DNA of 64,000 bases from Alphaproteobacteria bacterium HGW-Alphaproteobacteria-4 (GTDB lineage: Bacteria > Pseudomonadota > Alphaproteobacteria > Rhodobacterales > Rhodobacteraceae): the NCBI GenBank assembly GCA_002842855.1, contig PHEE01000013.1:75718-139717 (forward strand), read 5' to 3'. Both the position numbers and the translations under genes were made by a program. The notes below the pieces were generated by a model. It made no database searches. It saw nothing but the letters and a program-made list of their open reading frames with translations, and was not told the origin of the DNA. This document shows positions 1 to 64,000 of the stretch, piece after piece (the stretch's first letter is position 1; every line of letters starts with the position of its first letter).

Positions 1-747
1 GGTGATATCGAGCGCACAGACGTCCTCGACGAAATCGAAGATCTCGCGCAATTCGCTGTCGTCGCATTCAGCCGAGATTTGCAGGGTCCATGCGAGGCAG
101 GCCGCCTCGGGGTCGAGCGTCTCGAGCGGCGGCAGCGCGGACTGGTCACATGCAACCGTGCAGGGCCCAAGCGCATGCAGCGCGCGCAAAAGGTTCAACG
201 GTTCGTTGCCCGAGGCGTAAAGCGCCGCCTCGGGCGCGAAATGCACCTGCCAGCGGGCGCCCGCGGCCGCCTCGGGTTCGGGCGCCGGATCGAAGCCGAG
301 GTCAAGCGACAGTCCCAGCGGTTGAAAGCCCGTGACCTCGTCTTCTGCCGCCTCCGCTGGCGTGCCGGCCAGTGCTTCCAGTGCAAGCAGCACCTCGTCG
401 GCGGCTTCCGGTTCGGCGGCGCCGGTACCGGCGGCGCGGACATGGTCTTGCAGCAGATCCGCTGCCTGGAAGAACCGCTTGATCGCCTCGGGTGACAGAC
501 CCATGCGCCCCGAGCGCAGTTCATCCAGCACCGTCTCGAAACGGTGCGCAAAGGCGACCAGCGGTTTCAGCGCGAAAGCACCGGCACCGCCCTTGATCGA
601 GTGCACCGCGCGGAACACGACGTTGATGGTTTCGCTGTCGTGGTCACCCGCTTCCATTACCGTCAGCGCGTCTTGCAGGCTTTCCAGCAGCTCCTCGCAT
701 TCGACGAAGAACGAGGCGCGGATTTCCGCCATTGGGTCATGTGCCAT
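1..747 (-). CDS. cheA: Chemotaxis histidine kinase CheA, N-terminal part (runs off the window)
   Basis: Only the first 249 codons are inside the window and no stop is reached before position 1. The translation starts MAHDPMAEIRASFF and has a histidine phosphotransfer (Hpt) domain: the motif FRAVHSIKGGAGAF around residues 45-58 holds the phospho-accepting His49. An acidic, alanine-rich linker follows, then the start of what is probably the response-regulator-binding region. CheA autophosphorylates in response to receptor arrays and passes phosphate to CheY/CheB. The ATG at 747 is preceded by a GGGAG ribosome-binding site. It lies 11 nt downstream of cheY on the same strand. The kinase core itself is not visible. 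Confidence 0.9.
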   Translation of the reverse strand, partial: MAHDPMAEIRASFFVECEELLESLQDALTVMEAGDHDSETINVVFRAVHSIKGGAGAFALKPLVAFAHRFETVLDELRSGRMGLSPEAIKRFFQAADLLQDHVRAAGTGAAEPEAADEVLLALEALAGTPAEAAEDEVTGFQPLGLSLDLGFDPAPEPEAAAGARWQVHFAPEAALYASGNEPLNLLRALHALGPCTVACDQSALPPLETLDPEAACLAWTLQISAECDDSELREIFDFVEDVCALDIT

Positions 748-758
748 CCCGCGCTCCC

Positions 759-1124
759 TCAGCCAGCTACCATTTGCAGCGCCTTGACCAGTTTCGGCGG
801 ATCAAAGGGCTTCACGATCCAGCCGGTGGCCCCGGCGGCACGGGCGCGCGCCTTAAGCTCGGGCGCGCTTTCGGTGGTGAGCACCAGAATCGGCGTGGCA
901 CGGTGTTTGGCCTGCGCGCGCACCGCCTCGATAAAGCCGAAGCCATCAAGCCTTGGCATGTTGATATCGGAGATGATTGCATCGGGTGCGATGCCTGCCA
1001 GCACCTCAAGCCCATGCACACCATCTTCGGCCAGATGCAGCGTGAACCCCGCGTCGAGCAGTGCGAGCTTCAGCATGTCGCGGATGGTGCGGCTGTCATC
1101 GACCGCAAGAACCGTAAGGGTCAT
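759..1124 (-). CDS. cheY: CheY-type single-domain response regulator
   Basis: 121-residue stand-alone receiver domain. Acidic pocket Asp9-Asp10, phospho-acceptor Asp53 (ISDINMP), the switch Thr in VLTTES (about 83-84) and the conserved Lys105 (VKPF) are all present, so it should be phosphorylated by the neighbouring CheA. No output domain is attached, which fits a motor-switch or phosphate-sink role. Its start overlaps the stop of the upstream STAS gene by 4 nt (ATGA), so the two are translationally coupled, and cheA follows 11 nt downstream. Confidence 0.93.
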   Translation of the reverse strand: MTLTVLAVDDSRTIRDMLKLALLDAGFTLHLAEDGVHGLEVLAGIAPDAIISDINMPRLDGFGFIEAVRAQAKHRATPILVLTTESAPELKARARAAGATGWIVKPFDPPKLVKALQMVAG

Positions 1125-1399
1125 GGTTGCGGCTCCGTCTGCAAATCATCAAGTGGCACGCCATAGAGCCTGAGCGCGTCGTCAAATGCGCGCGTGCGGG
1201 GGGTGATGGCAAGCGCATGTCCGGCCCGCCGCCAGCTTTGCGCTGCAGACAGCAGCAATTGCAGCCCGAGCGCGCCCAGATGCGTGACCTGCCCGGCATC
1301 CAGCACAAGATCGCCGCCGCGGCGCGACAACAGCGCCGCGTGCAATGGCCTGGCCGCGCCAAGGTCAAGCCGGGCAGCAAGTTGCAGCGCAGCGGTCAT
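1121..1399 (-). CDS. STAS-domain protein of chemotaxis cluster
   Basis: A 92-residue protein made of one STAS (anti-sigma-antagonist-like) fold: VLDAGQVTHLGALGLQ is the core strand-helix segment. The usual phosphorylatable Ser of the DSSG motif is missing (here HLGALG), so it probably works by protein binding rather than a SpoIIAA-type phospho-switch. It is the first gene of the STAS-cheY-cheA unit, an order common in Alphaproteobacteria. The start is uncertain: ATG at 1399 gives a normal STAS length, but its AAGG is too close to be ideal; a longer frame from a TTG at 1465 is possible. Confidence 0.75.
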   Translation of the reverse strand: MTAALQLAARLDLGAARPLHAALLSRRGGDLVLDAGQVTHLGALGLQLLLSAAQSWRRAGHALAITPRTRAFDDALRLYGVPLDDLQTEPQP

Positions 1400-1507
1400 G
1401 CCTTGAACCACAATTGGCAGAAAACAGAACGGCTCACCCGTGTTCCCCTTTCGATACACACTCAAAAGGAGGCTTAGATCGCCCGGGTTAAGATTGGCTT
1501 GACACCA

Positions 1508-2485
1508 TCACGGCATTTTTCGCATCAGGCCTTGCAGATGGTGCGCGCAGCCAGTCAGGGCTGCGTAATCATCTTCGATCACCGAAACCGAGAAGTCGCG
1601 CATGAAGGCTTCGAAACGGCCCTTGTCGCGGAAGGCTTCGGCAAAGCCGAATCGCTCCATGTAGGGTGTGAAGGCGCGGGCGACGCCGCCGATCAGCCAG
1701 ACCCCGCCAAACGGCAGATGGATCAGCGACAGGTTGCCCACCACCGTTCCCAAGAGGCGCACGAAAACCCGGCCCGTTGCCACGGCCAGGGTTTCGTCTG
1801 CCGCCATGGCGGTCATGATTTCGGCGGCACGCTGCTTGCGCGGGGTTCCCGCTTCGGTGCTGACCCAGGTGAACAACCGCTCCAGCCCGCGGCCCGAAAG
1901 CACATCTTCGACACCCGGAAAGCCATGTGCCGATTCGATGAATCGGATCAGCCTCAGGTCTGCCTCGGTGCGCACCGGCAGGCTCGCATGGCCACATTCC
2001 GATGCGACCACCAGCCGCCCGCCCGGTGCTTCATGCACGGGGGCTGCGTTGAACCCGGTGCCGACGCCCACCACCAGTTGCGATGCCCCCTGCGCGGGCG
2101 TGCCGCTGCCGCGCACCAGCGGGCGCAGTGCCTCGGGCGCGATATGCCCCAGTGCATGGCCTTGGGCCTGAAGGTCATTCAGCACCGCCACCACCTCGGC
2201 CCCGGTCGCCCGTGCCACGGCATCATGGTCGATGGTCCAGTCAAGGTTGGTCATGCTGGCCACGCCGTCGCGCACCGGCCCGGCCGCGGCGACACAGGCG
2301 CCCGCACAATCGACCCCGCCCTCGGCCGCAAGATACGATGCCAGCACGGCATCAAGCCCCGAATACTCGGCATTGGCATAGCGGCGGATGGTTTCGGGCA
2401 ACATCCTGCCGCCCTCGGCCAGCGCCACGCGGGTATTGGTGCCGCCGATATCGGCCAGAAGTGAATAGCGGTCGCGTGGGCGCAT
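1508..2485 (-). CDS. glk: Glucokinase
   Basis: 325-residue ATP-dependent glucokinase of the bacterial Glk family: N-terminal phosphate-binding motif LADIGGTNTRVAL (residues 10-22), LND catalytic-Asp region and GVGTGFNAA. It converts glucose released by the neighbouring alpha- and beta-glucosidases to glucose 6-phosphate. The frame is open further upstream, but the ATG at 2485 is preceded by AAAGGTAGG and lies 4 nt after the beta-glucosidase stop, which fixes the start. Third gene of the aglR-bgl-glk operon. Confidence 0.92.
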   Translation of the reverse strand: MRPRDRYSLLADIGGTNTRVALAEGGRMLPETIRRYANAEYSGLDAVLASYLAAEGGVDCAGACVAAAGPVRDGVASMTNLDWTIDHDAVARATGAEVVAVLNDLQAQGHALGHIAPEALRPLVRGSGTPAQGASQLVVGVGTGFNAAPVHEAPGGRLVVASECGHASLPVRTEADLRLIRFIESAHGFPGVEDVLSGRGLERLFTWVSTEAGTPRKQRAAEIMTAMAADETLAVATGRVFVRLLGTVVGNLSLIHLPFGGVWLIGGVARAFTPYMERFGFAEAFRDKGRFEAFMRDFSVSVIEDDYAALTGCAHHLQGLMRKMP

Positions 2486-2489
2486 GGAC

Positions 2490-3809
2490 CTACCTTTGCA
2501 ATGCGGCTGCCAGTGCGTGATAGGATGCCTTGGGCGTGCGCCGCAAGGTTTCAAAATCGACATGCACCAGGCCAAAGCGCTTGTCATAGCCCAAGGACCA
2601 TTCGTAATTGTCGAGCAGCGACCAGCAGAAATAGCCGTGCAGCGGCACCCCCTCGGCAATCGCGCGCCGGCACGCGGCCAGGTGCGCGGCAAGATAGGCG
2701 ATGCGGTCGGCATCATGCACGGTACCCGCCGCCAGCCGATCCGGCGCCGCCATGCCGTTTTCAGTGACAAATAGCGGCAGCTCGCCGCTATAGTCACGCG
2801 CCATATGCAAGAAATGGTGCAGGCCCTCGGGGTATATCTCCCAGCCCATATCGGTCTTGGGCAGCGGCCCTTCGACCTCGCCATGCGCCGGCCATGGGCC
2901 GCCTGTCGGGCCAATCAGTTTGCGGGTATAGTAGTTCAGCCCGAACCAGTCGAGCGGCGCGCGGATGGTGGCAAAATCATCTTGCCAGCCTTCGGGCAAG
3001 TGCGGCGCGAAGGCTGGCATCAGTTCAGCCGGGTATTCGCCGCGAAACAGTCCGGAAATGAAAAAGCGGTTGTAATAGGCGTCATACAACCGGGCGGCGG
3101 CGGCGGCTTCGGGGCTGGCGTCGGCTGGCTGGGCGTATTCGAAATTGCAGACCGCGCCGAGGTTCTTCACGCCCGCACTGCGCAGCACGCCAATCGCGGT
3201 GCCATGCGCCAGCAAGACGTGGTGCATGGCGCGCGCGGTGGCGCGGATGTCGCGCATGCCCGGTGCGTGATGGCCCAGAAAATGGCTCAGCCAGCCCACG
3301 CACCATGGCTCGTTGATCGGTGCGGCAGACCACAGCCTGTCGCCAAGGCGCGCTGCCACGACCTGCGCGAAATCGCCAAACCAGCCCGCAATGTCACGGT
3401 TGCGCCAGCCGCCAAGATCGGCCAGCGGCGACGGCAGTTCCCAATGATACAGCGTCAGCGCGGGTTTCAGCCCGCGTTCCAGCATCCCGTCAACAAGCCG
3501 GTCGTAAAAATCGAGGCCCTCCGGGTTCACCGCGCCGCGCCCCTCGGGCATCACCCGCGCCCAGGATGTGGAAAAGCGGTAGACATCGAAATTTCCACCC
3601 TGCAACAGGTCGAGGTCTTCGCCCCAGCGGTGGTAATGGTCGCAGGCGCGCGCGCCGTTTTCAGCGCGCACCACGTTGCCGGGGGTGGCGGCAAAGGTAT
3701 CCCAATGCGTGCTGCCTGCGCCGCCGAAAGCATGGCCCTCGATCTGATAAGCCGAGGTCGCGGCGCCAAACAGGAAACCGGGCGGAAAATCGGAACGCTT
3801 GGGCAGCAT
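2490..3809 (-). CDS. Beta-glucosidase, glycoside hydrolase family 1
   Basis: 439-residue GH1 enzyme with the full family signature: N-terminal FLFGAATSAYQIEG, acid/base Glu167 in the NEP motif (INEPW) and nucleophile Glu350 in VTENG. There is no signal peptide, so it should act in the cytoplasm on imported cellobiose-like or aryl beta-glucosides. The ATG at 3809 has a GAGG box 5 nt upstream; a GTG at 3815 would make it two residues longer and overlap the aglR stop. Its place between the regulator and glucokinase ties it to the same sugar regulon, although the linked transporter is of the alpha-glucoside type. Confidence 0.93.
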   Translation of the reverse strand: MLPKRSDFPPGFLFGAATSAYQIEGHAFGGAGSTHWDTFAATPGNVVRAENGARACDHYHRWGEDLDLLQGGNFDVYRFSTSWARVMPEGRGAVNPEGLDFYDRLVDGMLERGLKPALTLYHWELPSPLADLGGWRNRDIAGWFGDFAQVVAARLGDRLWSAAPINEPWCVGWLSHFLGHHAPGMRDIRATARAMHHVLLAHGTAIGVLRSAGVKNLGAVCNFEYAQPADASPEAAAAARLYDAYYNRFFISGLFRGEYPAELMPAFAPHLPEGWQDDFATIRAPLDWFGLNYYTRKLIGPTGGPWPAHGEVEGPLPKTDMGWEIYPEGLHHFLHMARDYSGELPLFVTENGMAAPDRLAAGTVHDADRIAYLAAHLAACRRAIAEGVPLHGYFCWSLLDNYEWSLGYDKRFGLVHVDFETLRRTPKASYHALAAALQR

Positions 3810-3811
3810 GG

Positions 3812-4855
3812 TCACCTCGCAATTGTCGGGGCAGGGGCGGTAGAGCGGCCAACAACCAGCACCGCCTCGAGCATTTCGTGGCGCGGGGCGCTGGCGGGGT
3901 CTGCGATGATGCCCAGCAACATCTGCGCGCAGCGCCGCCCGGCCTCGCGCACGCTCGACCGCGTGGCGGTGAAGATCGGCTCGGCCTCGCCATTCCGCAG
4001 ATAGCCAAGTTCGTCGTCGTGGGTGACGATGGAAACATCGCGCCCAAGCCGCAGCCCGTGCGCCTCGACCTCGCGCCGCACCCCCATGGCCGACAACAGC
4101 GACGAGCAGAGAAAGGCGGTGGGTGGGTGTGCCAGCGCCAGCATGGCGCGCGCGGCATGGGCGCCCTGCGCCTCGGTCATCTCGCCTTGCACCATCAGCG
4201 CGGGGTCGGTTGCCAGCCCGCGTGCAGCCAGCGCCGCCTCATAGCCGTGGCGCCGGCGAATGGCGAAATCCATGAACTCGAGCCCGTTCACAAGCGCGAT
4301 CCGCCGGTGCCCGAGGTCGAGCAGAAATTCAGTGGCGCGCTGAAAGGCGCGGGTGTTGTTCACATCGACCCATGAATAGGGCACCTTGGCCCCGGTGGCG
4401 CGGCCGTGCACCACGAACGGCATGCCAAGCTCGGCCAAAAGCGCGATCCGGGGGTCATCTTCTTTCGGGCCATGCACGATGATGCCGTCAACCGTGCCCT
4501 TGGCGCGGATTTCGCGGTAGGCGCGGGTCTGTTCGGCATCGGGCACCAGCGACAGCACCATGTCATAGCCTTCGCGCGAATAGACCTCGCCTGCGCCCGC
4601 GATGAAATCGGCAAAGATCGGGTTGACGATCTCGTGCTGGGTAGAAATCGGGATGATATGCCCAATCGCCATCGCGCGGCCCGTTGCCAGCGCTTTGGCG
4701 CGGGTATTGGGGCGGTAGTGGTGCCGCGTTGCCGCCTGCGCCACGCGGGCCCGGGTTTGCTCGTTCACCTCGGGGTAGCCGTTCAGCGCGCGGCTGACCG
4801 TGGTGGGCGAAAGCCCAAGTTCGGCAGCAAGTTGCTTGAGGGTGATCGGTGGCAA
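3812..4855 (-). CDS. aglR: LacI-family repressor of the alpha-glucoside locus
   Basis: 347 residues. The N-terminal LacI helix-turn-helix (LKQLAAELGLSPTTVSRALN, then the hinge region to about residue 60) is followed by a periplasmic-binding-protein-like effector domain. It is divergent from aglE, and two near-identical LacI-type palindromes lie in the shared intergenic region, one just ahead of this gene, so autorepression and repression of both operons is the natural model. The start is a TTG (4855); no ATG or GTG is available nearby in frame and no clear Shine-Dalgarno precedes it, which suggests weak or leaderless translation. The effector is probably an alpha- or beta-glucoside (inference). 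Confidence 0.88.
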   Translation of the reverse strand: MPPITLKQLAAELGLSPTTVSRALNGYPEVNEQTRARVAQAATRHHYRPNTRAKALATGRAMAIGHIIPISTQHEIVNPIFADFIAGAGEVYSREGYDMVLSLVPDAEQTRAYREIRAKGTVDGIIVHGPKEDDPRIALLAELGMPFVVHGRATGAKVPYSWVDVNNTRAFQRATEFLLDLGHRRIALVNGLEFMDFAIRRRHGYEAALAARGLATDPALMVQGEMTEAQGAHAARAMLALAHPPTAFLCSSLLSAMGVRREVEAHGLRLGRDVSIVTHDDELGYLRNGEAEPIFTATRSSVREAGRRCAQMLLGIIADPASAPRHEMLEAVLVVGRSTAPAPTIAR

Positions 4856-4864
4856 GGGTTGTGT

Positions 4865-4878
4865 CCAAAGCGGTTTGG
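4865..4878. promoter_or_regulatory. LacI-type operator, aglR-proximal
   Basis: CCAAAGCGGTTTGG, one base pair short of a perfect 14-bp palindrome, 9 nt upstream of the aglR start codon. It matches the perfect copy at 5044-5057 at 13 of 14 positions. The CG-centred dyad is the classic LacI/GalR operator form. Its position suits autorepression of aglR-bgl-glk. Confidence 0.75.
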
Positions 4879-5007
4879 ATTGTGGGGCAGGTTAGCCAGC
4901 ACCCGCGCCCTCGTCAATCTCGCAGCTGCGGCACGATCGGTGCTGCAAGCGCAAACGAATGTGCAGACAAACATGGACCATTTGGCCCCTTCCGCGCGAG
5001 CGCTCAG

Positions 5008-5036
5008 TTGACTTTTGCGCGCCGTTGGGAAACTCT
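5008..5036 (+). promoter_or_regulatory. Candidate promoter of aglEFGAK
   Basis: TTGACT (5008-5013) is a good -35 hexamer. A 17-nt spacer puts the -10 at 5031-5036 (AACTCT, weak). The implied start site, about 5043, abuts the perfect operator at 5044-5057, the expected geometry for LacI-type repression. The poor -10 lowers confidence. Confidence 0.4.
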
Positions 5037-5043
5037 GCGACAT

Positions 5044-5057
5044 CCAAAGCGCTTTGG
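5044..5057. promoter_or_regulatory. LacI-type operator, aglE-proximal (perfect palindrome)
   Basis: CCAAAGCGCTTTGG, a perfect 14-bp dyad, 66 nt upstream of the aglE start codon and next to the predicted start site. It is the best AglR target in the window and is paired with the copy at 4865-4878. The centres lie about 179 bp apart (about 17 helical turns), compatible with looping. Confidence 0.8.
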
Positions 5058-5123
5058 GAGCGATTCCCTCGCACATGGACAATTGACGGGCGAACCCGCC
5101 CCCAGTCTCGGGAGGACTGCACG

Positions 5124-6473
5124 ATGAAAACCCTTTACACCAGTGCCGCGGTGCTGGCGCTTCTGGCAGGAAGTGCTGCCGCGCAAGATTTGAAATTTGC
5201 CCCCGGCGCCGATGCGCGCTTCAACTGGGCCAGCTACGACGCGCTGAAGTCGGTTGACCTGCGCGGCCAGTCGGTCAGCATTCTTGGCCCCTGGCTCGGG
5301 CCCGACAGGGACCTGATTCTGAGCGTTCTTGCCTATTTCGAAGCCGCCACCGGCGCCAAGGTCAACTATTCCGGCTCTGACAGCTTTGAGCAGCAGATCG
5401 TGATCGACGCCGAAGCGGGCAGCCCGCCCGATATCGCCGTGTTCCCGCAGCCGGGCCTTGCCGCCGACCTCGCGCGCAAGGGCTTTCTGCGCCCGCTGCC
5501 CGCCGGCACCGATGCCTGGCTGGCCGATAACTACGCCGCCGGGCAAAGCTGGGCCGACCTTGGCACCTATGTGGGCAAGGACGGCGGCAAGGCGCTGTTT
5601 GCCTTCCCCTACAAGGCCGACCTGAAATCGCTGGTCTGGTATGTGCCGGAAAACTTCACCGATGTCGGCTACGAAGTGCCGCAGACGATGGAAGAGCTGA
5701 AAGCGCTGACTGAAAAGATCGTGGCCGATGGCGGCACGCCGTGGTGCATCGGGCTCGGTTCGGGTGGTGCCACCGGCTGGCCGGCGACCGACTGGGTCGA
5801 AGATTTCATGCTGCGCGTCAACACCCCGGCTGATTACGATGCCTGGGTTGCCAACACCCTCAAGTTCAACGACCCGAAGGTGCTGGCCGCGATCGACGAA
5901 TTCGGCTGGTTCGCGCGCAACGACAAGTTCGTGTCGGGCGGTGCCGGTGCCGTTGCCTCGACCGACTTCCGCGACAGCCCGAAAGGCCTCTTCGCCAGCC
6001 CGCCGCAGTGCTACATGCACCGTCAGGCGAGCTTCATTCCCTCGTTCTTCCCCGAAGGAACCGAAATCGGCACCGACGCCGACTTCTTCTACTTCCCGGC
6101 CTACGCGGGCAAGGACCTCGGCAAGCCGGTGCTTGGCGCGGGCACGATGTTCGCGATCATGAGCGACAACCCGGTTGCGGCCGAGTTCATCAAGTTCCTC
6201 GAATCGCCGATCGCGCATGAAGTCTGGATGGCGCAAACCGGGTTCCTGACGCCCTACAAAGGCGTGAACACCGAGGTCTACGGCGATGCGACCCTGCGCA
6301 AGATGGGCGACATCCTGCTGAACGCCACTACCTTCCGGTTTGACGGTTCCGACCTGATGCCGGGTGCCATTGGTGCCGGTGTGTTCTGGACCGGAATGGT
6401 CGACTACGCGGGCGGCAAATCTGCCGCCGACGTGGGCGCCGCCATTCAGTCCACTTGGGACACGCTGAAGTAA
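5124..6473 (+). CDS. aglE: Alpha-glucoside ABC transporter, periplasmic binding protein
   Basis: 449-residue solute-binding protein of the carbohydrate uptake-1 type. Residues 1-20 are a Sec signal peptide (hydrophobic run ending GSAAA, cleavage before QD). The mature part resembles AglE of the Sinorhizobium/Rhodobacter alpha-glucoside systems (sucrose, maltose, trehalose). The ATG at 5124 has a strong GGGAGG site; the open frame further upstream is not needed. First gene of the aglEFGAK operon, preceded by a perfect LacI operator and followed by a stem-loop that probably lets the binding protein be made in excess of the membrane components. Confidence 0.92.
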   Translation: MKTLYTSAAVLALLAGSAAAQDLKFAPGADARFNWASYDALKSVDLRGQSVSILGPWLGPDRDLILSVLAYFEAATGAKVNYSGSDSFEQQIVIDAEAGSPPDIAVFPQPGLAADLARKGFLRPLPAGTDAWLADNYAAGQSWADLGTYVGKDGGKALFAFPYKADLKSLVWYVPENFTDVGYEVPQTMEELKALTEKIVADGGTPWCIGLGSGGATGWPATDWVEDFMLRVNTPADYDAWVANTLKFNDPKVLAAIDEFGWFARNDKFVSGGAGAVASTDFRDSPKGLFASPPQCYMHRQASFIPSFFPEGTEIGTDADFFYFPAYAGKDLGKPVLGAGTMFAIMSDNPVAAEFIKFLESPIAHEVWMAQTGFLTPYKGVNTEVYGDATLRKMGDILLNATTFRFDGSDLMPGAIGAGVFWTGMVDYAGGKSAADVGAAIQSTWDTLK

Positions 6474-6481
6474 AAGGTGCC

Positions 6482-6523
6482 AACCCCGCCCGAGACCGGT
6501 ATGGTTTTCGGGCGGGGTTTTTT
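6482..6523 (+). terminator. Stem-loop with U-tract between aglE and aglF
   Basis: A perfect 12-bp inverted repeat, AACCCCGCCCGA (6482-6493) and TCGGGCGGGGTT (6508-6519), with a 14-nt loop, followed by more T residues. It has the form of an intrinsic terminator, but the next operon gene starts 24 nt later. Partial termination or protection of the aglE 3' end is the usual reason for such a structure after a binding-protein gene. Confidence 0.8.
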
Positions 6524-6546
6524 CGTCTCGCGGGGGGAGGGGATAG

Positions 6547-7542
6547 ATGGAGCAGTTCGTGCTGGCCTCAGGCACTATCGTGGCCGGGGTGTTTGGCTGC
6601 GTTGCGTGGTTCTGGGGCTCGAACATGGTGCTCGATGCGGTGTATCCCGCGCGGGGGCACAGGGCGGGCCACAACATGCGCGTTGCCGCCGCGGTCCGGC
6701 CGTGGCTGTTTCTTGGCCCCGCGATCCTGCTTTTGTCGGCTTACCTTGTTTATCCGGTGCTCAACTCGGCCTGGCGGTCGTTCAACGATGCCGATGGCAC
6801 GAGTTTCGTGGGCCTGAAGAACTACCAGTGGCTGCTCGCCGACGGCAAGTTTCACGAATCGCTCACCAACAACATGCTCTGGCTGGTTACCGTGCCCGCG
6901 CTTTCCACGATCTTCGGTCTGGTCGCCGCGCAGGTGACCGACCGTATCCGCTGGGGCAACCTTGCCAAATCCATGATCTTCATGCCGATGGCGATCTCGT
7001 TTGTCGGCGCCGGCGTAATCTGGAAATTCATCTATGATTTCCGTGGCGAGGGGCTGGAACAGATCGGCATCCTCAACGCCATCGTGGTCTATTTCGGCGG
7101 CAGTCCGCAAACCTGGCTCGTCACGCCGTTCTGGAACAGCTTTTTGCTGATGGCGGTGCTGGTCTGGATTCAGACCGGCTTTGCCATGGTCATCCTTTCG
7201 GCCGCGCTGCGCGGCATTCCCGAGGAAACCATCGAGGCCGCGATTCTCGATGGCGCGAACCCCTGGCAGGTGTTCATGCGTATCAAGGTGCCGCAGATCT
7301 GGGGCACGATTGCCGTGGTCTGGACCACCATCACCATCACCGTGCTCAAGGTGTTCGACATCGTGTTTGTCATGACCAACGGCGAATGGGGCACGCAGGT
7401 GCTGGCCAACCTCATGTATAACTGGATGTTCCGCGGCGCGCCCGATTATGGCCGCGGCTCGGCCATCGCCATTGTCATCATGCTGCTGGTGACCCCGATC
7501 ATGATCTGGAACATTCGCAACGCAAGGCGGGAGATGCGCTGA
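6547..7542 (+). CDS. aglF: Alpha-glucoside ABC transporter permease 1
   Basis: 331-residue inner-membrane permease of the MalF type with several hydrophobic segments and the cytoplasmic EAA loop (EAAILDGANPWQVFMRIKVP, about residues 234-253) that docks on the ATPase. The ATG at 6547 follows GGGGAGGGG. Its stop overlaps the aglG start by one base (TGATG), so the two permeases are translationally coupled. Confidence 0.92.
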   Translation: MEQFVLASGTIVAGVFGCVAWFWGSNMVLDAVYPARGHRAGHNMRVAAAVRPWLFLGPAILLLSAYLVYPVLNSAWRSFNDADGTSFVGLKNYQWLLADGKFHESLTNNMLWLVTVPALSTIFGLVAAQVTDRIRWGNLAKSMIFMPMAISFVGAGVIWKFIYDFRGEGLEQIGILNAIVVYFGGSPQTWLVTPFWNSFLLMAVLVWIQTGFAMVILSAALRGIPEETIEAAILDGANPWQVFMRIKVPQIWGTIAVVWTTITITVLKVFDIVFVMTNGEWGTQVLANLMYNWMFRGAPDYGRGSAIAIVIMLLVTPIMIWNIRNARREMR

Positions 7543-8675
7543 TGGAAGGCCACGCCGGAACCCGATCGAGCCTTGTCTGGGCGGTCAACCTCGCCGCCGC
7601 GCTGATGGTGCTGCTCTGGACCATCCCCACTTTCGGCCTTTTGGTCACCAGCCTGCGCGACCGCGACCAGATTGCCGCCTCGGGCTGGTGGAAGGCGCCG
7701 TTCGCGTCGGAACAAACCGACTTTGTGCGTGCGGGCACCGCTACCGATCAGGTGGCGGAAGGGGAGATGTGGGTGATTTCCGGCGATTTGCTGGCAAAGG
7801 GCGAAAAACTGCTCGCCTGGGGCACCAACTCGCGCAATCCGGGCGCTTACGCGCCGGGGTTAAGTGTTGATCTGCCCAATGCGCAAAACCTGACCGTTAC
7901 CGCCGACGGCACCTATCGGCTGACCTCGCCGACCCAGTTTACCCAGACCACCGGCATGCGGATTTTCATCACCACGCTGACGCCGCCGAGGTTCACCTTT
8001 GAAAACTATACCCGCGTGATCGGCGCCGAGGGTTTGGGGCAGGCGTTTCTCAACACCTTCACGGTGACCATTCCCGCCACGGTGATTCCGATTCTGATAG
8101 CCGCCTTCGCGGCTTACGCGCTGGCGTGGATGGAGTTTCCGGGCCGCGCGCTGCTGATTGCAGCCGTGGTGGGGTTGCTGGTGGTGCCGCTGCAACTGGC
8201 GCTGATTCCGCTCTTGAAATTTCACAACGATATTGGCCTTGGGAAAGGTTACATGGGCATCTGGCTGGCGCATACCGGCTTTGGCCTGCCGCTGGCGATA
8301 TATCTCTTGCGTAACTACATGGTCGGCCTGCCGCGCGAAATCATTGAAAGCGCGCGGGTTGATGGCGCGTCCGATTTCCAGATTTTCCGCCGCATCATCC
8401 TGCCGTTGTCGTTTCCGGCGCTTGCCAGCTTTGCGATCTTCCAGTTCCTTTGGGTCTGGAATGACCTGCTGGTGGCCACCGTGTTCCTTGGCAACACCCG
8501 CGAGCAACTGGTGATGACCGGGGTTCTGCGCGAGTTGATGGGCTCGCGCGGCGGCGACTGGGAGGTTTTGGCGGCCTCGGCCTTCGTGTCGATCTCGGTG
8601 CCGCTGGTGGTCTTCTTCGCGATGCAGAAATATCTCGTGCGCGGCCTGCTGGCCGGCTCGGTCAAGGGTGGCTGA
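7542..8675 (+). CDS. aglG: Alpha-glucoside ABC transporter permease 2
   Basis: 377-residue MalG-type permease. After a first transmembrane segment (about residues 15-35) there is a periplasmic insertion of some 100 residues, typical of AglG, before the permease core. The EAA loop ESARVDGASDFQIFRRIILP is present. It pairs with AglF to form the channel. It overlaps aglF by one base and ends directly against the aglA ATG (8676), so the operon is very tightly packed. Confidence 0.92.
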   Translation: MEGHAGTRSSLVWAVNLAAALMVLLWTIPTFGLLVTSLRDRDQIAASGWWKAPFASEQTDFVRAGTATDQVAEGEMWVISGDLLAKGEKLLAWGTNSRNPGAYAPGLSVDLPNAQNLTVTADGTYRLTSPTQFTQTTGMRIFITTLTPPRFTFENYTRVIGAEGLGQAFLNTFTVTIPATVIPILIAAFAAYALAWMEFPGRALLIAAVVGLLVVPLQLALIPLLKFHNDIGLGKGYMGIWLAHTGFGLPLAIYLLRNYMVGLPREIIESARVDGASDFQIFRRIILPLSFPALASFAIFQFLWVWNDLLVATVFLGNTREQLVMTGVLRELMGSRGGDWEVLAASAFVSISVPLVVFFAMQKYLVRGLLAGSVKGG

Positions 8676-10301
8676 ATGAACGAAATGCAAAAAGATGCCG
8701 AGTGGTGGCGCGGCGCGGTGATCTATCAGATCTACCCGCGCAGCTTTCAAGATACCAACGGCGATGGCGTGGGCGATCTGCCCGGCATTACCCGCAGGCT
8801 CGACCATGTGGCGAGCCTGGGGGCCGACGCGATCTGGATCAGCCCGTTTTTTACCAGCCCGATGAAAGACTTCGGCTATGACGTTGCCGATTATTGCGGC
8901 GTCGATGCGCTGTTTGGCACGCTTGCCGATTTCGATGCGCTGGTGGCCCGCGCCCATGATCTTGGCCTCAAGGTGATGATCGACCTGGTGCTGTCGCACA
9001 CCTCCGACCAGCACCCATGGTTTGCCGAGAGCCGCGCGAGCCGCGATAATGCGCGCGCCAACTGGTATGTCTGGGCCGAGCCCAAGCCCGACGGCACCCC
9101 GCCCAACAACTGGCTTTCAATCTTCGGCGGTTCTGCCTGGGCCTGGGATGCGCGGCGCTGCCAATATTACCTGCACAACTTCCTGACCAGCCAGCCCGAC
9201 CTCAACTTTCACGAACCCGCCGTGCAGGCGGCGCTTTTGGATGTCGCGCGCTTCTGGCTGGCGCGCGGGGTCGATGGATTCCGCCTTGATACGATCAATT
9301 TCTATGTGCATGACAAGCACTTGCGCGACAATCCTCCGCTACCGGTCGAAGAGCGCAACGACCTGACCGCGCCCAAGGTGAACCCCTACAACCACCAGCG
9401 CCACCTTTATGACAAGAACCAGCCGGAAAACATTGATTTCCTGAAGAAACTCCGCGCAGTGATGGAGCCTTTCCATGCCGCTGCCGTGGGCGAGGTGGGC
9501 GACAGCCAGCGCGGCCTTGAAATTCTGGGCGAATACACCCGGGGCAATGACCGCATGCAGATGTCGTATGCTTTCGAGTTTTTGTCCGGTAATTCGTTGC
9601 GTGCCAATCGGATAGCCGATGTCTTTGCGCAAGTCGACAGGGTTGCGGCCGAGGGCTGGGTTTGCTGGGCGTTTTCCAACCACGATGTCGTGCGCCATAT
9701 AAGTCGATGGTCACTTTCGGATGCTTCGGCAAGGGCTTACACAACGCTTTTGATGTGCCTGCGTGGCTCGGTGTGCATTTATCAAGGCGAAGAACTGGGC
9801 CTGCCCGAGGCCGAGATTGCCTTTGCGGATCTGCAAGACCCCTATGGCATTGAATTCTGGCCCGAGTTCAAGGGCCGCGATGGTTGCCGCACCCCGATGG
9901 TTTGGCAGTCCGACAACCGCAACGGTGGATTTACCGAAGCAAAACCGTGGCTTCCGGTGCCTTCCTCGCACCTTCCGCTGGCCGTTGCCAGTGAGGATGC
10001 GAACCCTGCGACGCTCGTGCACCACTACCGCCGCGCCATCGCCTTGCGCGCCGCGCACCCTGCGCTTCGCAAGGGCGCGCAGGGTGCGATGCAGGCCGCA
10101 GGCGATGTGCTCAGCTTTGAGCGCAACGAAGGCGATGAACGGCTGTTTCTGGCCTTCAACCTTGCCGACAGCCCGGCCAGCATCGCCGCGCCTGCGGGGC
10201 GCTGGCAGGCACTGGCGCTTGATTTTGGCTGTGCCGTGCCGGTGGCGGGGCAGATTTCGCTTGGGCCATGGCAGGCCGCAATTCTCAAAAACATCGGGTA
10301 G
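8676..10301 (+). CDS. aglA: Alpha-glucosidase, glycoside hydrolase family 13
   Basis: 541-residue cytoplasmic GH13 enzyme of the oligo-1,6-glucosidase/alpha-glucosidase group. Conserved regions: region I DLVLSHTSDQH, nucleophile Asp205 in GFRLDTINFY, acid/base Glu273 (AVGEVGD) and transition-state Asp337 in FSNHDVVR. Length is normal and there is no signal peptide, so it hydrolyses sugars after import by AglEFGK. The start codon is directly adjacent to the aglG stop. Glucose released would be taken up by glk in the divergent operon. Confidence 0.94.
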   Translation: MNEMQKDAEWWRGAVIYQIYPRSFQDTNGDGVGDLPGITRRLDHVASLGADAIWISPFFTSPMKDFGYDVADYCGVDALFGTLADFDALVARAHDLGLKVMIDLVLSHTSDQHPWFAESRASRDNARANWYVWAEPKPDGTPPNNWLSIFGGSAWAWDARRCQYYLHNFLTSQPDLNFHEPAVQAALLDVARFWLARGVDGFRLDTINFYVHDKHLRDNPPLPVEERNDLTAPKVNPYNHQRHLYDKNQPENIDFLKKLRAVMEPFHAAAVGEVGDSQRGLEILGEYTRGNDRMQMSYAFEFLSGNSLRANRIADVFAQVDRVAAEGWVCWAFSNHDVVRHISRWSLSDASARAYTTLLMCLRGSVCIYQGEELGLPEAEIAFADLQDPYGIEFWPEFKGRDGCRTPMVWQSDNRNGGFTEAKPWLPVPSSHLPLAVASEDANPATLVHHYRRAIALRAAHPALRKGAQGAMQAAGDVLSFERNEGDERLFLAFNLADSPASIAAPAGRWQALALDFGCAVPVAGQISLGPWQAAILKNIG

Positions 10302-10310
10302 GGGAATACC

Positions 10311-11396
10311 ATGGCCGATCTGAAGCTGACCGACATTGGCAAATCCTACGGCGAGGTGAGTATCCTCGAGGGCATCAACCTCGATATCAAGGCGGGCGAG
10401 CTGATCGTGTTCGTCGGCCCGTCGGGCTGTGGCAAATCGACCCTGCTGCGGATGATCGCGGGGCTTGAGCGCATATCTGCGGGCGAATTGCAGATTGACG
10501 GCACCGTGGTCAACGACGTGCCGCCAGCGCAGCGCGGCATTGCGATGGTGTTCCAGTCTTACGCGCTTTATCCGCATATGACCGTGCGCGACAACATGGC
10601 CTTTGCCCTGAAAATTGCCAAGAAAACGCCGCAAGAGATCGAAAAGGCGGTCGATAATGCCGCGCGCATCTTGCAACTCACGCCCTACCTCGACCGGCTG
10701 CCCAAGGCGCTGTCGGGTGGCCAGCGGCAGCGCGTGGCCATTGGCCGTGCCATTGTGCGCGACCCCAAGGTGTATCTGTTCGACGAGCCGCTTTCCAACC
10801 TCGACGCCGCCTTGCGGGTTGCCACCCGAATCGAGATTGCGCAACTGAAAGAGGCAATGCCCGACCGCACGATGATCTATGTCACCCACGATCAGGTCGA
10901 GGCGATGACCCTTGCCAGCCGCATCGTGGTGCTGGCAAACCGGGGCATCAGCCAGGTTGGCACCCCGCTCGACCTCTACCAGCGCCCTGAAAACGAATTC
11001 GTGGCGCAGTTCATCGGCAGCCCGTCGATGAACCTGCTGGCGGGCGAGATTACCGGCACCGGCGAAATGACCACGGTGAAGCTGGATGGCGGCGGCGTCG
11101 GGCAGGTCGCGGTTGCCACCACCGAGGCCGACATGGGGCTGAAGGTCAACCTTGGGGTGCGGCCCGAAGACCTCGCGCCGACCGAAGGGCAGGGGCTTTA
11201 CACCGGCACCGTCGATATCGTCGAGGCATTGGGCGAGGTGACGCTGCTGTATTTCGAGCCGCAAGGCGACCACCACGCGTTGATCGCCAAACTGTCGGGC
11301 ATTCACGCCGATCTGCGCCACGGCACGGTGACGCTGACCGCCGACCCGGAAAAGCTGCACCTGTTTCATCAGGGCCGGTCCTTGCGCGCGCGCTGA
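10311..11396 (+). CDS. aglK: Alpha-glucoside ABC transporter ATPase (MalK/UgpC type)
   Basis: 361-residue ATP-binding subunit. Walker A GPSGCGKST (residues 36-44), Q-loop, signature LSGGQRQR, Walker B VYLFDEPLSNLD, switch His in THDQ, and a C-terminal regulatory TOBE/OB extension typical of sugar importers (about residues 235-361). It energises AglEFG and ends the operon. Two GC-rich hairpins (TGCGGC-AAAC-GCCGCA at 11408-11423 and the segment just after it) follow the stop; neither has a U-tract. Confidence 0.93.
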   Translation: MADLKLTDIGKSYGEVSILEGINLDIKAGELIVFVGPSGCGKSTLLRMIAGLERISAGELQIDGTVVNDVPPAQRGIAMVFQSYALYPHMTVRDNMAFALKIAKKTPQEIEKAVDNAARILQLTPYLDRLPKALSGGQRQRVAIGRAIVRDPKVYLFDEPLSNLDAALRVATRIEIAQLKEAMPDRTMIYVTHDQVEAMTLASRIVVLANRGISQVGTPLDLYQRPENEFVAQFIGSPSMNLLAGEITGTGEMTTVKLDGGGVGQVAVATTEADMGLKVNLGVRPEDLAPTEGQGLYTGTVDIVEALGEVTLLYFEPQGDHHALIAKLSGIHADLRHGTVTLTADPEKLHLFHQGRSLRAR

Positions 11397-11486
11397 TGTC
11401 GCTTTCCTGCGGCAAACGCCGCAATTCGCCGCTGGCCGCAGCGGTGCCCGCGCTAAACCCTTCGGGGAAGCGATGCGGAGGCTTTG

Positions 11487-13031
11487 ATGAGCGACGAAAC
11501 CGGTGGGCGCAGGGCGCGGGGCGGCGGCGGGGCGGCGCGGCGCGCCGACCGCACGGCAGTGCGGCAGGAATATACCCGCTTTATCGAGCGCAACATCCCC
11601 AACCTCGAGATACTGAACGAGGAAGCGCTGGCGATCATCGAGGCCAACGCCGAAACGGTGCTGGCCGAGATCGGCGTCAACTTCGTCGATAACCCGGCCG
11701 CGCTGCAACGCTGGCGCGATGCCGGGGCAGATGTGCAGGGCGAGCGGGTGCGCCTGCCGCGCGGCCTCGCGCGCGCGCTTTGCGCCACAGCACCCGCGCA
11801 ATTCATCCAGCACGCCCGCAACCCCGAGCGCAACGTGACCATCGGTGGCAAGGGGCTGGTGCTGGCGCCGGTCTATGGCCCGCCCTTCGTGCGCGATGCC
11901 GAGGGCGGGCGCCGCTATGCCACCATAGCCGATTTTCGCAATTTCGTGCGCCTTGGCCAGATGTCGAAACACCTGCACCACTCGGGCGGCACGGTCTGCG
12001 AACCGACCGATGTGGCGGTGAACAAGCGCCACCTTGATATGCTGCACGCCCATATGACGCTGGCCGACAAACCCTATATGGGCTCGGTGACCGAGCGCAG
12101 CCGCTGCGTCGATTCGGTCGAGATGTCGAAGATTCTGTTTGGCGCCGATTTTGTCGATCAGAACACGGTGATGACCTCGCTCATCAACATCAACTCGCCG
12201 CTGACGTTCGATCCGATCATGATGGACGCTTTGGAGGTCTATGCGGCGGCGGGGCAGGCCTGCATCATCAGCCCCTTCATCGTCGGCGGCGCGATGGCGC
12301 CGGTAACGGTCGCGGGGACCCTGACGCAGGTGCTGGCCGAAGTGCTGGCCGGGGTGGCCTACAGCCAGTTGATCCGCCCCGGCGCGCCGGTGATCTTTGG
12401 TGCGTTCGTCACCAGCATCGACATGAACTCTGGCGCGCCGACCTTTGGCACGCCCGAGGCCGCGCAAATAACACTTGGCGCCGGGCAACTGGCGCGGCGG
12501 TTGCGGTTGCCCTATCGCAGCGCAGGCGCCTTTTGCGGCTCGAAACTGCCCGACGCGCAGGCAGCCTATGAAAGCGCCAACAGCCTCAACATCGGCCTGA
12601 TGTCGGGCGTCAACTTCATGCTGCACGCCTGCGGCTGGCTCGAGGGCGGGCTTGTCAGCAGTTACGAAAAATATGTGATGGATGCCGACCAGTTGGGCAT
12701 TCTGCACCGGCTTGCGGCCGGTATCGACATGAGCGCCAACGGTCAGGCGATGGAGGCGATCCGCGAGGTCGGGCCGGGCGGGCATTTCCTTGGCTGCGCC
12801 CACACGCAGGCCAATTTCAAGGATGCGTTCTGGCGCACCAGCCTGCTTGATTACAAGCCGTTCGAAACCTGGGAAGAGGAAGGCGCGCGCGATACCGTGG
12901 CGCTGGCCGGGGCGCGGGTGCAAAAGATGCTGGGCGACTATCAGGCACCCGATCTCGACCCCGGCATTGCCGAGGCGCTGGCCGACTATGTGGCGCAAAA
13001 GAAGGCTGCGGTGCCAGACGCTTTCCTCTGA
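11487..13031 (+). CDS. MttB-family (COG5598) methyltransferase, non-pyrrolysine type
   Basis: 514-residue member of the trimethylamine:corrinoid methyltransferase family. The reading frame has no internal amber codon, so it is the non-pyrrolysine branch, whose characterised members demethylate quaternary amines such as glycine betaine and hand the methyl group to a corrinoid protein. Barrel segments such as MYGSVTE-like PYMGSVTERS, INSPLTFDP and EVGPGGHFLG are visible. The substrate cannot be told from sequence. The ATG at 11487 has a GGAGG site 5 nt upstream. No corrinoid protein, reductive activator or methylamine gene is nearby, so it stands alone between agl and the exb operon. Confidence 0.85.
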   Translation: MSDETGGRRARGGGGAARRADRTAVRQEYTRFIERNIPNLEILNEEALAIIEANAETVLAEIGVNFVDNPAALQRWRDAGADVQGERVRLPRGLARALCATAPAQFIQHARNPERNVTIGGKGLVLAPVYGPPFVRDAEGGRRYATIADFRNFVRLGQMSKHLHHSGGTVCEPTDVAVNKRHLDMLHAHMTLADKPYMGSVTERSRCVDSVEMSKILFGADFVDQNTVMTSLININSPLTFDPIMMDALEVYAAAGQACIISPFIVGGAMAPVTVAGTLTQVLAEVLAGVAYSQLIRPGAPVIFGAFVTSIDMNSGAPTFGTPEAAQITLGAGQLARRLRLPYRSAGAFCGSKLPDAQAAYESANSLNIGLMSGVNFMLHACGWLEGGLVSSYEKYVMDADQLGILHRLAAGIDMSANGQAMEAIREVGPGGHFLGCAHTQANFKDAFWRTSLLDYKPFETWEEEGARDTVALAGARVQKMLGDYQAPDLDPGIAEALADYVAQKKAAVPDAFL

Positions 13032-13037
13032 GCGCAT

Positions 13038-13066
13038 TTGACAGCGCCGGGCCGCGCACTTACCAG
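13038..13066 (+). promoter_or_regulatory. Candidate sigma-70 promoter of exbB-exbD-exbD-tonB
   Basis: Consensus -35 TTGACA (13038-13043), a 17-nt spacer and TACCAG (13061-13066) as -10. It starts 7 nt after the methyltransferase stop and ends 38 nt before the exbB ATG, which fits a separate transcription start for the Ton operon. Confidence 0.5.
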
Positions 13067-13104
13067 AACGGAGGTGCTACGCAAAGCCGCCGCCGGAGGC
13101 CCGG

Positions 13105-13776
13105 ATGACCCCAGTTGATGCTGCCCCCATCGCCCTTCACGCGCTCGCGCGGGTGCAGGTGCTGCTTGGTATGGGCGGCGCTGCGATGTGGGCGATTGCC
13201 GCGCTTTCGGTGGCCACGCTGGCGCTGATCATGTGGAAAACATGGGTGTTGCTGGCGGCGGGCGCATGGTCGGGGGGCAGGCACACCGCCCGCGCGCTGG
13301 CGCATTGGGCCGAAGGGCGCGGTGCCGAGGCGTTGGCAGAACTGGCCGGTCGGCGCAGCCTGCGCGCGCGGCTGGCGCGCGCGGCAATGCAGGCGGCGCG
13401 CGACCCTGGCCTTGGCCATGCCGCCGCAGAGGCCGAAACAGGCCGGGTGGCGCGCAACCTTTTGCAGGACGCGGGCGCCGGGCTACGCGCGCTGGAACTT
13501 GCCGCCACGATCGGCCCGCTGCTTGGCCTTCTGGGCACCATCACGGGCATGATCGCGGCGTTTCAGGCGCTGCAACTGGCGGGCGCGCGGGCCGACCCGG
13601 CGACCCTGGCGGGCGGCATTTGGGAGGCGCTTTTGACCACCGCCGCGGGCATGGCGGTGGCGATACCGGCGCAGGTGGCGCTGACGTGGTTCGAAAGCGT
13701 GGTGGACCGTCTGCGCCACGACATGGAAGACGCGGCAACACAGGTATTTCTGCGCGCACCGGGGGGGCAGGGCTGA
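13105..13776 (+). CDS. exbB: TolQ/ExbB-type proton channel subunit
   Basis: 223-residue inner-membrane protein of the MotA/TolQ/ExbB family. It has an N-terminal hydrophobic segment (about residues 22-50) and a second pair of membrane helices within about 135-195, including the family motif LLGLLGTITGMIAAF. With ExbD it forms the proton channel that powers TonB. The ATG at 13105 has GGAGG upstream. Its stop overlaps the next start by one base. TolQ is the alternative, but the linked TonB gene favours Exb. Confidence 0.88.
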   Translation: MTPVDAAPIALHALARVQVLLGMGGAAMWAIAALSVATLALIMWKTWVLLAAGAWSGGRHTARALAHWAEGRGAEALAELAGRRSLRARLARAAMQAARDPGLGHAAAEAETGRVARNLLQDAGAGLRALELAATIGPLLGLLGTITGMIAAFQALQLAGARADPATLAGGIWEALLTTAAGMAVAIPAQVALTWFESVVDRLRHDMEDAATQVFLRAPGGQG

Positions 13777-14162
13777 TGTTCGCCTTCGGCCAGCCCCGGC
13801 AGCGGCGCCGGGCCAGCCTGACGCCGATGATCGACGTGGTGTTTCTGCTCTTGGTGTTCTTCATGCTTGCCTCGCGGTTTGGCGCCGAGGGCGGGGTGGT
13901 GCTTTCGGCGGCGGTGCCGGGGGAGGCGGCGGCATGGACCGGCCCGCCCCGTCTGGTCGAGGTCGGCCCGGCCGGGGTGCTGGCACTGAACGGTGTCGCC
14001 GTTGCGCCCGAAGCACTGGCCGGGGCGCTGGCGGCGCTGATGCAGGGGCCGGATGATGCGGTGGTGCTTCGGGCGCGCGAAGGCGCGCGGGTACAGGATC
14101 TGGTCACGGCGGCCGAGGGCTTGCGCGCGGCGGGGCTGACACGGCTGATGCTGGTGGAATGA
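13776..14162 (+). CDS. exbD: ExbD/TolR-family protein, first copy
   Basis: 128 residues: short cytoplasmic N-terminus, one membrane helix starting LTPMIDVVFLLLVFFMLASR (residues about 12-31) with the functional Asp in MIDVVF, then a periplasmic domain. It forms the proton pathway with ExbB. Overlaps exbB by 1 nt and the second exbD by 4 nt. The window has two non-identical ExbD proteins in a row, which may form a heteromeric complex. Confidence 0.9.
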   Translation: MFAFGQPRQRRRASLTPMIDVVFLLLVFFMLASRFGAEGGVVLSAAVPGEAAAWTGPPRLVEVGPAGVLALNGVAVAPEALAGALAALMQGPDDAVVLRAREGARVQDLVTAAEGLRAAGLTRLMLVE

Positions 14163-14575
14163 TGGATTTCGCCAGCCCGCCCCGCCGCCGCCCCGCCGAG
14201 AACCTGCTGCCGATGATCAACGTGGTTTTCCTGCTGCTGATCTTCTTCCTGATCGCCGCCAAACTCGCCCCCCCCGAGCCTTTCGCGGTGGCGCTGCCCG
14301 ATGCGGCGGCAGATGCGGCGGGCAGCTCTGCCTTCACACTGCACCTTGGCGCAGATGGTGGGCTTGGCTATGCCGAAGCCATGGGCGACACGGCGTTGGC
14401 GGCGCTCGTGGCGGCGCGGGCGGCGCACTGCGCCGCGAATGATTGCGCCGCTCTGCCGCCATCGCTTGCGCTGCGCGCCGATGCCGCCGCCCCGGCAGAC
14501 CGGCTGGCACAGCTGCTTGCGTCACTTGGCGCTGCGGGGTTTGCCACGGTGACACTGGTCACCGCTAACCCATGA
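14159..14575 (+). CDS. exbD: ExbD/TolR-family protein, second copy
   Basis: 138 residues with the same plan as the first copy: charged N-terminus, membrane helix LLPMINVVFLLLIFFLIAAK (about residues 15-34) and a periplasmic domain. The position matching the channel Asp of the first copy (MIDVVF) reads MINVVF here, so the key acid is replaced by Asn and this copy may not carry protons itself. Starts at ATG 14159 or 14162; overlaps both neighbours by a few bases. Confidence 0.85.
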   Translation: MMDFASPPRRRPAENLLPMINVVFLLLIFFLIAAKLAPPEPFAVALPDAAADAAGSSAFTLHLGADGGLGYAEAMGDTALAALVAARAAHCAANDCAALPPSLALRADAAAPADRLAQLLASLGAAGFATVTLVTANP

Positions 14576-15363
14576 TCCGCGCGGCGCCAATAGTGGCATC
14601 GCTCGCCGGGGCGCTGGCGCTGCATCTGGCGGTGCTGGCGCGGTTCGATCTGCCGCAGGGGGCATCGGGTGCGGGCGGGCAGGCGGGGGCCGATCGGGTG
14701 GAACTGGAGGCGGCGCCGGGCGACATTGCCGCACTTGTTGCGGCGTGGGATGCGCCGCCGAAGCCCGCCGAACAGCCCGCCGCCCCGCGCCCGGTTGCGG
14801 CCGGGCGCGCGGTGACCGTGGCGCCTCTGCCCCCCGCTCCGGCGCCGCTAGCGCGCCCCGCGACCATGGCGCCGACCCCGCCGGACCTTCCAGCACCGCC
14901 CCCCGAAAGCCCGCCCGAAGCCGCACCGCCCAAAAGCGAAACCCCGCCGACCGGTGCGCCGGAAGCGGCGCCGCCACCGGCGCCGCGCCCGGCCCTGCGC
15001 GCGGTGGGCGCCGGGCAAGGCGCCAGCGCGGGCGACAGTGGCGCCGCTGTGGCGGCGACCGCTGCCAAAGCGGCGCGGCAAAGCGCATTGCTGGCTTGGG
15101 GCGCCGAGGTCCGCGCCGCGGTTGAGCGGCGCAAGCGAACCCCTGCGGCGGCCCTGGGCGCCGAAGGGGCGGTCACGCTGATCATGGAAGTCGGCCGCGA
15201 TGGTGCGCTGCGCGGGGTCACGCTGAGCGCTGGCTCCGGCATCGCGGCGCTTGATGACGCCGCGCTTGCGGCGGCCCGATCCGCCGCGCCGTTTGGTGCC
15301 GCGCCGGCAACGCTGACCGATCCATTTTACGCGCTGCGCCTGACTTTGCGCTTCCAGCGCTAG
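14572..15363 (+). CDS. tonB: TonB-family energy transducer
   Basis: 263 residues: N-terminal membrane anchor (about 5-25), a long Pro/Ala-rich periplasm-spanning segment (about 55-150) and a C-terminal TonB domain (about 170-263; motif VTLIMEVGRDGALRGVTLSA, ending LTLRFQR). It would couple the ExbB/ExbD proton channel to TonB-dependent outer-membrane receptors. No receptor gene or clear iron-responsive box is visible in the window, so the transported ligand is unknown. Overlaps the second exbD by 4 nt. Confidence 0.88.
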   Translation: MIRAAPIVASLAGALALHLAVLARFDLPQGASGAGGQAGADRVELEAAPGDIAALVAAWDAPPKPAEQPAAPRPVAAGRAVTVAPLPPAPAPLARPATMAPTPPDLPAPPPESPPEAAPPKSETPPTGAPEAAPPPAPRPALRAVGAGQGASAGDSGAAVAATAAKAARQSALLAWGAEVRAAVERRKRTPAAALGAEGAVTLIMEVGRDGALRGVTLSAGSGIAALDDAALAAARSAAPFGAAPATLTDPFYALRLTLRFQR

Positions 15364-15454
15364 CGCCACCCCTTGCTTGCCATTGCCGGGGTGCACAGAT
15401 AGGGTGCGCCGAGCTTTTTCGGGCGCCCGCGCCCCTTCCAACACGAGGACACCG

Positions 15455-15793
15455 ATGTTCGTAACTCCCGCCTATGCCCAGGCCGCCGGTGGCGCATCCG
15501 CCGGCTCAGCGCTGACCCAGTTCATCCCGCTGATCCTGATCTTCGCGATCATGTATTTCCTGCTGATCCGGCCGCAGCAGAAAAAGGCCAAGGAACACCG
15601 CGCGATGGTCGAAGCGCTGCGCCGGGGCGACCAGGTGGTGACCTCGGGCGGCATCATCGGCAAGGTCACGCATGTGCGCGAAGATGGCGAGCTTGAGGTG
15701 GAAATTGCCACCGGTGTCAAGGTGCGCGTCGTCAAGGGCACTGTGGCACAGGTGCTTTCGAAAACCGAACCTGCCGCCGCCAACACGAACTGA
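15455..15793 (+). CDS. yajC: Sec translocon accessory protein YajC
   Basis: 112 residues: a membrane helix at about 24-43 (FIPLILIFAIMYFLLIRPQQ, the family hallmark), then a basic cytoplasmic domain (KKAKEHRAMVEALRRGDQVV, GGIIGKV). YajC associates with SecDF-YidC at the SecYEG channel. The ATG at 15455 has a GAGGAC site; the frame stays open 78 nt upstream but that part has no YajC similarity. secD starts 10 nt after the stop. Confidence 0.94.
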   Translation: MFVTPAYAQAAGGASAGSALTQFIPLILIFAIMYFLLIRPQQKKAKEHRAMVEALRRGDQVVTSGGIIGKVTHVREDGELEVEIATGVKVRVVKGTVAQVLSKTEPAAANTN

Positions 15794-15803
15794 GACCTGA
15801 TCC

Positions 15804-17468
15804 ATGCTGCAAATCCCCTTGTGGAAGCGGATAGTGATTCTGGCAGTCTGTCTGTTCGGAATCGTTTCCGCCGCGCCGAACCTGTTCTACGGCCGGGTCG
15901 AGGCGCATAACGACGCCATCGCCGCAGCCACGAAAGCGGGCTTTGAAACCGAGGCGCAGGCAGCAGCGCGCGCCGCATGGCCGGATTGGCTGCCGGCAGG
16001 GCTGGTCAACCTCGGGCTCGATCTGCGCGGCGGCGCACATCTGCTTGCAGAGGTGCAACTGGCGGATGTCTACAAGGCACGGATGGACGCGCTTTGGCCC
16101 GAGTTGCGCAAAGCGCTGGCTGACGAGCGGGCAACCGTTGGCGCGGTGCGCCGCGCGCCCTCGGACCCCGGCACGCTGCGGGTGCAGATCGGCGAGCCTG
16201 CGGCAATGACGAAGGCACTGGAAATTGCCGCCAGACTCGCGACGCCGGTGGTTTCGCTGACCGGGATTGGCCAGAACGATCTGGCAATCAGCGCTGAGGG
16301 CGACCAGATCGTGGTCACGCTTTCGGAGGCCGAAAAGGTTGCCACTGACAACCGCACCATGCAGCAAAGCCTTGAAATCATTCGCCGCCGTGTTGACGAG
16401 GTCGGCACCCGCGAGCCGACGATCCAGCGCCAGGGCAGCGATCGGATTCTGATTCAGGTGCCCGGTATCGGATCGGCCGAGGAACTCAAGGCGCTGATCG
16501 GCACCACCGCGCAACTGGGCTTTCACCCGGTTCTGGCGCGCGGCGCAAATGCCAATACCGTGCCCGGCGTGGGGCAGGTGATCTACCCCTCGGTTGAAGA
16601 GTCGGGCCTGTTCTACACGCTCGATGCGGTGCCCGTGGTGACCGGCGAAGAGCTGACCGATGCGCGCCCCGATTTCGACCAGAACGGGCGGCCTGCGGTC
16701 TCGTTCCGTTTCAACCCCGCTGGCGCGCGCAAATTCGGCGACTATACGGCGGCCAACATCGGCCAGCTGTTCGCGATCGTGCTGGACCACGAGGTGATTT
16801 CGGCGCCGGTGATTCAGAGCCACATTCCGGGTGGTTCGGGCATCATTACCGGCAACTTCACGGTCGAATCCTCAACCAACCTTGCGGTGCTGCTGCGCGC
16901 GGGCGCTTTGCCCGCGAAAATGACCTTCCTTGAAGAACGCACCATCGGCCCCGAGCTCGGACAAGACAGTATCGACGCCGGTTCCATCGCCGCAATGGTC
17001 GGGATGGTGGCGGTGGTGTTTTTCATGATCGCCAGCTACGGCCTGTTCGGGGTCTTTGCGACGGTTGCGCTTGGCGTTAACATGTCGTTGATCTTTGGGA
17101 TCCTGTCAGCAATCGGCGGCACGCTGACGCTGCCCGGCATCGCGGGCATCGTGCTGACCATCGGCATGGCGGTCGATGCCAACGTGCTGGTGTTTGAGCG
17201 GATCCGAGAGGAACTGCGCACCGCGCGCGGCCCGGCGCGCGCAATCGAGCTTGGCTACGAAAAGGCGATGTCGGCGATTGTGGATGCCAACATTACCACC
17301 TTCATCACCGCGGTGATCCTGTTCCTTGCGGGGTCTGGCCCGGTGCGGGGTTTTGCGGTCACCCTGTTGGTCGGCATCCTCACCTCGGTATTCACCGCGA
17401 TCTATGTGACCCGCCTGCTCATGCTGTTCTGGTTTGAGCATCGCCGGCCGAAATCCATCATCGTCTGA
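15804..17468 (+). CDS. secD: Protein translocase subunit SecD
   Basis: 554-residue RND-superfamily membrane protein. N-terminal helix, large periplasmic P1 domain (about residues 30-370, with LGLDLRGGAHLL near its start) and a C-terminal bundle of membrane helices containing VDANVLVFERIREEL. It uses proton flux to pull secreted proteins out of the SecYEG channel, together with SecF. Directly downstream of yajC and 11 nt upstream of secF. Confidence 0.96.
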   Translation: MLQIPLWKRIVILAVCLFGIVSAAPNLFYGRVEAHNDAIAAATKAGFETEAQAAARAAWPDWLPAGLVNLGLDLRGGAHLLAEVQLADVYKARMDALWPELRKALADERATVGAVRRAPSDPGTLRVQIGEPAAMTKALEIAARLATPVVSLTGIGQNDLAISAEGDQIVVTLSEAEKVATDNRTMQQSLEIIRRRVDEVGTREPTIQRQGSDRILIQVPGIGSAEELKALIGTTAQLGFHPVLARGANANTVPGVGQVIYPSVEESGLFYTLDAVPVVTGEELTDARPDFDQNGRPAVSFRFNPAGARKFGDYTAANIGQLFAIVLDHEVISAPVIQSHIPGGSGIITGNFTVESSTNLAVLLRAGALPAKMTFLEERTIGPELGQDSIDAGSIAAMVGMVAVVFFMIASYGLFGVFATVALGVNMSLIFGILSAIGGTLTLPGIAGIVLTIGMAVDANVLVFERIREELRTARGPARAIELGYEKAMSAIVDANITTFITAVILFLAGSGPVRGFAVTLLVGILTSVFTAIYVTRLLMLFWFEHRRPKSIIV

Positions 17469-17479
17469 AGGGCAATCAC

Positions 17480-18454
17480 ATGGCATTCCGTCTGAAATTT
17501 GTGCCCGAGCACACCAAGATCGATTTCTTCCGCTGGCAGGCGGGCACCTTCGGGTTTTCTGTGCTGATGGTGCTGGTCTCGGTGGTGCTGATCATCACCA
17601 TGGGCCTCAATTTCGGCATCGATTTTCGGGGCGGCACCACGATCCGCACAGAAACATCCTCGGCCATCGACGTCGGGGCCTACCGGTCTGCCGTTGCGCC
17701 GCTGAACCTTGGCGATGTTTCGATAACGGAAGTATTCGACCCCACCTTTGGTGCCGACAAGCACGTGGCAATGATCCGCGTTCAGGCACAGGAAGGCGCC
17801 GAAAGTGCCACGCCCGAACTGGTCGCGGCAGTCGAAGCGGCGCTGAAGGGCGCTGACCCGGCGGTTGTGTTTGCCTCGGTGGAATCGGTTGGGCCGAAGG
17901 TTTCGGGCGAGCTGATCCAGACCGCGTTGCTGGCGGTTTTCGGCGCCACAACCGCGATTTTGTTCTACATCTGGCTGCGGTTCGAGTGGCAATATGCGGT
18001 GGGCGCTGTTGCCGCGCTGGTGCACGATGTCGTGGTCACGGTCGGTATCTTCTCCGTGTTGCAACTCAAGTTCGATCTGTCGATCATCGCGGCGCTGCTG
18101 ACAATTCTGGGCTATTCGATCAACGATACCGTGGTGGTGTTCGACCGGCTGCGCGAGAACCTTGTGAAATACAAGGTGATGCCGCTGCGCGATGTGATGA
18201 ACATTTCGGTCAACGAAACCCTTTCGCGCACCGTGATGACTTCGGGTACCACGCTGATCGCGCTGATAGCACTTCTGGTGCTGGGTGGCGATGTGATCCG
18301 CGGCTTCGTGTTCGCGATGACCTGGGGCGTGGTGGTGGGCACCTATTCGTCGGTCTTTGTTGCCAAGAACCTTGTTCTCTACCTCGGCGTGAACCGCGAA
18401 CCCCGCAAACCTGCCGCTGGCCCCGAGGCGGAGGGCTTTGATGCAGTTCCCTGA
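17480..18454 (+). CDS. secF: Protein translocase subunit SecF
   Basis: 324 residues: first helix, periplasmic domain beginning LNFGIDFRGGTTI (about 45-57), and five further membrane helices with the SecF signature YSINDTVVVFDRLREN. Partner of SecD. Its last 14 nt overlap the next gene, which shows tight coupling of the sec unit to the downstream genes. Confidence 0.96.
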   Translation: MAFRLKFVPEHTKIDFFRWQAGTFGFSVLMVLVSVVLIITMGLNFGIDFRGGTTIRTETSSAIDVGAYRSAVAPLNLGDVSITEVFDPTFGADKHVAMIRVQAQEGAESATPELVAAVEAALKGADPAVVFASVESVGPKVSGELIQTALLAVFGATTAILFYIWLRFEWQYAVGAVAALVHDVVVTVGIFSVLQLKFDLSIIAALLTILGYSINDTVVVFDRLRENLVKYKVMPLRDVMNISVNETLSRTVMTSGTTLIALIALLVLGGDVIRGFVFAMTWGVVVGTYSSVFVAKNLVLYLGVNREPRKPAAGPEAEGFDAVP

Positions 18455-18809
18455 GGCCGATTTTGGCACAGGCCTGCCGATCGACAGCATCGGGCCGGGT
18501 TTCTTCCGCGTCGCGGGCGAGGTGCTGCGCGGCCCGATTTTGATCCATGGCGGTGGCGTTGCCACTTGGGGCGGGCTTGACGATATCGCGCCGTTCGCAG
18601 ATCTGAAAAAGGCCGTCGATCTGGTGATTATCGGCACTGGTGCCACTGCGGCGCCGCTTCCGCCCGCGTTGAAGCGCGAGTTGGCAGTTGCGGGTCTGAT
18701 GTTCGACGCAATGGGAACCGCTGTTGCCGCGCGCAGTTACAACCACATTCTGGCCGAAGGCCGCCGTATTGCCGCAGCCTTGATGCCGCTGCCCGAAGTC
18801 GGGGTCTGA
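18441..18809 (+). CDS. Mth938-like domain protein (DUF498)
   Basis: 122-residue cytoplasmic protein of the Mth938/NDUFAF3-like family, which very often follows secF in Alphaproteobacteria. Typical segments are [29 protein letters not shown] and [20 protein letters not shown]. The eukaryotic relative NDUFAF3 helps assemble respiratory complex I; a matching bacterial role is inference. The ATG at 18441 is preceded by GGAGGG, inside the secF coding end. Confidence 0.85.
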
Positions 18810-18811
18810 GC

Positions 18812-19450
18812 GTGGCGGCACTGCTTGCCATCGAGGCCTTGGCGGTAGCGCGCGGTGGCATCGCGATTCTCGAAAGGGTGGAGTTTTCGCTTTCCGCCGG
18901 GCAGGCACTGGTTTTGCGCGGCCCCAACGGATGCGGCAAGACCACGCTTTTGCGCACCATCGCGGGGCTGCAACCACCGCTTGCAGGGCGTATCGAGGCG
19001 GCCCCCGATGCCATCGCCTATGCAGCGCACGCAGACGGGCTGAAGGCCACGCTGAGCGTAAGCGAGAACCTTCAGTTCTGGGCGGCTGTTTATGGTCAAT
19101 CAAACCGGGTCGCGTCGGCGCTTGCCGAAATGAACCTTGAAGCGCTTGCGCAGCGCGCCGCCATGAGCCTTTCTGCCGGGCAGAAACGCCGCCTTGGCCT
19201 CGCCCGGCTGTTGGTGACCGGGCGCCCGGTCTGGGTGCTCGATGAGCCAACGATTTCGCTCGATGCCGCCTCGGTCGCGCTTTTCGCAAACGCGCTGCGC
19301 GCCCATCTTGCCTTGGGCGGCGCGGCACTGATTGCCACCCATATCGATATCGGGCTGGCCGAGGCGGTGACGCTTGACCTTACGCCCCTCAAGGCGCGTG
19401 CGCCGCAAGATGGCGGCGCGTCGGGCGGATTTGATGAGGCTTTCGCATGA
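18812..19450 (+). CDS. ccmA: Heme exporter ATP-binding protein CcmA
   Basis: 212-residue ABC ATPase: Walker [15 protein letters not shown] (about 45-58), signature [14 protein letters not shown], Walker B WVLDEP. CcmA drives release of holo-CcmE from the CcmBCD complex in System I cytochrome c maturation. GTG start at 18812, 2 nt after the previous stop; overlaps ccmB by 4 nt. Confidence 0.93.
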
Positions 19451-20103
19451 TCGCGCTTTTGCTGCGGGATCTGAGGCTGGCGGTGCGGGCAGGGGGCGGC
19501 TTTGGCCTGTCGCTGGCATTCTTTCTGATCGTCACCGTGCTGGTGCCGTTCGGCGTTGGCCCCGAAGGCGGCACGCTGGCACGAATCGCGCCGGGGATTC
19601 TCTGGGTCGGGGCGCTTCTGGCCTGCCTCTTGTCGCTTGACCGCATCTACGCGCTCGATTTCGAGGATGGTTCGCTTGATCTTCTGGCCACCGCGCCGAT
19701 TCCGATGGAAGCGGTGGTGAGCGTTAAGGCGCTGGCGCATTGGCTGACCACAGGGCTGCCGCTGGTGCTGGCGGCGCCGGTTTTCGGGGTGCTCTTGCAC
19801 TTGCCTGGACCTGCCTATTTCTGGCTGGTGATTTCGCTTGCGGTGGGCACCCCGGCGCTGTCGGTGCTCGGGGCTTTTGGCGCCGCGCTGACGGTCGGGT
19901 TGAAGCGGGGCGGGCTGCTGCTGTCGCTGCTGGTGCTGCCGCTATATGTGCCGACCCTGATCTTCGGCGCCGAACTGATTGCGCGCGGTTCTGCGGGGGG
20001 CGCCACCGCAACGCCGCTTTTGATGCTGGCGGGCATTACAGCCGCCACGGTGGCGCTGGTGCCATTTGCTGCCGCCGCTGCCATTCGGGTCAATCTGCGC
20101 TAG
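19447..20103 (+). CDS. ccmB: Heme exporter membrane protein CcmB
   Basis: 218 residues with about six hydrophobic helices and the characteristic CcmB N-terminus ([17 protein letters not shown]) and EDGSLDLL motif (about 75-82). It is the membrane partner of CcmA in the heme-handling complex. ATGA overlap with ccmA. A 63-nt gap to ccmC follows. Confidence 0.93.
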
Positions 20104-20166
20104 AGATTGCCTGCGGTGACGTGATAGTGAGTTGAGCGCACGCGACGAGAAAGGTAGCCAAGCCCC

Positions 20167-20895
20167 ATGTCGATCTGGGAATATGCCAATCCGAAGAAGT
20201 TCATGCAGACCTCGGCGTGGGCCTTGCCCTGGTTCACGGGGCTGGCGGCGATCACGCTGGTGACGGGTCTTGTCTGGGGCTTCTTCTTTACCCCCGAAGC
20301 CGCCAACTTTGGCACCACCGTGAAGATCATCTACATTCACGTGCCAAGCGCGATGATGGCGATCAACATCTGGGTGATGATGCTGGTCACTTCGCTGATC
20401 TGGCTGATCCGCCGCCACCATGTATCAGCGCTTGCCGCCAAGGCAGCCGCCCCGGTCGGGCTGGTGATGACGCTGATTGCGCTTTTCACCGGCGCGATCT
20501 GGGGCCAGCCGATGTGGGGCACCTGGTGGGAGTGGGACCCGAGGCTGACCTCGTTTCTGATCCTTGGCCTCTTCTACCTTGGCTATATCGCGCTCTGGCA
20601 AGCCATCGACAACCCCGACACCGCCGCCGATCTGACCGGGGTGCTGTGCCTTGTCGGCTCGGTCTTCGCGCTGCTCAGCCGCTATGCCGTGAACTTCTGG
20701 AATCAGGGCCTGCATCAGGGCGCCAGCCTGTCGGTGGACAAGCAGGAAAACGTTTCCGACGTCTACTGGTATCCGCTGCTGTTTTGCATCGCCGGATTCA
20801 TATTGTTGTTCATCGTGCTGGTTCTGGTCCGGACCCGCACCGAAGTGCGCTCGCGCCGTCTGAAGGCGCTGGAAGCGCGGGAGAGGCTGGCATGA
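20167..20895 (+). CDS. ccmC: Heme exporter/lyase subunit CcmC
   Basis: 242 residues, six membrane helices, and the tryptophan-rich heme-handling motif WGTWWEWDPRLTS in the periplasmic loop, with conserved His residues on either side. CcmC loads heme onto the chaperone CcmE. Starts MSIWEYANPKKF at 20167. ATGA overlap with ccmD. Confidence 0.95.
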   Translation: MSIWEYANPKKFMQTSAWALPWFTGLAAITLVTGLVWGFFFTPEAANFGTTVKIIYIHVPSAMMAINIWVMMLVTSLIWLIRRHHVSALAAKAAAPVGLVMTLIALFTGAIWGQPMWGTWWEWDPRLTSFLILGLFYLGYIALWQAIDNPDTAADLTGVLCLVGSVFALLSRYAVNFWNQGLHQGASLSVDKQENVSDVYWYPLLFCIAGFILLFIVLVLVRTRTEVRSRRLKALEARERLA

Positions 20896-21053
20896 TGCCT
20901 GAACTTGGCAAATACGCGGTGTCGGTGATGAGCGCTTATGGCGTGACCGTGGTGCTGCTTGTGGGCATCGTGGCACAGTCGCTTTGGCGCGCCGCGCGGG
21001 TGCGGCGCGCGCTGGAGGCACAGGAACAGCGAACGGGTGCGCACAATGGCTAG
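20892..21053 (+). CDS. ccmD: Heme exporter small subunit CcmD
   Basis: A 53-residue protein with one membrane helix (about 9-31, VSVMSAYGVTVVLLVGIVAQ) and a basic cytoplasmic tail, as in CcmD, which holds CcmE in the CcmABC complex. It overlaps ccmC by 4 nt and ccmG by 8 nt. Easily missed because of its size; identity rests mostly on position and topology. Confidence 0.88.
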   Translation: MMPELGKYAVSVMSAYGVTVVLLVGIVAQSLWRAARVRRALEAQEQRTGAHNG

Positions 21054-21579
21054 AATCGCACCGCTGATGCTCGTGCCGCCGTTGGTGTTTGCGGCGCTGG
21101 CAGGGATGTTCGTATGGGGCATGAGCCGCGACGATCCGCGCCAGTTGCCTTCGGCGCTGATCGGGCAGGTGGCGCCCGCGCTGGTGGTAACCCCGCTTGC
21201 CGATCTGCCGCCGCTGACCAGTGCCGTGTTGAACGATGGCACCGTGAAGCTGGTGAACTTCTGGGCAAGCTGGTGCGCGCCCTGCCGGTTGGAGCACCCG
21301 CAACTGACCGCGCTGTCGGCCGAGGGGATTCCGGTTTACGGTGTCAATTACAAGGATGAACCCGAGGCGGCGCTAAAGTTTCTGGCCGAACTGGGCAACC
21401 CCTACGCGCAGATCGGGGCCGATCGCAACGGTCTTGATACCGCCGTGAACTGGGGCGTTTACGGGGTGCCGGAAACCTTTGTGATCAACGGGCAGGGGCA
21501 GGTGCTGTACCGCTTTGCCGGGGCGCTGACACCCAATATCGTCGAGTTTCGCATCCGCGAGCATTTCGCGGCGAAATAG
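21046..21579 (+). CDS. ccmG: Periplasmic thiol:disulfide oxidoreductase CcmG/DsbE
   Basis: 177 residues: N-terminal membrane anchor (about 6-25), then a thioredoxin fold with active site WASWCAPC and the GVYGVPETFVI cis-Pro region. It reduces apocytochrome c cysteines for heme attachment. Last gene of the ccmABCDG run, followed by a strong terminator; no further ccm genes follow. Confidence 0.94.
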   Translation: MARIAPLMLVPPLVFAALAGMFVWGMSRDDPRQLPSALIGQVAPALVVTPLADLPPLTSAVLNDGTVKLVNFWASWCAPCRLEHPQLTALSAEGIPVYGVNYKDEPEAALKFLAELGNPYAQIGADRNGLDTAVNWGVYGVPETFVINGQGQVLYRFAGALTPNIVEFRIREHFAAK

Positions 21580-21599
21580 GCGCGCCATGGCAGACAGCA

Positions 21600-21627
21600 A
21601 AAGGCCCCGGATCGCTCCGGGGCCTTT
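21600..21627. terminator. Bidirectional intrinsic terminator between ccmG and acnA
   Basis: Perfect 12-bp stem AAAGGCCCCGGA / TCCGGGGCCTTT with a 4-nt loop (TCGC), A- and T-tracts on the two sides. The genes converge here (ccmG on +, acnA on -), so it can terminate both. Confidence 0.9.
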
Positions 21628-21647
21628 CGTCATTTCTGGCGCTTGGC

Positions 21648-24338
<2,691 letters not shown>

Positions 24339-24416
24339 GGGCGGCCTCCCGAGGCGCTTATGGGGATGCCTGCTTTTGCCGCATCCGGTACCGGCAATCA
24401 AGGGGGGCGTGCACTA

Positions 24417-24437
24417 TTTGTATACCATTGTGCACAA
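24417..24437. promoter_or_regulatory. Candidate operator in the acnA/DUF1223 divergent region
   Basis: Two TTGT-N2-AC half-sites face each other: TTGTATAC (24418-24425) and, on the other strand, TTGTGCAC; the second sits in a perfect 10-bp palindrome TTGTGCACAA (24428-24437). The 20-bp unit matches its own reverse complement at 14 of 20 positions and is the only AT-rich spot in the region. The form resembles GntR-family (FadR-type) operators. Confidence 0.45.
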
Positions 24438-24540
24438 ATTTGGGTGAGCATGCCACGCCCACGCCCCGGTCGCAAAACCTTGATTGGCAAAGGCAGCACG
24501 AGGCGCTTAGGTAGATTGCGAAGTTGAGGGTGAATTGACC

Positions 24541-25281
24541 ATGAAACAGGCAGTGATCGGGGCGGGATTAGGCATCTGGCTTGCGCTCGCGGGGCAGGCC
24601 ACGGCCCAGATTTCTGGCACCGCCGCGCGGCAGGTGGTGGTTGAGCTGTTCACCTCGCAGGGGTGTTCCTCGTGCCCGCCTGCCGATGCGCTTTTGCATG
24701 AAATCGCACAAGACACGAACATTCTCGCGTTGTCGCTGCATGTCGATTACTGGGACTATCTTGGTTGGGTCGATGAACTTGCACTGCCAGCGTTTACCGC
24801 ACGGCAAAAAGCCTATGCCTATGCCGCGGGGGCGCGCGCTGTTTATACGCCGCAGATGATCGTGGGTGGCGTGCAGGCCATGAACGGTGCTGACCGCGGC
24901 GAGGTGTTTGCCCGCATTGCCGAACATGCGATTGCCCCGGCGCAGGTGCATTTGCGGATTACCCGAGATGCGAAAGGTTGGCTGATTGAGGCAGAAGCCG
25001 AGCCGCCGTTGAGCGAAGGGGCGGTTGTGCAGATCGTGCGGTATCGGCCCGAGATCGAGGTTGTCATTTCGCGCGGCGAGAATGCCGGTCGGCACGCCGC
25101 CTATGCAAATGTCGTAACGGAATGGGCGAGCGTTGCCGAATGGGACGGGCGCGCGCCGATGCGGTTCGAGGCGGTTCTGGCGGGGTCTGACCGTGCGGCG
25201 GTGATCGTGCAATCGCTGCGGCAGGGCGGCAAATACGCGACCCTGCCGGGCCCGGTCCTTGCCGCAGCCCGGCTGGAGTGA
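24541..25281 (+). CDS. DUF1223 secreted thioredoxin-like protein
   Basis: 246 residues with a signal peptide (about 1-22, ending GQATAQ). The DUF1223 hallmark VVELFTSQGCSSCPPAD carries a CxxC pair in a thioredoxin-like fold, followed by LALSLHVDYWDYLGW and ARQKAYA. The family is periplasmic and of unproven function; a redox role is inferred from the CxxC. Starts at ATG 24541 (a TTG two codons earlier is also possible). Divergent from acnA. Confidence 0.88.
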   Translation: MKQAVIGAGLGIWLALAGQATAQISGTAARQVVVELFTSQGCSSCPPADALLHEIAQDTNILALSLHVDYWDYLGWVDELALPAFTARQKAYAYAAGARAVYTPQMIVGGVQAMNGADRGEVFARIAEHAIAPAQVHLRITRDAKGWLIEAEAEPPLSEGAVVQIVRYRPEIEVVISRGENAGRHAAYANVVTEWASVAEWDGRAPMRFEAVLAGSDRAAVIVQSLRQGGKYATLPGPVLAAARLE

Positions 25282-25290
25282 TCGGCGACG

Positions 25291-26148
25291 CTACCGCGCG
25301 CCGACACGCCAGCGCCGTGTGATCCAGAACCACTGCCCGATATGCGCGCGCACCTGACGTTCGAGGCTGTCGTTCAGCGCCTGCGTCATCTCTTCGGGGG
25401 TGCCCGGCGGTATCGGGCCTTCTATCACCAGTTCGAAACTCAGCCCGTCGGGTTGGCGCACACCGTAGAAGGGCAGCAGCAGCGCATCGTATTTGATCGC
25501 CATTTCTGCGGCAGAGGTGGCGGTCTTTGCCGGATGGCCCAAAAAGCGCAACACGGCACCACTTTCCTTGTGCTGGTCAATCAACATGCCGACCATGCCG
25601 CCCTGGCGCACATGCTGCAGCATTTCGGCAAGGCCGCGGCGCCCGCGCGGAAAGATCGGATCACTGATGGCGGCAATCGCGGCGCGGTAATGCGCATCGA
25701 AATGCATATTTGGAAAGGGGCGGTAGAGCGCCCCGACCGCCTGCCCGCGCGCCCCGAGCCATGAGCGCAGCACATCATAATTGCCGAAATGACCCGATAC
25801 AAATACCACCGCGCGGCCCGAGCGCTGCGCCGCCTCCACCGCAGCGAACCCTTCGCCACGGGTGGGCGAGGCGGCGGCACGACGCTTGAATTCAGCGCCC
25901 GAATAGGTCTCGATCAGGGTGCGCCCGATGTTGTCGCAAACCGCGCGGGTCAGGCCGCGCACCTCGCGCGGCGACATTTCAGGGTGGATCAGCGCAAGAT
26001 TGGTGCGCACCCGGCGCCCGTAACCGGCAATCGGGCCGATCAGATGCGCCACCACCCAGCCGAAAAACCGCACCCGCGCGCGGTAGGGCAGCGCCATTGC
26101 GATGCCCACAAGCAGGCGAAAGACCAGGTTGGAAAGGGTATCGCGCAA
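25291..26148 (-). CDS. LpxL/HtrB-family acyltransferase, copy 1
   Basis: 285 residues, lysophospholipid/lipid A acyltransferase family. Hydrophobic N-terminus, catalytic HX4D motif His120-Asp125 (VSGHFGNYDV) and the IFPRGRRGL and LIDQH segments. It probably adds a secondary acyl chain to lipid A; acting on another lipid (for example ornithine lipid) cannot be excluded. Lies 51 nt downstream of a close paralogue in the same orientation. Confidence 0.87.
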   Translation of the reverse strand: MRDTLSNLVFRLLVGIAMALPYRARVRFFGWVVAHLIGPIAGYGRRVRTNLALIHPEMSPREVRGLTRAVCDNIGRTLIETYSGAEFKRRAAASPTRGEGFAAVEAAQRSGRAVVFVSGHFGNYDVLRSWLGARGQAVGALYRPFPNMHFDAHYRAAIAAISDPIFPRGRRGLAEMLQHVRQGGMVGMLIDQHKESGAVLRFLGHPAKTATSAAEMAIKYDALLLPFYGVRQPDGLSFELVIEGPIPPGTPEEMTQALNDSLERQVRAHIGQWFWITRRWRVGAR

Positions 26149-26199
26149 GGTTCCTCCGGCGGGATTGGCCCAAGCATGTTTAGGGCCCGATGCACCGGA

Positions 26200-27153
26200 T
26201 CACAAGCGCTGACGACGCCCGACGGGGGCAGGGGGCGTTGCGTCACCGGCGCCATCCTCCCCCGCGCCGGTATCGCCCGGCCGCCAGCGCCGGTGCGCCC
26301 AGAGCCATTGGCCCGGGTGCGCGCGGATCTGGCGCTCAAGGCTGTCGTTCAGCGCCTGCATCATCGCCTCGGGGGTGGAATGGGGCACCGGCGCCTCGGT
26401 GAAAAGATCGAAGTCAAGCCCGTCGGCGCGGCGCAGCGCGTAGATCGGAATGACCGGTGCATGGTATTTCAGCGCAAGCTCGGCAACCGAAAGCGTGGTG
26501 AAGGTGGGGCGCCCGAACTGGCGCAGCATGGCGCCGCTGGGCGGGTGCTGATCGAACAGCAACGCCAGCACACCGCCGCCGCGCAGAAACCGCAGCATCT
26601 CGCCCAGGCCCTGGCGCCCGCGCGCGAAAAGGGGTGACGAAATCTGCCCCATCGCGCGCACATAATGGGTGTTTACCCAAGGGTTGCTGGCGGGCCGGTA
26701 AAGCCCCCCGACCCGGTAGCCCGCTTGCGACAGGGTGCCACGGCAGACATCGTAATTGCCGATATGGCCCGAAACGATGATGACCGGGCGCCCTGCGGCT
26801 TGCGCCTCGGCCAGCGCCGCCATGCCCGGCCCTTCGGGCAGGCGGCCCGCGAAGCGCGCCAGAAATTCGGGCCCCGAGTAGGATTCGATCACCGCCCGCC
26901 CGGCATTGTCGAGCGAGGCGCGCGCCAGCCGCCGCCGCTCGGCCTCGGGCAGTTCCGGCAGCGCCAGCGCAAGGCTTGCGCGGGCGCGGCGGTTATAGCC
27001 CGCAAGCGGCCCCAGCACCCGCGCCATCAGCCAGCCCGCCAGCGGCACCCGCCAGCGGTAGGGCAGCGCCAGCATGGCGCCGGTGAAGGCGCGCGCCAGC
27101 AGGTTCACCAGCCAGTTGGCGACCGTTTTGCCTGTGGGTGCTGTTTCCGTCAT
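26200..27153 (-). CDS. LpxL/HtrB-family acyltransferase, copy 2
   Basis: 317 residues, clearly paralogous to the neighbouring 285-residue protein along its whole length: ALPYR, SGHIGNYDV with HX4D at His130-Asp135, LFARGRQGLGEML, and the shared end EAMMQALNDSLERQIRAHPG. It has an extra C-terminal tail of about 25 residues. The start at 27153 overlaps the DMT transporter stop by 4 nt. The tandem suggests either two acylation steps or a redundant duplicate. Confidence 0.87.
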   Translation of the reverse strand: MTETAPTGKTVANWLVNLLARAFTGAMLALPYRWRVPLAGWLMARVLGPLAGYNRRARASLALALPELPEAERRRLARASLDNAGRAVIESYSGPEFLARFAGRLPEGPGMAALAEAQAAGRPVIIVSGHIGNYDVCRGTLSQAGYRVGGLYRPASNPWVNTHYVRAMGQISSPLFARGRQGLGEMLRFLRGGGVLALLFDQHPPSGAMLRQFGRPTFTTLSVAELALKYHAPVIPIYALRRADGLDFDLFTEAPVPHSTPEAMMQALNDSLERQIRAHPGQWLWAHRRWRPGDTGAGEDGAGDATPPAPVGRRQRL

Positions 27154-28022
27154 CGCTCTGCCCGTGCCTTGGCGCGTGCCAGTTGCGCCTCGCGCTGCCA
27201 GACATAAAGCCCCGCCGCCACGATCACAACCGCGCCAAGCACGGTCCAGCGGTCGGGCAACTGGCCAAAGAACAAGAACCCCCAGAGGCTGGAAAACACC
27301 AGCCCCATATAGCCGAACGGCGCCAATGCGCCCGCCTCGGCAATGCTGAAGGCGCGGATCAGCAGGCCCTGTGCCGCCGTGCCCAGAAGCCCCATGCCGA
27401 TGAACAACCAAAGGTCCGCGGCCGCGATTGGCTGCCAGAGGAATGGCAGCGCGAGGCTGCAAATTGCGGTGCCCACAAGCGCCGACCAGAGCATTGAGGT
27501 TGCCACCGAATCGCCGCGCAGCGCGCGCGTCAGCAGCGCGCCCGCCGAATAGGTGAAGGCCGCCGCAAGCGCCAGCAGCGCCGCCGGGTGCATCACCCCG
27601 GCGCCGGGCCGCAGAATGATCATGGCGCCGCAGAACGCGACCGCAATGCCCGCAAGCCGTCGCGGCCCAAGCCTTTCACCCAGAAAAAGCGCCGCCCCGA
27701 GCGTGATCAGCACCGGATTGACATCGGTCAGCGCCGCCGCTTCGGCAAGGCCGATGTAGCGGATCGACAAAAAGAACAGCGTCACGGTCAGTATCTGCGT
27801 CAGTGCGCGCCAGAATTGCATGCCCGGCTGGCGGCTTTTTATTAGACGCGGCAGGCGGGTGCGGAAGATCAGCGCCAGCACCACCGCGTTCACGGCAAAG
27901 CGCGCCCAGACCACCTGCCCGGTGTGATAGCGCGCGCCAAGGGTCTTGGCCGCCGCATCCATCAGCGCGAACATCATGAGCGCCAGCAGCAACAGCGCAA
28001 TCCCCTTGGTCTGCGGCGCCAT
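27150..28022 (-). CDS. EamA/DMT-superfamily transporter
   Basis: 290 residues with about ten hydrophobic helices in two EamA repeats (first about residues 5-135, second about 145-285). Substrate unknown. I favour the ATG at 28022: a longer frame from a TTG at 28088 would overlap the tkt stop and code across a GC-rich hairpin. Overlaps the downstream acyltransferase by 4 nt. Confidence 0.85.
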   Translation of the reverse strand: MAPQTKGIALLLLALMMFALMDAAAKTLGARYHTGQVVWARFAVNAVVLALIFRTRLPRLIKSRQPGMQFWRALTQILTVTLFFLSIRYIGLAEAAALTDVNPVLITLGAALFLGERLGPRRLAGIAVAFCGAMIILRPGAGVMHPAALLALAAAFTYSAGALLTRALRGDSVATSMLWSALVGTAICSLALPFLWQPIAAADLWLFIGMGLLGTAAQGLLIRAFSIAEAGALAPFGYMGLVFSSLWGFLFFGQLPDRWTVLGAVVIVAAGLYVWQREAQLARAKARAER

Positions 28023-28037
28023 GCCAGCAATGAACGA

Positions 28038-28054
28038 GGGGGCCCTGAGCCCCC
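28038..28054 (-). terminator. GC-rich hairpin downstream of tkt
   Basis: GGGGGC / GCCCCC with a 5-nt loop, 31 nt after the tkt stop and 16 nt before the preferred DMT start. No U-tract follows, so any termination would be weak or Rho-assisted. The same DNA would be coding if the DMT gene started at 28088. Confidence 0.4.
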
Positions 28055-28084
28055 CCGTTGCCGCCTCGCGGGTTTTGCGTGCGC

Positions 28085-30103
28085 TCAAAGCAGCGCCTTG
28101 ACCTTTGCCGCAACCGCCTCGGGCGTGATGCCGAATTCGGCGTAAAGCCGCTCGGCCGGGGCCGAGGCGCCGAAATGCTCCATGCCCACGAAATCAGCCT
28201 TGCCATCGCGGCCCCGCTCACCCAGCAGCCAGCGATCCCAGGGTTGGCGCGCGGCGGCCTCCACGGCCACGCGCACCGCGCCCGCAGGCAGCACCTTGCG
28301 GCGGTAGCTTTCATCCTGTGCCGCGAACAGCTCCATGCAGGGCATCGAGACCACGCGGGTGCCGATCGCCTGCGCCTGCAACAGATCGCGGGCCTTCAGC
28401 GCAATTTCCACCTCCGACCCGGTCGCCATGATGATTGCCTGGCGCTTGCCCGCAGCTTCGGCCAGCACATAGGCACCGCGCGCGGTCAGGTTGGCGTTGG
28501 AATGGGTGGTGCGCAGCGTCGGCAGGTTCTGGCGGCTGAGTGCAAGCACCGAGGGCGTAGTGGCGCTGGAAAGCGCAATTTCCCAGGCTTCGGCGGTTTC
28601 CACCACATCAGCGGGGCGGAAGGTGTGGGTGTTTGGGGTGGCGCGGCAGATTGCGAGGTGTTCCACCGGCTGGTGGGTCGGGCCGTCTTCGCCAAGGCCA
28701 ATGCTGTCATGCGTCATCACATAGGTCACCGGCAGCCCCATCAGCGCCGAAAGCCGCATTGCGCCGCGGGCGTAATCGACAAAGCACATGAAGGTGCCGC
28801 CGTAGGGGCGCACGCCACCGTGCAGCCACATGCCGTTCATTGCCGCCGCCATGCCATGTTCGCGGATGCCGAAATAGACATAGCGGCCCTTGCGGTTTTC
28901 GGGCGTGAACACGCCAAGATCAGAGGTTTTCGTGAGGTTCGAGCCTGAAAGGTCGGCCGAGCCGCCGATGGTTTCGGGCACCACCGGGTTCACCACGCCG
29001 AGCACCATTTCGCTGGCCTTGCGGGTGGCGACCTTGGGCGCCGTTTGCGCCATTTCCTTCTTGAAGGCGCGAATTGCGCTGCCGAGTTTTTTCGGCACCT
29101 CGCCCGCCATCTGCCGGATGAATTCGGCGCGTTTGCCCGCGGGCGCGGCGGCAAGGCGCGCTTCCCAGGCGGCGCGTTCGGCCTTGCCGCGCGCGCCAAT
29201 CGCTTCCCATTCCGCCTTGATCTCGGCGGGAATCACGAAGGCGCCGTGCGGCCAGCCATAGACCGCCTTGGTTGCCGCAATTTCTTCGGCCCCGAGCGGC
29301 GAGCCATGCGCGCCCGAGCTGTCGGCCTTCTTGGGCGAGCCAAAGCCGATGATCGTCTTGCAATCGACCAGCACCGGGCCCTTGGCGGCCTTGGCGGCGC
29401 TCAGCGCGCGGTCGATATCGTCGGGGTCGTGGCCGTCACAATGCAGCACGGTCCAGCCCGAGGCGGCAAAGCGGGCGCGCTGGTCGGTGCGGTCCGACAG
29501 CGAAACGCGGCCGTCGATGGTGATGTCGTTATTGTCCCAGAGCACGATCAGGTTGCTCAAGGCTTGCATCCCCGCCAGCCCGATCGCTTCCTGGCTCAGG
29601 CCTTCCATCAGGCAGCCGTCGCCCGCAATCACCCAGGTGCGGTGATCGACCAGCTTGGCACCGAACCGCGCCTGCATCGACTGTTCCGCCATCGCAAAGC
29701 CCACCGAGGTGGCAATGCCTTGCCCCAGCGGGCCGGTGGTGGTCTCGATCCCTTCGGCATGCCCATATTCCGGGTGGCCTGCGGTGATCGAGCCCCATTG
29801 CCGGAAGTTTTTCACCTGATCGAGCGTCATTTGCCGATACCCGGTCAGATGCAACAGCGCATACAAGAGCGCCGAACCATGCCCTGCCGACAGAATGAAA
29901 CGGTCGCGGTCGGGCCAATGCGGGGCCGAAGCGTCAAACTTCAGGTGCCGTTGGAAAAGCACGGTGGCCACATCGGCCATGCCCATCGGCATGCCGGGGT
30001 GGCCCGAATTTGCGGCCTGCACGGCATCCATCGCCAGCGCCCGAATGGCGGTGGCAAGCGACCAGTGATGCGCGTGGTTGGCGCGGAGCGTGGCGATATC
30101 CAA
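28085..30103 (-). CDS. tkt: Transketolase
   Basis: 672-residue thiamine-diphosphate enzyme: [11 protein letters not shown] near the N-terminus, ThDP/Mg motif [13 protein letters not shown] to DNNDITIDG, and [14 protein letters not shown] with the catalytic Glu. It transfers C2 units in the pentose phosphate (and, if present, Calvin) pathway. No ATG is available: the best start is TTG at 30103, with AAAGG 8 nt upstream, which gives the usual family length. The open frame running far upstream has no transketolase similarity. Confidence 0.95.
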
Positions 30104-30310
30104 GGGCGTGACCTTTCGGCTGGGGTTGGCAGGGTTGCCCCCTGATAACAGGCCGCAGCGCAAGATCAAGCACGCCCCCCAACCCCTTGATGCAAAAGGG
30201 GGGGTCACCAAGGCAAAGTTTGCGTTAAGATCAGCCTGCGGCGCGGTGCCTGCCCGATTCGGAGCGCAGGCGCGCGCAAGGCCCGGCAACCGCATCACCG
30301 GAGGCGGCAG

Positions 30311-30811
30311 ATGAGCGACATGACCGACTACGAGCGCCGCATCAGCGCGGCACTGGCCCGCATCGGCGCGGGGTTGGAACGGCTGGGGCAAGGCGGGGTC
30401 GCCGCGACGGCATCCGAGGGCGACGCGGCACTGCGCGAGGCGCTTGAGGCCGAGCGGCTTGCCAATGCACAGCTTTCCGAGCGGGTCCGCGCGATCCGCG
30501 AAAAGCAGGAAACCACGCTCGGCACGCTGGAACGCAAACTGGCGGCCGCCAAGGCCGAGATCGAGCAGCACCTGCGCGAACTGGTGCGCATCAGGCGCGC
30601 CAACGCCGATCTTGTCGCCAGCAACCGCGCACTGGCCGATGCCGCCGAAGCGGGGCTTGCCAACCCGGAGATGGTCAACCGCGCCCTGCAAGCCGAGCTG
30701 ACCGCGCTGCGCGCCGAACGCGCAGCGGAAGTGGCCGAGCTTGACGACATCATCGCCGGTCTTGCACCACTGGTGGCGCCCGAAACAGGTGAGGAGGCCG
30801 AGCATGCCTGA
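30311..30811 (+). CDS. Coiled-coil protein encoded with ZapA
   Basis: 166 residues, no signal peptide or membrane helix. Nearly the whole chain is charged and helical with long Ala/Glu/Arg stretches (for example [20 protein letters not shown]), which predicts a coiled coil from about residue 35 to 155. I do not recognise a named family. It overlaps zapA by 8 nt, so a division-related role as a ZapA partner is plausible inference. ATG at 30311 preceded by GGAGGCGGC. Confidence 0.75.
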
Positions 30812-31184
30812 AGTTCGGATCGAGATTGGCGGACGAAGCTTTGAAGTGGCCTGCCAGGAGGGCGAAGAGCATTTCCTGCATTCGGCGGCGGCCATGCTGG
30901 GCGTCGAGGCTGATGTGCTGATCGGCCAGATGGGGCGGTTGCCCGAATCGCGGATGCTTTTGATGGCGGGCCTGATGCTGGCTGACAAGACGGCGGGCTT
31001 TGAAGATCAACTGCGCGAAGCGCTGGCGCGCGCCGAGGCCGCCGAGGCCGCCCTGGCCGAAGCACAGGCCAACCCGACGCGGGTCGAAGTGCCGGTGATC
31101 CCTTCGATCGTCACCGAAACCTTTGCCGAGATTGCCGCGCAAACCGAGGCCCTGGCCGATCGAATCGGTGAATTGACCGCTTGA
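30804..31184 (+). CDS. zapA: Cell division protein ZapA
   Basis: 126 residues. The N-terminal globular part ([20 protein letters not shown], then [10 protein letters not shown]) matches ZapA, followed by a C-terminal helix for dimer/tetramer formation. ZapA crosslinks FtsZ filaments in the Z-ring. ATG at 30804 is preceded by GAGGAGG inside the end of the coiled-coil gene. The next gene converges 3 nt after the stop, so no 6S RNA gene fits behind zapA here. Confidence 0.88.
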
Positions 31185-31187
31185 GGC

Positions 31188-31541
31188 TCAGCCGATCTCG
31201 GCCAGCCGCGCCGCAAGAATGCGTCGCACCAGATCGACCGGAAGCGGGTGTTCGGGCGTGAACAGCACGCCGCTTTTCGAAGTCTTGAAGCCAAGCGCCG
31301 CGCATTCCGCGGCAAATCCAGGGATCACACCCCCCGAATGCGGGTAAAGCCCGAGGTGGCGGGAAAAGGCAGCGTACCCCGCCACCATCTTGCCGCCCGG
31401 CATCCGAAACCCCGGCATTGCATAGCTGATGCACTCGCTGGCCTCGGGCACCTCTGCCCGGATCACCTGGCGCAATGCTTGCAAGGCCTCGCATTGCGGC
31501 GCGGGCAGGCGGGCAAGATAGGCGTCGGGCGTGGCGCTCAT
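31188..31541 (-). CDS. DUF1801-type protein
   Basis: 117-residue cytoplasmic protein of the DUF1801/YdhG-like fold: CISYAMPGFRMPGGKMVAGY, then AAFSRHLGLYPHSG and SKSGVLFTPEHPLPVDLV. Members are sometimes called iron chaperone-like, without firm proof. The start overlaps the purF stop by 4 nt, so it is transcribed from the purF side, and it converges with zapA. Confidence 0.8.
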   Translation of the reverse strand: MSATPDAYLARLPAPQCEALQALRQVIRAEVPEASECISYAMPGFRMPGGKMVAGYAAFSRHLGLYPHSGGVIPGFAAECAALGFKTSKSGVLFTPEHPLPVDLVRRILAARLAEIG

Positions 31542-33001
31542 TCCGCCGCCTTCATCTTGAACCCCGCCTCAATCTGATCGGCAGGCTCGACCGGGTATTC
31601 CCCGGTGAAACAGGCATCGCAAAATTGCGGCCTGGCTTTGTTGCGGCCCTCGGGCGCGCCCGCGGCGCGGTATAGCCCGTCGATCGAGACAAAGCGCAGG
31701 CTATCGACCCCGATCCAGTCGCGCATTTCTTCTTCGGTCATGTTCGCGGCCAGAAGTTTGGCACGCTCTGGTGTGTCCACGCCATAAAAACAGGGCCAGG
31801 CAGTTGGCGGGCTGGCGATGCGAAAATGCACCTCGGCGGCGCCGGCATCCAGGATCATGTCCTTGATCTTGCGGCTGGTGGTGCCGCGCACCACGCTGTC
31901 GTCGACCAGCACCACACGTTTGCCCTTGACCAGCGCGCGGTTGACATTGAGCTTGAGCCGCACCCCCATATTGCGGATCTGCTCGGTCGGCTCGATGAAG
32001 GTGCGGCCCATGTACTGGTTGCGGATGATGCCCATGCCGTAGGGAATGCCCGATTCGTGCGCATAGCCGATCGCCGCCGGGGTGCCGCTGTCGGGCACAG
32101 GGCAAACCAGATCTGCCTCAACCGGCGCCTCGCGCGCAAGCTCGACACCGATCTGACGGCGCGTTTCATAGACCGACCGGCCACCGATGATGCTGTCGGG
32201 GCGGCTGAAATAGACGTGTTCGAAAATGCAGAACCGGCTTTGCGGCACACCGAAGGGGCGGGTGCTTTCGATCACGCCATCGGCGATCACCACCATTTCG
32301 CCCGGTTCGATCTCGCGCACGAATTCGGCGCCGATGATATCAAGCCCGCAGGTCTCGGAGCTCAGCGCATAGCCCTTATCGCCGATCCGGCCCAACACCA
32401 GCGGCCGCACGCCCAGGGCATCGCGCACACCGATCAGCTTGGTGCGGGTCATCGCGACAATGGAAAACGCGCCCTCGACCCGGCGCAGCGCATCCTTGAT
32501 ACGTTCCGAGAGGTTCTTCTGGATCGAGCGCGCCATCAGATGGATGATGCATTCGCTGTCGGACGACGATTGAAAGATCGAGCCGCGCTCGATCAGCTCG
32601 CGGCGCAGGCTGGCGGCGTTGGTCAGGTTGCCGTTATGCGCAATCGCGCAGCCGCCCATCGAGAACTCGCCAAAGAAGGGCTGCACATCGCGAATTGCGG
32701 TGTTGCCTTTCGACCCGGCGGTGGAATAGCGCACATGGCCGATGGCAAGCTCGCCCGGCAGCGTTTCCATCAGACTTGCCTTGGTGAAATTGTCGCGCAC
32801 ATAGCCAAAGCGGCGAACCGAGTTGAACCCGGCCAACGGGTCGTAAGAAACAATCCCCCCCGCCTCTTGCCCGCGGTGTTGCAGCGCGTGCATGCCGAGC
32901 GCCACGAAATTTGCGGCCTCTGCCACCCCGATCACCCCGAACACCCCGCATTCCTCATGCAATTTGTCGGCATCAAACGGGTGCGAAAGGAATGGCTGCA
33001 T
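31538..33001 (-). CDS. purF: Amidophosphoribosyltransferase
   Basis: 487 residues, first committed enzyme of purine synthesis (PRPP + glutamine to phosphoribosylamine). The class II glutamine amidotransferase domain uses Cys18 as nucleophile after propeptide removal (HEECGVFGVIG); the PRPP-binding motif VLVDDSVVRGTTS lies in the C-terminal phosphoribosyltransferase domain. I place the start at ATG 33001, giving a propeptide of 17 residues; an upstream in-frame start at 33046 is possible. cvpA lies just upstream, the classic cvpA-purF pairing. Confidence 0.95.
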   Translation of the reverse strand: MQPFLSHPFDADKLHEECGVFGVIGVAEAANFVALGMHALQHRGQEAGGIVSYDPLAGFNSVRRFGYVRDNFTKASLMETLPGELAIGHVRYSTAGSKGNTAIRDVQPFFGEFSMGGCAIAHNGNLTNAASLRRELIERGSIFQSSSDSECIIHLMARSIQKNLSERIKDALRRVEGAFSIVAMTRTKLIGVRDALGVRPLVLGRIGDKGYALSSETCGLDIIGAEFVREIEPGEMVVIADGVIESTRPFGVPQSRFCIFEHVYFSRPDSIIGGRSVYETRRQIGVELAREAPVEADLVCPVPDSGTPAAIGYAHESGIPYGMGIIRNQYMGRTFIEPTEQIRNMGVRLKLNVNRALVKGKRVVLVDDSVVRGTTSRKIKDMILDAGAAEVHFRIASPPTAWPCFYGVDTPERAKLLAANMTEEEMRDWIGVDSLRFVSIDGLYRAAGAPEGRNKARPQFCDACFTGEYPVEPADQIEAGFKMKAAE

Positions 33002-33102
33002 TTTGGCATCCGTGCTCCGGTTAGGTTGAGGTCCGTTTAGTGCCATTTGGCGGCACTGTCACGCCCAACCGGCCCGGAATGCGCGGGGTATCCGCCGCCG
33101 TC

Positions 33103-33666
33103 TCAGTTTGCCGGCGCCGGGCAGGCCGACACCAGCGCCTCAAAGCGCTGCACCACCCAGCCGGGGGCGTCGGTGGGCATCTCGGAATCAAGGCTCGCCT
33201 GCACCGAGGCGAAAATTTGCGCGCTGCGCGATTCGTCGACCACCGGGAAGGTGCGGTCTACCACCACGCGGTCGAACACCACGAACGCCACCGCCACCAA
33301 CACCACCCCGCGCGCCACCCCGAACAGGAACCCCAGCCCCTGATCAATGCCGCCAAGTGCCGAACGCTGCACCACCGAGGCAAACAGCGGCGTGATGATC
33401 GAAAACACGATCAGCGCCAGCGCGAAAACCGAAGCAAAGCCGCCAATCGTCGCCAGTTCACAGCTGTCGCCAAGGAACTTGTCGATGATCGGCACCTGCG
33501 CCACCAGCGGCCGCGCCGCCGGGGCAAACATGTAGGCCAGAACGGCCGCCGCAACCCACCCGGCTATCGCAAGGCCTTCGCGGACCAGCCCGCGGCTGTA
33601 GGCGAGAATTGCCGACAACAGGATGATGACTGCCACAATGGCGTCGATGAAGGTAAATCCGTCCAT
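33103..33666 (-). CDS. cvpA: CvpA family membrane protein
   Basis: 187 residues with four hydrophobic helices in the first 120 residues (FTFIDAIVAVIILLSAILAY at the start, LAIAGWVAAAVLAYMFAP, and so on) and a polar C-terminal tail. Named from E. coli colicin V production; linked to envelope homeostasis and to purF by gene order, as here. Confidence 0.9.
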   Translation of the reverse strand: MDGFTFIDAIVAVIILLSAILAYSRGLVREGLAIAGWVAAAVLAYMFAPAARPLVAQVPIIDKFLGDSCELATIGGFASVFALALIVFSIITPLFASVVQRSALGGIDQGLGFLFGVARGVVLVAVAFVVFDRVVVDRTFPVVDESRSAQIFASVQASLDSEMPTDAPGWVVQRFEALVSACPAPAN

Positions 33667-33687
33667 ATTGTCCCTCTGCCCCGGGGT

Positions 33688-35055
33688 TCAGCCGGCCCCG
33701 AACATCTCGCCCACGAAAGTCACCAAATCCGGCAGCTTGCGCAGCCGCATGCCGTCGCCCGGTTCGGCCTTGGTCCGCTCCGGCGCGATGGCCTGTGAGA
33801 AACCAAGTTTTTGCGCTTCTTTCAACCGGTTTTCGGCCTGCCCCACCGGCCGCAGCGCCCCCGACAGGCTGATTTCACCGAATATCACAAGATCTGGCGG
33901 CAAAGCCACATCTTCGCGCGCGCTCAAAAGCGCCGCCGCCAGTGCCAGATCGGCGGCCGGTTCGATCACCTTCATGCCGCCCGCAACATTGAGAAACACA
34001 TCGAGCCCCGTGAAGGGAATCGCACAGCGGCTTTCCAACACCGCCAGAATGGTCGAAACCCGCCCCGAATCGAGCCCCACCACCGTGCGCCGCGGCGTGG
34101 CGAGCGTCGAGGGTGCCACCAGCGCCTGAATTTCGGTCAGCACCGGGCGCGACCCCTCCATGCCCGCAAAGACCGCCGACCCCGGTGCCGCTTGGCCGCG
34201 TTCCGACAGGAACAGTGCCGAGGGGTTTGCTACCTCGGCAAGCCCCGCCCCGGTCATCTCGAACACACCGATCTCGTCGGCGGGGCCAAAGCGGTTTTTC
34301 ACGGCGCGCAGAATGCGGAACTGGTGCCCGCGCTCGCCCTCGAAATAAAGCACGGTATCGACCATGTGCTCGACCACCCGCGGCCCCGCGATCTGGCCAT
34401 CCTTGGTGACATGGCCGACCAATATGACCGAAGTGCCGCGCTTCTTGGCAAAACTCACCAGTTCATGGCAGGCCGCGCGCACCTGACTGACCGAACCGGG
34501 GGCGGCATCAACCATGTCGGCCCAAAGCGTCTGGATCGAGTCGATCACCGCCAGCGCCGGGCGCTCGGCATCGAGCGTGGTCAGAATGTCGCGCAGGCTG
34601 GTTTCGGCGCCAAGGTGCAGCGGCGCATCGGTCAGCCCCAGCCGGGCTGCGCGCATGCGCACCTGCGCCGGCGCCTCTTCGCCCGAAATATAGAGGCATT
34701 TGAGCCCGCTCCGCGCAAAACTCGCTGCGACCTGTAACAGCAAGGTCGATTTGCCGATGCCAGGGTCGCCTCCGAGCAGAATCGCCGAGGCCGGCACCAG
34801 CCCGCCACCCAGCACCCGGTCAAACTCCTCCATCCCCGACACCGCGCGCACCGGCGGCGCTTCCTCGGCGGCCAGCGACGACAGCGTAATGCGCTGGCCG
34901 CGCGCGGCACCAAGCGTGCGCGTACCCGGCCCGGCACTCAGCGGTGCCGTTTCTACCAGCGTGTTCCAGCCGCCGCAGGTATCGCACCTGCCGCCCCATT
35001 TGGGATGCACGGCGCCGCATTGCGAACAGATGAAAGAGGCCGGGGATTTTGCCAT
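33688..35055 (-). CDS. radA: DNA repair protein RadA
   Basis: 455 residues: N-terminal C4 zinc finger (CSQC and CDTC, residues 10-30), RecA-like core with Walker A GGDPGIGKSTLL, the RadA-specific KNRFG motif, and a C-terminal Lon-protease-like domain. It acts as a branch-migration helicase in recombination repair. ATG at 35055 after an AAAGGCGC site; upstream open frame is unsupported. cvpA follows 21 nt downstream. Confidence 0.95.
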   Translation of the reverse strand: MAKSPASFICSQCGAVHPKWGGRCDTCGGWNTLVETAPLSAGPGTRTLGAARGQRITLSSLAAEEAPPVRAVSGMEEFDRVLGGGLVPASAILLGGDPGIGKSTLLLQVAASFARSGLKCLYISGEEAPAQVRMRAARLGLTDAPLHLGAETSLRDILTTLDAERPALAVIDSIQTLWADMVDAAPGSVSQVRAACHELVSFAKKRGTSVILVGHVTKDGQIAGPRVVEHMVDTVLYFEGERGHQFRILRAVKNRFGPADEIGVFEMTGAGLAEVANPSALFLSERGQAAPGSAVFAGMEGSRPVLTEIQALVAPSTLATPRRTVVGLDSGRVSTILAVLESRCAIPFTGLDVFLNVAGGMKVIEPAADLALAAALLSAREDVALPPDLVIFGEISLSGALRPVGQAENRLKEAQKLGFSQAIAPERTKAEPGDGMRLRKLPDLVTFVGEMFGAG

Positions 35056-35092
35056 GCGCCTTTCCTGCCCGAAACCGCCCGGCTGGGCAAGA

Positions 35093-35140
35093 GCGGGGGG
35101 GCCAGCCCCCCGCACCCCCCGGGATATTTCGCCAAGGCAG
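35093..35140. repeat. Degenerate copy of the intergenic element with a C/G hairpin
   Basis: GCGGGGGG (35093-35100) pairs with CCCCCCGC (35106-35113), followed by CCGGGATATTTCGCCAAGGCA, a decayed reverse-oriented copy of the dispersed TTGCCTTGG-CCAAATATCCC element. GGCTGGCCCCCC-type hairpins joined to this motif are common in Rhodobacteraceae intergenic DNA (general knowledge). Lies between mlaF and radA. Confidence 0.6.
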
Positions 35141-35148
35141 AACAGGAA

Positions 35149-35189
35149 ACGCCCCGCCGCGGCCGGCCGGGGCCGGGGCAACGGGGCGT
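35149..35189 (-). terminator. Candidate terminator of the alr-mlaE-mlaF unit
   Basis: ACGCCCCG (35149-35156) and CGGGGCGT (35182-35189) can pair; read on the minus strand the stem ends in GGGGCGTTTCC, a short T-run. It lies downstream of mlaF (stop at 35313) and ahead of radA. Confidence 0.45.
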
Positions 35190-35274
35190 CTTGCCTTGGG
35201 CGGTCATCGGCGTCCCCGCCTGTACCGCGAAACACCTATCGCACGGCTTGGTTAAGCAAACCTTGCTTCGCGCT

Positions 35275-35304
35275 TGCCTTGGTTCAAATATCCCCGCCGG
35301 AGGC
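35275..35304 (+). repeat. Dispersed intergenic element, TTGCCTTGG-AAATATCCCCGCCGGAGGC type
   Basis: Full copy just beyond the mlaF stop. It shares about 28 of 30 bases with the copies at 40313, 50422 and 58291. Always found between genes in this window. Confidence 0.8.
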
Positions 35305-35312
35305 AGGCCGCA

Positions 35313-36059
35313 TCAGCGCACCGACGCGATCGGGCCGTGGCCGAGGCCAAGGATGAACTGATGCACATAAGGGTCTGGCGTTGCATCCATTTCAGCCACC
35401 GACCCGGTCCAGCGGATGACCCCTTCATGCAGCATCGCGACCTGGTCGGCGACCGCCCGAACGGTGCGCATGTCATGCGTGATCGTCATTGCGGTTGCCC
35501 CCATTTCCACCACGATCTCTCGGATCAGCTCATCGATCACACCCGCCATGATCGGATCAAGCCCGGTGGTGGGTTCATCGAAAAAGATGATCTCGGGCTC
35601 GGCCGCGATGGCGCGGGCAAGGCCCACGCGCTTTTGCATGCCACCCGAAAGCTCGGCCGGGTATAGATCGGCCACCTCGGGCCCGAGCCCGACCCGGCGC
35701 AGCTTTTCCAGCGCAATCGCGCGCGCCTCGGCGCGCGGGCGCTTCATCGCGCCGCGTAGCAGGCGGAAGGCGACGTTTTGCCAGACGGGCAGGCTGTCGA
35801 ACAGTGCGCCGCCCTGAAACAACATTCCGAATCGCGCCAGAAAAGCCTCGCGGCCGGCCCTGGTTGCATCTTCGCCGGCCACCAGAATCGCGCCTGCATC
35901 GGTGTGCACGAGGCCGAGGATGCATTTGAGCAGCACCGACTTTCCCGTGCCCGAGCCGCCAATGATCACGACCGAGGTGCCGCGCGCCACCTTCAGATCG
36001 ACCCCGCGCAGCACATCATTGCTGCCGAATGCCTTGTGCACGCCACGAAGCTCGATCAT
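35313..36059 (-). CDS. mlaF: Lipid-transport ABC ATPase MlaF
   Basis: 248 residues. Walker A GGSGTGKSVLLKC, signature LSGGMQKRVGLAR, Walker B IIFFDEPTTGLDP, switch His in ITHDM. The gap of a few residues between signature and Walker B and the pairing with MlaE mark it as the MlaF/Ttg2A type that moves phospholipids between the membranes. Overlaps mlaE by 4 nt. The MCE protein MlaD is not adjacent and must lie elsewhere. Confidence 0.9.
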   Translation of the reverse strand: MIELRGVHKAFGSNDVLRGVDLKVARGTSVVIIGGSGTGKSVLLKCILGLVHTDAGAILVAGEDATRAGREAFLARFGMLFQGGALFDSLPVWQNVAFRLLRGAMKRPRAEARAIALEKLRRVGLGPEVADLYPAELSGGMQKRVGLARAIAAEPEIIFFDEPTTGLDPIMAGVIDELIREIVVEMGATAMTITHDMRTVRAVADQVAMLHEGVIRWTGSVAEMDATPDPYVHQFILGLGHGPIASVR

Positions 36060-36838
36060 GCCGAGAAAAACACCTCCGTCAGCAGGTAGTTGGCGGCAAG
36101 GATCAGCACCGAAGCACCGACCACCGCGGATTTCGTCGCTGCCCCCACACCCATCGCGCCGCGGCCCGAATGCATGCCGTGGTAGCACCCCATCAGCGCC
36201 ACGATGAAACCGAACACCGCGCCCTTGGCCAGCCCGGACCCCACATCCCACGCCTCGAGAAACTCGGCGGTGTTGCGCAGATAGGTGGCCGAATTGAAGC
36301 CAAGCCTGTTCACGCCCACCAGCCAGCCGCCCATGATGCCGATACTGTCGCCCACCGCCACCAGCACCGGCACCGTCAAAGTGGCCGCCAGCACGCGGGG
36401 TGCTGCGAGGTATTTCATCGGGTTGGTCGAAAGCGTTACCAGCGCGTCGATCTGTTCGGTCACCTTCATGGTGCCGATTTCGGCGGCGATGGATGACGCC
36501 ACGCGTGCGGCCACCATCAGCCCGCCCAACACCGGGCCAAGCTCGCGCGTCATGCCGATGGCGACGATCGAGGGCACCACGCTTTCGGCGTTGAAGCGCG
36601 CGCCGCCAGCGTAGATTTGCAGCGCCAGTGCTGCCCCGGTGAAAAGCGCGGTCAGCCCCACCACCGGCAAGCTGAGCCATCCGATTTGCAGCACTGCCAG
36701 CAGAAATTCGCGCCCGTAAAAGGGAGGGCGGACCATGTGGCTGACGGTGTCGAGCGCAAAAATCGCAACCCTGCCGGTGGTCGCCAAGGCGCCCAGCACC
36801 GCGCGCCCAAGCCGCGCGAGCGGGGCGGTCACGCTCAT
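36056..36838 (-). CDS. mlaE: Lipid-transport ABC permease MlaE
   Basis: 260 residues, five to six membrane helices and the MlaE signature: [20 protein letters not shown] and [16 protein letters not shown]. Together with MlaF it forms the inner-membrane machine for phospholipid trafficking. The start ATG (36838) overlaps the alr stop by 4 nt, an alr-mlaE-mlaF order seen in related genomes. Confidence 0.92.
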
Positions 36839-37884
36839 GCGGTGCCCCCGCCATATCGGCGCGTGTAGCGGCCACCGAGCGCGGTCAAGATCTCGTAGCC
36901 GATGGTGCCGGCCGCCGAGGCCAGCGCCTCGATTCCCTGTTCGGGGCAGAGAATGTCGAGCGCATCGGGCAGGTCGCCCAGATGCGTTACATCCACCGTG
37001 ATCAGATCCATCGAGACCCGGCCAACAAGCGGGCACGGGGTGCCATTGGCATAGAGCGTGGCCCGCCCCGAGAGCGCGCGCAGCAGCCCGTCGGCATAGC
37101 CTGCGGCCACGGTTGCGATGCGGCTGTCCGCAGCGGCGCGCCAGGCACAGCCATAGCCCACGGTTTCGCCCGCCAGAACCTCGCGCACCTGCACCAGCGG
37201 CAGCGACAAACGCACCACCGGATGCGCGGCGGCAAATGGCGCCCCGCCATATAGCCCGATGCCGGGGCGGGTAAGATCGAAGGTGTAGGCGCGCCCCAGC
37301 AGAATACCGCCGGTTGCGGCAAACGACCGCGGCACCCCGGTGCCATCGGTCAGATGGTGAAACTCGGCCAGTTGTGCCGCGTTCGCTGCGTGCCCCGGCT
37401 CATCGGCACAGGCAAGGTGGCTCATCAGCAGCTTCGGCCCGGCGCCGATAACGATCGGTGCCACCGCCGCCCATTCGCCCGCCTCCATACCCAGCCGGTT
37501 CATGCCAGTATCCAGTTGCACCCCAAAAGGGGTGTCTGGCAGCGCCTCGAAATGCCGTGTCACCTGTTCGAGCGAATTGAGCATCGGCGTGAGGCCCAGA
37601 TCTCCGATCATCTCGGTGTCGCCCGCCATATGGCCTGACAGCACATAGATCTCGGGGGCTTCGCCCAGCCCCTGCCGCAGCGCCGCGCCCTCTTCGGCCA
37701 GCGCCACGAAAAACTTACGCACCCCCGCGCGCATCAGCGCCTGCGCAACGCGGGCGGCACCAAGACCATAGGCATCGGCTTTTACCACCGCAGCCGTTTC
37801 GCAGGCGGCACCCGAAAGCGCATCGAGCACCCGCCAATTGGCGAGAACCGCATCAAGATCAATCTGAAGGGTCGCTGAGGCCAT
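36835..37884 (-). CDS. alr: Alanine racemase
   Basis: 349-residue fold-type III PLP enzyme: PLP Lys35 in [12 protein letters not shown], and the partner catalytic Tyr in the ETVGYGCAW region of the C-terminal domain. It makes D-alanine for peptidoglycan. The frame stays open upstream into dnaB, but ATG 37884 gives the normal N-terminus ([13 protein letters not shown]). Confidence 0.94.
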
Positions 37885-37945
37885 GATTGCCCGTTGTGAC
37901 AGGCGCGCGGCCAAGGTCAAGGGGAAAGGGGCTTGGTGCGCGCGC

Positions 37946-39436
37946 TCAGAATCCCTCGTCGCCGCGCGGTGCGTGGTGCTGTTCGAGGTTCGAGAAGCGG
38001 GTGAACTCGCCCTCGAAAGCAAGGGTAACCGAGCCGATCGGGCCGTGGCGCTGCTTGCCGATGATGACCTCGGCGCGCCCGTGCACCTGCTCCATCGCCT
38101 GTTGCCACTTGGCGGTGCCCTCAAGGTCATGCTCGCCCGGCTTTTCGCGCTCTTTGTAATACTCCTCGCGGAACACGAACATCACCACGTCGGCATCCTG
38201 CTCGATCGAGCCGGATTCGCGCAGGTCGCTCAGCTGCGGGCGCTTGTCCTCGCGGTTTTCGACCTGTCGCGACAGCTGGGAAAGCGCGATCACCGGAATA
38301 TCAAGCTCTTTGGCGATCGCTTTCAGGCCTTGGGTGATTTCGGAAACCTCATTCACCCGGCTGTCTTTGGCGGTGGCGGGGCGAACCAGTTGCAGGTAGT
38401 CGACGATCAGCACATCCAGCCCATGCGTGCGTTTCAGCCGCCGGGCGCGCGCGGCCAGCGAACTGATCGGAAGCGCGGGGGTGTCGTCGATGTAAAGCGG
38501 GCAGGTTTCGAGCGATTTCGCCGCCTCGACAAAGCGGCGGAATTCAGGCTCGCTCAGATCGCCGCGCCGGATCTTTTCCGAGGGCACTTCCGACGCTTCG
38601 GAAAGGATCCGCGCGGCAAGCTGTTCCGAGCTCATCTCAAGGCTGAAAAAGCCGACCACGCCGCCCTGCACCGAACCCTCGGTGCCATCCTGCAAGCGGC
38701 CGCGCCTGTGCGCCTTGGCGATGTTGAAGGCAATGTTGGTGGCCAACGCGGTTTTACCCATCGAGGGGCGCCCGGCGAGGATCAGAAGGTCAGAAGGGTG
38801 CAGACCACCGAGTTTGCGGTCAAGATCAGAAAGCCCGGTGCCGATGCCTGAAAGCCCGCCGCCGCGCTGATAGGCGGCGTTGGCAACACTCACTGCGTCA
38901 TGCGCGGCTTTCAGGAACGACACGAAGCCGCGCTCGGCATGGCCCTGCTCGCCGAGTTTGTAAAGCGCCTGCTCGGCAGCCACAATCTGGTCGCGCGGGT
39001 CATCATGCACCGCCACTTCCGAGGCGCGCGCCGCAACATCCTGCCCCAGTCGGATCAACTCGCGGCGTACCGACAGATCGTAGATCATCTGCGCATAGTC
39101 GCGCGCGGCATAGGCCGCAATCGCGGTGCCCGCGAGATGCGCAAGATAGGCAGGCCCGCCAAGCGCCTTCAGCCCCTCGTCCTCTTCAAGGTAGGCCTTG
39201 AGCGTTACCGGGCTCGCGAGCGCGTTCTTCTGAATCCGCGCCAGTGCCACCTCGAAAATCCGCTGGTGCACCGGTTCGAAAAAGTGCTCGGGCTTCACCA
39301 GCGCCGAAATGCGGTCGTAAATGTCGTTGTTGGTCAGAATCGCGCCCAGCAATTGCTGCTCGGCCTCGACATTATGGGGCAGCGTGTCGGGTGTGGCGCC
39401 GACAGTCACCTCGCGCAGAACCCGCACATCGCTCAT
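37946..39436 (-). CDS. dnaB: Replicative DNA helicase DnaB
   Basis: About 496 residues: N-terminal DnaG-interacting domain ([20 protein letters not shown]), linker, and RecA-like helicase core with Walker [12 protein letters not shown], Walker [11 protein letters not shown], and [10 protein letters not shown]. No intein. Start chosen at ATG 39436 (GGGGGCGG upstream); ATG 39448 would add four residues. alr follows 61 nt downstream. Confidence 0.95.
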
Positions 39437-39612
39437 TGCCGCCCCCATGTGTTCGTCAAGCTCCCGGTATCGCGCAAGCACCGCCCGGGATCAATCGGGA
39501 TAAGCCGGTGGACGGTCAGCGGGAAAACCCTGTGGATAAGGCCTGCCTGCCCGCATCTCGTGGTCGCACCCGGGTTGTCTACAAACCATGGTAGCTCAGC
39601 GTGGCCGAATCG

Positions 39613-40293
39613 TCACGTCTTGCGCCGCGCATCTTGCCACGGGCGCGGGTTTGTCAGAAAAGTCTCGACTTCGGCCAGGGTCGCCGCATCGAAAGTGCCC
39701 TGGGCGCGCGCCTCGGCAAGCACATCCCACCAGGTGCACAGATGGTGCAGCGCCAGACCGTGCGCTGCGAGGTTCGGCAGCGTTTCGGGAAAAATGCCGT
39801 AGTAGAAGATGACCGCGGTATGGTCGCAGCTGGCGCCGGTTTCGCGGATCGCATCGACGAAGCTCAGCTTCGAGCCGCCATCGGTGGTCAGATCCTCGAC
39901 CAGCAGCACGCGGTCGCCCTCGCCCATCACGCCCTCAATGCGCGCGTTGCGCCCATACCCTTTCGGCTTCTTGCGCACATAGGTCATCGGCAGCGCCAGC
40001 CGCTCGGCCACCAGCGCCGCAAACGGAATCCCCGCGGTTTCACCGCCCGCGATATTCGTGAATGCCTCAAACCCCGCCTCGCGCAGCACCGTCACCGCCA
40101 GAAAATCCATCAGCACCGAACGGATGCGCGGAAAGCTGATCAGCTTGCGGCAGTCGATATAGGTGGGCGAGGGCAGACCGCTGGCCAGGGTGAACGGCGT
40201 TTCGGCATTGAAATGCACGGCCTTGATTTCCAGCAGCATGCGGGCGCTGAGGCGGGCGATTTCGTCTTTTGGCGGAAAGGTGGCGGCGATCAT
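39613..40293 (-). CDS. pyrE: Orotate phosphoribosyltransferase
   Basis: 226 residues. PRPP-binding motif [14 protein letters not shown], orotate-binding TYIDCRKL and the KKPKGYGRN loop. It forms OMP in pyrimidine synthesis. ATG at 40293. pyrC lies upstream on the same strand, separated by a large inverted pair of the dispersed element (40313-40395), which may uncouple the two genes. Confidence 0.94.
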
Positions 40294-40312
40294 CGGGATT
40301 CCTTCGTGCGGC

Positions 40313-40343
40313 TTGCCTTGGACCAAATATCCCCGCCGGAGGC
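40313..40343 (+). repeat. Dispersed intergenic element, left arm of an inverted pair
   Basis: TTGCCTTGGACC then AAATATCCCCGCCGGAGGC. The same sequence in reverse lies at 40364-40395 with only 20 nt between, so pyrC-pyrE read-through RNA could fold into a stem of nearly 30 bp. Confidence 0.85.
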
Positions 40344-40363
40344 TCTTGGTGTCGTCGGCAGCA

Positions 40364-40395
40364 GCCTCCGGCGGGGATATTTTACTCCAAGGCAA
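40364..40395 (-). repeat. Dispersed intergenic element, right arm of an inverted pair
   Basis: GCCTCCGGCGGGGATATTT then TACTCCAAGGCAA, reverse complement of the 40313-40343 copy with a few mismatches. It begins 4 nt after the pyrC stop (minus strand), consistent with a 3'-end or terminator function. Confidence 0.85.
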
Positions 40396-40399
40396 TGGG

Positions 40400-41443
40400 T
40401 TAGGGTGTGACATGCCAGAAAAGCGGAAAGCCGGGGTCAAACAGGGTAACCGGCCCCGCGCCGGTCAGGATCTTGTCGGGCAATGCGAGCGGGGTGGCGC
40501 GGCGCACGAGCGTTAGGGTGCCTGCGTTCTGCGCCAGCCGATAAAAGGCGGCACCGTGGCGCGCGACAAAGCCTTCGAGTTGGGGCAGGGCGCCCATGTC
40601 TTCAAACACCTGCGCGAGGATCGGCAGCGTGTTGGTGGCGGTGAAGCACCCTGCACAGCCGCAGGCGTGCTCTTTCAGCGCGTCGATATGGGGGGCGGAA
40701 TCGGTGCCGAGAAAAAACCGCGCCTCGCCCGAAGTCGCGGCCTCGCGCAGGGCAAGGCGGTGGCTTTCGCGTTTGGCCACCGGCAGGCAGTAGTAATGCG
40801 GCCGGATGCCGCCTGCGAGGATATGGTTGCGGTTGAGGATGAGGTGATGGGTGGTAATGGTGGCCGCGATGTTCGGCCCGCCCGCGCGCACATAGTCCAC
40901 GCCTTGCGAGGTGGTGATATGCTCCATCACCACGCGCAGACCGGGGGTGGCGCGGCGCAACGGTTCAAGCACGGTGTCGATGAACACCGACTCGCGGTCG
41001 AAGATATCCACGCTGGGGTCGGTCACCTCGCCGTGCACACAGAGCGGCAGGCCGATTTCGGCCATCCGCTCCAGCACAGCGCGCACAGCCGCAAAATCGC
41101 GCACGCCCGAATCCGAATTGGTGGTGGCGCCCGCGGGGTAGAGCTTGACCGCGGCGATCAGCCCTTCGTCCGCGGCGGCCGCGACATCGGCCGGGTCGGT
41201 GCTTTCGGTCAGATAAAGCGTCATCAGCGGCGTGAAATCACTGCCCTCCGGGACCACGGCGCGGATGCGTTCGCGGTAGGCGCGGGCATCAGCAGCGGTC
41301 ACCACCGGCGGCACCAGATTGGGCATCACCAGCGCGCGCGCAAAATGGCGGGTGGTTTCTGGCAGCACGCCCTGCAACATCGCGCCATCGCGCAGATGCA
41401 GGTGCCAGTCGTCGGGGCGGGGGATGCTGAGGCTTTCGGTCAT
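40400..41443 (-). CDS. pyrC: Dihydroorotase (class II, E. coli type)
   Basis: 347-residue amidohydrolase: metal-binding [10 protein letters not shown] near the N-terminus, carbamylated-Lys segment [16 protein letters not shown] and HITT histidine motifs, and [10 protein letters not shown] with the catalytic Asp. It closes carbamoyl-aspartate to dihydroorotate. Upstream of pyrE on the same strand. Confidence 0.95.
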
Positions 41444-41534
41444 GCGCCTCCGCTACCCGAAAGGCGCCGCAATTTCCAGCGCATTTGGCGGGCGGTTGGC
41501 ACGCAATGTGCCCATTCCGCCCGCCGCGCGGGTA

Positions 41535-42203
41535 TCAGAAGCGGTGGTTCATGCCGATCCGCAGCACATGATAATCGGGGGTCTGTTCGGTGGTTGTGGG
41601 GCCATCGGCCAGCGTGGTCTTGCCGTAGTTCGCGTATTGATACTCGAATCGCGCGCTCCAGCCCGATGAAAGCGCCTGCTCATAGCCTGCGCCAAGCGCG
41701 TAGCCCGCGCGAAACGCGGTATCGGCAATGTTCAGCCCGTCGGTCGATGTTACCGCGTAGTCCACCCTTGCGGCGGCAAGCCCGCCGGTCACAAACACCA
41801 GCCCCCGGCGCCCTGCCGGAACGCCTGCCAGAAGCCGAAGGCTGGCGGCCAGATCAATGCTGGAACTGGCCGAAAAGGGCGCTGCGGTGAAATCGTCGGT
41901 GACGTGGCCAAGTTGCAGATCACCTTCAAAGCCCCAGACAAACGTGCCCTTGTGGCTCATCCAGCCCGCCTGCACCGCGCCAAGCCCGCCGCGCATTGAA
42001 AGCGCCCCAAGCTCGCCGGGCTGAGACGAGACCGCGACCCGGTCATCGCCTTGCCCGGCGAGCGCGATTGACAGCCCCCAATAGGCGCCATCCCAGACGC
42101 CCGGAATGGACTGTGCAGCGGCGGAAGACGCCAGCGGCAAAGCGAGTGCGACAAGACAGGGCGCAATGCGCGCGCCCCAGTGGAAGGGTGAGAGTGCCTG
42201 CAT
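41535..42203 (-). CDS. Outer-membrane beta-barrel protein
   Basis: 222 residues: signal peptide (about 1-31, ending SSAAAQ) and an eight-stranded-barrel-like mature part of the Omp25/OmpA-like or OmpW-like group with alternating hydrophobic strands (GAYWGLSIALAG, RLLAGVPAGRRGLVFVTGGL) and a final Phe (RIGMNHRF), the BAM recognition signature. Function unknown. ATG 42203 chosen because it starts the signal peptide. Confidence 0.85.
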   Translation of the reverse strand: MQALSPFHWGARIAPCLVALALPLASSAAAQSIPGVWDGAYWGLSIALAGQGDDRVAVSSQPGELGALSMRGGLGAVQAGWMSHKGTFVWGFEGDLQLGHVTDDFTAAPFSASSSIDLAASLRLLAGVPAGRRGLVFVTGGLAAARVDYAVTSTDGLNIADTAFRAGYALGAGYEQALSSGWSARFEYQYANYGKTTLADGPTTTEQTPDYHVLRIGMNHRF

Positions 42204-42474
42204 TTGAATTTTTCCAATTCTACTATATTTAGCGTTGGCTGGCCTGCTCGAATCCAGCAACCACAATATATAGCATTTTGATCTTGCCAGGAAGCCGCAA
42301 TCTCATGGCAAGAAGCATGGGGCAGTGGAGACGACGTTGTGCGCCGGCCAGCGGCCGCGCGGTGCGGAAGGGCGCAACGTTGCTTGGGCATCGGGCACTG
42401 CGGCCAATGGCGGGCTTGCGCGTGGCGTCAGGCCCGCGCAGGATGCCGGGGCTGACCGTTGCGGAGGATCGTCG
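42204..42474. other. Divergent intergenic region between the outer-membrane protein and the lipoprotein
   Basis: 271 nt. An AT-rich part next to the outer-membrane gene (TATATT, TATATAT tracts) is probably its promoter. GTTGGCTGG...CCAGCAAC (about 42232-42262) and an ACGTTG...CAACGT inverted repeat (about 42330-42385) are present. I see no reading frame or RNA gene there that I can support. Confidence 0.5.
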
Positions 42475-42786
42475 ATGAAGCGCCTTGCGTTTGCCCTGCC
42501 CGTTCTGATCGGGCTTGCCGCCTGCAATAACCCCGGTCTCGCCGGTGTTCGCGGCGTTACCGAAGCGACCGCCGCCGAGGTCGTCGGCTGCACCCTTTTG
42601 ACCAATATCCGGATGGCTCCGGGGGTTTACGGGCCCGTGCTGGCAGAGCCGGGGCTGCGCTATGCGCGCAATATGGTCAAAGACGAGGCGCGGGCAGCGG
42701 GCGCGACACATGTGGTTTTTGATCTCGCGCGACCGGGCGAGCCGACCTACGAGGTGCGCGCAGGGGCGTGGCGCTGCCCCGCCTGA
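42475..42786 (+). CDS. Small predicted lipoprotein
   Basis: 103 residues. Signal peptide with lipobox LAAC, acylated Cys17 expected. The remainder (AAEVVGCTLLTNIRMAPG, DEARAAGATHVVFDLARPG) resembles the DUF4156/RcsF-like pattern in which a small domain is held by disulfides; a Cys pair at about 41 and 101 is present. ATG at 42475 after GGAGGA. Function unknown. Confidence 0.75.
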   Translation: MKRLAFALPVLIGLAACNNPGLAGVRGVTEATAAEVVGCTLLTNIRMAPGVYGPVLAEPGLRYARNMVKDEARAAGATHVVFDLARPGEPTYEVRAGAWRCPA

Positions 42787-42847
42787 GACCGGCGCCTTGC
42801 CGCGCTGCGGCAATTGCATGACGGTCATGCAGCATCAGCCGTAGTTG

Positions 42848-42870
42848 TGGCAGCGCTACTGCCATATATA
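42848..42870 (+). promoter_or_regulatory. Dyad with -24/-12-like spacing ahead of the DUF1127 gene
   Basis: TGGCAG-CGCTA-CTGCCA is a perfect 6-bp dyad with GG and GC dinucleotides 12 nt apart, the spacing of a sigma-54 promoter (consensus TGGCAC-N5-TTGC). TATATA follows at once, so it could instead be an operator next to a -10 box. The DUF1127 ATG lies 41 nt downstream. Confidence 0.35.
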
Positions 42871-42910
42871 GCCCGCATGGGGGAGCAGGAACACCTCAAG
42901 GAGCTATCAA

Positions 42911-43135
42911 ATGGCCTATACCGCCGCACATGCACCGCAAATGATCGTTGCCCCGAAACGGCTTCGCAGCTTTTTCACCGGGTTGGGGCATGCCATCATC
43001 GCCTATACCGAGCGCAATTCGCGGGTGGCCGAGGTTGAGCGGCTGAACGCCCTGTCGGACGACGAGCTTGCCAAGCTGGGCATCGCCCGCGACCGCATCG
43101 TTCACCACGTCTTTTCCGACCGCTTCTGGTACTGA
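42911..43135 (+). CDS. DUF1127 small protein
   Basis: 74 residues. Basic, with the C-terminal DUF1127 motif SDDELAKLGIARDRIVHHVF. Members in Rhodobacter and Agrobacterium are stress-induced RNA-binding or phosphate/carbon-regulation proteins; in R. sphaeroides one such gene (ccaF1) precedes the CcsR sRNA array. AAGGAG ribosome-binding site 8 nt before the ATG. A 9-bp GC hairpin follows the stop, without the C-rich loops of CcsR RNAs. Confidence 0.88.
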   Translation: MAYTAAHAPQMIVAPKRLRSFFTGLGHAIIAYTERNSRVAEVERLNALSDDELAKLGIARDRIVHHVFSDRFWY

Positions 43136-43148
43136 TCGCCGCACCTGC

Positions 43149-43172
43149 ACCGCGCGCTTGCAGGCGCGCGGT
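43149..43172 (+). terminator. Hairpin after the DUF1127 gene
   Basis: ACCGCGCGC / GCGCGCGGT, a perfect 9-bp stem with a 6-nt loop (TTGCAG), 13 nt after the stop. No T-run follows, so it is more likely a 3'-stabilising or Rho-related structure than an intrinsic terminator. Confidence 0.4.
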
Positions 43173-43227
43173 CGGAAGCCGATACTGGCGACGGCGAGGC
43201 GATTGACGCCCGGCCAAGGAGGTCGCC

Positions 43228-43599
43228 ATGAGCAAGACGCACGAACCCCGCAACGCCCCGCTGCCCGGGTCTGGCACGCAAGATTTGCTGATCGTGCAGG
43301 GCGATTTGCCGCGTCTGGCCTGGGTGATCGGGGCGCGGCTTACGGCGTGCCAGTTTACCGGATCCGGCATTATCGTGCAGCGCGATCCGGCGCTTGAAGC
43401 CACGCTCGCCGCCATGGGCGCCGATCTTGCCCCGCTGAACGCCGTCTTTTCGCCTGACACCGACACCACGGCGCCAGATGCAAAACACAGGCTCGGGCGG
43501 CGGCATGTTCAGTTTCATGTGGCGCGAATGCATGCCGACGATGGTGCCGAAGACGACGCCAGCGATGCCGAATCCGGCCCGCCTGCGGCAAACGCCTGA
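43228..43599 (+). CDS. Hypothetical protein
   Basis: 123 residues, no signal peptide or membrane helix. A compact N-terminal part (about 15-75: DLLIVQGDLPRLAWVIGARL, ATLAAMGADLAPLNAVF) is followed by an acidic disordered tail rich in D, A and E. I do not recognise the family. A very good AAGGAGG site 6 nt before the ATG and GC usage like its neighbours argue that it is real. It converges with the pseudo-hydrolase gene at 43602. Confidence 0.65.
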   Translation: MSKTHEPRNAPLPGSGTQDLLIVQGDLPRLAWVIGARLTACQFTGSGIIVQRDPALEATLAAMGADLAPLNAVFSPDTDTTAPDAKHRLGRRHVQFHVARMHADDGAEDDASDAESGPPAANA

Positions 43600-43601
43600 T
43601 C

Positions 43602-44561
43602 TTACAAAGGTCTTTCGGGCGGCAGGGTGATGCCTTTGTCCGCCAGCACGGCCTGCAGTTGCGCCAGCCGGTTGGCAAACCGTGGCGCCCGCAGCCTGCG
43701 TGCCGCGTTACGCGCCACGAGTGCGCTCAGAAATGGCCGCCCTGCGGCATCTGTCCGTGCCAGTAACAGCCGCATGTAGCGCAGCGAATTGCGCCGCTGC
43801 CGGTAAAGCCGCCAGAACGCGGCTGCGCTGAAGCGGCCCTCGCACGCGGCCACCAGCATTGGCTCGACCAGCCCGAGCATGGCGATCATTGCGGGCAAGT
43901 TGGCGCCAAGCGTCGGGCAGGGCAGGGCGGTGACCCACGGGCGGCGAAACAACGCCGCATGCATCGCATCCATCGCTTCAAGCGGGTCATAGACCACGAA
44001 AGCCTCGCCTGCGCCTTCCAGCATATCGGGGGCAAAACCGTAGCGATCGCTGAATGAGGTGCGGCGCATCTGCACGAAGCGATGGTCCCACCCGGCAATC
44101 CGGGGGTCGAGTGTCGCTTGCGGCGCCAACGCAATAACCGTGGCACCGGGGGCAGCCACCGCATAGGCCGATGCCGCGTATCCTGCCATGCCCGCACCAA
44201 AAAACACAACGCGGTCAAAGTCTTCGAAGAAGGCATCATCCACCAGTCGGTCAAAATACCCATAAACCGCACGGTCACGAAACCAGGTATCGCCATCTGC
44301 GATGACCGTCAGGCTTGACCAGCCTCGCGCCAATGCAATGCCATAGCCCAACGGCAACTGGTCAGGCTGGCGCGCCCGGATATCGGCAACGGTTTCAAAA
44401 GTGACCAGCAATACCGGCCCCTGATCGGAAAAGAACACACTGTGCCGTTTGCCAAGGTTCTCAAAGTAGCCTGCTTCTTCGCCCACATCTTCCAACCGCG
44501 TTGCCCATTCGGCAGGGCTGAGGGCCGCAAGGTCGGTGCTGCTGTCGGTTTCGGCTTGCAT
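43602..44561 (-). CDS. Free-standing alpha/beta-hydrolase-like protein with degenerate active site
   Basis: 319 residues, no signal peptide. It aligns with the C-terminal domain of the 733-residue glycosyltransferase at 48220-50421: DTWFRDRAVYGYFDRL versus WTWYRDPWVAAEFDRL, and FGAGMAGYAASAYA versus YGASMGGYAACAFS. At the nucleophile elbow the Ser is replaced (Gly124, GAGMA in place of GASMG), and the segment with the likely catalytic His (GHRLG in the paralogue) reads GANLP (219-223); the acid-like YDP (192) is kept. It is therefore probably non-catalytic, perhaps a binding or regulatory partner. Downstream of the glycosyltransferase genes on the same strand. Confidence 0.7.
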   Translation of the reverse strand: MQAETDSSTDLAALSPAEWATRLEDVGEEAGYFENLGKRHSVFFSDQGPVLLVTFETVADIRARQPDQLPLGYGIALARGWSSLTVIADGDTWFRDRAVYGYFDRLVDDAFFEDFDRVVFFGAGMAGYAASAYAVAAPGATVIALAPQATLDPRIAGWDHRFVQMRRTSFSDRYGFAPDMLEGAGEAFVVYDPLEAMDAMHAALFRRPWVTALPCPTLGANLPAMIAMLGLVEPMLVAACEGRFSAAAFWRLYRQRRNSLRYMRLLLARTDAAGRPFLSALVARNAARRLRAPRFANRLAQLQAVLADKGITLPPERPL

Positions 44562-44681
44562 CTGATTTCCGGTTTTCCTGAGCTCCGTAAATGCGGAGTC
44601 CGCGTGGCAATGTTATCACCCAAAAGGTTCGACAAAAGGGCGGCGCACGCAGAATTGTGGCAAACTGTCCCGCAGAAAGAT

Positions 44682-45752
44682 TCAATCGGCCCGGTCGCGC
44701 GCCATTGGTTCCACCTGCGCCGCAACTGCACGTCGCGCCCACGCCAGCATGGTTGCCGCCGCCTCGGGCGTCAATGGCTGGCTGGGCGGTGTAAGCAGCA
44801 AACGGCCAAAGAGCGCGCGAAATGGCTCGTCCAGCATCAGCGCTGCGAATCGCGCGGTCCGCCATTCCACCGCGCGGGCGTGCAGCGCTGCAAGCGCCGC
44901 ATCGGCCGCAAGGTTCGCCCGCCAGGATGTCGCCGCCGGCGCCATTGCCAGTATGGAGCGGTCCTCCACCGCGCAAAAGTTGCGTTCGACCCAGTACGAC
45001 ATATCAAACGCCGAAGCCTCGCGGTTGGCGCGCCCGCGATCGCATTTTACAATGTAGCCTTGCATCGAACCCAGCGGGTAATGGTTGATCTGCGCCAGCC
45101 CCCAGTTCATCTGCCCCAATGGCGCGAACAACCGCCCCTTGCGGTAGGCCTCGGGCAGCGCACGCCCAGACCCGTCACACCAGCGCTGCCCGGCCAACCG
45201 GCCCGGGTCTGGCCCGCGCGGGCGGTGCACTCCGGGTTTGGCCCAGATGCCATCATTGCGCCAAAGCGTCTTGATCATTTGCGCGCGCCACGGCCAAAGC
45301 ATTTCGGCGGGCGCCGCGCGCAAGAATTGCTCGGGCACCGGGCGGTCGATGTACTCTACCACGCCGCAATTGCCGAACATCCGCCAGCTGAGCGCCAGCG
45401 CATCGGCCTCGGGGCATGCCGCGATAAGCGCGGGCAGGGTGCGATCACCCATATGGATGTTGAGAAACTCGTCGATGTCGAGCGTCATCACCCAGTCGGC
45501 GGCGGCCAGCAACGGGTGTTTTTCGGCCAGTCTCAGCGCCGACCACTGCGGCCCCTTCGGGTGCGGGCCGGGGTTGCGCAGATGCGTGACCCAGCCAAGC
45601 GCCGCCAGCCGGTCGAGCATCGCATCGGTGCCGTCGGAACAATCGTTGGAAATCGCCAGCACGTCGGTGACCCCGGCGGCGCGGTGATGCGCGAGCCAGT
45701 CGAGCAGAAAGCCGCCTTCGTTCTTGATCGTCAGGATCGCCAGAAACCGCAT
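44682..45752 (-). CDS. Glycosyltransferase family 2-like protein (Glyco_tranf_2_4 type)
   Basis: 356 residues, soluble. GT-A type start FLAILTIKNEGGFLLDWLAH, donor-binding SNDCSDGTDAML, and metal-binding DxD motif at 92-94 (MTLDIDEFLN). The Glyco_tranf_2_4 family includes LPS and capsule transferases; the donor and acceptor are unknown. It is about 45% alike to the C-terminal half of the next protein by eye. Lies between the pseudo-hydrolase and the two-module glycosyltransferase. Confidence 0.85.
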   Translation of the reverse strand: MRFLAILTIKNEGGFLLDWLAHHRAAGVTDVLAISNDCSDGTDAMLDRLAALGWVTHLRNPGPHPKGPQWSALRLAEKHPLLAAADWVMTLDIDEFLNIHMGDRTLPALIAACPEADALALSWRMFGNCGVVEYIDRPVPEQFLRAAPAEMLWPWRAQMIKTLWRNDGIWAKPGVHRPRGPDPGRLAGQRWCDGSGRALPEAYRKGRLFAPLGQMNWGLAQINHYPLGSMQGYIVKCDRGRANREASAFDMSYWVERNFCAVEDRSILAMAPAATSWRANLAADAALAALHARAVEWRTARFAALMLDEPFRALFGRLLLTPPSQPLTPEAAATMLAWARRAVAAQVEPMARDRAD

Positions 45753-45802
45753 GGGTCAGGTTTGCCCCACCGGAGACCGCGCCGCAAGGGCCGCTGCCCG
45801 TG

Positions 45803-48085
45803 TCAATGCCCGGCCTCGCCCGAGTGCTCGACCGTGAAGAAGAAACCGGGCGGCAGGTCGCGCAGGTGCAGATCGCGCGGAATCGCCTCGGGTCCGGCGT
45901 TGAACACCGCCGAACCGAACATGTGCAGCATCCGGCTCAGCCGCTCCAGCCGCTCGCCGGTCAGTTCGCCATAAAAGGCGGCTGGCTGCGCCTGAGCGCG
46001 CAATTCGGCGATCTTGGCGCGGTGGCAGGCAACCGAATATGCGTGGGCGGCGGCGATTTCGGGGTCGGCCAGAAGCCGGTTGAACTCGGCGGTCAGCGCC
46101 GGGATCATGCGCTGGATCGAGCGGTCCTCGCAGCCGTTGTGGTTCATGCGGAACCAGTAGTTCAGGCCCTGGTCGCGATCGACATGGTTCACCCGGCCCC
46201 GGTCGCGCTTGACCAGAAAACTTTCGGCCGAGCGCACCGCGTAGTGGTTCAGTTGCACCCAGTCATAGCCATAGCTTTCCAGCGTGCTGCGCCAGCCATT
46301 GCGGAACATCTCGCGCGGCATCGGGCGGCCCGAGCCATTGAGCCACTTTACCTGATCCCAGAGGTCGGGGATCAACCCCTTGGGGCGGTGCACGCCAAGT
46401 TTCTTGTAGATGTCGATGTTGCGAAACAACGTCTTGAAGCCCCATGCCTGATGCGGCTTGCGCACCACTTCGGGGGCGCAGCGGGTGAACTGCTCAAGCA
46501 AAAAGCGGTCCTCGTAGCCCTGCACATCCGCGTTGCCAAAGAGCCGCCATGTCAGGCTGATCATGTTCGCCTCGCCCATCGCCGCGTAAAGCGCGGGCAG
46601 GGTGCCGTCGCCGATCTTGATGTCGATGAACTCGTCCACATCCATGCAGATCGCCCAGCCGCAAGTCTGGATCAGCGGCTCGGACTCGGCCGCTTGCAGG
46701 GCGGCGTGCTGCGGCGGCAGGTTCAGGGTGCGAAACGGGTTTTCGCGGTGCTGCACAAGGCCCTTGGCCTGCAACAGCTGCAACATGGTGTCGGTGCCGT
46801 CGGTGCAGTCATTGGTATAGATCAGAAAATCGTCCACCCCGATGGCCCGATGATAGGCAAGCCATTCCAGAATGAACGGCCCTTCGTTCTTCATGGTGGT
46901 GACAATGCAGGTGCGCCCTGCTTCGGTCGCATGTGCGGGGGCTGATTTGGGCGCTGAAACGGGCGGGCGGATCGGTTTGTGGCCAAATACGCGGGTGGCG
47001 AGGTCAAGCAACGCCGGGTCTTCGACCAACGAGGTTTTCGGCGCAAGCTCCGAAGCAGATCGCCCAGGCACCCGCAGCGCCATTGCCCGCCAGAACGGCA
47101 CCACATGACCCGGCTCGGGCCGCGCATAGGCCACGCGGATCGCACGCCAGGTGTTTTGCAGGCCCGCCGCTTCCGGCGCCACGCCCCAGCGCGCGATGCC
47201 TCGGCGGGCGTCGAACTGTTGGCAGATATGGTCGGCAAAGAGGGTAGGCTGCCCCGCGCGCACCCGCCAGGGGTAGATCCGCCGCCCCGCCAGCAGCACG
47301 ACACCGCCCTTGGCCGCCACGCAAAGGTCGAACGCCGACGGCGTGCCGGGCGCGCGCATTGCCAGAATATCGGTAACGTCGATCGTCAGCACCGCGCGGG
47401 CCCGCGCCAGATAGCGCCATTTGGCGATTTCGTAGACAAGGCTTTGCCCGAGCGGCGCCCGCCACAGGTCATGCGCGGGCACCTCCATACGGTCTTTGCC
47501 GGGCGCATCGGGGGCCAGATAGGGGTGGTTTTCGGGCCCCCAGCCGGGCTTGCCCAAGGGCACGGCGCTGTCGATCACCGCAACCACCAAGGTCAGTCCG
47601 CGGGCGTCAAGGCCGCGCTCCAGCGCATCGGCAAACTCGGCGTGTCCGCCAGTGGCGCTGTCGGGCGGGGCGCGGTTGATGATGACCGCCCCACCCGCGC
47701 CGTGGTGCGCCGCGTGGTAGGCAAGCCAGTCGAGCACCACCTCGGCGGGTTCCTCAAGCCGCAATGCCAAGAGCGTGTCGAGGCCAGCAAAGGGCGCGAG
47801 GTCCGGAAGGTCAGGCGTGATTTCAAGCGCGCCCTCGGCCAGTGCCAGCCGCAGCGGCAGCGCGGCTGAGTGCCCCAGCACCATCATGCCACCCGCCACC
47901 TCGCGCAACTCGCTGACTGCGGCGCAGCCTGGGCGCGGGGCATCGGTAAAGCGGTCGCGCGGGGCAGGGGCCGCGAAAAAGACGCGAAAGGCATAGCCAT
48001 CGCCTTCAGGCCAGGCGACGGCATCGAGCACGCCCGGCTCAACGCCGAGACTGCTCTGCATCACCCCGGCCTTGCCCATGCCCAT
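45803..48085 (-). CDS. Two-module glycosyltransferase
   Basis: 760 residues. The C-terminal module (about 390-760) is a complete Glyco_tranf_2_4 domain: RTCIVTTMKNEGPFILEWLA, TNDCTDGTDTML and DxD at 482-484 (CMDVDEFIDI). The N-terminal module (about 95-345) follows the same plan but is degenerate: LDWLAYHAAHHGAGGAVIIN and, at the DxD position, IDVTDI (236-239). The first 95 residues are unlike known domains. ATG 48085 chosen; a second ATG lies two codons later. The gene is divergent from the three-domain protein at 48220, sharing a 134-nt promoter region. Confidence 0.82.
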   Translation of the reverse strand: MGMGKAGVMQSSLGVEPGVLDAVAWPEGDGYAFRVFFAAPAPRDRFTDAPRPGCAAVSELREVAGGMMVLGHSAALPLRLALAEGALEITPDLPDLAPFAGLDTLLALRLEEPAEVVLDWLAYHAAHHGAGGAVIINRAPPDSATGGHAEFADALERGLDARGLTLVVAVIDSAVPLGKPGWGPENHPYLAPDAPGKDRMEVPAHDLWRAPLGQSLVYEIAKWRYLARARAVLTIDVTDILAMRAPGTPSAFDLCVAAKGGVVLLAGRRIYPWRVRAGQPTLFADHICQQFDARRGIARWGVAPEAAGLQNTWRAIRVAYARPEPGHVVPFWRAMALRVPGRSASELAPKTSLVEDPALLDLATRVFGHKPIRPPVSAPKSAPAHATEAGRTCIVTTMKNEGPFILEWLAYHRAIGVDDFLIYTNDCTDGTDTMLQLLQAKGLVQHRENPFRTLNLPPQHAALQAAESEPLIQTCGWAICMDVDEFIDIKIGDGTLPALYAAMGEANMISLTWRLFGNADVQGYEDRFLLEQFTRCAPEVVRKPHQAWGFKTLFRNIDIYKKLGVHRPKGLIPDLWDQVKWLNGSGRPMPREMFRNGWRSTLESYGYDWVQLNHYAVRSAESFLVKRDRGRVNHVDRDQGLNYWFRMNHNGCEDRSIQRMIPALTAEFNRLLADPEIAAAHAYSVACHRAKIAELRAQAQPAAFYGELTGERLERLSRMLHMFGSAVFNAGPEAIPRDLHLRDLPPGFFFTVEHSGEAGH

Positions 48086-48219
48086 GCCCCGTTCACCGCG
48101 CGTTTGCACTTTCCTAGCACAGTCGGCGGCGGGGGCAAACCTGGGCGGCGCGCAAACCCATTGGCAGCACCCCGCCTTTCGCGCAATATGGTGGCAAAAC
48201 AAGGGTAACGAGGGCAGTC

Positions 48220-50421
48220 ATGGGGCGCGTGCGCGAGGTTGGAACGCTGTGGATCGGCGGGCGGCTCAGCTGGATGGAGCAGCTTTGCCTGAAGTCTTTC
48301 GTTGATGCCGGCCAGCGCATCACGCTGTTTTCCTATGAAGACATTCCCAACGTGCCGGCAGGGGTCATCCGCCGCGACGGGCGCGAGGTGCTCGATACCG
48401 CCGATTTCATCAAATACGAAAAGAAAGACAGCTTCGCGCTCTTTGCCGATCTCTTCCGCATCCACATGATCGCGCAAAACCCCGGCCTGATCTGGGTGGA
48501 TACCGATGTCTATTGCCACCGCCCGATGGAGTATGACAGCGACTATGTGATGGGGTTCGAGTTGCCGGGCGAAGCCCGCGTGAACAACGCGGTTCTGGGC
48601 CTGCCCGCAGACAGCGCGATTCTGGCCGACATTCTCGATTTCACGGCCGACCGCCATGCGATTCCCGAATTCGTGAAACCCAATCTGCGCGCCCAATACC
48701 TTGCGGCGCGCGCGGCGGGCACACCCGTGCATGTATCCCAGCAACCATGGGGCGTATGGGGGCCGCTGATGATCACCCATTTCGTCGAAAAGCATGGCCT
48801 CAAGGATCAGGCGCAGCCGCTCGACGCGTTTTACCCGGTGATCTTTCCCGACCGCACCAAGTTCCTCAAAGATCGCAAGGTCGCCGAAAAACTCATTACC
48901 CCGCGCACCACCGCGCTGCACCTCTGGGCCTCGAACAAACGGGAACTGGGCTTGCGGTACGGTGGCATCCCGCCGGTGGGCAGCTATCTGGCGATGTTGC
49001 TCGAGCGGCACGGAATTCGCCCGGATCTGGCGCCAATCACCGGCCGCGGCAAGCGGGTGTTCGATGCAGGCCTGATCGATGCCGTCGATCTGCCCGAGGT
49101 GGCGACATTTGCCGACATCGGCGGCACCGCGCAAAGCCTCGCCCTCGCCGCCCACGCCAAATGGGATTGCGATATTGCACTGGTGGACCTTACCCATAAG
49201 GGAGAATGGCCCGAAAAGCCCTCGAACTGGGTCGCCCCCTACCGCGCCTTTCTGGCCGATAATGGCGTTGCCGCCGATCGGGTCAGGCTTGTTTCAAAAG
49301 CCCGCGACCTGCGCCCCACTGACCTTGTCGCCAACCTCTCTGGCTTTGGAGATGTCAACAAGATCAAGCATCTGACACCTGTTCTTGATGCATGCCTCCA
49401 CGCTGAAAGCCGGATGATTCTCGACATCCGCAAAGGCTCTGGCAGCTATCCGTTCCTCAAGGAGCGCGGAACTGTCGAGAAACTTTCGAGCCGCGACGAT
49501 GGCGGCGTTGAAATCACGCGGGCGCGTTTCACCCCGCTACCCCCCGCCGCAACCGTGACCGACCCGGCCTGGGCCGAAATCGCCCGCGAACTTGCCGGGC
49601 AACAGGGGTTCTATCGCGACAACGGCGGCCATTCCTTCCTCTACATCCCGCGCGGGCGCACACTCGTGGTCACCTTCGACAACCTCGACATCGCGATGAA
49701 CAAGCGCGAGGAGCGCCGCCCCTGGGGCTTTCACTTCATCGAAAAGCAGGGCTGGTCGATGCTGGGTGTAATGGCGGGTGGCTGGACATGGTATCGCGAC
49801 CCCTGGGTTGCCGCCGAGTTCGACCGACTCGCTTCGACCGGGTTCTTTGCGCAATTCGAGCGGGTGGTGTTCTATGGCGCCTCGATGGGCGGCTACGCGG
49901 CCTGCGCCTTTTCCGCTGCCTGCCCGGGCGCCGATGTCGTGGCGATCAGCCCGCAATCGACCCTGTCGCGCGCGCTGGTGCCGTGGGAAACCCGTTACAA
50001 GGTCGCCTGGGACCGCGACTGGTCCGGCCCTTACGGCGACGCCGCCGAAGCCTCGAAATCGGCGCGCCGGGTCTCGATCCTTTATGACCCCTACGAGCCG
50101 CTTGATGCCGGTCACGCCGCCCGCTTTGCCGCCCCCAACGCGGTCAAGCTGCGCGCGCCGCTGCTTGGCCACCGGCTCGGCTCGTCGTTGCACCAGATGG
50201 GCATTCTCAACCCGATCATCCTCGCGGCGCTCGATGGCAGCCTTACCGAGGCGGCTTTCTACCAGCGCCTGCGGGCGCGGCGCGATTTTGCGCGCTATCA
50301 GCGCGAGCTTTTCAAGCGCGCGATTGATGCGGGCCACCCGGCACTGGCCCGTCGCCTTGGGCATTGGGTGCTGGCGCGTGGCGACAATCGCTTCATCCGG
50401 CAGGGCATGGCCGCGCTATAG
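48220..50421 (+). CDS. Three-domain protein: DxD glycosyltransferase, Rossmann-like domain, alpha/beta-hydrolase-like domain
   Basis: 733 residues, no signal peptide. (1) Residues 1-270: Gly_transf_sug-type transferase with LWIGGRLSWMEQLCLKSF and DxD at 94-96 (IWVDTDVYCHRP). (2) About 280-440: Rossmann-like segment, FADIGGTAQSLALAAHAKWD (297-316) and LVANLSGFGDVNKIKHL, similar in layout to class I methyltransferases but without a secure motif I. (3) About 450-733: alpha/beta-hydrolase-like, nucleophile elbow GASMGG with Ser555, acid candidate in LYDPYEP, His candidate in LLGHRLGSS. It may glycosylate and then modify (for example acylate or deacylate) a surface glycan; this is inference. Followed at once by a dispersed element. 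Confidence 0.8.
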   Translation: MGRVREVGTLWIGGRLSWMEQLCLKSFVDAGQRITLFSYEDIPNVPAGVIRRDGREVLDTADFIKYEKKDSFALFADLFRIHMIAQNPGLIWVDTDVYCHRPMEYDSDYVMGFELPGEARVNNAVLGLPADSAILADILDFTADRHAIPEFVKPNLRAQYLAARAAGTPVHVSQQPWGVWGPLMITHFVEKHGLKDQAQPLDAFYPVIFPDRTKFLKDRKVAEKLITPRTTALHLWASNKRELGLRYGGIPPVGSYLAMLLERHGIRPDLAPITGRGKRVFDAGLIDAVDLPEVATFADIGGTAQSLALAAHAKWDCDIALVDLTHKGEWPEKPSNWVAPYRAFLADNGVAADRVRLVSKARDLRPTDLVANLSGFGDVNKIKHLTPVLDACLHAESRMILDIRKGSGSYPFLKERGTVEKLSSRDDGGVEITRARFTPLPPAATVTDPAWAEIARELAGQQGFYRDNGGHSFLYIPRGRTLVVTFDNLDIAMNKREERRPWGFHFIEKQGWSMLGVMAGGWTWYRDPWVAAEFDRLASTGFFAQFERVVFYGASMGGYAACAFSAACPGADVVAISPQSTLSRALVPWETRYKVAWDRDWSGPYGDAAEASKSARRVSILYDPYEPLDAGHAARFAAPNAVKLRAPLLGHRLGSSLHQMGILNPIILAALDGSLTEAAFYQRLRARRDFARYQRELFKRAIDAGHPALARRLGHWVLARGDNRFIRQGMAAL

Positions 50422-50454
50422 GTCTGCCTCAGGCCAAATATCCCCGCCGGCGGC
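50422..50454 (+). repeat. Dispersed intergenic element
   Basis: GTCTGCCTCAGGCC then AAATATCCCCGCCGGCGGC, one or two bases off the other copies. It begins one base after the glycosyltransferase stop and ends 2 nt before the stop of the convergent AbrB gene. Confidence 0.8.
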
Positions 50455-50456
50455 AC

Positions 50457-51488
50457 TTAGGTCTTGCCAAGCCAGCGCCCGATCAGCGGCGCCGAAAAGA
50501 TGACAAGGAATATCCGCGTCAGATGATGCGTCACGACAAAGGCCACATCGGCGCCCGAAACGATTGCAATCACCACCATTTCCGCCTGTCCGCCCGGCAG
50601 GAACGACAGGATGACATCCAGCGCCGGGGCGGGCGACAAAAGATGCGCAAGCTCGATGAACGCCGTCGAGATGACCGCCAGCAGCGCCGAAAACCCCAAG
50701 CCCGCGCCCACGAACAGCCGCAGCTCGCGCCCGGTAATTCCCGCGTATTTTGACCCTACCGCGATACCGATGAAAAACTGCGCCGCCCAGATCACCTCGG
50801 CCGGCGGGCGCGTGTGTATGAACCCGGCAAGGCTGAGCGCAGCCGTCAGGATCAGCGGTCCAAGGATCGAGGCCCCAAAAAGGCCGATCCGCTCGCCGAC
50901 CTTCCAACCAGCAACCGCCGCGATCAGCATCAGCGCCAGTTCCAGCGGCGGCAGGCTTGCCAATGGCGCCCCCGGTGGGCGCGAAAGGTCGATGCCCCAA
51001 AACAGCGTCATCAGAAACGGCAGTGCGGTGACAATGGCAAGCACGCGCGTTGCGTGCACAAGGCTCATCGCGCGCACATCGCCCCCGGCCTCCTGACCAA
51101 AGATCAGCATGTCCTGCAGGCCGCCCGGCATTGCCGAATAAAACGCGGTCGGGTGGTCAAACCCCATCACGCGGCGGAAAAACGGATAGCCCACCGCGCC
51201 GATCACCAGCACGAACAGCGGAACCAGTGCCAGCGTGGCGCCATAACGCGGCAGCGCGCCAACAAGGTCAGGCGTGACCGAGGCACCGATCGCAGCCCCC
51301 AGAAAGGTGCGCATCAAGGTGCCGAACACCCCCATGTCACGCAGTGGCGCGCCGCCGAGCGCAAATGCAAGGCACCCCGCCATTGGCCCCAGCAATAGCG
51401 GCAGCGGCAGCCCGAGCAGCAGAAAGACCGCGCCCCCGATACCCGCCGCAACCAGCGTCAGCGCCCGCTGACCAATCCGTTTTTGCAT
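50457..51488 (-). CDS. AbrB-family membrane transporter/regulator-like protein
   Basis: 343 residues, about ten membrane helices in two repeats (LLLGPMAGCLAFALGG; FDHPTAFYSAMPGGLQDMLI; later DVILSFLPGGQAEMVVIAIV). This is the AbrB/ammonia monooxygenase-like family of unproven substrate; it is unrelated to the AbrB transcription factor. I take the ATG at 51488. An FNR-type dyad lies 62-75 nt upstream of it and could regulate this gene as well as the divergent candidate sRNA. Confidence 0.85.
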   Translation of the reverse strand: MQKRIGQRALTLVAAGIGGAVFLLLGLPLPLLLGPMAGCLAFALGGAPLRDMGVFGTLMRTFLGAAIGASVTPDLVGALPRYGATLALVPLFVLVIGAVGYPFFRRVMGFDHPTAFYSAMPGGLQDMLIFGQEAGGDVRAMSLVHATRVLAIVTALPFLMTLFWGIDLSRPPGAPLASLPPLELALMLIAAVAGWKVGERIGLFGASILGPLILTAALSLAGFIHTRPPAEVIWAAQFFIGIAVGSKYAGITGRELRLFVGAGLGFSALLAVISTAFIELAHLLSPAPALDVILSFLPGGQAEMVVIAIVSGADVAFVVTHHLTRIFLVIFSAPLIGRWLGKT

Positions 51489-51549
51489 GTTGCGGCCCGA
51501 CCCCTGCTCTCGATCCTGCCATTTTGTCGCAGCCTTTGCTGACACCAAG

Positions 51550-51563
51550 TTGACCCAAGTCAA
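51550..51563. promoter_or_regulatory. FNR/FnrL-type box
   Basis: TTGACCCAAGTCAA: a perfect TTGAC-N4-GTCAA dyad in the form used by FnrL in Rhodobacter (TTGAT/C-N4-G/ATCAA). On the + strand a centre at -41.5 puts the -10 at 51586-51591, which reads TATCAG. On the minus strand CAAAAT (51521-51526) is near the matching position for the AbrB gene. So it may serve either or both directions. Confidence 0.6.
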
Positions 51564-51597
51564 AGATTTTCGCCGCGCCGCCGCGTATCAGCGTTGC

Positions 51598-51724
51598 AAC
51601 AGGTTCCGATCTCCCTGATGCGGCCCTCCCGCCGCGCGGAATCTGAAAAAGGGGTAGCGGCGTTCTCCCTCGCCTGGCCCCGGAAATGCGCTGCGGGCCT
51701 CCCTCCCGCAGCGCTTTTATTTTT
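51598..51724 (+). ncRNA. Candidate FNR-controlled sRNA with CUCCC loop motifs
   Basis: Predicted transcript of about 127 nt with no credible reading frame. Hairpin 1: AGGUUCCG (51601-51608) pairs with CGGAAUCU (51637-51644), with an inner stem GCGGC/GCCGC (51620-51624, 51631-51635) holding loop CCUCCC. Hairpin 2: GGGG...GGCG / CGCC...CCCC (51651-51681), loop UUCUCCCU. Hairpin 3: terminator stem, loop CCUCCCU. A fourth CUCCC is in the open side of hairpin 1 (51611). Three loops with the same anti-Shine-Dalgarno-like motif strongly recall the CcsR and suhB/'cuckoo' sRNAs of Alphaproteobacteria. Start site inferred from the FNR box and TATCAG. It converges with, but does not overlap, the end of infC. 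Confidence 0.62.
51688..51724 (+). terminator. Perfect intrinsic terminator of the candidate sRNA
   Basis: GCGCTGCGGG / CCCGCAGCGC, a 10-bp perfect stem with a 7-nt loop, followed by TTTTATTTTT. No protein gene on the + strand ends anywhere upstream of it, which implies an unannotated transcript. Confidence 0.9.
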
Positions 51725-51747
51725 GCCGCCGCGGTGCATCGCGCAAA

Positions 51748-51773
51748 GAAAAACCCTCCCGCAAGCGGAAGGG
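51748..51773 (-). terminator. Intrinsic terminator of infC
   Basis: On the minus strand CCCTTCCGC and GCGGGAGGG pair (one G-T), followed by TTTTT. It sits 29-54 nt after the infC stop. Confidence 0.8.
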
Positions 51774-51801
51774 CTGATCGTCTGCTACGGCTCCAGCGGT
51801 G

Positions 51802-52341
51802 TTATTTCGGCCCGATCATCATGACCATCTGACGGCCCTCAAGCCGCGGCATCGATTCGACCTTGCCGGCTTCACCCACATCGGCGGCGACGCGGTTCAA
51901 AAGCTCCAGCCCAAGTTGCTGGTGCGCCATCTCCCGGCCGCGAAAGCGCAAGGTGACCTTCACCTTGTCGCCCTCGTCCAGAAACTTCATCACCGAGCGC
52001 ATCTTGACCTCGTAATCATGCGTATCGGTGCCTGGGCGGAACTTGATTTCCTTGATCTCGATGATGTGCTGCTTGCGCCGCGCCTCGGCCTCGCGCTTTT
52101 GCTGTTCGAACTTGAACTTGCCAAAGTCCATGATCTTGCAGACCGGCGGCACCGCCGTGGGCGATATTTCGACCAGATCGAGCCCGGCCTCATCGGCCAT
52201 TGCCATTGCCCGCGCCGGGGTGACCACCCCCACATTTTCACCATCGGCGCCGATCAGGCGTATTTCCGGGGCGCGGATGCGGTCATTGATACGGGGGCCG
52301 GTGTCGCGCTGCGGCGGGGCATTGTGGGGTCTGCGGGCTAT
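51802..52341 (-). CDS. infC: Translation initiation factor IF-3, probable ATA start
   Basis: 179 residues. IF3-N domain ([20 protein letters not shown], linker) and IF3-C domain ([34 protein letters not shown]). IF-3 keeps the 30S subunit free and checks start codons. No ATG, GTG or TTG fits: the first in-frame ATG is about 45 codons in, after conserved sequence, and no start lies just upstream. ATA at 52339-52341 has AAAAGGA 8 nt before it and yields [13 protein letters not shown], the normal IF-3 N-terminus. A rare start is the known basis of IF-3 autoregulation (AUU in E. coli). Confidence 0.9.
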
Positions 52342-52466
52342 GGTCGAGTTCCTTTTGTGGTGGACGGAAACTGGTTTTGTGGCGCGCAAAATAGACGCGC
52401 GCGCGCGCATCTTCAACCACATTCGCAAGTCGAGCGCCAAACGCTTTGCCGCACCGCAGCAAAACC

Positions 52467-52495
52467 TGTTCAAATTGGCCGTGATAGCGTATGAT
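52467..52495 (+). promoter_or_regulatory. Candidate promoter of the alanine-rich gene
   Basis: TGTTCA (52467-52472), 17-nt spacer, TATGAT (52490-52495, five of six consensus bases). The start site would be near 52502, 32 nt ahead of the ATG. Confidence 0.45.
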
Positions 52496-52533
52496 AGGCT
52501 GTGCCCCAATGGGTTGGGGTTTGGAGATACGAA

Positions 52534-53004
52534 ATGAACAAGTCGATTATTATCGGGGCGGTCGTGGTTGTTGCGGCGGGGCTGGGGTACTACCAGTTCA
52601 GCTACGTTCCGGTGCAGCAAGCTGCCGTTGAGGCCGCTCAGGCCGCCGCCAAGGCGGCCGATGAAGCCGCAGCCAAAGCCGCCGCAGATGCCAAGGCCGC
52701 GGCTGATGCCGCGGCTGCCAAAGCCGCAGAAGAGGCCGCCGCGGCCAAGGCGGCAGAAGAGGCCGCCGCTGCAAAAGCCGCAGAAGAGGCTGCTGCTGCC
52801 GCCGCTGCCGCCGTGGCGCTCGACCCCGCCGCGCTGCTGACCGCGGCCAATTTCGACGCCGTCAAGGTGAACGCGTTGATTGACGCCTCGACCCTGGCGG
52901 ACACGACCAAGGCCACCCTGAAAGCGGCGGTTGATGCTGCTGCTGCCAACCCGGCCTTGCTGCAAGCCGCGCTCGATCAGGTCAAGGCCGCGCTCGGCCT
53001 CTGA
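52534..53004 (+). CDS. Alanine-rich single-span membrane protein with tandem repeats
   Basis: 156 residues. One N-terminal membrane helix (about 5-23, [19 protein letters not shown]) with no evident cleavage site, then an almost pure Ala/Lys/Glu helix (about 30-95) that contains three 9-residue KAAEEAAAA repeats, and a C-terminal helical part ([20 protein letters not shown] to the end). The layout resembles the TolA helical stalk, but no TolA C-domain is present. Function unknown. GGAG ribosome-binding site before ATG 52534; a strong terminator follows. Confidence 0.75.
52720..52800 (+). repeat. Three 27-bp tandem repeats inside the alanine-rich gene
   Basis: Units at 52720-52746, 52747-52773 and 52774-52800, each coding KAAEEAAAA with mostly third-base differences. 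The unit number could vary between strains. Confidence 0.85.
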
Positions 53005-53026
53005 TTCGACCCGCGTCAAAATGAAC

Positions 53027-53056
53027 AACGCCGCGCAAGTCATTGCGCGGCGTTTT
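53027..53056. terminator. Bidirectional terminator between the alanine-rich gene and fpr
   Basis: AACGCCGCGCAA / TTGCGCGGCGTT, perfect 12-bp stem with a 4-nt loop (GTCA), T-run on the + side. Both flanking genes end here. Confidence 0.85.
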
Positions 53057-53073
53057 GTATTCGACAAGAAGCC

Positions 53074-53916
53074 TTAAACCCCGTCGCCGACGAACGCCTT
53101 TTCGACTACATATTCGCGCGGTTCGCTGTTGGCCCCCTCGCGCAGGCCAAAGCTTTCGAGCACCGCTTTCACATCGACATTGAAGGCAAGGCTGCCGCAG
53201 ACCATGGCGCGGTCTTCGGCGGGGTTCATGCGCGGCAACCCGAGGTCGGCAAACACCTTGCCACTGGCAAGATTGTCGGTGATCCGCCCCATCCGCGGCG
53301 AAGCCTCGCGCGTGGTGGTGGCGTAGTAGCGCAGCTTGCCCGCCACCATCTCGCCAATCAGCGGGTCGGCCTCTAGATTTTCCACCAGTTGCCGCCCGTA
53401 TTCCAGCTCCGAGACCGTTCGGCAGGTGTGCATCATGATCACCTGTTCATATTTCTCATAGGTCTCCGGCTCGCGCATCAGGCTGGCAAAGGGCGCAATG
53501 CCGGTGCCGGTTGCGAGAAACCAGATCCGTTTACCAGGCAGCAGCGCATCATGCACCAGCGTGCCCACCGGCTTGGGGCGCAGGATGATTTCTTGCCCGA
53601 CCTTGATATGTTGCAGACGGCTGGTCAGCGGGCCGTCGGGCACCTTGATCGAATAAAACTCCAGTTCCTCATCCCAGGCGGGAGAGGCGATCGAGTAAGC
53701 GCGCAACAGCGGTTTGCCGCGATCATCGAGCAACCCGATCATCACAAATTCGCCCGAACGAAACCTCAGGCTTTGCGGCCGCGTGACGCGAAACGAGAAC
53801 AGGGACTCATTCCAGTGCGTCACCGCGGTTACGGTCTGGGCATCGGGCAGATGCGGCTTGGCGGTTTGGGCTTGGGTGTCGGGCACGGGAACTCGGGCGT
53901 GGTTGCGAACAAACAT
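53074..53916 (-). CDS. fpr: Ferredoxin-NADP reductase
   Basis: 280 residues of the bacterial Fpr type: FAD-binding RAYSIAS, NADP-binding GTGIAPFASL, and a C-terminal VEKAFVGDGV tail typical of subclass I in Rhodobacter. It exchanges electrons between NADPH and ferredoxin/flavodoxin, in defence against oxidative stress or for sulfite reduction. AGAGGCG site before ATG 53916. The first 25 residues are extra compared with E. coli Fpr. Confidence 0.93.
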   Translation of the reverse strand: MFVRNHARVPVPDTQAQTAKPHLPDAQTVTAVTHWNESLFSFRVTRPQSLRFRSGEFVMIGLLDDRGKPLLRAYSIASPAWDEELEFYSIKVPDGPLTSRLQHIKVGQEIILRPKPVGTLVHDALLPGKRIWFLATGTGIAPFASLMREPETYEKYEQVIMMHTCRTVSELEYGRQLVENLEADPLIGEMVAGKLRYYATTTREASPRMGRITDNLASGKVFADLGLPRMNPAEDRAMVCGSLAFNVDVKAVLESFGLREGANSEPREYVVEKAFVGDGV

Positions 53917-53961
53917 CTGCGCCTCTTTTAGGGTGTTAAACGTGTGGCGGAAAGACGTATT

Positions 53962-54333
53962 TCAACCCCGAAGCCGCTGCTGATAGGTGTTTTCGCGCCA
54001 ATTTGCCCGTGCAATCCATTGCGGTTCAGGCTGGCGCACCGCTATGGCATCCGGAATCTCGACCTCGTCAAAGCCCGAGCGCCGCGCCATTGCGTATTGA
54101 TCAGCCACCAGTGGCCCCGCCGCGCGCAGCCGGCCGGCGAAGCCCTGCGCGCGTAGCCGACGCGCCAGGGTAAACCCGCGCCCGTCGCCAAAGTTGGCAA
54201 AACCCACGCGCAACAGCGCGCCCGACTGTGCAACGGCGACAAGCACATCCGGGGCGGTATCGGCCGCAATTTCAACCACCGGCCCGGCCCAATCCTCGGC
54301 ATGAAAGCCATCATCGCGCACGATCACGCTCAT
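53962..54333 (-). CDS. DUF934 protein of the sulfate-assimilation operon
   Basis: 123 residues, DUF934: VGFANFGDGRGFTLARRLRA is the family signature. Almost always encoded next to cysI/cysH in Proteobacteria without the CysJ flavoprotein, so a role in electron delivery to or assembly of sulfite reductase is suspected, not shown. Overlaps cysH by 4 nt and ends the operon. Confidence 0.87.
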   Translation of the reverse strand: MSVIVRDDGFHAEDWAGPVVEIAADTAPDVLVAVAQSGALLRVGFANFGDGRGFTLARRLRAQGFAGRLRAAGPLVADQYAMARRSGFDEVEIPDAIAVRQPEPQWIARANWRENTYQQRLRG

Positions 54334-55076
54334 GCCACCTTCTCCTCGCTCCTGTCGCCGCGCACGATCTTGCCGCCGATGTAATGAATGCCGCATTCGG
54401 TCTTGGCAGCCCCCCGCCAACGGCCTGCGCGCGGGTCTTCGCCGGGGCGCACGGCGCTGGTGCAGGGCGCGCAGCCGATGCTGGGAAAGCCCTTGGCCAC
54501 CAGCGGGTGCCGGGGCAGGCGGTTTTCGATCATGTATTCCTCGACATCCTCGCGTCCCCAATGCGCCAGAGGGTTGATCTTCATTCGGGTCGAGGTCTCC
54601 ACCTCGAAAAACTCCAGCGCGGCGCGGGTGGCACCCTGATACCGCTTGCGCCCGGTAAGCCAGGCGTCAAACCCCGCCAGGGCGCCCTCCAGCGGCACCA
54701 CCTTGCGCAGATTGCAGCAGGCGTCGGTGCTGAAACGGTGCAGGGTGCCGTCGGGGTCATCCATCGCCAGCGCGCGATCGGCGGCGCGGATGGTGCGCAG
54801 ATCGGTCAGCCGCAGCCGCTCGGCAAGCTCGTGCTGGTAGGTCAGCGTTTCGGCAAACAGCATTTGCGTGTCGACAAACAGCACCGGCGTGCCGGGCGCG
54901 ATCACCGAAACCATGTGCAACAACACCACCGATTCGGCCCCGAATGACGAAACCAGCGCCACATTGCCCACCACCGGGTCACGCAACGCGCGCTCGACCA
55001 CCGCCGTTGCGCCGTGGTGGCGGTAGGCTACATTGAGCGCCGCCGCCCGCGCGCCAATTTCGTCATCAAGCGGCAT
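54330..55076 (-). CDS. cysH: Assimilatory adenylylsulfate (APS/PAPS) reductase
   Basis: 248 residues. PP-loop-like SSFGAESVVLLH near the N-terminus, and two Cys pairs, DACCNLRK and GCAPCTSAV, which ligate a [4Fe-4S] cluster and mark the APS-reducing type, plus the catalytic Cys in the C-terminal TECGIH. It makes sulfite from APS, the substrate of the broken sulfite reductase upstream. Start at 55076 overlaps the cysI end by 11 nt. Confidence 0.93.
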   Translation of the reverse strand: MPLDDEIGARAAALNVAYRHHGATAVVERALRDPVVGNVALVSSFGAESVVLLHMVSVIAPGTPVLFVDTQMLFAETLTYQHELAERLRLTDLRTIRAADRALAMDDPDGTLHRFSTDACCNLRKVVPLEGALAGFDAWLTGRKRYQGATRAALEFFEVETSTRMKINPLAHWGREDVEEYMIENRLPRHPLVAKGFPSIGCAPCTSAVRPGEDPRAGRWRGAAKTECGIHYIGGKIVRGDRSEEKVA

Positions 55077-56629
55077 CGCGCGCGCCCTCGTCATAAAGTG
55101 CGGCCTTGAAAGGTGCGGCACCAAGGCGGCGGAAGGTCTCGATAAAGGTTTCCTCCGGCGCCTGCCGCAGCGCCAGATAAGCGCGCAGAATGCGCTCGAT
55201 CGCGGGCACGATTTCGTCATAGGCAAAGCCCGGCCCGGTCTTTTCGCCAATCGCCGCGCGCTCGGTGGCATCGCCCCCCAGCGTGATCTGGTAATTTTCC
55301 ACCCCGGCCCGGTCGAGCCCCAGAATGCCGATATGCCCGACATGGTGGTGGCCGCAGGCGTTGATGCAGCCCGAGATCTTGATCTTGATCTGGCCGATTT
55401 CCTGTTCCAGCCCCAAGGCCTTGAAATGCGTAGCAAGTTCCTGCGCTACCGGAATCGAGCGGGCGGTGGCCAGCGCACAGTAATCCATGCCGGGGCAGGC
55501 AATGATGTCGGAAATCAAGCCGGCATTGGCGGTGCCAAGGCCCGCCGCCGCCAGTGCGCGGTGCAGCGCGGGCAGATCGGCCAGCGCCACATGCGGCAAA
55601 ATCACATTCTGCTCGTGGCTGATGCGCAATTCGCCTGCACTATAGGCATCGGCCAGATCGGCGAGCTTCCGCATCTGCGCGGCTGTCGCGTCACCGGGCG
55701 TTGCCCCATGCGCCTTGAGGCTTACGGTGACGATGCCGTAACCCGGCACCTTGTGCGCCACCACGTTCTGCGTGGCAAAAGCCCGGAAATCCGCGTCGGC
55801 GGCCCAAGCCGCATGATAGGCGCCGGCGTCGCGCAAGGGCAGGGCGGGGGGCGCAAAGGCCGCTTCGATCTCGGCCAGAAGTGCCTGGTCAACGCCGCTG
55901 AAAGCCGCGCGGGTGCGGGCGAACTCGGCCTCGACCGCATCGCGAAACGCCTCGAGCCCACCCTCGAACACGGTAATCTTCAGCCGCGCCTTGTATTTGT
56001 TGTCGCGCCGCCCGGCGAGGTTATAGGCCGCCACGATCCCCCGGCAGGCCCTTCGCGCGCACCATCCGCAGGCCAATGTCATGCGCCCGCGTCACCGCGC
56101 GGTCATTGGGGCTGCCAGTTATGGCGATCTTGAACTTGCGCGGCAGAAACTGAAACTCGGGGTGATCGGTCGACCATTGCCGGATCAGCTCGGCCACCGG
56201 GCGCGGGTCTTCGATCTCATCCGCCGCCGCCGCCGCGAAATGGTCGGCGGTGACATTGCGGATGGTGTTGCCGCTGGTCTGGATCGCGTGCATGCCGACA
56301 TCGGCCAAAGCGCCCAGTATATCGGGAATGTCGCCCAGCTTTGGCCAGTTGAACTGGATGTTCTGGCGCGTGGTGAAATGGCCGTAGCCCTTGTCCCAGC
56401 GGTCGGCAATATCGGCCAGCGCCCGCATCTGGCGCGCCGACAGCGTGCCGTAAGGTATCGCCACCCGCAGCATGTAGGCGTGCAGTTGCAGATAGACGCC
56501 GTTCATCAGGCGAAACGGGCGAAACTCGTCTTCGCTCAGGCTGCCGTCAAGCCGCCGCGCCACCTGCGCACGAAACTGCGCAACCCGGCCGCGCACGAAG
56601 GCCTCGTCGAAATCGGTGTAATCATACAT
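55066..56629 (-). pseudogene. cysI: Sulfite/nitrite reductase hemoprotein cysI, broken by an internal deletion and frameshift
   Basis: The 5' part reads MYDYTDFDEAFVRGR to HDIGLRMVRAKGLPG and then hits TAA (56021). The 3' part is in another frame, starting IVAAYNLAGRRDNKYKAR and keeping both siroheme/[4Fe-4S] motifs, ACPGMDYC and SGCINACGHHH. Between them about 33 residues expected from the family (the GGGLGRTP segment) are missing. The locus spans 1564 nt, not a multiple of three and about 100 nt short of a typical 1.66-kb gene. The junction is near 56030-56045. Both remaining parts are well conserved, so the break is recent or a sequence/assembly error. Confidence 0.85.
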
Positions 56630-56927
56630 GCGCCGCCTCCTGCTTGCCGTGGCGGTAGTTCGAGGGGCCGCGCGCCCGGAACGCTTCGCGAAAATGCACC
56701 GGCTCGGGCCCATTCGGCCCCCGCCGAGCATCGGCAAGGTATACCCCCACCACGTCGCCGCCTTGCGCCATCGCTTCCAGCAGCCGCAGGTCGGCGATCG
56801 CCACATCCTCGATCAGCTCGGCCTCCTGCAAGGCCCGCACCCAGGCGCCGTTCGCCGCCAGATAGACAACATCGCCCTGGCGCAGATCGTTCCCCGTAAC
56901 CACTTTTGCAGCACTTCCCCGGCTCAT
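56622..56927 (-). CDS. DUF2849 protein
   Basis: 101 residues, DUF2849: KVVTGNDLRQGDVVYLAANG and DVVGVYLADA. Small alphaproteobacterial proteins found between the siroheme synthase and sulfite reductase genes, function unknown. Overlaps cysI by 8 nt and cysG by 4 nt. Confidence 0.85.
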   Translation of the reverse strand: MSRGSAAKVVTGNDLRQGDVVYLAANGAWVRALQEAELIEDVAIADLRLLEAMAQGGDVVGVYLADARRGPNGPEPVHFREAFRARGPSNYRHGKQEAAHV

Positions 56928-57694
56928 TTCAGCACCTCTTTCAATTCCGGCAAGGCGGCCTCGGCGGCCCGTGGTGCCAGCCCCAGCATCAGCACCGCGG
57001 CGCCTTCGACACCGCCAAGCCCGGCCACAAGGCTACCCAACCGCGCCGCGATCACCCGCTGGCCGTCGCGCGAGACGTTTTCGACAATCGCCACCGGGGT
57101 CGCGGGGTCGGCCCCATGCATCAGCAGGCGGCCCTGCAAATACCGCGCCGCGCGCTTGCCCATGTAGATCGCCGCCACCGCGCCGGGCCGGGCCAGCGCG
57201 CGCCAATCCTGCTCGGCATAGCCCGCCACATCATGTCCGGTGATCAGCCGCAATTCACCATTGCGCCCGCGTTTCGTCAGGCTCTGCCCCAGTGCCGCCG
57301 CCGCTGCCGAGGCGGCGGTGATGCCGGGCAGAATCCGCCAGTCAATTGCCGCCACATCCAGCGCCTCCAGCTCTTCATCCAGCCGCCCGAACACCGCCGG
57401 ATCGCCCGATTTCAGCCGCAGCACATTGCGCCCGGCGCGCGCAAACGCCACCATCAATGCGCAGATGTCAGCCTGCGCCATACCGGGCCCGAAACCCTCT
57501 TTCCCGGTCTCGACCAACAGCGCGCCGGGCCCCGCAAGCGCCAGCACCTCGGCGCTTATCAGCCGGTCATGCAACACCACATCGGCCGCCTCCAGCGCGC
57601 GCGCCACCGCCAGCGTCAGCATTTCGGCAGACCCCGGCCCGCCGCCTGCAAGGGTGACAGAACCGGGCGAGACGTGGGGGCGAAGATCGGTCAT
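56924..57694 (-). CDS. cysG: Uroporphyrinogen-III C-methyltransferase for siroheme
   Basis: 256 residues, SUMT (CobA-type) only: SVTLAGGGPGSAEMLTLAVA, DVVLHDRLIS, RLKSGDPAVFGR, and ITGHD. No CysG dehydrogenase/ferrochelatase domain is fused. It makes precorrin-2, the siroheme precursor needed by CysI. ATG 57694 has GAGG upstream. First gene of the cys operon, divergent from the Lrp-type regulator. Confidence 0.92.
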   Translation of the reverse strand: MTDLRPHVSPGSVTLAGGGPGSAEMLTLAVARALEAADVVLHDRLISAEVLALAGPGALLVETGKEGFGPGMAQADICALMVAFARAGRNVLRLKSGDPAVFGRLDEELEALDVAAIDWRILPGITAASAAAAALGQSLTKRGRNGELRLITGHDVAGYAEQDWRALARPGAVAAIYMGKRAARYLQGRLLMHGADPATPVAIVENVSRDGQRVIAARLGSLVAGLGGVEGAAVLMLGLAPRAAEAALPELKEVLK

Positions 57695-57764
57695 GGGGCA
57701 CCTCGTTCTTGCCTCCAATATAGAAAAGTGTCCCCCTAATCCGCCATGCCCCCTTGCAGATAAG

Positions 57765-57775
57765 GAACATCGTTC
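57765..57775. promoter_or_regulatory. Candidate regulator site between cysG and the Lrp-type gene
   Basis: GAAC-ATC-GTTC, a perfect dyad with flanking T's (AAGGAACATCGTTCTGTATAG); a further half-site AGAAC occurs at about 57793. Central in the 132-nt divergent region, so a target for the Lrp-type regulator is likely. Confidence 0.4.
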
Positions 57776-57826
57776 TGTATAGCGGCCACCATAGAACCCC
57801 TGTTTCGCGCCAGAAGGAAAAACCGA

Positions 57827-58288
57827 ATGGCAGTCCGGCTAGACGAGATGGATCGGAAAATCCTTGCGCAGCTGCAAGACGATGCAAGCCAGTCGCTCGA
57901 CGAGATCGCGCGCAAAGTGGGCTCTTCCAAGACCCCGGTCTGGAATCGCATCCGCAAGATGAAAGAGCTTGGCGTGATCGGACGCCAGACGGTGCTGCTC
58001 GATGCCGAGGCGCTCGGGCTCGAAGCCTGCTTCTTCGTGCTGATCCGCACCTCCGAACACGAAGCCGAATGGCAGCGCCGCTTTCTTGGCGCGCTGCGCG
58101 CCCGCCCCGAGGTGCTTGAGGCGCACCGGCTTGCAGGCGATATCGACTATATTCTGAAAGTGCGTGTGAAAAACGCGCGCGCCTACGACCAGTTCTATCA
58201 GGCGCTGATTTCCGAGGTCAGAATCCACAACGTCACGGCGCTCTTGTCGATGGAAGAGATCAAATCGACCACGCTCCTGCCGCTTTGA
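57827..58288 (+). CDS. Lrp/AsnC-family regulator
   Basis: 153 residues: N-terminal winged helix (LDEMDRKILAQLQDDASQSL, then VGSSKTPVWNRIRKMKELGV) and C-terminal RAM/ligand domain. Divergent from the sulfate assimilation operon; related regulators in Alphaproteobacteria control cysteine and sulfur genes, so it probably senses cysteine or a sulfur amino acid (inference). AGGAA site before ATG. Confidence 0.9.
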   Translation: MAVRLDEMDRKILAQLQDDASQSLDEIARKVGSSKTPVWNRIRKMKELGVIGRQTVLLDAEALGLEACFFVLIRTSEHEAEWQRRFLGALRARPEVLEAHRLAGDIDYILKVRVKNARAYDQFYQALISEVRIHNVTALLSMEEIKSTTLLPL

Positions 58289-58290
58289 AA

Positions 58291-58323
58291 TTGCCTTGGG
58301 CCAAATATCCCCCCGCCGGAGGC
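58291..58323 (+). repeat. Dispersed intergenic element
   Basis: TTGCCTTGGGCC then AAATATCCCCCCGCCGGAGGC, with two extra C's. It lies between the convergent Lrp-type and monooxygenase-like genes, 2 nt after one stop. Confidence 0.8.
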
Positions 58324-58327
58324 GCCT

Positions 58328-58603
58328 TCACGCTTCCCAGGTGCGATAGTCGCGCGTGATGCCTGCGGTTTCGCGCGCCCAGTCACTGGCGCCGGTGCGC
58401 GCCTGATGTGCCTCAAAGGCCGCGCGGTTGGCGAACTCTTCGTCCAGCGCCCAGACCAGCGGATCTTCGGTTGGCCGCACCTCGAATGCCACGCAGCCCG
58501 GCTCGGCGCGGGTCAGGCGGGTGTGCTCGGGCAGATGCGCGCGCACCCGCGCCGCCTCGGCAGACGATGCGCAGATCAGCCGGCCTGAGAGGTGAAAGCT
58601 CAT
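58328..58603 (-). CDS. Antibiotic biosynthesis monooxygenase (ABM)-domain protein
   Basis: 91 residues, a single ferredoxin-like ABM fold: HTRLTRAEPGCVAFEVRPTE, FANRAAFEAHQARTG. Such small dimeric proteins act as quinol or heme-type monooxygenases or have no known substrate. It starts 1 nt after the guaA stop, so it is probably co-transcribed. Confidence 0.82.
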   Translation of the reverse strand: MSFHLSGRLICASSAEAARVRAHLPEHTRLTRAEPGCVAFEVRPTEDPLVWALDEEFANRAAFEAHQARTGASDWARETAGITRDYRTWEA

Positions 58604-58604
58604 C

Positions 58605-60161
58605 TTATTCCCACTCGATGGTGCCCGGGGGCTTGCTGGTGATGTCGTAGGTCACCCGGTTGATGCCCGCCACTTCGTTGATGATCCGCGTTGCGGTTTC
58701 GCCAAGGAACTCGTGGCTGAAGGGGTAATAGTCGGCGGTCATGCCATCGACCGAGGTCACCGCGCGCAAGGCACAGGCAAAATCATAGGTGCGCCCATCG
58801 CCCATCACCCCCACCGTGCGGACCGGCAGAATCGCGACGAAAGCTTGCCAGATTTCATCATAAAGCCCGTGGCGCCGGATCTGGTCGATGAACACCGCAT
58901 CGGCTTTGCGCAGGATCTCCAGCTTTTCACGGGTGATCTCGCCGGGGCAGCGTATGGCAAGGCCGGGGCCGGGAAAGGGGTGGCGCCCGATGAAACTCGC
59001 GGGCAGGCCAAGTTCGCGGCCGAGCGCGCGCACCTCATCCTTGAAAAGTTCGCGCAGGGGCTCGACCAGCTTCAGCCCCATCTTTTCGGGCAGGCCGCCG
59101 ACGTTGTGGTGCGATTTGATCGTCACTGAGGGCCCGCCCGAAAACGAGACCGATTCGATCACGTCGGGGTAAAGCGTGCCCTGCGCCAGAAACTTCGCCC
59201 CACCCACCGCATGCGCGTGTTTCTGGAACACGTCGATGAACAGCCGCCCGATGGTCTTGCGCTTTTGCTCGGGGTCCGACATCCCGTCGAGCGCCGACAA
59301 GAACAGCTCGGTTTCGTCGGCATGGATCAGCGGCATGTTGTAATGGTCGCGGAACATCGCAACCACCTGTTCCGCCTCGCCCTGGCGCAGCAGGCCGTGG
59401 TCCACGAAGACGCAGGTCAACTGGTCGCCGATCGCCTCGTGGATCAGCACTGCCGCCACCGACGAATCCACCCCGCCGGAAAGCCCGCAGATCACCTTGG
59501 CATCGCCCACCTGCGCGCGGATCTTGGCAATCGCGTCGGCGCGGTAGGCGCCCATCGTCCAGTCGCCGGTGAACCCGGCCAGCCGCACGAAGTTTTCGTA
59601 AAGCTTGGCGCCCTTCGGGGTGTGGTGCACCTCGGGGTGAAACTGCACCGCATAGAATCGCCGGGCCTCGTCGGCGGTGATGGCAAAGGGCGCGTTGGGC
59701 GAAGTGCCGAATACCTCGAACCCCGGTGCAAGGCGGCTTACATGGTCGCCGTGGCTCATCCAGACCTGCTCGCGGCCCGCGCCGAACCAGCCCTCCAGCA
59801 GCGCCAGCGGCGCCCCGGCGGGGGTTACGAAGGCGCGGCCGAATTCGGCGGTGCCATGGCCGCGTTCGACCTTGCCGCCAAGCAGGTGCATCATCACCTG
59901 CTGGCCGTAGCAGATGCCCAAAACCGGCACCCCGAGCGTGAACACGCCAGCGGGCGGCATCGGCGCACCTTCGGCAAACACGCTGGCCGGGCCACCTGAA
60001 AGGATCACGGCTTTGGGCGCGAAGGCGGCCAGAAAGGCGTCGTCCACCTTGTTGAACGGGTGGATTTCGCAATAGACGTTCAGCTCGCGCAGGCGCCGCG
60101 CGATAAGCTGCGTCACCTGGCTGCCGAAGTCGATGATGAGAAGGCGCTGATGCTGGGTCAT
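58605..60161 (-). CDS. guaA: GMP synthase (glutamine-hydrolysing)
   Basis: 518 residues. Class I glutamine amidotransferase with Cys84 (GICYGQQ) and His in [11 protein letters not shown] pyrophosphatase P-loop [13 protein letters not shown]-terminal dimerisation domain ending KPPGTIEWE. Converts XMP to GMP. Start [15 protein letters not shown] is the family N-terminus. Confidence 0.97.
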
Positions 60162-60209
60162 GGCCAGCGTTTAGGGCGCAAACGCAGCCCGTGCAAGGGG
60201 GCGAGGGCC

Positions 60210-61307
60210 TCAGCGCACAGGGTCGCGGTAGGGATGCACCCGGCCTTGATGGTCGCGCAAGACGTAGTTCCCCTTGCCAGTGTCGGTAACGTATCCGGGC
60301 AGCACCGGCACCTTGCCAAAGCCGCCGGGTATGTCGAGCACATATGTGGGCAGGCACAGCCCCGAAAGCCTGCCGCGCAGCTCGGCCATGATCTGCTGGC
60401 CCTCGGCGATGGTGGTGCGAAAATGGCTGGTGCCGCGCGCAAGGTCGCAGTGGTGCAGGTAATAGGGCGTCACACGCAGGCGCACGAGCGCCCGGAAAAG
60501 GTCGGCCAGCACCCCGGCACTGTCGTTGACGCCCCGCAGCAGAACGGTTTGCGCCAAAAGCGGCACCCCGGCATCAGCCAGCCGCGCCAGCGCGGCGCGG
60601 GCGGCAGCGGTCAACTCATTGGCGTGGTTGGCGTGGACCACCAGATACACCACCGGCACCGCCTTAAGTGCCGCAATCAGGGCGGCGTCGATGCGCTCGG
60701 GTGCCACCACCGGGCCGCGGCTGTGGATGCGGATCACCTCGACATGGCCAATCGCGCCGATCCGCCCGCAAAGCGCCGCAAGGCGGCGCGACGAAAGCGT
60801 CAGCGGGTCGCCCCCGGTCAGGATCACTTCGCGGATGGCGGGGGTGGCGCGGATGTAGGCAAGCGCTGCCGCCAGATCAGCCTCGGGCAACGGGCCGCTT
60901 TCGCCCACCACCTCGCGACGAAAACAAAAGCGACAATAGACATCACAGGTGCGGGTGACATGCAAAATCACCCGGTCGGGGTAGCGGTGCGTCAGGCCGG
61001 GGGCGGGTTGGTGCGCGCCGTCACCGATCGGGTCAGGCAGAGCATCGGCGCCCGCCACAAGCTCTTCCGTACTGGGCACAAATTGCCGGGTGACCGGATC
61101 ACCGGCCGCGCCGATCGCCGCCAGCATCGCGGGGGTGATCCGGATTTGAAAATCACGCGCGACGGCCGCCAGTTCGGCTGCCGCGCCGGCTGCGGCAAGG
61201 CCATGGCCGATCAGGCCTTTGACATCGGTCACCGGGCGTGAAACGGCGCGATTTTTCACGGCGTCAGGTAGCGCGCCAGTTGGCGACGGCGCGCGATGGC
61301 CCGCCAT
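60210..61307 (-). CDS. Lysine 2,3-aminomutase-like radical SAM enzyme
   Basis: 365 residues. Radical SAM cluster CxxxCxxC at Cys121, Cys125 and Cys128 (CDVYCRFCFR), PLP-binding Lys expected in the C-terminal GKGNY segment, and VILTGGDPLTL. It may act on free lysine (KamA) or on elongation factor P (EpmB); the modest length and lack of KamD/E-type neighbours favour the EpmB/YodO group. No epmA or efp gene is in the window. Starts 9 nt after the ssb stop. Confidence 0.87.
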   Translation of the reverse strand: MAGHRAPSPTGALPDAVKNRAVSRPVTDVKGLIGHGLAAAGAAAELAAVARDFQIRITPAMLAAIGAAGDPVTRQFVPSTEELVAGADALPDPIGDGAHQPAPGLTHRYPDRVILHVTRTCDVYCRFCFRREVVGESGPLPEADLAAALAYIRATPAIREVILTGGDPLTLSSRRLAALCGRIGAIGHVEVIRIHSRGPVVAPERIDAALIAALKAVPVVYLVVHANHANELTAAARAALARLADAGVPLLAQTVLLRGVNDSAGVLADLFRALVRLRVTPYYLHHCDLARGTSHFRTTIAEGQQIMAELRGRLSGLCLPTYVLDIPGGFGKVPVLPGYVTDTGKGNYVLRDHQGRVHPYRDPVR

Positions 61308-61316
61308 AGCGGTGCC

Positions 61317-61802
61317 TCAGAACGGGATTTCGTCGTCAAAGTCGGCGCGCCCGCCACCGCCGCCGCCGCCGCGCGGGCCGCTGGAACGTTCATCGCCGCC
61401 GCCAAACCCGCCCTGGTCGTGGCCGCCGCCGCCGCTGCCGCCGGCTTCGCCACGGCCATCAAGCATTGTCAGCTCGCTGCGGAACGGGCGCAGCGCCACT
61501 TCGGTGGTGTAGCGGTCGGCGCCGTCCTTGTCTTGCCACTTGCGGGTTTCAAGCTGGCCCTCGAGATAGACCTTGGAGCCCTTGCGCAGGTATTGCTCGG
61601 CCACCCGCACCAGCGGCTCGGAATAGATCGCGACCGAGTGCCACTCGGTCTTTTCCTTGCGCTCGCCCGAGGTCTTGTCGCGCCAGGTTTCCGAGGTGGC
61701 GATGCGCAGGTTCGCCACCTTGCCGCCCGAGGGGAACGACCGCACTTCCGGGTCGCGCCCGAGATTGCCGATCAGAATGACCTTGTTGACCGAACCCGCC
61801 AT
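61317..61802 (-). CDS. ssb: Single-stranded DNA-binding protein
   Basis: 161 residues: N-terminal OB fold ([41 protein letters not shown]), a Gly-rich linker (about 118-150), and the acidic tail DDEIPF that binds partner proteins. The ATG at 61802 has GGAGG at the right distance; the ATG two codons earlier touches the GGAGG and is excluded. No SOS box is visible upstream. Confidence 0.95.
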
Positions 61803-61978
61803 GAACATCCTCCGCCCGAATCCGCTGCATTTGCCGCCTTAGACCACCCGAAGATGGTTAAGGAAAGCTGAATTGTAACCCGCAACCCCGGCAAGAACCA
61901 GCCGGGGCGGGGTGCGGCGTGCTGGCCAGCTGCGCGCTCTGCGGCTATACTCGGCGCCGGACTTGGGTGCGAGGGGCA

Positions 61979-62575
61979 ATGCAGTCGCGGCGTGTGGTCG
62001 TTCTGGTGGCACTGATGGCTGCGCTTCCGCTTGGCGCGGCGGCGCAGGGCTTGCGGCTTGGTGCCGAGCCCCCGCCCAACCGCCGGGCTGCCTTTGCGGC
62101 GCAAAGTCGGCTCATGGATAGCCGCCTTGCGGGGCAGTATGAAAACTCGGTGCGGCTGCGGCCAACGTCGGAAAACGATGATGGCGCGATCCCCGCCTGG
62201 CGCGGCACCTATCGCGGCGAGCATCTGCAAACCGCGCGCAGCGCCGCGCGCCAGCATGGTGTGCCGGAAGAGCTGTTTTTGCGCCTCGTGCAGCAGGAAA
62301 GCGGCTGGAACACCGGCGCTGTCTCGCCCAAGGGCGCGGTCGGACTGGCGCAACTGATGCCCGATACCGCCGCGCGGCTGGGTGTCGATCCGGTAGACCC
62401 GGCGCAGAACCTTGATGGCGGCGCGCGCTACCTGCGCACGCAATACGACCGCTTCGGCAGTTGGCGGCTGGCGCTCGCGGCCTATAACGCGGGCCCCGAG
62501 GCGGTGGTCGAACATGGCGGCATCCCGCCCTACGAGGAAACCAAATCCTACGTCAAAGCCATTCTGGGCAGCTGA
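61979..62575 (+). CDS. Lytic transglycosylase (SLT domain)
   Basis: 198 residues. Signal peptide (about 1-22), then a family 1 SLT domain from about 80: catalytic Glu107 in [25 protein letters not shown], and [12 protein letters not shown]. It cleaves peptidoglycan in the periplasm. ATG 61979 has GAGGGG upstream; earlier starts would break the signal peptide. Confidence 0.9.
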
Positions 62576-62585
62576 GGCCCACGCC

Positions 62586-63143
62586 TCAGGGAATGATTCG
62601 GGTGTATTTGATCCCCGCCAGCGATGCCCCGGCGATCAACCCCGACTGGCCGAACACCAGCGCAACCACCGGTGCCAGCGTGGTCGTGGTGTCGGTGCCG
62701 ATCGAGCCACCACCATCGGGGGTTGCGTAGCGTGCATCGGCACCCAACGCCCAGCCGTCGCTTCGCCGGAAGCCGTTCAACGCTTCTTGCGTCATGAAAA
62801 ACAGCGCGTGCGAATACTGCTGGATCCCGATCTGCGGACCAATGCTCGCCTCGGCGGCGGCGTAGTAATCGACCGTCGCGTTGTTGATCCGCAGCGCGCC
62901 GCGCCCAAAGGCGCCACCGAACCAGAACCCCGCCTCGGTCATCAGCGGCATGTAAAGCACACCCGCCGACTTGTTCATCAGATCCTGCGTGCCAGGGTAG
63001 CGCGACAGAAGAAAAGCGCGGGTCTCATCGACGCGCGCATCAAGCGCGGCGGCGCCCGAACTGCCGATGCCGTTGCCGCAGGCAGCAAGGCCAAGGCCCG
63101 CGCCCCCGACAAGAATAAGACTGCGCCGTGAAATCTGGGTCAT
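62586..63143 (-). CDS. YSC84-domain lipoprotein
   Basis: 185 residues. Signal peptide with lipobox LAAC (Cys22), then a YSC84/SYLF-type lipid-binding domain: SAGVLYMPLMTEAGFWFGGA, ALRINNATVDYYAAAEASIG, IAGASLAGIKYTRI. The domain binds phosphoinositides in eukaryotes; the bacterial role is unknown. Converges with the transglycosylase gene. Confidence 0.85.
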   Translation of the reverse strand: MTQISRRSLILVGGAGLGLAACGNGIGSSGAAALDARVDETRAFLLSRYPGTQDLMNKSAGVLYMPLMTEAGFWFGGAFGRGALRINNATVDYYAAAEASIGPQIGIQQYSHALFFMTQEALNGFRRSDGWALGADARYATPDGGGSIGTDTTTTLAPVVALVFGQSGLIAGASLAGIKYTRIIP

Positions 63144-63259
63144 CTGGGGCTCCGCTCGCTCGCATGATCGGGCCTTATGCGGCCCGTTGCCACCAAGTAT
63201 AGACGCATTTGCAAAGCCTGTCACTGTGGCTTGTGCTGGCCCGGCAAGGCTTTGCCGCT

Positions 63260-64000
<741 letters not shown>

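Follow-up and report, generated by a model that had tools for sequence, protein, structure and literature searches.

FnrS of E. coli is an anaerobic sRNA that is activated by FNR (PMC4263372). In R. sphaeroides, RSs0019 and RSs2461 have been named as sRNA targets of FnrL (PMC4263372), so that FnrL-controlled sRNAs are already known as a kind. PcrZ, with a length of 136 nt and a position at 2,565,820 on chromosome 1 of R. sphaeroides (PMC6238624), is regulated by oxygen and depends on both PrrA and FnrL (PMC6238624, PMC8139620). Other described RNAs carry anti-Shine–Dalgarno (aSD) motifs: the cuckoo-related RNAs of Sinorhizobium have the aSD motif CCUCCUCCC, and RS0680a has two aSD stem-loops (PMC3927594). 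CcsR is co-transcribed with a DUF1127 gene (the CIN1 locus) from an RpoHI/RpoHII promoter (PMC10253847).

We describe here a predicted sRNA encoded in a 64,000-nucleotide stretch of DNA, referred to below as the window. The sequence comparisons strongly support its being an FNR-box-driven, stand-alone, terminator-ended structured RNA with CUCCC loops. The layout of FnrS is found at this locus, with an FNR-type box placed for activation, a stand-alone RNA and a terminator; as with FnrS, activation by FNR is predicted and repression of targets without oxygen is proposed. The RNA is unlike FnrS in its class II FnrL box, its two identical UCUCCC loop cores, its predicted target ctaD and its lack of any Rfam match, and the two structures probably differ as well. 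With CcsR1–4 and the cuckoo RNAs of R. sphaeroides and the alphaproteobacteria it shares several hairpins with CUCCC-containing loops, but it has no DUF1127 neighbour, is preceded by an FNR box, is single and non-tandem and has the loops GAUCUCCCUGA and UUCUCCCU. It is similar in length to PcrZ, itself a low-oxygen sRNA dependent on PrrA and FnrL, but differs from it in locus, promoter and sequence.

The portions of the literature available to us held no description of this RNA or of a ctaD-acting sRNA in the Rhodobacter group. An RNA-seq catalogue of R. capsulatus sRNAs was reportedly compiled by Grull et al. in 2017, and the R. capsulatus transcript may already be listed in it without a function. 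What is new here is the combination of a predicted FNR-activated sRNA with anti-SD loops, together with an unusually specific target hypothesis. If the proposal is true, the RNA would be a conserved FNR-dependent regulator of the Rhodobacter group, including the model organism Rhodobacter capsulatus, and would provide a specific post-transcriptional route for turning off the aa3 oxidase at low oxygen. The two-loop, two-site design would be easily tested through compensatory mutation.

Locus and promoter

The features of the locus are listed below, with coordinates in the window and the strand in parentheses.

48220–50421 (+): gene for a 733-aa protein without Pfam match, a conserved neighbour on the upstream side
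50457–51488 (−): AbrB-family membrane protein gene, divergent neighbour (PF05145 on ORF 50457–51563; start 51488 by eye)
51525–51531 (+): TGTCGCA, invariant element 17–18 bp upstream of the FNR box (18 in the window), in 32/32 aligned sequences
51550–51563 (+): FNR/FnrL box TTGACCCAAGTCAA (from the sequence)
51586–51591 (+): TATCAG, −10-like hexamer (from the sequence), at −12 to −7 with the box centre at −41.5
51598–51724 (+): predicted sRNA, about 127 nt from its putative start to the end of the T-tract (fold, homologues, covariation)
51600–51645 (+): stem I, enclosing loop 1 and a variable inner hairpin; 51600–51606 pairs with 51639–51645
51608–51618 (+): loop-1 motif GATCTCCCTGA (GAUCUCCCUGA), core TCTCCC invariant in the alignment of 32
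51620–51635 (+): inner hairpin, loop CCUCCC in the genus of the window, sequence not conserved elsewhere (alignment A5)
51659–51674 (+): hairpin 2, GGCG-UUCUCCCU-CGCC, loop 51663–51670, core TCTCCC invariant (alignment)
51688–51724 (+): intrinsic terminator, loop CCUCCCU, T-tract 51715–51724 (sequence, alignment)
51752–51775 (−): terminator-like site of the convergent infC (sequence scan)
51805–52344 (−): infC, translation initiation factor IF-3, convergent neighbour (PF00707, IF3_C; PF05198, IF3_N)

The FNR box has palindromic arms of 5 + 5 bases around four non-palindromic central bases and is centred at 51556.5. Its exact sequence occurs once in the window, in which matches with up to three mismatches number eight against 2.6 expected. 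With the box centre set to −41.5 the RNA would start at 51598, a start site that we infer from FNR class II geometry. The −10-like hexamer is conserved loosely across the aligned sequences (TATC/TAGA and others). The promoter was missed by a σ70 consensus scan, which is no argument against an activator-dependent promoter. The seven columns of TGTCGCA are invariant in 32/32 sequences at a position that was not selected by the scan pattern described below, and we suspect that this element may be a RegA/PrrA half-site. A degenerate GCG inverted repeat has been proposed for RegA/PrrA, for which a strong consensus was not found (PMC4263372). FnrL is encoded in the genome from which the window derives, as judged by an NCBIfam equivalog match of 451 bits against a cut-off of 300 and by four N-terminal cysteines in the arrangement CxxCx7CxxC. 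The R. capsulatus form of the box, TTGACCTATGTCAA, is absent from Table 1 of a ChIP-seq study of FnrL in that species (PMC4634722).

A prior reading of this DNA, made from the sequence alone and here termed the sequence-only reading, had proposed the FNR-type box with TATCAG at −12 to −7 for a centre at −41.5, and both are found at those positions. It had also placed the RNA between infC and a membrane transporter, in agreement with the IF3 domains on one side and the AbrB-family domain on the other, and away from any DUF1127 gene. A candidate for the latter, a DUF1127-like ORF identified by eye at 42911–43135 (no Pfam or NCBIfam match at 0.001), is indeed about 8.5 kb from the sRNA; it is not followed by CUCCC hairpins, unlike CcaF1 loci. 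Another ORF of the window, at 43602–44561, looks by eye like one that lies close to the sRNA in L082 and L091.

Eight loci (the window, L056, L061, L064, L066, L074, L082 and L087) have a clear call for a downstream gene, infC or another, and in each it runs on the strand opposite to the RNA, which therefore cannot be its leader; the remaining rows of the synteny comparison are noisy because ORFs were called mechanically. The end of the 733-aa gene is recognizable by eye upstream of the RNA in 14/32 loci from several genera, and the AbrB gene stands beside the RNA in the window and in L086. The neighbours differ in Frigidibacter and some distant relatives.

Structure of the RNA

RNAfold analysis of 51597–51740 gave a fold of −63.8 kcal/mol containing the hairpins, with z = −2.6 and one of 200 shuffles equally stable. 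The consensus structure was derived with RNAalifold from alignment A5, which has 32 rows (31 close homologues and the window), and comprises 23 pairs that hold in 99.5% of cells. Compensatory changes on both sides are present in nine of the 23 pairs (44 cells), and none of 500 shuffles reached any of five measures. When the partners were slid by 1–3 columns pairing fell to 39.5–50.8%, a comparison that favours the structure since it was derived from the same alignment.

Stem I (7 pairs, 6 with both-side changes) is paired in 98.6% of cells and hairpin 2 (4 pairs, 2 with both-side changes) in 99.2%. The ten pairs of the terminator are kept in 100% of cells of A5, and its loop motif belonged to the scan pattern. 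The terminator stem (51688–51714) has nine G–C pairs among its ten and a 7-nt loop and is followed by TTTTATTTTT, as the sequence-only reading had described it; CUCCCUCCC lies in and beside the terminator loop. Two separate TCTCCC cores, one in loop 1 (GATCTCCCTGA; columns T18–C23 of A5) and one in hairpin 2 (TTCTCCCT), are invariant in 32/32 sequences, and no search pattern demanded them. The inner hairpin varies in sequence and length among homologues.

These results modify the hairpin set of the sequence-only reading. The CUCCC-loop hairpins that it proposed are present, but its choice of the three important loops has to be amended. The CUCCC that it called open is loop 1, which has an invariant core and is closed by three pairs in the single-sequence fold, and the inner loop CCUCCC (51625–51630) that it treated as a key loop is replaced by GCAA or other loops in many homologues. 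Judged from the alignment, the conserved loops are loop 1, the predicted UUCUCCCU hairpin loop and the terminator loop. Conservation of loops and stems in related genomes had been set beforehand as a test of the RNA, and this test was passed, with 31 close homologues and covarying stems.

The same reading had called for an Rfam comparison beside the folding. No Rfam family matched at its gathering score in the window or in 17 related sources, and membership of any family, ar14 included, was rejected for this reason. FnrS is absent from the nine weak Rfam hits of the RNA. The best hits to alphaproteobacterial sRNAs, ar14 (RF02344, 20.5 bits) and ar7 (RF02342, 18.0 bits), span nearly the whole RNA with scores that are far below the gathering scores of 58.8 and 60 and no better than that of an evidently spurious hit to the A repeat of XIST (20.6 bits). 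Within the scope of these comparisons, the lack of any Rfam match at threshold and of an adjoining DUF1127 gene supports the claim that the element is undescribed and differs from CcsR.

Distribution

When 41 genomes were searched at the DNA level, the element was found in the genus of the window, and a second genus gave a partial match. The RNA model R1, built from five sequences from this search with the RNA included and the FNR box left out, gave matches at E ≤ 0.01 in 20 of the 295 family genomes searched. Nine of these matches were strong (at least 68 bits), and an FNR box is present at the matching distance in all nine. A scan pattern in which a gap separates the FNR box from the terminator loop was run over the genome collection and gave 54 loci, of which 31 have R1 scores of at least 68 bits, 13 were judged by eye to be distant and ten to be chance hits (L052, L062, L067, L075, L077, L088, L089, L092, L101 and L103). 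The FNR box is present in 32/32 aligned sequences, for most of which the pattern demanded it; since the terminator loop was demanded as well, both features say little on conservation in the 31 loci. Model R2, built from the 31 homologues and the window, gave matches at E ≤ 0.05 in 60 of the 394 family genomes searched, ten of them above 89 bits; many of the weaker matches resemble chance terminators.

Sources of the homologues include Rhodobacter capsulatus (two strains), R. viridis, R. aestuarii, R. maris, seven Thioclava genomes, Phaeovulum veldkampii, P. vinaykumarii, Sinirhodobacter, Sedimentimonas, Defluviimonas, Frigidibacter and Pseudothioclava. In R. capsulatus DSM 1710 the locus is at about 140,510–140,643 of NZ_QKZO01000002.1. 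A search of plasmids found no copy of the RNA. A photosynthesis-specific role was considered and is unlikely because Thioclava, Frigidibacter and Defluviimonas are not known to be phototrophs.

Inspection by eye also showed an FNR-type box ahead of several CUCCC-type hairpins in Actibacterium, Rhodovulum and other Rhodobacterales (L076, L096, L102, L117, L116 and L063). These are similar in layout and hard to align with the RNA of the window, and anti-SD RNAs of low oxygen may thus form a wider group. The sRNA models cross-hit two CcsR-like arrays of hairpins with CUCCC loops, in G224 (L039/L121) and in G277 (L047/L126); the L039 array lies directly behind a DUF1127-like frame.

The ctaD leader as a candidate target

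Complements of loop 1 before start codons were found at 35 places in 12 genomes with the RNA (sRNA+), against one for a reversed-pattern control; among the 30 of these places inspected as loci, one is the start of ctaD in G018. The ctaD gene encodes subunit I of the aa3 oxidase and was sought in 22, 20 and 30 genomes. The sRNA+ set has 32 handles for 31 genomes (G357 and G431 both stand for one contig of P. veldkampii), with a ctaD match in 22 of the 32 and 21 usable leaders. The set without the RNA (sRNA−) has 40 genomes, with a ctaD match in 38 and 35 usable leaders; its status was assigned by R2 searches whose strict filters can lose weak matches, 20 genomes being shown unmatched, G069 searched alone and 19 absent among the matches listed. 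Four leaders were dropped: that of G003 (L193), where the gene is incomplete at the end of a contig, those of G012 (L190) and G016 (L186), where the match starts within the gene, and that of G058 (L250), for which the start was not found.

The hexamer GGGAGA, the exact complement of TCTCCC, is present upstream of the Shine–Dalgarno (SD) region in 21/21 sRNA+ leaders and 4/35 sRNA− leaders (Fisher p = 9e-12, a value that overstates independence since the sRNA+ genomes form nearly one clade in the CoxI tree). Two or more copies are found in 18/21 against 1/35 leaders, a copy inside the SD region in 17/21 against 6/35, and the SD sequence GGGAGATC, to which loop 1 is complementary, in 13/21 against 0/35. 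In the leaders from which the idea was formed the upstream copy is present in 9/9 sRNA+ and 3/8 sRNA− genomes, and in those fetched later in 12/12 and 1/27, respectively. Among all 4096 hexamers GGGAGA alone is found in every sRNA+ leader between −90 and −21, the next best being found in 13. The upstream copy lies at −32 to −39, with a second copy at −11 in 15/21. Background leaders from two sRNA+ genomes, taken from mechanical ORF calls of which some are surely not genes, have an upstream GGGAGA in 1/434, two copies in 0/434 and an SD copy in 11/434; the corresponding counts in a smaller sample are 0/75, 0/75 and 3/75. The general suggestion of the sequence-only reading that the loops are anti-SD loops can be sharpened to ctaD as a specific, conserved candidate target.

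In a plain count the upstream GGGAGA is flanked by 3–9 complementary pairs in all 21 rows (at least four in 17 rows and only three in four), and these putative stems differ between genera with the loop kept. In the window's own genome the ctaD leader (L175) has GGTT-CGGGAGA-AACC at −38 and GGGAGATC at −11, so that 7 bp could form with the UUCUCCC in hairpin 2 and 8 bp with the GAUCUCCC in loop 1. In two genomes the pairing energy of loop 1 to ctaD ranks 2/232 and 2/204, that of loop 2 ranks 68/232 and 26/204, and their sum ranks 9/232 and 2/204. Full-length duplex energies do not single out ctaD (ranks 7/232 and 30/204).

The CoxI tree includes 20 of the sRNA+ leader genomes and G042; G132 (L192) was left out. 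Its 21 sRNA+ rows lie in one clade that includes a single sRNA− genome, G041, and require two changes. G041 has no R2 match and no GGGAGA in its ctaD leader (L238), which on the sequences is a correlated loss of the RNA and the predicted site. G042, in which the RNA is divergent (29 bits with R1, 39 bits with R2), has kept both GGGAGA sites. Among the 11 genomes with distant FNR-box RNAs and a readable ctaD leader none has the upstream GGGAGA, and three (G122, G434 and G237) have it in the SD.

At the thresholds applied, CoxI was not matched in nine sRNA+ genomes, which comprise five Rhodobacter, two Phaeovulum and two MAGs, so ctaD is not the sole purpose of the RNA and other targets must exist. 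Counts of GGGAGATC-N-ATG are no higher in sRNA+ than in sRNA− genomes among the matches listed, and no conserved target emerged convincingly from 20 stretches around candidate starts with this motif in R. capsulatus and Phaeovulum; these stretches include, by eye, accC-like and cysK-like starts and a 223-codon gene with the motif in the end of the preceding gene. SDs of the CAGGGAGAT type were noted before a solute-binding-protein-like gene in four genomes of the window's genus (L153, L152, L155 and L154), a small gene in two Phaeovulum (L158 and L156) and a transporter-like gene in G018 (L319:11908). These genes are possible extra targets.

Proposed mechanism and alternative explanations

A conserved structured RNA, a fixed promoter anatomy, an FnrL in the window's own genome and conserved complementary sites are observed. 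From these we infer transcription, control by FnrL and oxygen, pairing and, as the outcome, repression. In our view it is probable that the RNA is an FnrL-activated, FnrS-like sRNA that blocks ctaD translation by multi-loop pairing and so shuts down the ctaD oxidase at low oxygen. FnrL bound at −41.5, perhaps with RegA/PrrA at TGTCGCA, would activate transcription at low oxygen of a trans-acting RNA of about 127 nt from its own promoter, and the intrinsic terminator would end the transcript. Two loops of the RNA would each present UCUCCC, and CUCCCUCCC would be exposed within the terminator loop and next to it. Loop 1 (GAUCUCCC) would pair with the ctaD Shine–Dalgarno GGGAGAUC, and loop 2 (UUCUCCC) would kiss the GGGAGA of a leader hairpin loop some 27 nt upstream of that site. 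Both pairings would block ribosome binding, so that synthesis of the aa3-type high-oxygen terminal oxidase would be off when oxygen is scarce. The more particular reading, that two UCUCCC loops and two GGGAGA sites about 27 nt apart form a multivalent kissing-loop oxygen switch that co-evolves with the ctaD leader and was lost jointly in G041, is tentative and in our judgement falls a little short of an even chance.

The fact that GGGAGA doubles as an ordinary Shine–Dalgarno sequence counts against the proposed mechanism. The best-surviving alternative, which we nevertheless think unlikely, is a general anti-SD sRNA of the cuckoo/CcsR/ar14 type that would bind many GGGAG-type SDs weakly and for which ctaD would not be privileged. 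Such a role would fit the retention of the RNA where the ctaD search gave no match, the several CUCCC-type hairpins of the distant FNR-box RNAs, which lack the ctaD signature, and the cross-hit of R1 to the CcsR-like locus behind a DUF1127-like frame (L039), but would leave unexplained a second, non-SD GGGAGA in 21/21 usable ctaD leaders against 1/434 background leaders.

Somewhat less probable again is that the RNA is real and GGGAGA in the ctaD leader acts in cis for something else, such as RNase E or a stand-by site of the ribosome, and is shared by the clade only by coincidence. The nearly single-clade distribution in the CoxI tree would fit such an element, and several sRNA− ctaD leaders show, by eye, a hairpin of other sequence. 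GGGAGA is, however, the exact complement of the invariant loop cores of the sRNA, and the one genome nested in the clade without an RNA match, G041, is also without GGGAGA.

A small protein gene or a chance fold is very improbable: a 76-codon frame from TTG overlaps the region, but M-started, stop-closed frames of at least 25 codons are found inside the RNA in 0/32 sequences on its own strand and 1/32 on the opposite strand, and the covariation of the stems (9/23 pairs) argues against chance. A coding gene was rejected, as the 32 sequences have no protein frame in common.

Comparison with R. sphaeroides

PcrZ is likewise an oxygen-regulated sRNA dependent on PrrA and FnrL, and the RNA could for this reason be taken for its orthologue, an identity to which we give almost no credence. 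The comparison was made in G069, which is Cereibacter sphaeroides (99% over 3,120 bp to a plasmid segment) and has a contig, C4, of 3,188,524 bp; PcrZ was located by its published position, and the G069 coordinates may be shifted slightly. This position corresponds approximately to L143:2821–2956 on C4, with CATAAT just upstream, where the sequence is different and has neither an FNR box at −41.5 nor a CUCCC hairpin series. The best R2 score in G069 is 14.8 bits (E = 1.47). Identity with PcrZ was rejected, as locus, promoter and sequence all differ. An FNR-type box is found at L143:3007–3020, ahead of a small frame and a putative cytochrome b561 frame that we take for RSP_0820. For RSP_0820 a PrrA peak is given at 2565800–2566199, and the CrpK/FnrL section has another peak for it at 2565800–2566399 (PMC4263372).

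The R2 search of G069 did not find the RNA in R. sphaeroides. The coxI operon of this species (RSP_1877-6, chromosome 1, 477000) is entered with '-' among the binding sites of the CrpK/FnrL section (PMC4263372), and the two together may represent a case of regulatory rewiring.
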